From the IMG/VR virus record IMGVR_UViG_3300046478_000014, positions 1 to 20,726 of that record: a stretch of 20,726 nt of DNA; one strand, written 5' to 3'. Position numbers and translations under genes: made by a program. Below, one piece after another: positions 1-20,726 of this stretch. Origin of the DNA: a virus. How positions within the stretch are numbered: the stretch's first letter is position 1; every line of letters begins with the position of its first letter. The notes under the pieces were generated by a model. That model ran no database searches. It was not told where the DNA came from and saw nothing but the letters and a program-made list of their open reading frames with translations.

Positions 1-638
1 TTATCGCGTTCATTACTTAGAGAATTCCGCTGCTTTTTTAGATCTAATAATTCAGGTTTGTCTTTGGAATTGGGAAATTTAAGACCTTTTATTTGATCGT
101 CGATTTCTTTCAGCCTTTTACTGTATCGATTTAATACGCTGTCCATTTGTAATCGTAGTTGTTGTTGTACTTTAAAAGGATCGACTCCTGTAATCGCTTT
201 CACTATATTTGAGGCTTGATCAGGTGGTAAATCTGACTTGTAAACATCGCCAATCGTTTTATACATTGGGTTGTCTGGATTATCCGTTTGAAGCTTATCC
301 CCAAAAGAATACATAGCCTTTTTATCGGATGCTAATTGATCGCCTTTAGACTTCAATTCATTCGCCCTGGCATCGGCTAAATCTTTCTGGGATTTTTGAA
401 GATCATTAAGAGGTTGTTTTAACTTTAAAGCTTGCAAGAATGCGGCTTCTCGCGCCTTCGGATTTTTAATCCCTGTTAAATCTATGCCGTGAGCTTTTTT
501 GATGGCCTCATTTTCTTCAGCTAAATCTTTCGCTTCCTGTTTCTCTTTAAGTACTTCAGAGACACCTTGTCCGGCTGCTGTTCCTATAGCTCTTCCGAAG
601 TCTTCGCCAAATGATCGAACTTTTGGTATTACATGCAT
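1..638 (-). CDS. Putative virion/ejection protein, 3' end outside the window
   Basis: A long open frame begins with ATG at 638 (MHVIPKVRSFGEDFGR...) and stays open to base 1, so at least 212 residues are visible and the C-terminus is missing. It starts 2 bases after the stop of the upstream gene, so it belongs to the same leftward operon. Its N-terminus has a glycine/alanine-rich stretch (GRAIGTAAGQGVSE). After that it is charged and helical, with long Lys/Glu/Gln-rich runs that suggest coiled coil. No catalytic motif or membrane segment is evident. In short-tailed phages the end of the structural operon commonly encodes proteins ejected with the DNA. The position after the tail genes and the helical composition fit that role, but this is inference. 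The ribosome binding site is weak (AGGG about 7 bases before ATG), consistent with coupling to the gene before it. Confidence 0.75.
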   Translation of the reverse strand, partial: MHVIPKVRSFGEDFGRAIGTAAGQGVSEVLKEKQEAKDLAEENEAIKKAHGIDLTGIKNPKAREAAFLQALKLKQPLNDLQKSQKDLADARANELKSKGDQLASDKKAMYSFGDKLQTDNPDNPMYKTIGDVYKSDLPPDQASNIVKAITGVDPFKVQQQLRLQMDSVLNRYSKRLKEIDDQIKGLKFPNSKDKPELLDLKKQRNSLSNERD

Positions 639-639
639 A

Positions 640-1224
640 TTAAAACCCTAATAATCCTGTTATCCATGATTTTGCTCCTTTTCCTACTCCCTGACCTGCT
701 CCGCTTGCAAATGATGTAGCCGCTTCCTGCCACCAAGGTTTTTGTTTTTCTACAATATCGTAAGGCTTTTGTTGCAGTAGATCATTTCCATAACCTTGCA
801 GTTCTTTAATTGCTTGTGTTCTCATTCCCAAGCGATTGGCCTGTAATTTCTCTGCGAAGTCTGATGCTGCCTGATTCTGAGTATTCTGAAATCCGCTACT
901 ATGTCTTGAACCTAATGCGCCTTGACCGCCTCCGCCTTGACTAAACCTAGATGCTATACCACCTTGTACTCCGGAGAATTGCTTCAATGCAGGTGCTTCC
1001 AGTTCTTCAAATACAGATTGATCCCCCGCTGCGATGCGTCCCAAAAAGCTATCCGGCCCCAATTGTCCTATCAGTTGCTGCATTAACTGCATCATATCCG
1101 GAGTGAAATTTTGTACTGATTTATATCCTTTAGGTGGCTTTGGCGCAGACATCCCCGTATTTGTCATGCCTGCCCCTTGACCAGTGGGTGCCATACCTTT
1201 TCCGCCATACATTGAGCTTGACAT
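640..1224 (-). CDS. Conserved phage virion-associated protein (possible ejection protein)
   Basis: This 194-residue protein starts at ATG 1224, preceded by GAGG at good spacing. The N-terminal 30 residues are rich in Gly, Met, Ser and Pro and look disordered. The middle (about 40-150) is helical, with a Gly-rich patch (SQGGGGQGALGS) and a segment of the form SGFQNTQNQAASDFAEKLQANRLGM. The C-terminus ends in a small glycine-rich hydrophobic piece (SWITGLLGF). I recognise this arrangement, an acidic FEELEAPALKQF-type segment followed by the SGFQ/AEKL helix, from hypothetical proteins near the tail genes of podovirus-like phages. I know no assigned function. The short amphipathic C-terminus and its place before the next helical protein make a role in the ejected core or tail conceivable, but this is not shown. 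Confidence 0.8.
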   Translation of the reverse strand: MSSSMYGGKGMAPTGQGAGMTNTGMSAPKPPKGYKSVQNFTPDMMQLMQQLIGQLGPDSFLGRIAAGDQSVFEELEAPALKQFSGVQGGIASRFSQGGGGQGALGSRHSSGFQNTQNQAASDFAEKLQANRLGMRTQAIKELQGYGNDLLQQKPYDIVEKQKPWWQEAATSFASGAGQGVGKGAKSWITGLLGF

Positions 1225-1251
1225 TATTACCTCATATTAAAATTATCTTTA

Positions 1252-1725
1252 TTATATCGAAGATAGCCATTCTATGACAATTCTTCCCGATGAAAGCGCG
1301 GGTGCTCCGGCATCTTTGATGAAAATGATCTGAGTTTTGGTGATGTAGAAGGATATTTGGTTAGGGATTGGCCCTCCATTAGTACCGAAAATTAGTCCAT
1401 AATCATTTGTACCGTCTGTATATGTGCCAAATACCCTTGTACTTGACCCCAATCTAAAACCTGCCAATCCATTAATATTATGAGTGATTGCAGCAATTGA
1501 TGTGAATTCATAGACTTGTCTAAGGGTTTGTTGTTTATCATTTAGAAACCAATTTTCCCCCGTAATAGCAGGTCTGTTTAGTGGAAATAAACTAATGATA
1601 CGATTATTTACCACATTGGCGATATCAATATAAGCTTTATTGACTTCTACAGTAAGTTGGTGAAGTTCCTCAGGAAATTCTCTACTCGTTCTAAGATAGG
1701 CAACTGTATTCACTATATTGTTCAA
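1252..1725 (-). CDS. Conserved phage protein of unknown function, structural region
   Basis: The frame is open from an ATG at 1830, but that start lies deep inside the upstream tail gene and its first residues look unrelated to the rest. I prefer the TTG at 1725, 8 bases after the upstream stop and preceded by AGGT, giving about 157 residues. The segments VAYLRTSREFPEE, NKAYIDIANVVNNR, ENWFL and VFGTYTDGTNDYGLIFG, and the end IVIEWLSSI, are typical of a widespread small phage protein encoded just after the tail nozzle/stabilisation gene. The C-terminal half is predicted beta-rich. No function is established that I know of; the position suggests a virion component. The start codon is the uncertain part. 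Confidence 0.8.
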   Translation of the reverse strand: MNNIVNTVAYLRTSREFPEELHQLTVEVNKAYIDIANVVNNRIISLFPLNRPAITGENWFLNDKQQTLRQVYEFTSIAAITHNINGLAGFRLGSSTRVFGTYTDGTNDYGLIFGTNGGPIPNQISFYITKTQIIFIKDAGAPALSSGRIVIEWLSSI

Positions 1726-1732
1726 GATATAC

Positions 1733-4700
1733 CTAGCAAAGTAATTGTGAAGGTTGAACGTCCAAAATAATACTATGCAGCTCAATTTCTGCGAATCCAT
1801 TGATTCCCGAAACGGCAACAGCCGTTCCATCTGATATATAGGCCATGAATCCTGATGAATCTACATCGATACTGACAGTGGTATCCGTAGAGTCGGTCAC
1901 TTGGTAGTAATTGCCATTTAATTCAGTCATTCCAACCACGCCATTAATCAAAATGAGTTGGCCGATCTCCAAGGTTGACACAATGCTTAGAACAGCCGGA
2001 TTAGCCTGTGTTACCATTGTGATAGCGAATAATACACCTATTGACTCTAAATCCCTCATTTGATCATCAGAAATAGTAAATCCAATTTGTATAGTGTCGC
2101 CTATTAAGGAAGTGTTTTTTCTATGCCATATCTGAGCTTGTTGCGCAGCAGTAGGAGTCTGCAAATTGATATTAGCAGGAGTAAGACCTAAGTTGGTACT
2201 TTCAGGGCATGTGTAAAGAACAGTTGAATATATCAGAGAGTTATTTATAGATCCTGGAGTTGGGACTATATTTCCTTGATTATATGCATTAGCTGAATTT
2301 TGACTTAAAAATATCAAAAGTGTAATTTGTGAATTACTTGTCCTGCTTAAAAGATATTGCTGAGGCCCTAAACGTGTTTTTCTTGCCATATCCCAAGCTA
2401 CAGGAAATTGTTTGGTTTGTATTTGAGGCACATACATCTTTGTAATTAATCCACCGCCAAAATAAGTGGCAGAGCCAAGCATAGGGTCAGGATTCAATTG
2501 AAATGTATTCTGAGTTAAATTAGATACTGAGAATATCTCACCATTTACAAAAGTGTCTACCGTTCCGATCGTGCCATTAATTATAATATAGTCGCCATCC
2601 GTCAAATTATGATCAGGAGATGTGACTATGTTTGATGCGCCTGAAAAACCTGTGATATAAAGAGAAGTAGCCTCGCCCGTTCCTTCATCCCTGAATACAA
2701 TAAAACCCTGTTGATTACCTGCTAAAACTTCTTGTTGTAATAATGTCGAATTGCCATCATCCCAAGGGTCGTTCCATTCATCCCATGTAGGATAAACCAA
2801 CCCTACAGTATTCCATGTAAATCCTGTCTGTCTTCTAAATGACCCATATGTAGTATAGGATTCATTGAATATTGCCCAAGAATTATCTCGATAATTATAT
2901 AAAAGCGTTTGATTAGGATAACGTTGAAATGATTCGCTTTCTCCATTAGGATATGTAAAATAGACCCACTCGTTAATAAAGTCTCTACTAGCACAAAAAC
3001 GTTCATTTCCGTTCGATGTTAAATTGATTTCAAAAACCTGGTCGGGTATTTCCAAGTCAATCCTCTGAGATTGTGTCTGGCTTGTTATTGTATAACCTCT
3101 AGTACCTCTTGCAAGCACGCCCTGATCCATATTTATAATAGAGAATGTACTTGCGTCACCTAATTCAGAGTTAATAATGTAGAAATTGAAAGGCACAAGA
3201 TCATTTCCACTATAAACTAAACGAACTTTCAAAAAACTTAAACCAATGATAAGAACATCTTCATTAGATGAACACGTTGTTATCGGTTGTGAAACACCTA
3301 CACTTTCATATCCTCCAAAACCTGTAGAGTCTTCGAAGTAGGCTGGGCTTGTCGCTGTTAGGTTAACCGGTACTAAAAGTGGATAAAATTCATTACTTGA
3401 CGAAGTAGGACTATCAATAGTTGCTGTAGGAGTGTTAGTATAAGAGGTTGTGTAATAAGGCGTGCCATTTTGACTATAAATTACGGTATCTTGAAGATAG
3501 AAAATACCACCTCCGGAATTTTCAACCACCGGTCCTATAAAAAGCAGTCTGTCTTTGAAAGGAACGATCATTCTAGCCCCTACCAAATAATATTGGGCTT
3601 CCGGTAAGTCTGCTATCGAGAATATAGACTGTGACAAAGGAGGTGCAAAATTAACCCATCCATGACCTGGAATCAACGTTGGAGTCATTGCATTTCCACT
3701 AGTAGGATCACCATCATAAAATCTAAGACAATCAATCGTTGTATTAGATCTATTTGTCAAATATTGGGCGATTCCTACAAATGCTCCTGCGCTGCCTCCT
3801 GCAATGGTTGCTTTTGGAAAAACTACAACTACCGTATTTGCGCTTGGAACTGCTGAAACATATCCCGTTAAAAAGTTAATTCCCGTGGTAGATGTCGGAA
3901 CTTCATTTATGAATAAGAAGTCACCCACAACTAAACCATGAGCAGTTATAGTTAATGTCACATTGGTTGGACTATTTACGACAATTACTGTAATTACTTT
4001 ATATTGCATTCCTATGTTGGTTATACTGAAAGGTACTTGTATGCCGTTTGTCGCCCATAATGCGCCCTGATAGTTAACCGTCCAAAATTGTTGATAGTCC
4101 TGTCCATTCCAAGTGGTTGGTGTTGCATTTGCCTTTTGTACATATGCTGTTGTTCCATCTGTATAAGTACCTGTAGGTGGATTCTTATAAAAACTCACAT
4201 CGTATATAGGGTATGGACTTGCTGTAGTGATATTGTAAGAATAAACATCATCGAATGCTAATGTACCTGGAAACTGTGTGGGTATTAATTCTAAATCTTC
4301 AATTCCCAAAACGGGCAGGTCGGGATAATAAAGAAACATTGCTGTTATAGAATCGGATGCCCCTCCGATTATTGTAATCGCACCGGTAGCATAATTTATA
4401 GTTCCGGTACCCAGAGGAGACCCTTGCAATGTGCCGTCTTCGTTTAAATCTGTATAAGTATTACCTGCTGTAGTATCCATAATGGTGACACTGCCAGGTT
4501 CTATATTTCCATTAACTTGGAGTCCAAATCCTGTAAGTAAATTTGCAGCGTCTGCAACCAAACTAATTGATGCTGTTGATGAATAAGAAATAGATGTTGA
4601 ATTGAAATAACGTTGGAGTCTACCTAATAAGGCAGTTCCGCGCTTTCTCTTTATTCTACCTCTCCACTGATAAGCATTAATAAGAGTAGGAAAAGAGTCG

Positions 4701-4774
4701 TTGTCAATAACAAAAGGGGTTCTATCAAGTCTCAATCCTTTGTTTATAGGGCCTATAACAATCTTTTCGCCCAT
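1733..4774 (-). CDS. Tail nozzle / stabilisation-like structural protein with FCCH-like modules
   Basis: At 1013 residues this is the largest gene here. It starts at ATG 4774, directly after the upstream stop, with AGGA 6 bases before. The N-terminus (IGPINKGLRLDRTPFVID, then LINAYQWRGRIKRKRGT) has the layout of phage tail nozzle or DNA-stabilisation proteins: short start, conserved turn, Arg-rich strand. The rest is beta-rich, with many Gly/Thr/Ser/Tyr. Three modules resemble the FCCH beta domain often predicted in phage tail proteins: near residues 265-320 (ITAHGLVVGDFLFINEVP), near 700-760 (SPDHNLTDGDYIIINGTIG) and near 920-985 (LILINGVVGMTELNG). Aromatic strands such as DEWNDPWDDGNST lie between them. 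The likely role is part of the short tail that closes the DNA channel, inferred from size, composition and position. A large baseplate or fibre-like protein cannot be excluded. Confidence 0.85.
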   Translation of the reverse strand: MGEKIVIGPINKGLRLDRTPFVIDNDSFPTLINAYQWRGRIKRKRGTALLGRLQRYFNSTSISYSSTASISLVADAANLLTGFGLQVNGNIEPGSVTIMDTTAGNTYTDLNEDGTLQGSPLGTGTINYATGAITIIGGASDSITAMFLYYPDLPVLGIEDLELIPTQFPGTLAFDDVYSYNITTASPYPIYDVSFYKNPPTGTYTDGTTAYVQKANATPTTWNGQDYQQFWTVNYQGALWATNGIQVPFSITNIGMQYKVITVIVVNSPTNVTLTITAHGLVVGDFLFINEVPTSTTGINFLTGYVSAVPSANTVVVVFPKATIAGGSAGAFVGIAQYLTNRSNTTIDCLRFYDGDPTSGNAMTPTLIPGHGWVNFAPPLSQSIFSIADLPEAQYYLVGARMIVPFKDRLLFIGPVVENSGGGIFYLQDTVIYSQNGTPYYTTSYTNTPTATIDSPTSSSNEFYPLLVPVNLTATSPAYFEDSTGFGGYESVGVSQPITTCSSNEDVLIIGLSFLKVRLVYSGNDLVPFNFYIINSELGDASTFSIINMDQGVLARGTRGYTITSQTQSQRIDLEIPDQVFEINLTSNGNERFCASRDFINEWVYFTYPNGESESFQRYPNQTLLYNYRDNSWAIFNESYTTYGSFRRQTGFTWNTVGLVYPTWDEWNDPWDDGNSTLLQQEVLAGNQQGFIVFRDEGTGEATSLYITGFSGASNIVTSPDHNLTDGDYIIINGTIGTVDTFVNGEIFSVSNLTQNTFQLNPDPMLGSATYFGGGLITKMYVPQIQTKQFPVAWDMARKTRLGPQQYLLSRTSNSQITLLIFLSQNSANAYNQGNIVPTPGSINNSLIYSTVLYTCPESTNLGLTPANINLQTPTAAQQAQIWHRKNTSLIGDTIQIGFTISDDQMRDLESIGVLFAITMVTQANPAVLSIVSTLEIGQLILINGVVGMTELNGNYYQVTDSTDTTVSIDVDSSGFMAYISDGTAVAVSGINGFAEIELHSIILDVQPSQLLC

Positions 4775-5410
4775 TTAATTTCCTATGGCTATCCAATAAA
4801 AACCCGTATAAGACCCTGAATTGTTAGTAGAAAAATCCCAACTAAACGAAGGTGTAGGACTCGAAGAAGAAATAGACGCTGAATTAATAGTAGCACTGGC
4901 GGCATTCGTGCTTGAAGGTCTTGTTCCAGTCCAAAAAGGAGTTGGGATAACAACAAAACATCCATGAGGAAAAGGAATAGAAAAAGATGTTGTTCCTGCT
5001 GCCTTTCCGGACGAAAAACTTCCGGATGTTGGAGTACTATTGATTCCCCATTGTAGCAACACTCCTCCTATCGCTTGCCATCCGGTAAGTGATGAATTGT
5101 CACCTGTTAACTGTGAAATCCCTCCATTGGGTGATCTAAAACAAAGCTGACCATCTGTTCCGGAGCCAAAACGTGGAAGTCTTACATAAGTTTGACCAAA
5201 TCCAGGAGGCCCAGGAATATTTGCAGGATCGGTGCTTTGAATAGGTTGATGGATAATAGTGTGATAACCTCCATTATTTACCTCGAATCCAAAATGATCG
5301 ACAGCTATAATTCCTGCTGTACTATTAGTATTTTCAGTCATAAAAGGTCTATCAGCAGATGGATTATCCGTTCCTGCCGGAATATCTAAATTATAAGAAA
5401 ATAGAGTCAT
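4775..5410 (-). CDS. Tail fibre protein with gp53-like C-terminal domain
   Basis: This 211-residue protein begins at ATG 5410, overlapping the upstream stop in an ATGA. The N-terminal 70 residues are polar, with a Gly/Pro turn (IPGPPGFGQTY). A middle repeat-like strand follows (GSGTDGQLCFRSPNGG), as in fibre proteins that display short beta hairpins. The C-terminal region from about 110 onward (GVLLQWGINS..., SFSIPFPHGCFVVIP, ending GFYWIAIGN) has the order of elements of the small C-terminal domain of gp53-like tail fibres, where a closing WIAIG strand is characteristic. The expected role is host surface recognition or a trimeric fibre tip. Family assignment of the C-terminus is fairly firm; the receptor is unknown. 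It sits between connector and nozzle genes, so it is probably virion-bound. Confidence 0.85.
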   Translation of the reverse strand: MTLFSYNLDIPAGTDNPSADRPFMTENTNSTAGIIAVDHFGFEVNNGGYHTIIHQPIQSTDPANIPGPPGFGQTYVRLPRFGSGTDGQLCFRSPNGGISQLTGDNSSLTGWQAIGGVLLQWGINSTPTSGSFSSGKAAGTTSFSIPFPHGCFVVIPTPFWTGTRPSSTNAASATINSASISSSSPTPSFSWDFSTNNSGSYTGFYWIAIGN

Positions 5411-6654
5411 AAAGTGCCTCCTCCGCTATTGTTAAACCCTTGCTGTCCTTGGTTAATTCCTGCGCTATAGATTGTTTGAGTTCTATTGCTTGTCCAGGTG
5501 CGTTGCGATCGTTTCCAGACAAGTAATTCTTGTTCTTTGAATAGAGGTTCATAGAATGCGAATTGTTCAATATCGCCGGTGTCTGAAAGGATTTTCCTAG
5601 CAGCTCCTCTGGCTATGTATTCGCACATGTAAGCAAATTGAATGGATTGACTTTGATTAAAAAAAGCTGCCGGCGTCAGATATGCATCTAATTCAACTAA
5701 ATATTGTCTGTCGCAACAACTTCGAAGAGTGATTACATTATTATAATATAAAATACTTCTAGGTAGTCCGCATTCAAAGTAGAAACATTGTCCATTGATT
5801 TGAGCCCCTCCAGGTACAATGGAAGGGAAATATACATTTTCCGCTATTCCCGTCAGATAATTTATTGTATTTTGAGCCGTACTGTAAACAGGTAATGGCC
5901 CCCCTAATGCCATACTGCCATACGGAGCTTGCCCCATAGACATAAGAAGACCGTAATTTGACTGATTATTAACTCCGTCATATAAAAATTGTCCTGAATC
6001 TGAAACCACAATGTTATTTCCATAAGCATCGGTGGACGTAAAATACACTTGAGGAATGATACTTGTAGTCGGTATGGCAGGGTTTATAGACGCTGCAAAA
6101 ATTGGGTCTTGAAAACCTCCTCCAGGAAGAGGGGTATAAGCATTAGCGATAACGCCCGTTAAATCTACGTGACCTCTTAAGATGTACTGAAAAGGTGGAT
6201 TTAAAGGTGATAGGTTGTTAGGGGAAATGGGAAACTGTAAAGTATAGGGACCATTCGAACCATTTCCTATCCCGACAACATTGCTTTGCTGAACAATATT
6301 TGGCCATATATTGAAAAAAGACTCTTTTTGAGTCTGCAGGGGAACTTCAACGCCATTTATATATGCAGGAGGAATAAACCCTTGATAAACGGGATAATAG
6401 GAAATATCCTGAGAAGCCGGAACGTTTGGCGTTTCTGATTGAAAAGCGTACAACGGCATGTTGTATTCGACAATTCCAGGTTGAGTTTGAAACTGATATT
6501 TCGTTTTCAAGTCAAACAACTGCATTCTTGCATCCACATCCATAATCCAAAAACGATTGATATAATCAATGATGAGAACGTCTGTGATATCAGTATTTGA
6601 CGGACTTTTGATTATTCTTCGGATATATGTAATGATGTCGGAAAGCATATTCAT
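5407..6654 (-). CDS. Putative head-to-tail connector or tail adaptor protein
   Basis: 415 residues from ATG 6654, overlapping the upstream TAA by one base (TAATG) and overlapping the downstream ATG by four. The first 60 residues are helical (LSDIITYIRRIIKSPSNTDI, then DVLIIDYINRFWIMD), which matches how adaptor or tail tubular proteins of short-tailed phages start. The rest alternates beta-rich Pro/Tyr/Gly segments with a helical part near 330-380 (YMCEYIARGAARKILSDTGD). No signal peptide or membrane helix is seen. Position between a small virion protein and the tail fibre suggests it joins the head to the tail. I do not recognise a precise family, so the function is inference from context and N-terminal architecture. 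Confidence 0.75.
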   Translation of the reverse strand: MNMLSDIITYIRRIIKSPSNTDITDVLIIDYINRFWIMDVDARMQLFDLKTKYQFQTQPGIVEYNMPLYAFQSETPNVPASQDISYYPVYQGFIPPAYINGVEVPLQTQKESFFNIWPNIVQQSNVVGIGNGSNGPYTLQFPISPNNLSPLNPPFQYILRGHVDLTGVIANAYTPLPGGGFQDPIFAASINPAIPTTSIIPQVYFTSTDAYGNNIVVSDSGQFLYDGVNNQSNYGLLMSMGQAPYGSMALGGPLPVYSTAQNTINYLTGIAENVYFPSIVPGGAQINGQCFYFECGLPRSILYYNNVITLRSCCDRQYLVELDAYLTPAAFFNQSQSIQFAYMCEYIARGAARKILSDTGDIEQFAFYEPLFKEQELLVWKRSQRTWTSNRTQTIYSAGINQGQQGFNNSGGGTL

Positions 6655-7241
6655 TAGACGCTTATAGCTCCCATGAATATAGATTTCCTTGTCGATACGG
6701 GAAGAGCATCAAGTCTTTGAATCTTTGTATCTACAGCAAGAGCACCATAATATTGACCTATACCATCTGAACCGGTACCTGTAGATTGCTGCATTACTAG
6801 TCTCGAATACGATTTGCGTTTTATCTGTTCAGCCAGGAATCTTGGACCCCAAACCATCTTATTAACAGGAACCCTCCAATATTGAGCCGGAACGCCTGCA
6901 TATGGCTTTGTCCATATCTCAATTCCTTCACCGATTATTTCCTTATGTTCTGCAATAAATTGGACGTATTCTTTATCGAAGTTGTATGCATCCCTGAATT
7001 TCTCATTAAACTTGTCTGAACATCCGATAGTTCTTTCAGGTTTTAAATAGATATCTTTTGATTTTGATATGTCGTTTTGTGAAATTTTTGTTTGCGGTTC
7101 AATATCTTGTTTTGGAGCCGCATTCATTCTGTCTAGCGTCAACTGTTTTACATTGGCATCAAATGCATCGAACTGTTCGGCTACTTTTGTTAATTCTTTT
7201 TCGCCTTCACTATTAATTTTTGGCTTAGGAGTTGTGGTCAT
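6654..7241 (-). CDS. Conserved phage structural-region protein, unknown function
   Basis: 195 residues from ATG 7241, preceded by the AGGTG ribosome binding site used by several genes here. The N-terminal 60 residues are charged, helical and probably partly disordered (KPKINSEGEKELTKVAEQFDAF). The C-terminal part is folded, with aromatic and basic motifs (EGIEIWTKPYAGVPAQYWRVPVN, then MVWGPRFLAEQIKRKSYSRL). A Gly/Thr loop (STGTGSDGIGQYYG) precedes the last segment. I do not recognise an enzyme. The basic, aromatic C-terminal domain with a flexible head suggests a minor virion or assembly protein in the head-tail joining set, as its neighbours do. One-base overlap with the next gene shows coupling. 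Confidence 0.75.
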   Translation of the reverse strand: MTTTPKPKINSEGEKELTKVAEQFDAFDANVKQLTLDRMNAAPKQDIEPQTKISQNDISKSKDIYLKPERTIGCSDKFNEKFRDAYNFDKEYVQFIAEHKEIIGEGIEIWTKPYAGVPAQYWRVPVNKMVWGPRFLAEQIKRKSYSRLVMQQSTGTGSDGIGQYYGALAVDTKIQRLDALPVSTRKSIFMGAISV

Positions 7242-7265
7242 AAAACACCTATATGGGTTGTTTTG

Positions 7266-7682
7266 TTAATTTGGTGAAATGTCAATAAAGCTTCCCGGGA
7301 TGAATGTTTGCGTAATACTTCCATTACTATTCAAAGTGCCTGTATTCACATCACCCACGGCTAAAATTTGAGGTTGTGTAGTAGCTGTAGAAGTAATAAA
7401 AAGATCGACATTTTGCGAAGAATCAATATCTAATTCGACTTGATTAGTGCTTGGAAGGGATATCACGTACCCCTCTTGTTCATTAAGCTGTCGGCATCCA
7501 AATAAAGGAGGGATAATCAAACGGCATAACTGGCCAATCGAGTAATCAAGGTTAACTGTGGTTGTGATAATGGTTGTCTGACCTAGCAAAACATCCGAAA
7601 TAAAGAAAAACCTAGGCGCATAGTACTGAGGATTGATTGGAGGGTTTTGATAAGGAGGTGTAGGAAAAGAAACAACTGACAT
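7266..7682 (-). CDS. Small beta-rich virion protein (FCCH-like fold suspected)
   Basis: The frame is open from a GTG at 7721, but the better start is ATG 7682 (MSVVSFPTPPYQ), preceded by AAGG with the same spacing and context (AAGGTTTCTCATG) as the capsid gene (AAGGTTTGTCATG). This gives 138 residues. The sequence is beta-rich: ITTTVNLDYSIGQLCRLIIPP, GCRQLNEQEGYVISLPSTNQVELDIDSS. This order (strand, entry loop, ligand-like loop, TVELDIDSS strand) is like the FCCH-like modules of the two larger structural genes nearby. The segment AVGDVNTG near the C-terminus recurs as PVGDVNTG in the 387-aa protein. It is probably a virion decoration or tail component. A hairpin at 7690-7724 lies just upstream of the ribosome binding site. 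Confidence 0.75.
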   Translation of the reverse strand: MSVVSFPTPPYQNPPINPQYYAPRFFFISDVLLGQTTIITTTVNLDYSIGQLCRLIIPPLFGCRQLNEQEGYVISLPSTNQVELDIDSSQNVDLFITSTATTQPQILAVGDVNTGTLNSNGSITQTFIPGSFIDISPN

Positions 7683-7689
7683 GAGAAAC

Positions 7690-7724
7690 CTTGTGGTTAA
7701 GGATGCAAAGTCCGTAACCACAAG
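7690..7724 (-). promoter_or_regulatory. Intergenic hairpin overlapping a ribosome binding site
   Basis: A perfect 10-bp stem (CTTGTGGTTA at 7690-7699 with TAACCACAAG at 7715-7724) encloses a 15-base loop. On the minus strand the 3' arm ends in CCACAAG and runs directly into the AAGG that serves the ATG at 7682. Folding would therefore hide part of the ribosome binding site. No T-run follows, so this is not a standard terminator. Confidence 0.5.
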
Positions 7725-7770
7725 AATGACAAAATAAAATTATAAATACAATGTTAAATTAAACATTTAA

Positions 7771-8934
7771 TTATGTATTTATGTCCGACATATACGCTCT
7801 CCAATAGATTACATCAGCAACCGTGCCGGAAATGGCACTTCCGATAATAAATCCTTGGAAAGTAGCATTTATGTATGCTCCTTGTATTGCAGGCCCGTTA
7901 ATAGTATTAACCGGAACGGTAATACTTCCGGAAAATCCATTATAAACTTGAGGAGATGGATACAATTGAGAACCCGCAGAAATCTGCAATCCTCCTGTAT
8001 TTACATCACCCACAGGAACGACTATTGGGAATAGCAATCCTGGGAAGTTTATAAACGGCTGATTCGCGTTATACGCTGTGAAGGCTGAGGAATTAATATT
8101 CACAATAAAAGTTGTGCTATTAGTCACAGAGACTACATAACCATAAATTGGCGAACCTGGGATAATAACATTAGGCAATTCATTTAACTGGGATGTTCCC
8201 CATATTGTAGGAATATGGAAACCAACTTCTTGACCTACAACAACATTGCTTGGAGCGGTTGTTTGGATAGTAGTAGTTGTCCCCAAAGTAATTGCGCTAA
8301 TTATTGCCTGACCTGGTGCATACAACGCCGGATACAACACCTGCTTAAAGGAAGCCAGAGTATTCAAACCACCGGTTGCAATGGCCGTGTAATTTGAAGT
8401 ACTTGTATTCCAGTTTATTGTGAACGTAGTTGTTGAAGGCACTGTAGCGACCACAAAAGGGATGCCGGCAATTTGCTGCATACCGGTAGTTGCTGTCTGA
8501 TACAGATTAGAAAACACAACAACCTGACCAACAATTAAACCGTGAGCTGCTGTGGTCGTTACTAATGGAGCTGTAGCATTTTTTGAAATGCTTCCCGACG
8601 CCCCAAGAAATACAGTAGGCCCATATTGCAAAGCCAAACCTGCTTTGATAGTGGTAAATCCTGTACCTGCTGTATTTCCGGTTGTACTTCCCGTTCCTCC
8701 TAAAGCATCAATAAAAGATGTCAAATCTGATGTTGCACTTGTAGTAGTGGTAAGAAATGCGGCACCTTGGCCCATATCAGTCTCCCACCATGCCCGTGAA
8801 ACACCACTGTTAGTAGCTGCAAGCCTAGTTTTATTGCTAATTTCAATATAATTAGGAATAAAAGGCAAAACAACTGGTGTCGCCCCTCCTGTAGAGGGTA
8901 CATTACCGCTTGCTAGTCTAGAATATTCAGCCAT
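7771..8934 (-). CDS. Structural protein following the capsid, beta-rich with FCCH-like modules
   Basis: 387 residues from ATG 8934, with a near-perfect AAGGAGG five bases upstream that overlaps the end of the capsid gene. The N-terminus (MAEYSRLASGNVPSTGGAT, then VVLPFIPNYIEISN) looks like a virion surface or decoration protein that starts with a short beta strand. The rest is rich in Thr, Gly, Ser and Val. Two FCCH-like stretches are visible, near 130-175 (TTTAAHGLIVGQVVVFSN) and near 215-275 (SNVVVGQEVGFHIP, ending TTFIVNINSSAFTAY). PVGDVNTGG near 310 is shared with the next gene. The strong ribosome binding site implies high expression, fitting a head decoration or major tail protein. It has no recognised catalytic motif. 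The role is inferred from position, length and composition. Confidence 0.8.
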   Translation of the reverse strand: MAEYSRLASGNVPSTGGATPVVLPFIPNYIEISNKTRLAATNSGVSRAWWETDMGQGAAFLTTTTSATSDLTSFIDALGGTGSTTGNTAGTGFTTIKAGLALQYGPTVFLGASGSISKNATAPLVTTTAAHGLIVGQVVVFSNLYQTATTGMQQIAGIPFVVATVPSTTTFTINWNTSTSNYTAIATGGLNTLASFKQVLYPALYAPGQAIISAITLGTTTTIQTTAPSNVVVGQEVGFHIPTIWGTSQLNELPNVIIPGSPIYGYVVSVTNSTTFIVNINSSAFTAYNANQPFINFPGLLFPIVVPVGDVNTGGLQISAGSQLYPSPQVYNGFSGSITVPVNTINGPAIQGAYINATFQGFIIGSAISGTVADVIYWRAYMSDINT

Positions 8935-8944
8935 AATGTCCTCC

Positions 8945-9013
8945 TTATGCTGCTAATTGGCTTAAACGTGTGCAAAGAGAAATTCTTATAGCCGTATCTT
9001 GCGTTATAGCTTG
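8945..9013 (-). CDS. Major capsid protein, exon 3 (C-terminus)
   Basis: After intron 2 the reading frame resumes at CAA 9013 and codes QAITQDTAIRISLCTRLSQLAA before TAA at 8947-8945. The spliced junction reads AVKFAQA then QAITQDTAI, which is a natural ending for this capsid type. The exon is in phase 0 and is too short to be called on its own. Its stop overlaps the strong AAGGAGG of the next gene, so it is the real end of the coding sequence. Confidence 0.75.
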   Translation of the reverse strand, partial: QAITQDTAIRISLCTRLSQLAA

Positions 9014-9242
9014 CATTCTGTTACTTTCTTGACCCCTAATTCACACTAGCGGGCGGGGAAACTCTTCGGTATTCCCTCACTATCTTTCGAATAGTGTTCA
9101 GACTATTGCTTACTCTTTCGAGTCCATCTCGCTTAGTCGTTCACGCTGCAAGAGCATATTGCTCAGCTTGCGCCTCGTCACCATAACTTACGTCACAGGT
9201 TTCCGAGTCAATCAGAGATAGTTTAGCCAGACCTAACTTTTT
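9014..9242 (-). mobile_element. Group I intron 2 in the capsid gene (229 nt, no ORF)
   Basis: The minus strand carries the catalytic core signature GTGAACGACTAAGCGAG, then a CTCGAAAGAG hairpin (P8, GAAA loop) and CAATAGTCTGAAC. The GACTA and TAGTC pieces form P7. The 5' splice site is placed after CCAGGCT, whose seven bases pair with the guide GGTCTGG shortly downstream, with the required U-G pair at the cut. The 3' end (AGTAACAGAATG) matches the end of intron 1 (AGTAACAAAAGTG). The segment TCTGATTGACTCGGAAACC also matches intron 1, so the two are related. P6 is a short GAGC-AATAT-GCTC hairpin with no coding insert. An unspliced reading would add about 26 residues and stop at 9141, which is an intron artefact. 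Confidence 0.85.
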
Positions 9243-9852
9243 AGCCTGGGCGAATTTAACTGCCAAAGTCGCATTCTGCGCTAACATGCCCGAGTAGTAT
9301 GGGTCGCGATAAATCAGATTCATGGAATAACCATCCTGATTTATATGTGTGACCGCTTGCTTACCCATAACGGCATTGTAATACAAATCAGAACCATTAG
9401 CACTTGCACCTCTTGCTACAGGTGATTCAGAGCTAGTAAGTATCCTGATGTTATATATAGAGCCATATTCGCTAGGCAACGCTGAGGAATTATTAGGATA
9501 ATTCCACTGGTTGATAAAGCCGGAGCCAACCATACTATCAAAATCTGACTGCAATTCAGTACTTGACAACATAAAATAGGCCGATCGAATCGGACCTGTT
9601 CCAAAACGATCCATGCCCTCAATACCGCTCATAAACTTGTAAGCGTTGTTGGTATCTAAAGTAGTTGCCAACAAACTGAAGTCCGATACTCCATAATTTG
9701 TTGGATTATCAGCATTGCTACCCCCTCCGGCATTTATCTCCGACGCAGCCGAGATAATATAATCTCGTAAAATTAAATCTTCTGCTTGTCTCATTGCCAC
9801 AGCTAAACGCTCTGACACCCAAGCGAGGACCCCTTCCTGGTCTTGAAGTATA
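9243..9852 (-). CDS. Major capsid protein, exon 2 (central part)
   Basis: This exon supplies 203 codons plus one base that completes a GTT valine started in exon 1. The joined sequence reads IINEQV-ILQDQEGVLAWVSERLAVAMRQ, the conserved helix entry of N4-gp56/P22-coat-like capsid proteins (typically NEQV.LQ.QDPVL..). Downstream come AEDLILRDYIISAASEINAGG, a central domain, and a C-terminal AVTHINQDGYSMNLIYRDPYYSGMLAQNATLAVKFAQA. A GTG at 9818 would give a 225-residue standalone ORF to 9141. It is not the real start: coding signal continues upstream of it to the splice site, and its last 26 codons belong to intron 2. There is no ribosome binding site at that GTG. Confidence 0.85.
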
Positions 9853-10622
9853 CACTTTTGTTACTCCACATTATAATGTGTGGGCATATCATTTCTGTAT
9901 GCCTCTGCAATTTTATTTATAGTTGCAGATCAGACTATCGCTTCACCTTTCGGTGTCCACTCGCCTTAGTCGTTCAGGCTGTACATTTAATTATTAATCT
10001 TGTAGAATTACATCCACATCTAACAAAGGAATAAAGATGTCGAAGAGTAAATATACAAGAATTGATTACACAGTGAGCCAAATAGCATATCTTGCAGGCA
10101 TTATTGATGGTGAAGGAACTTTGTTTATCGGAAATTATGGAAATAAAGATAAAATCCGAGGAACTGGTTTTTTCCAAACCATTATATCCGTCACTACTAC
10201 TGATGAATGCCTTATAGATTGGCTTTACAATAATTTTGGTGGTTGGAAAAGCGAATACACGCCTAAACAACGCGCTAAAAATTGCAAAGGACCTGTCTAT
10301 AGTTGGAAATGTACCGGTGATAGGTTGACCCATCTTTGCGAACTCATGATTCCTTATCTTGTCATTAAAAAAGAACAAGCCATGATTCTTTTGAAGATGC
10401 GAAGCACTTACTTTTGTTCCGAATATCAGCCGGGAAAACAAGGAGTGCAGAGAATCTCTGAAGATATCATTAATGAACGTTTGAGTTTGATGGACCAACT
10501 TAAAAAACTTCACTGTAGAAACCACACTTTTAATAAGTAAACACTTGCCCCTTGTTGCCCTCTTGGTAATGAGGGGTTCCAAGTCAATTAGAGCAGATTT
10601 ATAGCAGGCTAAACTTCTGTCC
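9853..10622 (-). mobile_element. Group I intron 1 in the capsid gene (770 nt), carrying an antisense homing endonuclease
   Basis: The 5' exon end AGCAGGT pairs over seven bases with the guide GCCTGCT about 10 bases into the intron, with a U-G pair at the cut. The core contains GCCTGAACGACTAAGGCGAG, a CACC-GAAA-GGTG hairpin (P8) and GCGATAGTCTGATC, so P7 is GACTA/TAGTC. Three further hairpins follow (CTGCAA/TTGCAG, GGCATA/TATGCC, CCACA/TGTGG), and the intron ends AGTAACAAAAGTG. Joining 10623 to 9852 restores the frame exactly. The stretch between the two core halves holds a plus-strand LAGLIDADG gene. Complementary TTATTAA and TTAATAA flank it, so it probably occupies the loop of P6. Confidence 0.88.
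10037..10540 (+). CDS. LAGLIDADG homing endonuclease inside group I intron 1
   Basis: 167 residues from ATG 10037 with AAAGGA seven bases upstream. The motif QIAYLAGIIDGEGTLFIG (residues 15-32) is a clear LAGLIDADG signature, with Asp24 as the expected metal-binding acid. Only one such motif is present and the length is short, so it should act as a homodimer. Enzymes of this family cut intronless alleles of the host gene, and the intron is then copied in during repair. The gene lies on the plus strand, opposite to both intron and capsid gene, so it cannot be translated from the capsid transcript and needs its own antisense promoter. The stop codon region overlaps the inferred P6 stem. The coding sequence looks intact, with no frameshift or internal stop. 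Confidence 0.93.
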   Translation: MSKSKYTRIDYTVSQIAYLAGIIDGEGTLFIGNYGNKDKIRGTGFFQTIISVTTTDECLIDWLYNNFGGWKSEYTPKQRAKNCKGPVYSWKCTGDRLTHLCELMIPYLVIKKEQAMILLKMRSTYFCSEYQPGKQGVQRISEDIINERLSLMDQLKKLHCRNHTFNK

Positions 10623-10944
10623 ACCTGCTCATTGATTATGCAACCAGTCTTTCATAATCAATATTTTCGGCACTGGAACCACCGAAAAACGCCATCTGCG
10701 CATCTATGATATCACGTTGTGGTACCTGTGCAGGCGGGTCTATGCCTGAATTTCCAAGTTGTATAGTTGGAGGCTGTAAAGCTCTTGGTCGCATAAATCT
10801 GCATGTAGTACCGCCGTTTGCAGGCATACTAACCTTGTCGCAGATAGTAATATAATTCATGGTCGGGGTAGGTACATAAAGCATTGCAGGTGCTAGTGAC
10901 TGCAATATTAATGGCCCCAAATTCCCCGTAGTCGTAATAGACAT
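10623..10944 (-). CDS. Major capsid protein, exon 1 (N-terminus; whole gene spans 10944 to 8945)
   Basis: The main head shell protein. Translation starts at ATG 10944 after AAAGG. The N-terminus (MSITTTGNLGPLILQSLAP, then MPANGGTTCRFMRPRALQPP) matches the N4-gp56/P22-coat-like pattern in which a K/N-rich turn leads to a CRFMRPRAL-type strand. It continues VPQRDIIDAQMAFFG. In relatives this is followed directly by a short TGV-type turn and INEQV. Here TGCIINEQV is present just before the 5' splice site, but it is 32 nt late and out of frame. Read straight through, the frame stops at 10636. Skipping the 32 nt gives 97 codons in exon 1 and about 322 residues in all three exons, a normal size for the family. 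Sequencing error, ribosomal bypass and frameshift remain possible. A sigma-70-like promoter lies about 140 bp upstream. Confidence 0.85.
10631..10688 (-). other. Two adjacent hairpins around a 32-nt out-of-frame insert in capsid exon 1
   Basis: Hairpin A has a perfect 7-bp stem, TTTTCGG/CCGAAAA (10688-10664, 11-nt loop). Hairpin B has a perfect 10-bp stem, ATTGATTATG/CATAATCAAT (10662-10631, 12-nt loop). One base separates them. Loop A contains CCAGT and loop B contains ACTGG, which are exact complements. The insert (10680-10649) starts inside loop A and ends inside loop B. Its rightmost part, read on the plus strand, is TTTTCGGCACTGG, equal to the expected uninterrupted exon (Phe-Gly-Thr-Gly). 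Function is unknown. Confidence 0.75.
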
Positions 10945-11085
10945 GACAAACCTTTGTTTGCATGTTAGTACTTGATATGTGATCGGTATACGAGCCTAAC
11001 TTACGTATGTTTTCGATCATATCGGGTGAGAAGTTGCGAACCTTCAATAACGCGAATGTCCATAACGTAGGACTGACGTGAATTT

Positions 11086-11115
11086 ATTGTATCAATTAAA
11101 TATTTTACTTGTCAA
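11086..11115 (-). promoter_or_regulatory. Sigma-70-like promoter for the major capsid gene
   Basis: On the minus strand TTGACA (11115-11110, perfect -35) is followed after 18 bases by TACAAT (11091-11086, five of six matches to TATAAT). Transcription would start near 11079, leaving a leader of about 135 nt before the capsid ATG. The -35 overlaps the end of the small upstream gene, so it would boost capsid expression inside the operon. Confidence 0.6.
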
Positions 11116-11266
11116 ATCTAAGAAAGAATTCTTTGAACAATTCGAATTGGTCGGTTAATAGATCAAAGCATTCATCACATAACCATAAATGAATTAGAGG
11201 ACTGAATTTGAATCCTTTTTCAAATCGTTCACCCTCTAATTTGCAACGACTACAACATACTGTCAT
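11105..11266 (-). CDS. Small two-CxxC zinc-finger-like protein
   Basis: This 53-residue protein starts at ATG 11266, overlapping the scaffold stop by one base (TGATG), and ends at TAA 11107-11105. CCSRC near residues 4-8 and CDEC at 30-33 give two CxxC knuckles that could bind one zinc. The rest is Phe/Leu-rich and helical (DLLTDQFELFKEFFLRFDK). Tight coupling to the scaffold gene and its place just before the capsid promoter support a real gene. No function is known. Small zinc-ribbon proteins are common in phage structural operons. Confidence 0.7.
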   Translation of the reverse strand: MTVCCSRCKLEGERFEKGFKFSPLIHLWLCDECFDLLTDQFELFKEFFLRFDK

Positions 11267-11904
11267 CAAATTCTCAACCTATTCTTTAATTCTTGCATCT
11301 TGGCATAAGCATCTTTCTGACCGCTTGGACTGAAATTACCAACGCTTGCATAAGGAGCCGAACTAGTTCCGGAAGGTTGGTAATAGGGACTTTTGCGCTT
11401 AGAATCTATCGTTTCTTGAATTGTGGGTTGTTTAACCTCCGGTTTATCAATTCCTAATGCTTTGATATTTTTATAAACCAGTTTTTGACGTTCAAATCCC
11501 TCGGGCATTTGCAGTATGGTTTCTGCTAATTCCGGATCTCTTTCATAGAATTTAGGAGCTAGATTGAGCACATCAAAAAAGTCCGGATTATGTTTTACGT
11601 AATCTTTTTGATCTTTTTCACGTAAAGCCTTTTCAACTGCTCTTTGAATTTCTGTTTGAGTATTTTTTTTGTTTTGCTGTTCAAAACTTGCTAGTGTCTT
11701 CTTGAACTTTTTGTGATCGACATACGGTTCTGATTCATCGTCGTCCTCTTGTTCTACAGGTTGGTTTCTACGTTCTAGTTCGGCTTGCATACGCTCTTTT
11801 TCTGCATTTACTTTGTCTAATTCACGCTGAAATTTAGATTCAAGAGCTCTGAAATTAAGCTCTTTATCTGATACTTGTTCTTTTTCGTGTTCCGGATCTG
11901 TCAT
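11266..11904 (-). CDS. Scaffold-like head assembly protein
   Basis: 212 residues from ATG 11904 with AGGTGG seven bases upstream. It lies between the portal/micro-gene region and the capsid gene, the usual place for a scaffold. The composition is highly charged and helical: a coiled coil at about 5-45 (KELNFRALESKFQRELDKVNAEKERMQAE), an acidic patch EDDDESEP, and a second helical region (FEQQNKKNTQTEIQRAVEKALREKDQKDY). A Pro/Ser/Tyr-rich hinge (SPYYQPSGTSSAPYASVGNFSPSG) precedes a basic C-terminal helix ending LKNRLRI. Scaffold proteins bind the capsid through a basic C-terminal helix, and the end of this protein fits. It likely acts inside the procapsid and is then released. Sequence identity alone cannot prove it; position and architecture do most of the work. 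Confidence 0.85.
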   Translation of the reverse strand: MTDPEHEKEQVSDKELNFRALESKFQRELDKVNAEKERMQAELERRNQPVEQEDDDESEPYVDHKKFKKTLASFEQQNKKNTQTEIQRAVEKALREKDQKDYVKHNPDFFDVLNLAPKFYERDPELAETILQMPEGFERQKLVYKNIKALGIDKPEVKQPTIQETIDSKRKSPYYQPSGTSSAPYASVGNFSPSGQKDAYAKMQELKNRLRI

Positions 11905-11931
11905 AAACCACCTATATTGATTTACCTTGAA

Positions 11932-11976
11932 TATATTTAAATTTTTATTTTTAATAAACTTAAAAATTTAAATATA
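11932..11976. promoter_or_regulatory. 16-bp inverted repeat between divergent genes
   Basis: TATATTTAAATTTTTA (11932-11947) and its exact complement (11961-11976) are separated by 13 bases. The flanking ribosome binding sites are also mirrored (CCACCTATATT at 11908-11918, AATATAGGTGG at 11972-11982). The 79-bp gap separates the leftward scaffold gene from the rightward three-gene module, so the element probably holds promoter or operator sequence, or marks a module border. No clear -35/-10 pair was found. Confidence 0.55.
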
Positions 11977-11983
11977 GGTGGAT

Positions 11984-12229
11984 ATGAATCTTTTTGGTTT
12001 TGCTGCTAACTTTTTCGACGCATGTGTGTTGATTTTTGGAAAGTCAGGAAAAATATTGAATGCGCGAGGTAACAGAATCTGTTTTTTAATTGAATTATGT
12101 TGTTTAAGTTACTGGTGTTTCATGGATATCAACCGTGGACTATATTCACAAGGTGTTTCCTGCATTTTTTCAATGATGATCTGTATTTACGGATTTAGAA
12201 GATGGGGAAAAAAAAATGAAATTAAATAG
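11984..12229 (+). CDS. Small membrane protein, first gene of the plus-strand module
   Basis: The best start is ATG 11984, preceded by AGGTGG at four bases; the frame also contains an upstream GTG at 11978 that overlaps the ribosome binding site. This gives 81 residues. Two or three hydrophobic segments are visible: FGFAANFFDACVLIFG (about 4-19), CFLIELCCLSYWCFM (about 33-47) and CIFSMMICIYGF (about 60-71), with Arg/Lys between and after, so it is likely an inner-membrane protein with a positive cytoplasmic tail (RRWGKKNEIK). The pattern NRICFLIE...SYWCFMDINRGLYSQGVS is familiar from small phage membrane proteins of unknown role. It opens an operon with the next two genes, inserted head-on to the structural genes. 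Confidence 0.75.
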   Translation: MNLFGFAANFFDACVLIFGKSGKILNARGNRICFLIELCCLSYWCFMDINRGLYSQGVSCIFSMMICIYGFRRWGKKNEIK

Positions 12230-12677
12230 ACTGGAAACACACGATAGATATCAAGAATTTACAAAAAAACAATTCAGCATCGGCGAATGCTGCCAAAATA
12301 TAATTGATCAAAGACCGTTTGGAAGCCATCCATTTTACATATTCGCTCATGCTAGAACAGATGATGACGGAGTCACTAAACGTTTAATATGGCAACCTAG
12401 GTTAACAAAACCAAGAGCACAAACAAATTCGATGTTATTCAAGGGGTTTCCTGGGAGTGATAACTTACAGGTGTTTTGGATCATACCTGACGAAGTCCTA
12501 TGGAAGCAATTTAACACAGGAAATGTCACTGAGTCTAAAATAGTTCAAGAAAGTATTCACAAATATTTACACTTTCGTGAACAATTGGAAGCAAAAGAAC
12601 CTGATGACTTAGACGACGGTCAAATTGATGCAATTTATCGTCAAATAAGTTTAGGAAAAAAATATATTATGGTTTAA
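12216..12677 (+). CDS. Conserved phage hypothetical protein
   Basis: 153 residues from ATG 12216, overlapping the end of the membrane protein gene by 14 bases. Segments FGSHPFYIFAHARTDDDGVTKRLIWQPRLT and AQTNSMLFKGFPGSDNLQVFWIIPDEVLW look like a folded alpha/beta domain. The C-terminus is acidic (EPDDLDDGQIDAIYRQIS). I recognise this as a widely distributed hypothetical phage protein, often near head genes. I know no established function. The overlaps with both neighbours and the TAATG junction downstream show a coupled three-gene unit. Confidence 0.8.
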   Translation: MKLNRLETHDRYQEFTKKQFSIGECCQNIIDQRPFGSHPFYIFAHARTDDDGVTKRLIWQPRLTKPRAQTNSMLFKGFPGSDNLQVFWIIPDEVLWKQFNTGNVTESKIVQESIHKYLHFREQLEAKEPDDLDDGQIDAIYRQISLGKKYIMV

Positions 12678-13060
12678 TGGAAGATAATAAAACAATTCTT
12701 GGCACGATTTCAGGTGAACGCATCATATATGAAAATGAAAATCAAAAATCATTTTCAACTCAACAAACACAAGAGCAATTCCAGAAAGGATTCAAAAACG
12801 AAAATATCCGATTTTTCACGATTGATTCATACTTACCAGATCATAGACCAAGAGAAAAGTATGCAGACAAACTAAAATACCTCAAACAGCTGCTTGAGAA
12901 AAAAAGAGATGATGAATTAAAAAGACAAATACAACTGATTCGAGATGAATATGATATTAAACTTAAACCTATTGAACATGGAATAAAAAAACTAGAAGCT
13001 ATCATTTATTTAAAAGATAAATGCAAAATGGTTATATTAGAGGATGGAAAGGTTAAATGA
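12677..13060 (+). CDS. Coiled-coil hypothetical protein, last gene of the plus-strand module
   Basis: 127 residues from ATG 12677, which overlaps the upstream TAA (TAATG). The N-terminus (ILGTISGERIIYENENQ) is beta-like, then residues 55-115 form a charged helical stretch with strong coiled-coil character (KYLKQLLEKKRDDELKRQIQ, then LIRDEYDIKLKPIEHGIKKL). No enzyme motif, signal peptide or membrane segment is seen. Its frame ends 25 bp before the stop of the convergent leftward micro-gene, so this marks the border between the inserted module and the structural operon. Function unknown. Confidence 0.75.
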   Translation: MEDNKTILGTISGERIIYENENQKSFSTQQTQEQFQKGFKNENIRFFTIDSYLPDHRPREKYADKLKYLKQLLEKKRDDELKRQIQLIRDEYDIKLKPIEHGIKKLEAIIYLKDKCKMVILEDGKVK

Positions 13061-13084
13061 GATTAAGTAAACCTGTTTTTGTGG

Positions 13085-13258
13085 TTAAACGACTGATTTG
13101 GGAGGTTTTTTTAGTTTTTTTGGTGTAACATTCATCATACCGAGGGAATCTTCACGCATACGCCCTAATTTGGCTCGTATTCCCGTGCCGTAGTGATCGC
13201 CCATGCCAAACTTTGAATTCGAAGTATGGGCGTTTTTAAGAGGTTTCGGCAATTTCAT
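13085..13258 (-). CDS. Small basic protein, end of a micro-gene chain
   Basis: 57 residues from ATG 13258, overlapping the upstream stop (ATGA). The sequence MKLPKPLKNAHTSNSKFGMG is followed by an Arg/Lys-rich middle (IRAKLGRMREDSLGMM) and a lysine/proline tail (KKLKKPPKSVV). It is strongly basic, which suits binding of nucleic acid or of the acidic scaffold, but no motif proves this. A GDHYGTGIRAKLGR segment recalls the DYGIGHRQPV of the gene before it. Coupling makes the gene credible despite its size. Confidence 0.65.
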   Translation of the reverse strand: MKLPKPLKNAHTSNSKFGMGDHYGTGIRAKLGRMREDSLGMMNVTPKKLKKPPKSVV

Positions 13259-13506
13259 GTTTCATCAACTTTCATGTTATTAACCTTACCCATCGGTAAT
13301 ATATCCACTACAGCCTTAGGAATGCCTTCATGACCCACGGGTTGTCTATGTCCAATACCGTAATCAGTGCCAGCTTTTACAAAGCAACTCGATCGTTCAT
13401 CATACTGAGGGCATCTAAAATCCCAAGGACTATTTTTACCATTAACGGGATGATCTTTAGGCCTTTGATTCTTTATTGCGGTTGGATCTTTAAAACCTGA
13501 TCTCAT
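13255..13506 (-). CDS. Small phage protein, portal-scaffold interval
   Basis: 83 residues from ATG 13506, overlapping the stop of the gene before it in ATGA and the start of the gene after it in another ATGA. The sequence is rich in Gly, Pro, Lys, Arg and Asp (MRSGFKDPTAIKNQRPKDHP, VNGKNSPWDFRCPQYDERSS) and looks extended rather than globular. Two Cys are too far apart for a simple knuckle. Small extended proteins encoded between portal and scaffold are common in P22-like metagenomic phages, with no known role that I can name. Confidence 0.75.
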   Translation of the reverse strand: MRSGFKDPTAIKNQRPKDHPVNGKNSPWDFRCPQYDERSSCFVKAGTDYGIGHRQPVGHEGIPKAVVDILPMGKVNNMKVDET

Positions 13507-13670
13507 ACATTCTCCTGATTTTCTACAAAACCAACTGATATTGTTTTATATATTGCACACCATGTTTCTCTAAGGGCTTTGTCAAGCTCAATATCTTCTA
13601 TCGTATCATCTACATGTATAACCGGTTCACATATTGTCAATTTCGCACCATAGTATTCATCATCATTCAT
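13503..13670 (-). CDS. Small acidic protein, start of the micro-gene chain
   Basis: 55 residues from ATG 13670 (MNDDEYYGAKLTICEPVIHV) to TGA at 13505-13503, which overlaps the next ATG. It is acidic and probably one small alpha/beta unit (VDDTIEDIELDKALRETWCAIYK). There is no good ribosome binding site. The tight coupling with the next gene and intact coding suggest it is real. Function unknown. Confidence 0.6.
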   Translation of the reverse strand: MNDDEYYGAKLTICEPVIHVDDTIEDIELDKALRETWCAIYKTISVGFVENQENV

Positions 13671-13696
13671 AAAATATCTATATTTTCCTTATAGTT

Positions 13697-13793
13697 TGCG
13701 GATGGTAGGATTTGAACCTACGCCCTCTTAAGCTTTTACCCTAAGAAGACATATCTTTAAAAAGATATTGCAAAATCTGTATGCCACATCCGC
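13697..13793 (-). tRNA. tRNA-like gene, class II, unusual (97 nt, anticodon unclear)
   Basis: The acceptor stem GCGGATG/CATCCGC is a perfect 7 bp with an A discriminator. The T arm is GTAGG-TTCAAAT-CCTAC, as in normal tRNA. The D arm is short (GCA/TGC, 9-nt loop TACAGATTT) and lacks the usual GG pair. The anticodon arm, ATATC-TTTTTAAA-GATAT, has an eight-base loop, so the triplet could be read TTT, TTA or TAA. The variable arm is very long: 29 nt with a 9-bp stem GTCTTCTTA/TAAGAGGGC. No CCA is encoded. The layout fits a Leu-type tRNA best, but it may be degenerate. It lies in the 134-bp gap between the 74-aa and 55-aa genes. Confidence 0.65.
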
Positions 13794-13804
13794 ATATAAA
13801 TATA

Positions 13805-14029
13805 TTAGTTTCTATGTCCAGCCTTTTGAGGATGACTATGGACTTTTTTCTTGTTCATCATCTGTTGGCTTTTGATAGCCTCTGTAGTATCTTCGTAGTT
13901 TGATAATGCACCGAAGCCCTCTGCGCTGGATTCTTCTTTAGTCTTATGCGGGCCATCTGGAAGCACACTATTTTTGCCATGTCCACCAGCCCAAAATTTA
14001 TGGTCATCAATGCGTTGTCCGCCTGCCAT
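13805..14029 (-). CDS. Small Gly/His-rich phage protein next to the portal
   Basis: 74 residues from ATG 14029, with AGGTGG five bases upstream, 7 bp after the portal stop. Sequence MAGGQRIDDHKFWAGGHGKN, then acidic EESSAEGFGALSNYEDTTEAI, ends in a basic His/Lys tail (NKKKVHSHPQKAGHRN). I have seen this kind of protein repeatedly between portal and scaffold in P22-like environmental phages, without an assigned role. It appears extended and may be an assembly accessory. The ribosome binding site and position make the gene solid. Confidence 0.8.
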   Translation of the reverse strand: MAGGQRIDDHKFWAGGHGKNSVLPDGPHKTKEESSAEGFGALSNYEDTTEAIKSQQMMNKKKVHSHPQKAGHRN

Positions 14030-14036
14030 ATACCAC

Positions 14037-16172
14037 CTACATGTTTTGAGCCATCGGCTCTTGTTGTTGTTGACCTTGACTTTGTCCCTGCTGGGACATC
14101 TCGCCTAATATTTTCATCATAAACTCATTAGAAGCTGCTGTTTGTTTTGCATCCACTTTTTCTCTGTCTTCGTTTCTTTCTTGTCTCACATTCTCAGAGT
14201 CGACTTGCGCCATCTTACTATCCGCCTGCATTTGTCCATACATTGACACAACATTCATTAGTTTTTCAAGAGCTTCCATCTTAGCTTTTGTCGCCATTGC
14301 CCTATTATGAGTTATCTCGCTTAGTCTTTCTTCGAAAAGTCCAACGTCTGCCTCAGCCCTTCCTGCACGCTCTTTAGCAGTAGCAATATTAGCAGCAGCC
14401 TTACTATACAATTCTTTAATTTTAGCATCTTCCACATTATGTTGCACCATCATTTGCTCTTGTTGTATTTGCTGTTGCTGCTGTTCTTGCTGTTGTAAGA
14501 ATTGCATTATCTCAGCTTTTCCTTGAATATTCATATCTTTTATTATCATTGAAGGTGGTAATACTTCTCGGCCAAAACGTTCATTAATTTCTAACATTTG
14601 CTGAGCTTGGAAGTTCTTTTGTGTAGGTGTTAATAACCCTTCTTCAATAATCACTTGATACTTAGCGAATATTTTTGAATAGAAGTGAGGACTTGGCTCT
14701 TCTCCTATTAGCAATCCCACCTTTTCAGCATTCCAATTATTTAACACAATGCTTAGCATTTTATCGCCTAGCAACTTCAAAGAATAATCCCACTGATCGA
14801 AGTACTTTTGAAATACCATTAGGTTCGCAGCCTGCTTCATGAGCATTGTAAGACTAGATATCTGTTTATCGTCTTGACCTGCCCAGTTTTCCATATTGAT
14901 TCCTGAAGTCTTGAAAATGAGATCTTCCATCTGTTGCGCTAGGGCTAAATCAGACTCCGGCACCGCGCTTGGAATTATCTTTTCACAGTCTACAAGTTCA
15001 TATCCTTCATTAATGATGACATCCCAGCCTTGGCCGGATCTTTTTAGATTGTCTTCATTAGCAACCGCACCTATCTTCCGTTTCCATCCTGCGTTAATTG
15101 TAGCCGCTGCGATATCGTTATTAGTTATTATTTTGAAATTCATCAAGAATTGGGGGTCGCGCATAGTACGAATCAGACCCCTTACCCGTAAATCATAGTA
15201 ATTTATGTGAGGCTCATAATTCCAAAATACAGGGATCGTGGGGCTGCCAAAGTCACCTAGCGGATTATCTCCCTGAAACATCAGTTGTTCATTCAAAACA
15301 ACGGCCAGTTTCCAGCATGGGACTTCTACAGTGACTTCCTCCATATCAGGTATATTGTATAGAATTTGTTCAAGTTGGCCATCGCCCCCTGCAAAGTCAA
15401 AGAATTGATTACGAGTCTTACTATATAAACGTTTCTTCTTTTTTTTCCACTTATACCAGACGTAAGATAATACCATAAGGTCATTACGCGCCATATTGTA
15501 GTTTTCGGGTAGAAAATAGAAGGAGCCATAGCGTTGCGGAGTCCCTGCCATAGGGGCAATATTTTGTAGTTTATCGGGAAAGCGGTCTTCAGCCTCTTTT
15601 TTGCTGATATACTCTTGGCACCAAATAAACTGTGCGTCAGACATATCAGGAGACCTGAAATATGGATCTACGAGAAACGAGTTGTATTCCCAAATTTTTA
15701 ATTTGATAGAACCCTGGGCTGCGTCTTCTGAAAAATCTAAATACGGCTGGAGTAGAACCATTCCCGAAATAGTCGCCAACTCGCAAGCTTTCGAAAATTG
15801 CTCGTGAATGCCTTCAGTATTCGATACATGTGTGATAATACGCGTATATTGGTCAGTGGTATTAGGGTCAGCTCCTTCACTCGGTATATAATTGATCGAC
15901 TTTCTGTGTTGTCGCTGATATCCCGTTATCATATTGACAGGCTGTTGAATGATATTGAAATAATACTGCTGATATGATGTTGTAGGAGAGAAGTTGAAGT
16001 ATCGATTTACGAAAGTTTGAGAACCAGCATAAAAAAGAGTGTCGATGTTAGATTGATTCCAGCGCGATTGCTCTATAGGTTGAAATTTCGAATAGAGATT
16101 ATCGAGCCATTGCCTAACATTGCCTTGGTTAGGTTCTAGGGCATTATTCCACGGAGGATAGTAGAAAGACGT
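14037..16172 (-). CDS. Portal protein, P22-like, with an apparent ACG start codon
   Basis: The dodecameric DNA gate at the head vertex, on which the terminase docks. The obvious ORF begins at ATG 15932, but 80 upstream codons are also coding (SFYYPPWNNALEPNQGN, QWLDNLYSKFQPIEQSRW, NIDTLFYAGSQTF), as expected for a portal N-terminus. They run to ACG at 16172, four bases after AGGTG, the same spacing as at the ATG of other genes here. There is no ATG in between. The full length is about 711 residues, near that of the P22 portal. MITGYQRQHRKSINYIP lies near residue 81. The C-terminal 200 residues are helical, with a Gln-rich run (QFLQQQEQQQQQIQQEQ) and a Gln-rich tail, as in the barrel of long portals. 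The start is ACG as read; a base error is possible. Confidence 0.9.
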   Translation of the reverse strand, partial: TSFYYPPWNNALEPNQGNVRQWLDNLYSKFQPIEQSRWNQSNIDTLFYAGSQTFVNRYFNFSPTTSYQQYYFNIIQQPVNMITGYQRQHRKSINYIPSEGADPNTTDQYTRIITHVSNTEGIHEQFSKACELATISGMVLLQPYLDFSEDAAQGSIKLKIWEYNSFLVDPYFRSPDMSDAQFIWCQEYISKKEAEDRFPDKLQNIAPMAGTPQRYGSFYFLPENYNMARNDLMVLSYVWYKWKKKKKRLYSKTRNQFFDFAGGDGQLEQILYNIPDMEEVTVEVPCWKLAVVLNEQLMFQGDNPLGDFGSPTIPVFWNYEPHINYYDLRVRGLIRTMRDPQFLMNFKIITNNDIAAATINAGWKRKIGAVANEDNLKRSGQGWDVIINEGYELVDCEKIIPSAVPESDLALAQQMEDLIFKTSGINMENWAGQDDKQISSLTMLMKQAANLMVFQKYFDQWDYSLKLLGDKMLSIVLNNWNAEKVGLLIGEEPSPHFYSKIFAKYQVIIEEGLLTPTQKNFQAQQMLEINERFGREVLPPSMIIKDMNIQGKAEIMQFLQQQEQQQQQIQQEQMMVQHNVEDAKIKELYSKAAANIATAKERAGRAEADVGLFEERLSEITHNRAMATKAKMEALEKLMNVVSMYGQMQADSKMAQVDSENVRQERNEDREKVDAKQTAASNEFMMKILGEMSQQGQSQGQQQQEPMAQNM

Positions 16173-16182
16173 ATAGCACCTA

Positions 16183-16213
16183 TATTGTAAAATAAAATCT
16201 TTACTTTACAATA
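16183..16213. promoter_or_regulatory. 9-bp inverted repeat between large terminase and portal
   Basis: TATTGTAAA (16183-16191) and TTTACAATA (16205-16213) are exact inverted copies with a 13-base gap. The minus-strand segment TGTAAAGTAAAG inside it is identical to 17514-17525 beside the start of the large terminase gene. It could be an operator or an RNA hairpin. It is just upstream of the portal ribosome binding site. Confidence 0.45.
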
Positions 16214-16232
16214 CAACAAACAGTCTATTGCG

Positions 16233-17501
16233 TCAAAAATTACTTTTAAATCTGTTGTCTAGATATTTTGTAGGATTGTGTGCATAGGGTTGATATGTTG
16301 ATACTTTATGAGTGGCGAGGGCATAGCGAAGGGAGTCGATGCAATGATCGTCTTTCTTGATAGGCTCATCCCAGCCTTTTTCAGCGGCCTTAGAATCCCA
16401 GACATACGACTCTATCTCTCTTATTAAGTTAGGGCATCTATCTAATACCACGAGATTTCCCTTGCTCATTTCTGAACACATAATACCGATACCGTCCAGT
16501 ACTTCGTTATTGGCATCTATAGTATGGACTCCTAAGCGTCTCAAATCTTCTTTCATTGGCAACGCGCTTGGATCAATGTAAGCTTGTCTTACATTGTATG
16601 GCTCTAAAAATGCAGCAGTATCGCGTGCTAGCTCGCTGACTGTCTTTTGCCTCATCTTTTTCTTGTGGTCCCAGAAAAATTCCTCTTCGACCCACATGTG
16701 TTTCCCTTCCTGAGTGTATTGGCCTGTAGATACGCCAATCAACACGCAAGCGTAAGGATTGTTAAGACCATAGTCTATCCCTGCTATGTAATATTCAGCA
16801 GCTCGGGGCGGTTTCTTGACTACATGTACTTTCTTATCAAAGAATTCAAATATACTTCCTTCAGCTAAAACCCATAGACCTAGTACATTGCGCTTGTAGA
16901 ATAGACCCATATTGCTTTCTTTAGTCCTCTTCTTATAAGCGTCAGTAAGAAATGGGTTGTCGTCTAATACAAAATGAAGGGCATAATATTCAGGGTCTCC
17001 AGTCTCTGCCTTATCTATCCACTGTTTCACTAGATGACTCGGGTAGGTGGGATTCATGGCAGCAAAAGCCATTGAGTAGGGCTTGCGTAGTCTTGTCTCT
17101 AGCATCTCGATAAAGTTGATAGGATACAATGTCATTTCATCGCATAAAGCTAGCGATAGTGTGCGTCCTTGTATTATCTGATAGGAAGATTCATCCTTAG
17201 CTCCATATGTAGCTATCCGCTTGTCTTTAAAAAACAGTTCGTGATTAGACCATGAACAAAAGGGCCGAAACAGAGCCAGTTCGGGCGATTCAAGAATTAA
17301 CTTTATGACGTTGTTGTATATCGTCTTCGACGTCTTGCCAATAATAGCTATTTCAGAATCAGGACACTCATTGCATGCCTGTAGGAAACGAAAAGTCGCG
17401 CACACAGTTTTACCTGTTGACACTGCCCCATGAGTGATATTCCAAAGTTTAGTACTGTTGAGAATAAATTCTATTTGCTTTTTACTGAATGGCTCTTGCA
17501 T
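16233..17501 (-). CDS. terL: Terminase large subunit (DNA packaging ATPase/nuclease)
   Basis: 422 residues from ATG 17501. The N-terminal ATPase shows a Walker A GAVSTGKT (residues 25-32) and a Walker B LALCDE (117-122), with Glu122 as the expected catalytic acid. The C-terminal nuclease of the RNase H type has Asp243 in GIDYGLNNP, Asp310 in AYIDPSALP and the acidic cluster DDHCIDSLRYAL (384-395). These are the expected three metal-binding regions. The enzyme drives DNA into the procapsid through the portal and cuts concatemers. Length and order of motifs are standard for phages with this kind of gene cluster. The small subunit gene is upstream, on the same strand, separated by an operator-like region, a pentamer array and the convergent zinc-ribbon gene. 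Confidence 0.97.
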   Translation of the reverse strand: MQEPFSKKQIEFILNSTKLWNITHGAVSTGKTVCATFRFLQACNECPDSEIAIIGKTSKTIYNNVIKLILESPELALFRPFCSWSNHELFFKDKRIATYGAKDESSYQIIQGRTLSLALCDEMTLYPINFIEMLETRLRKPYSMAFAAMNPTYPSHLVKQWIDKAETGDPEYYALHFVLDDNPFLTDAYKKRTKESNMGLFYKRNVLGLWVLAEGSIFEFFDKKVHVVKKPPRAAEYYIAGIDYGLNNPYACVLIGVSTGQYTQEGKHMWVEEEFFWDHKKKMRQKTVSELARDTAAFLEPYNVRQAYIDPSALPMKEDLRRLGVHTIDANNEVLDGIGIMCSEMSKGNLVVLDRCPNLIREIESYVWDSKAAEKGWDEPIKKDDHCIDSLRYALATHKVSTYQPYAHNPTKYLDNRFKSNF

Positions 17502-17512
17502 ACTCTCATTTT

Positions 17513-17549
17513 ATGTAAAGTAAAGTTTACATGCAATGAACATGTAAAC
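17513..17549. promoter_or_regulatory. Overlapping palindromes TGTAAA/TTTACA, operator-like
   Basis: ATGTAAA (17513-17519) pairs with TTTACAT (17526-17532). GTTTACATG (17525-17533) pairs exactly with CATGTAAAC (17541-17549). Three half-sites thus lie between the large terminase start and the pentamer array. A repressor or activator site is plausible because the gap serves two divergent genes. No protein is assigned. Confidence 0.5.
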
Positions 17550-17563
17550 AATATTTTTCATAA

Positions 17564-17628
17564 GTTATGTTCCGTTGTGTTTCGTTTAGTTTAGTTATGT
17601 TATGTTGAGTTTAGTTTAGTTAAGTTGC
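17564..17628 (+). repeat. GTTNN pentamer array 1 (13 units)
   Basis: Thirteen consecutive five-base units, each starting GTT and with two variable bases (such as GTTAT, GTTCC, GTTTA), end in GTTAA GTTGC. They are followed by GGTGTAGTTTTT and the ATG of the zinc-ribbon gene. The array is probably the 5' leader of that gene. Confidence 0.85.
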
Positions 17629-17640
17629 GGTGTAGTTTTT

Positions 17641-18036
17641 ATGAGAAATAGGGCCAAGTGTAAGAAATGTCTCTCTATTATAGAGAGCTTCCATCAACAC
17701 GATTATGTGACTTGTGCGTGCGGGGAAATAGCAGTCGACGGGGGACTATACTATCTAAGAGCTATTTTCGCAAATAAAGAAAATTTTATACGCATAGATG
17801 ACCAAGACAATGAAATCGTCCCCGTATTCATAGATAAAGATCAATCCAGCAATGAACAACAGCACTCAGAAGACGAGCTTCTGACAAAGAAAGAGCTACT
17901 CCAAGAACTGGAAAGGCTCAAAGATTCTTATGCTAGCCTGCCTGAAAAAATCATGTATGACCCTGTGACTCACTCAGACTTAGCATCCGTCTTACTATTG
18001 CTCTGTGCTATCTTCAAAGCCGATTGTGCCGATTGA
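17641..18036 (+). CDS. Zinc-ribbon phage protein (DUF7695-like N-terminus)
   Basis: 131 residues from ATG 17641, directly after pentamer array 1 with GGTGT as the ribosome binding element. The N-terminus RAKCKKCLSIIESFHQHDYV is followed by TCACGEIAVDGGLYYLR, giving two CxxC/CxC knuckles (residues 7-10 and 24-26) and a conserved Ile-Glu-Ser and Val-Asp-Gly-Gly. This is the layout of the small zinc-binding DUF7695 proteins widespread in phages. After residue 50 there is an acidic linker and a helical C-terminus (LLTKKELLQELERLKDSY). Its last 67 bases overlap the 3' end of the small terminase gene on the other strand. The family function is unknown. Confidence 0.8.
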   Translation: MRNRAKCKKCLSIIESFHQHDYVTCACGEIAVDGGLYYLRAIFANKENFIRIDDQDNEIVPVFIDKDQSSNEQQHSEDELLTKKELLQELERLKDSYASLPEKIMYDPVTHSDLASVLLLLCAIFKADCAD

Positions 18037-18476
18037 ATTTGGCTCAAGATGCTATCAAAACGTTTTTGATCAGTCTCTGATATCGCGTATTGCTCATCTT
18101 TGTTCAGCTTACTCTGATGCTCCGCTAGTTTCATTTTTTGAATTAATTCTTTATCAAGTTTTGTTTGTAGTTCGTCATCTTCGCTATACTTCAAATCTTT
18201 ATAATATCCCCTTAGAAACCGTTGTGCAATGGCTGGAGCGATATTTCCATTGATATAATTTTTTGAAATAATTGCTAATGCTTTATTATAATAGGGGGAA
18301 AACTCTGGCATATCACAATAATTTTTAAATACATGATAATCAATCATTTTTTCGATACTATACCACTCTGTTAAGTGTAGTGGCTGATGCTCTTCTACCC
18401 ACTCCACCATCTCTTTTCCTAGCTCTATCATTTCTTTTTTTGGAAGTGATACTGTTCGTGGTCTACCTGCTACCAT
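17970..18476 (-). CDS. terS: Terminase small subunit (DNA recognition)
   Basis: 168 residues from ATG 18476. The N-terminal part starts with a short GRPRTVSLPKKEMIELGKEM and continues into a helical domain (WVEEHQPLHLTEWYS, MIDYHVFKNYCDMPEF, YYNKALAIISKNY), a pattern that fits the DNA-binding/oligomerisation region of small terminases. The C-terminal third is strongly coiled-coil (KLDKELIQKMKLAEHQSKLN), ending in Ser/Lys/Asp. Small terminases bind the packaging site and stimulate the large subunit. The gene order with the large subunit is standard. The identification rests on position, size and architecture, as the sequence is variable in this family. Confidence 0.85.
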   Translation of the reverse strand: MVAGRPRTVSLPKKEMIELGKEMVEWVEEHQPLHLTEWYSIEKMIDYHVFKNYCDMPEFSPYYNKALAIISKNYINGNIAPAIAQRFLRGYYKDLKYSEDDELQTKLDKELIQKMKLAEHQSKLNKDEQYAISETDQKRFDSILSQIQSAQSALKIAQSNSKTDAKSE

Positions 18477-18541
18477 ATATTAAGCCTTTTTGTTTTTATT
18501 ATAAAGATTGCGTGAATGTAAAACAATTAATTTAATTTATT

Positions 18542-18569
18542 TTGCTATAAATAAAGCTTGCTATAAATA
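18542..18569 (+). repeat. Direct repeat of TTGCTATAAATA
   Basis: TTGCTATAAATA occurs at 18542-18553 and 18558-18569, 16 bp apart. The second copy contains the -35 of the promoter below. Spacing close to one and a half helical turns could suit a regulator site. This lies in the 212-bp gap between the divergent small terminase and early genes. Confidence 0.5.
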
Positions 18570-18586
18570 CGTCGGTTTGTTATATT
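18558..18586 (+). promoter_or_regulatory. Sigma-70-like promoter for the early plus-strand genes
   Basis: TTGCTA (18558-18563), 17 bases, then TATATT (18581-18586). The -35 matches four of six bases of the consensus and the -10 five of six, with ideal spacing. Transcription would begin near 18592 and serve the genes from 18689 on. Confidence 0.6.
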
Positions 18587-18591
18587 GTATG

Positions 18592-18649
18592 TATAAACAG
18601 CAAGTCTCCTCAGCTTGTTAGCTCAAGTGAGTTGAAGCGGTTGTTTATA
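18592..18649 (+). promoter_or_regulatory. Structured leader RNA enclosed by an 8-bp stem
   Basis: TATAAACA (18592-18599) and TGTTTATA (18642-18649) are exact complements enclosing a 42-base segment with small inner stems (such as CTTG/CAAG, CTCA/TGAG). It starts at the predicted transcription start and stops 40 bases before the first gene. Its role is unknown. Confidence 0.4.
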
Positions 18650-18688
18650 GTGTGAGTAAGTAACGATAAGACAAAATAAGGATATTAA

Positions 18689-18859
18689 ATGAGTAAATTA
18701 AATCCGGTTTTAGCTCAACATAAAATGTGGGTAGAGGATTTTAAGCATGATTTCTGGGTACAGAGGCATAGATGTATTTGTTTGGCTATACTAGTAGATG
18801 TATTTGCAGTTGTATATTTGGAGTTTTATATTTTAGGAGAAAAATTATGGGGACGTTAA
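18689..18859 (+). CDS. Small protein with a C-terminal membrane helix
   Basis: 56 residues from ATG 18689, with AAGGA eight bases upstream. The N-terminal half is polar (MSKLNPVLAQHKMWVEDFKH). Residues 30-49 are hydrophobic (ICLAILVDVFAVVYLEFYIL) and can form one membrane helix. The gene overlaps the start of the next by 13 bases. It is the first gene behind the promoter at 18558-18586. Function unknown; a small early membrane peptide is typical of phages. Confidence 0.65.
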   Translation: MSKLNPVLAQHKMWVEDFKHDFWVQRHRCICLAILVDVFAVVYLEFYILGEKLWGR

Positions 18860-19050
18860 CGCCAGCGTATGGCAAAGATTATAAGAATAGAAAAGATGCG
18901 GTAGCCGATTTTGATTCAGGAAAAGATTTTGTTTACAATACTTATGATAGACAAACGTATTGTACAAAGAAAGAGTTATTGGAGGCAGGAATAAAATCAA
19001 TAAATATACGCTTCAAAAACAACACTGAAATTGCGGTAGTTAAATTATAG
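18847..19050 (+). CDS. Small conserved-type phage protein
   Basis: 67 residues from ATG 18847 with AGGAG at seven bases. The frame is open from 18772 upstream, but that part overlaps the preceding gene and lacks a ribosome binding site. The sequence MGTLTPAYGKDYKNRKDAVADF is followed by DSGKDFVYNTYDRQTYCTKKELLEAG and a C-terminal strand (NIRFKNNTEIAVVKL), giving a small alpha/beta fold. It has the look of small early phage proteins described as hypothetical. A GC hairpin follows its stop. Confidence 0.75.
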   Translation: MGTLTPAYGKDYKNRKDAVADFDSGKDFVYNTYDRQTYCTKKELLEAGIKSINIRFKNNTEIAVVKL

Positions 19051-19056
19051 GTAACA

Positions 19057-19070
19057 GGGGCGGAAGCCCC
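19057..19070 (+). promoter_or_regulatory. GC hairpin between early genes, GGAA tetraloop
   Basis: GGGGC-GGAA-GCCCC is a perfect 5-bp stem with a GNRA-type loop, 6 bases after a stop codon. It is followed by a GGGTAGTAAGATG start region shared with the next hairpin unit. Its role may be RNA end protection or limited termination. Confidence 0.55.
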
Positions 19071-19088
19071 ATTAATATGGGTAGTAAG

Positions 19089-19250
19089 ATGGAAAACAAG
19101 AGTATTGAGGTTGGGTATTGGGACCCATTCTGTCAAGTGGAGAGAGTTTTTGGTAAAGTTATTGGCCTTCCTTATAACGAGGAGTACGAGTCAAAATTTG
19201 ATTATGCGGAGGACTTTGAGAAAAGAGCGTCATGGAGACTGGAATATTAA
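19089..19250 (+). CDS. Small hypothetical acidic protein
   Basis: 53 residues from ATG 19089, preceded by the GGGTAGTAAG start region. The protein MENKSIEVGYWDPFCQVERV, continuing GKVIGLPYNEEYESKFDYAED, is acidic and aromatic and ends in KRASWRLEY. It contains no known motif. It lies between two GC hairpins in a series of small early genes, which supports coding. Confidence 0.65.
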   Translation: MENKSIEVGYWDPFCQVERVFGKVIGLPYNEEYESKFDYAEDFEKRASWRLEY

Positions 19251-19255
19251 TAACA

Positions 19256-19270
19256 GGGGGATTGTCCCCC
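19256..19270 (+). promoter_or_regulatory. GC hairpin between early genes
   Basis: GGGGGA-TTG-TCCCCC is a perfect 6-bp stem, in the same TAACAGGGG context as the previous hairpin. It is followed by TTTAAAAAAAA and GGTAGTAAGATG. The T-run is too short for a strong terminator. Confidence 0.55.
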
Positions 19271-19290
19271 TTTAAAAAAAAGGTAGTAAG

Positions 19291-19500
19291 ATGATTAGGA
19301 TATATTTAGACGAGAAAGATTCTAAGAGAATCGACGAGATTAAAGAAGCGATAGAACATGAAAGTTTACATAACGTGAATTTTGGAGCTATCAGTTATAT
19401 GTTTATTTTAGATAGTGATTTTACTTATGCAGATGATTGTGATGAGGGATTAGGGGTAAGAATCATGGATGTAATTTCAATGGTAATGGAGGAAAAATAA
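19291..19500 (+). CDS. Small acidic hypothetical protein
   Basis: 69 residues from ATG 19291, preceded by AGGTAGTAAG. The sequence MIRIYLDEKDSKRIDEIKEA is helical and charged, followed by a region with Asp/Tyr (SYMFILDSDFTYADDCDEGL) and a hydrophobic end (VRIMDVISMVMEE). No recognisable domain. It belongs to the same unit as its neighbours, since the next gene starts 3 bases after its stop. Confidence 0.7.
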   Translation: MIRIYLDEKDSKRIDEIKEAIEHESLHNVNFGAISYMFILDSDFTYADDCDEGLGVRIMDVISMVMEEK

Positions 19501-19502
19501 AA

Positions 19503-19730
19503 ATGATGTATTTAACGGGAAATACGTACGAACACAAAGAAAAGATTAAGAGTTGCGGAGGGGTATGGGATAAAGAGAAAAAGCAATGGAGCGTTCCGGC
19601 CGACAAACAAAAAGAATTGCAGACACTTTGCGATAGCACAGTAAAGAAGTCTAGACGTTACGAGTGTGGGGAGTGTGGGGATACTGTTTGGAGTGGTACT
19701 AGTTGTTGGGAAACTGGATTGACTCACTAG
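19503..19730 (+). CDS. DUF5710-like protein with a C-terminal zinc knuckle
   Basis: 75 residues from ATG 19503. The N-terminal part (MMYLTGNTYEHKEKIKSCGG, then VWDKEKKQWSVPADKQKEL) has the pattern of the small DUF5710-type domain: Thr/His-rich start, Gly-Gly-x-Trp-Asp, then a basic Lys-Gln-Trp-x-Val-Pro. Such domains occur in phage and mobile-element proteins that contact nucleic acids, though their role is not firmly known. The C-terminus RRYECGECGDTVWSGTSC contains Cys at 55, 58 and 68, a possible zinc-binding site. The link of the two parts is what is visible here. Confidence 0.8.
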   Translation: MMYLTGNTYEHKEKIKSCGGVWDKEKKQWSVPADKQKELQTLCDSTVKKSRRYECGECGDTVWSGTSCWETGLTH

Positions 19731-19743
19731 AAAAGTATGTCAA

Positions 19744-19768
19744 GGCGTTGGGTATGTGGCCTAACGCC
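19744..19768 (+). promoter_or_regulatory. Hairpin between early genes (9-bp stem)
   Basis: GGCGTTGGG (19744-19752) pairs with CCTAACGCC (19760-19768) over nine bases with one G-U, loop TATGTGG. It lies 13 bases after the stop of the DUF5710-like gene and 25 bases before the next start. It is the third such intergenic hairpin in this cluster. Confidence 0.55.
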
Positions 19769-19793
19769 TACTATAAATTTGGGGGAAAGTAGA

Positions 19794-19946
19794 ATGAAAG
19801 TGAAAGAAGTAAAAAAGTTAAATCTCAGGGTAGATTGCGAAGTATATTTGAGGATGAAGTTGCATTGCGTAAAAAATAATATTAGTATGCAGGATTTTGT
19901 TGTGGCGTTGATAGAAACTGAATTGAGTGAGTGGGAAGATAATTGA
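19794..19946 (+). CDS. Ribbon-helix-helix-like DNA-binding protein
   Basis: 50 residues from ATG 19794, preceded by GGGGGAAAG. The frame is open from 19737, but the upstream part crosses the hairpin at 19744-19768 and adds unlikely residues. The sequence KLNLRVDCEVYLRMKLHCVK is a strand followed by a first helix; NNISMQDFVVALIETELSEW is a turn and a second helix. This is the Arc/CopG-type ribbon-helix-helix order, and the length fits. Such proteins bind DNA as dimers and usually repress promoters. It would be a candidate for binding one of the palindromes in this window, but nothing shows which. Confidence 0.75.
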   Translation: MKVKEVKKLNLRVDCEVYLRMKLHCVKNNISMQDFVVALIETELSEWEDN

Positions 19947-19970
19947 ATGGTGTATAGTAATTATTTTAAG

Positions 19971-19998
19971 TTGATTTTTGTTTTAAGTGTGATATATT
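19971..19998 (+). promoter_or_regulatory. Candidate promoter in front of pentamer array 2
   Basis: TTGATT (19971-19976), 16 bases, TATATT (19993-19998). The expected transcription start near 20005 is just before array 2, so the array would be the transcript leader. Match to the consensus is moderate. Confidence 0.5.
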
Positions 19999-20011
19999 GA
20001 TGATTGTAAAC

Positions 20012-20106
20012 GTTACGTTTCGTTACGTTTGGTTTCGTTTCGTTTCGTTTCGTTACGTTTCGTTACGTTTAGTTATGTTAAGTTATGTTCAGTTCAGTTA
20101 AGTTAA
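20012..20106 (+). repeat. GTTNN pentamer array 2 (19 units)
   Basis: Nineteen five-base units in unbroken register (GTTAC, GTTTC, GTTTG, GTTTA and similar) end in GTTAA GTTAA. They are followed by GGTGTAGTTTTTT and, after a short A/T spacer, ATG at 20131. The first half favours C in the last position and the second half A or T. Confidence 0.9.
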
Positions 20107-20130
20107 GGTGTAGTTTTTTATAATAATAAA

Positions 20131-20232
20131 ATGGTTGATTGTGAGACACTTAAAGACTGTTCTAATAATTATATTTTGAGATTAGAGAGGCGGATTGAGA
20201 CTTTAGAAAAACAGATGAGGAATTTAGAATGA
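20131..20232 (+). CDS. 33-residue coiled-coil peptide
   Basis: From ATG 20131 to TGA 20230-20232, MVDCETLKDCSNNYILRLER followed by RIETLEKQMRNLE. The helix has heptad-spaced Leu/Ile and is likely a short coiled coil. It overlaps the next ATG by four bases (ATGA), and both lie behind array 2. The small size makes coding less certain, but the coupling supports it. Confidence 0.6.
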   Translation: MVDCETLKDCSNNYILRLERRIETLEKQMRNLE

Positions 20233-20444
20233 CGGCGCATGTGCAACTTGATTTTTTTGAGACTTATGATGAGATTACGCTATTGAAAAAAGAGATTGAA
20301 ATTATTGACAATAGGACTAGGAATGTTCAACGTGGTCTTTTCGCGCGATATAACAGTTTTTGCAAAGACATTCTTGAGTTGATCGACAAACAACAAAAAG
20401 AAATTGAAGGATTGCGGTCTCTTCAATTGAAAATTTTTAAATAA
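20229..20444 (+). CDS. Small coiled-coil early protein
   Basis: 71 residues from ATG 20229. The start MTAHVQLDFFETYDEITLLK continues into a helical body (KEIEIIDNRTRNVQRGLFARY, then ILELIDKQQKEIEGLRSLQ). Similar small phage proteins with a VRRGLFARHNEL-type segment are common and have no known role that I can state. Gene overlap with the peptide before it suggests they act together. Array 3 begins right at its stop codon. Confidence 0.75.
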   Translation: MTAHVQLDFFETYDEITLLKKEIEIIDNRTRNVQRGLFARYNSFCKDILELIDKQQKEIEGLRSLQLKIFK

Positions 20445-20504
20445 GTTGAGTTATGTTGAGTTGCGTTTTGTTTAGTTGCGTTATGTTCCGTTGAGATAAG
20501 TTAA
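20445..20504 (+). repeat. GTTNN pentamer array 3 (12 units)
   Basis: Twelve five-base units, eleven of them GTTNN, follow directly after the stop of the gene before. The end is GTTGA GATAA GTTAA, then GGCTTTGTCTTTATG. The penultimate unit GATAA is shared with array 5. Confidence 0.85.
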
Positions 20505-20506
20505 GG

Positions 20507-20538
20507 CTTTGTCTTTATGTGTCCGTGAGGGCTAAAAG
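20507..20538 (+). repeat. Leader element behind array 3, with a GTGA tetraloop and a three-codon ORF
   Basis: CTTTGTCTTT leads to ATG 20517-20519 and ATG TGT CCG TGA (Met-Cys-Pro-stop). GTCC-GTGA-GGGC is a small GNRA hairpin, then TAAAAG. The same element recurs behind array 4. The AAGG before it would be a ribosome binding site. Confidence 0.6.
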
Positions 20539-20540
20539 TA

Positions 20541-20605
20541 GTTGAGTTTTGTTATGTTGAGCTCTGTTTAGTTTAGTTAAGTTGGGTTAAGTTTTGATAT
20601 GTTAA
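20541..20605 (+). repeat. GTTNN pentamer array 4 (13 units)
   Basis: Thirteen five-base units, most of them GTTNN (with GCTCT and GATAT as exceptions), end GTTTT GATAT GTTAA, then GGTTTTGTCTTT. It is in the same arrangement as array 3, about 100 bp downstream. Confidence 0.85.
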
Positions 20606-20607
20606 GG

Positions 20608-20645
20608 TTTTGTCTTTGTCTTTATGTGTCCGAAAGGGCTAAAAA
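20608..20645 (+). repeat. Leader element behind array 4, with a GAAA tetraloop
   Basis: A second copy of the element at 20507-20538, with a duplicated GTCTTT and the tetraloop GAAA in GTCC-GAAA-GGGC instead of GTGA. ATG 20624 would open a short frame that runs into array 5 rather than stopping at once. The hairpin stem is conserved while the loop varies within GNRA. Confidence 0.55.
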
Positions 20646-20652
20646 CAACTGT

Positions 20653-20712
20653 GTTTCGTTTTGTTGGGTTATGTTACGTTATGTTGGGTTGCGTTCGGTT
20701 GAGATAAGTTAA
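20653..20712 (+). repeat. GTTNN pentamer array 5 (12 units), at the window edge
   Basis: Twelve five-base units end GTTGA GATAA GTTAA, then GGTGTAGTTTTTAT at the last base of the window. By analogy with array 1 an ATG is expected at the edge, so another gene probably begins just outside. Confidence 0.8.
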
Positions 20713-20726
20713 GGTGTAGTTTTTAT

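What the first reader, a model, noticed from the sequence alone, without database searches (positions are those of the whole stretch)
10631..10688. A 32-nt out-of-frame insert in the capsid gene, built from inverted copies of its own flanks
Seen directly: exon 1 reads MAFFG, then 32 nt, then TGCIINEQV in the -1 frame. Relatives I know have FYG plus a TGV-like turn and INEQV with nothing between. Without a remedy the gene stops at 10636. The insert (10680-10649) creates two adjacent perfect hairpins (7 and 10 bp) whose loops carry complementary CCAGT/ACTGG. Each edge of the insert lies in one loop, so loop kissing would bring the edges together. One inverted piece, TTTTCGGCACTGG, equals the uninterrupted exon (Phe-Gly-Thr-Gly). 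A GGT GGT before and a GGT after it are matched codons, as at known ribosomal bypass sites. Possible explanations: a translational bypass element, a programmed -1 shift in GAAAG, a new RNA-level excision element, or a template-switch mutation or amplification artefact.
Basis: partly seen in the sequence, partly recalled or inferred. Interest (0 to 1): 0.9.

Follow-up and report, generated by a model that had tools for sequence, protein, structure and literature searches.

The report
Tiny ribozyme-less introns paired with ribozymes
The 32-letter insert in this phage's shell-protein gene looks like a miniature intron that has lost its own cutting machinery and is probably removed by a complete self-splicing intron just downstream, while carrying a built-in "destroy me" tag for protein made before it is removed; the same two-part arrangement recurs in many related phages and in a second gene.

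Summary
The insert (10680-10649, minus strand) is real and is not damage. In relatives I found 61 distinct coreless introns at four capsid sites, and two more in the portal gene. Guide and exons covary; one P10 position shows all four Watson-Crick pairs. Every mini is directly followed, within about 170 exonic nt, by a full-size group I intron; none stands alone. Some coreless introns carry a LAGLIDADG endonuclease gene but still no core. Translation into a mini ends in an ssrA-like tag (A* in 58/61). Unpaired full introns carry such tags too; full introns behind a mini mostly do not (A* 66/85 against 6/61). Best explanation: the downstream ribozyme core removes the mini, and the mini is a removable stop codon plus degron that keeps ribosomes off the ribozyme. 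Group I-type RNA excision is strongly supported by sequence; partner-core dependence and excision order are inferred. No transcript data were available.

The parts
10681..10944 (-). Capsid (major head protein) exon 1, ending ...TTTTTCGGT
   Evidence: Spliced gene model; the relatives' capsid protein matches PHROG 1357, major head protein
10649..10680 (-). Coreless mini-intron, 32 nt, 5' site after U, last base G
   Evidence: 60 other distinct coreless introns in relatives; no core match
10681..10688 (-). P1 5' strand in exon 1 (TTTTCGGU)
   Evidence: Pairs with GCCGAAAA, 8 bp, U.G at the 5' splice site (conserved 61/61)
10664..10671 (-). Guide part pairing with the 5' exon (P1', GCCGAAAA)
10672..10676 (-). 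Guide part pairing with the 3' exon (P10', CCAGU)
   Evidence: position 3 shows all four Watson-Crick pairs in relatives
10644..10648 (-). P10 partner at the start of exon 2 (ACUGG)
10653..10663 (-). 5' strand of the 3' clamp hairpin Px (TATTGATTATG)
10630..10640 (-). 3' strand of Px in exon 2 (CATAATCAATG)
10623..10648 (-). Exon 2 (TGCIINEQV); in the shifted frame it encodes ...LVA-stop (stop codon 10638-10636)
9853..10622 (-). Partner: full-size group I-like intron, 770 nt, no AA-stop tag (frame open for 216 codons)
   Evidence: core-model matches at 10614-10541 and 9984-9858; tags
10037..10540 (+). ORF with a LAGLIDADG-like motif (LAGIIDGEG), antisense to the capsid gene inside the partner intron
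   Evidence: motif seen by eye, no Pfam match
9243..9852 (-). Capsid exon 3
9014..9242 (-). Unpaired full group I-like intron, 229 nt, in-frame tag ...AEQYALAA-stop
   Evidence: core-model E 2e-40

Best explanation
The insert is a coreless mini-intron removed from the mRNA by group I-type transesterification. The mini supplies only the substrate: a guide that pairs with the end of exon 1 (P1, with the U.G pair that marks the 5' site) and with the start of exon 2 (P10), a final G, and a hairpin (Px) with exon 2 that holds the 3' site. The ribozyme core is supplied by the full-size group I intron that always lies just downstream. Until the mini is removed, ribosomes stop at it or a few codons past it, add an ssrA-like tag (here ...ERLVA) that would send the truncated capsid to proteolysis, and never reach the ribozyme. 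Supported directly by sequence: group I splice-site signals, covariation, absence of a core, strict mini-then-full order, tag bias. Inferred: that the partner core catalyses excision, that the full intron leaves first or together with the mini, that the tag is a working degron.
For: (1) 61/61 distinct coreless introns have U.G at the 5' site with P10 contiguous to P1 in nearly all; swap and shuffle controls are clearly exceeded. (2) Covariation: P10 position 3 at site 88 uses A-U, C-G, U-A and G-C, 28/29 paired; P1 position 4 uses C-G and U-A, 29/29. (3) Splicing restores the relatives' protein exactly at capsid sites 88, 91, 104, 114 and portal sites 7 and 36. (4) No core by a nucleotide profile, even in the 325-987 nt coreless introns that carry an ORF. 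(5) In 99 intron-bearing capsid genes every mini is immediately followed by a full intron, also when two minis alternate m-F-m-F; the one apparent exception is a truncated locus whose contig continues as m-F in another locus. In loci fetched without regard to introns: 10/10 with a mini have a nearby full intron against 6/64 without, p = 1.1e-8. (6) In-frame AA-stop: minis 49/61, unpaired full introns 63/85, paired full introns 5/61, other frames 2/414; A-stop unpaired against paired p = 4.5e-17. Same-site contrast at 144: six unpaired all end AA, two paired do not. (7) Minis without their own stop have exon-2 codons that spell xAA-stop or xVA-stop out of frame in 17/17, against 2/78 genes without a mini. 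(8) Some coreless introns hold the LAGLIDADG gene while the partner is a bare core of about 200 nt. (9) Paired cores are not one clade, so pairing is not one frozen hitch-hiking event.
Against: No cDNA, reads or splicing assay were available; excision is inferred. No specific contact between mini and partner core was found. Proximity could partly reflect co-inheritance by homing. The full-full pair of L082 (sites 88 and 97) also lacks a tag in the second intron, so tag loss may follow from lying close behind any tagged intron. A few paired full introns keep a tag (L058, L106, L134, L174, L197). Px is clear at sites 88 and 114, less regular at 104 and not seen at 91. L089 and L102 have weak P10.
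Confidence: 0.72

Rival explanations
1. The mini is excised by group I chemistry, but by any group I core present in the infected cell, in trans; its partner is near only because the two travel together by homing.
For: Homing co-converts flanking exons. Some coreless introns carry the endonuclease gene. The genomes hold several group I introns.
Against: Minis are always upstream of their own full intron, alternate m-F-m-F when two occur, and are never alone although most capsids have no intron. Paired full introns have lost their tag, as expected if the two excisions are coupled.
Confidence: 0.14
2. The mini is a complete, very small self-splicing RNA with an unknown active site formed by P1, P10 and Px.
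For: P1, P10 and Px bring both splice sites together; coreless introns as short as 29-30 nt exist.
Against: It would not need a partner, yet none is found without one. The tail between guide and 3' site is poorly conserved, leaving little room for a conserved active site. Group I marks (U.G, final G, P10) would be unexplained.
Confidence: 0.06
3. The insert is a translational bypass element like that of T4 gene 60: ribosomes hop over it.
For: Hairpins, GGT codons on both sides, an insert that breaks the frame.
Against: A hop between GGT codons would drop residues that all relatives keep. At sites 91 and 104 no matching landing codon exists. Covariation follows splice-site pairing, and bypass does not explain the downstream group I intron.
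Confidence: 0.04
4. The insert is a sequencing, amplification or template-switch artefact, or the gene is broken.
For: Inverted pieces of the flanks resemble template-switch products.
Against: The same mini occurs in contigs from different samples (identical in L039/L119, L111/L114, L144/L145; closely similar in L095/L104/L200), with compensatory changes and exact frame-restoring ends.
Confidence: 0.02

Closest known systems
Phage group I introns (T4 td, nrdB, sunY; capsid introns of cluster J mycobacteriophages, PMC3706429)
   Same: 5' exon ends in U, U.G wobble, P1, P10, final G, LAGLIDADG-type endonuclease genes, in-frame stop soon after the 5' site (PMC3073962, PMC3984707)
   Different: The mini has no catalytic core (29-93 nt, or about 950 nt with only an endonuclease gene), depends on a neighbour by all indications, and has a Px clamp with the 3' exon
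Engineered trans-acting group I ribozymes (for example PMC6155759; from my own knowledge also sunY cores acting on separate P1 duplexes)
   Same: A core can process a substrate that is not part of its own intron
   Different: Those are designed; here the substrate is a natural second intron that brings its own guide
Split (trans-spliced) organellar group I introns
   Same: More than one piece is needed for splicing
   Different: There one intron is broken into pieces; here two separate introns each have both splice sites and one lacks the core
ssrA (tmRNA) degradation tag
   Same: C-terminal LAA or LVA before the stop; some introns end AEQYALAA
   Different: Encoded in the intron or in the shifted frame of the next exon, not added by tmRNA; degradation not shown
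T4 gene 60 bypass and mitochondrial byp elements
   Same: Short structured insert that breaks a frame
   Different: No matched take-off and landing codons; splice-site pairing instead

Membership tests
Group I intron (for the mini) | 5' exon ends in U paired with G of an internal guide (P1) | tested here: met
   61/61 distinct coreless introns; window mini 8 bp
Group I intron (for the mini) | P10 between guide and 3' exon | tested here: met
   Mean 5.3 bp contiguous with P1; covariation; weak in L089 and L102
Group I intron (for the mini) | Last intron base is G | tested here: met
   All minis; the gene model gave a small bonus to T and G at the edges, the guide pairing was scored independently
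Group I intron (for the mini) | Conserved catalytic core P3-P9 with G-binding site | tested here: not met
   29-93 nt, or ORF only; no core-profile match even with filters off
Group I intron (for the mini) | Splicing activity | not testable with these tools
   No RNA data or assay
Group I intron (for the partner introns) | Core P3-P9 | tested here: inconclusive
   Recurrent alignable core, both P3 strands and P7-like motifs seen by eye; only one of them matches Rfam RF00028, at 22.5 bits against a gathering score of 50
ssrA-like degron | C-terminal LAA or LVA just before the stop, in frame | tested here: met
   Minis 49/61 AA-stop and 58/61 A-stop; other frames 2/414 AA-stop
ssrA-like degron | Degradation by ClpXP or similar | not testable with these tools
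   Host unknown, no experiment
Translational bypass element | Matched take-off and landing codons giving the relatives' protein | tested here: not met
   Sites 91 and 104 lack them; site 88 would lose residues

The most novel reading that the evidence does not exclude
A natural two-intron splicing relay with a fixed order: a group I intron first removes itself, then its ribozyme removes a second, coreless intron upstream that serves as a removable stop codon and degron, so that full-length capsid or portal is made only after the ribozyme intron is gone. The coreless intron can itself be the mobile partner, carrying the homing endonuclease gene.
Probability: 0.4. Interest if true: 0.97.

Novelty: categorically new. 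Interest (0 to 1): 0.92.

Why it matters
If right, these would be natural introns spliced by a ribozyme that belongs to another intron: for group I introns, a counterpart of non-autonomous mobile elements and a conceivable model of how introns lose their catalytic core and come to rely on shared machinery. It would also show that bacterial-virus introns encode quality-control degrons, solving the old problem of translation running into unspliced introns. Minis of 30 nt are invisible to gene finders and to Rfam models, so 'frameshifted' phage genes elsewhere may hide more. Every step can be tested with a small minigene in a laboratory strain or in vitro.

Tried and rejected
Bypass, -1 frameshift and artefact readings (see rivals). 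Rfam at gathering threshold found no group I intron in the window; at a permissive threshold one weak match in L053, so I built a profile from the short full introns. GenBank phages: the capsid N-terminus had no match, the 242-nt paired intron none, and the 229-nt intron only weak partial ones, so no cultured phage with a known host was found. Genome records gave six loci in metagenome bins of unrelated phyla, so the host stays unknown. By eye I compared paired and unpaired cores for a distinguishing element; P3 differs in places but nothing is consistent. A scan of the first 119 loci plus the window for the P1/P10 pattern with an open spliced frame gave known capsid minis and chance matches; the portal minis came from looking upstream of core matches outside the capsid. 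Literature searches found no coreless group I-type introns and no intron-encoded ssrA-like tags; the library lacks subscription papers and bioRxiv preprints, so this is weak evidence of novelty.

Full report
What is there. The window is a 20.7 kb virus record with phage head genes: terminase and P22-type portal and a capsid gene whose intronless relatives match PHROG 1357, major head protein. On the minus strand the capsid reading frame runs into a 32-nt insert at 10680-10649 and stops at 10636. A gene model aligned to an intact relative places three introns: 32 nt (10680-10649), 770 nt (10622-9853) and 229 nt (9242-9014), each after a U and ending in G, and joins the exons into a normal capsid protein.

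The insert as an intron. That is the P1 and P10 arrangement of group I introns (established knowledge of that family). The remaining part, UAUUGAUUAUG, pairs with exon 2 further down (Px).

Relatives. 80 viral contigs with the same capsid mostly lack any insert, but several have one at this codon or nearby. Pattern scans for a G directly before the downstream exon added more. Gene models gave, after removing duplicates, 61 coreless introns: 30 at residue 88, 23 at 104, 5 at 91, 3 at 114. All 61 have the U.G pair. P1 plus P10 average 12.8 bp, against 5.0 for shuffled inserts and 10.8 (maximum 11.3 of 300) for inserts swapped within a site. Covariation is direct: P10 position 3 at site 88 occurs as A-U, C-G, U-A and G-C, and P1 position 4 as C-G and U-A. 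Px at site 88 averages 9.1 bp against at most 8.1 in swaps.

No core, and a partner. A nucleotide profile built from short full introns finds the core in the full introns but in none of the coreless ones, even with filters off. Twelve coreless introns at site 104 are 325-987 nt long; those of about 950 nt that I read carry an ORF of about 290 codons between the 5' site and the guide, and the two tested are LAGLIDADG endonucleases. Over 99 intron-bearing capsid genes the order is always mini then full intron, including m-F-m-F. The only lone mini, L109, sits at the end of its locus; another locus of the same contig continues with the full intron and a second pair. In the 80 loci fetched by exon similarity alone, 10/10 mini-bearing genes and 6/64 others have a full intron between residues 85 and 150, p = 1.1e-8. 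The pairs occur in a second gene: portal minis of 31 nt (L151) and 39 nt (L098/L109) are followed by full introns of 203 and 215 nt. Paired cores do not form one clade.

The tag. Reading from the upstream exon into each intron, the peptide ends in AA just before the stop in 49/61 minis and 63/85 unpaired full introns but in 5/61 full introns that follow a mini; in the other two frames only 2 of 414 do. At residue 144 the six unpaired introns end AA and the two paired ones do not. Unpaired introns very early in the gene also tend to stop at once without a tag. In minis without an internal stop, exon 2 itself spells LAA-stop, LVA-stop or similar in the shifted frame in 17/17, against 2/78 genes without a mini, so synonymous codons of a capsid exon serve this purpose. 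LAA and LVA endings are those of ssrA-type tags (own knowledge). Stop codons that protect phage introns from ribosomes are known (PMC3073962; PMC3984707); coding a proteolysis tag there is, as far as I could find, not described.

Mechanism and what is inferred. The simplest account of the strict pairing is that the partner's core acts on the mini's own P1/P10 substrate. The paired full introns can be open for up to 226 codons without a tag, which suggests that ribosomes do not meet them unspliced, and hence that the full intron leaves before or together with the mini. This ordering argument is indirect: one full-full pair (L082) also lacks a tag in the second intron, so closeness to any tagged upstream intron may suffice. 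Whether the partner acts before release, after release, in cis or in trans is open.

Limits. Everything is from DNA. The gene model rewarded T and G at intron edges slightly and introns without them were dropped as artefacts; the guide pairing was scored separately. Sequences are related, so counts are not independent, but four capsid sites and two portal sites are separate insertions. The host is unknown. Literature coverage excludes subscription papers and preprints.

Noticed in passing
L151 (portal, residues 7 and 25) and L098/L109 (portal, residues 36 and 50): Mini-plus-full intron pairs in the portal gene, outside the capsid gene of the finding.
   Followed up: yes
L161 (minus strand) and L140, portal codon ~36: 48- and 53-nt inserts made of one long perfect hairpin with an A-rich tail break the portal frame; no U/G splice rule and no group I core follows. 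A different element at the site where L098 has a mini.
   Followed up: partly
L131, L151, L153, L154, L158, L162, L172, L174, L196 site 104: Introns of about 950 nt without a ribozyme core; those read carry a LAGLIDADG endonuclease ORF, and the partner introns are bare cores of about 196-223 nt.
   Followed up: yes
Capsid genes of L097, L134, L090 and others: Up to six introns in one capsid gene of about 322 codons.
   Followed up: partly
window 9014-9242 (-): The third capsid intron encodes ...YGDEAQAEQYALAA-stop in frame, close to the E. coli ssrA tag ending.
   Followed up: yes
window 10037-10540 (+) and 9974-10624 (-): A LAGLIDADG-like ORF lies antisense to the capsid gene inside the 770-nt intron, while the sense frame stays open for 216 codons.
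   Followed up: partly
window 13697-13793 (-): tRNA match by Rfam (41.7 bits) with a long variable region; ARAGORN does not report it.
   Followed up: no
L082 site 88: A full 712-nt group I-like intron with a tag sits at the codon where others have a mini, followed 9 codons later by an untagged full intron; a possible ancestral stage.
   Followed up: no
L195-L200: Capsid relatives lie in metagenome bins labelled Nitrospiraceae, Bacteroidales, Chlamydiia, Patescibacteria, Peregrinibacteria and Pseudomonadota, so the binning is not informative on the host.
   Followed up: no
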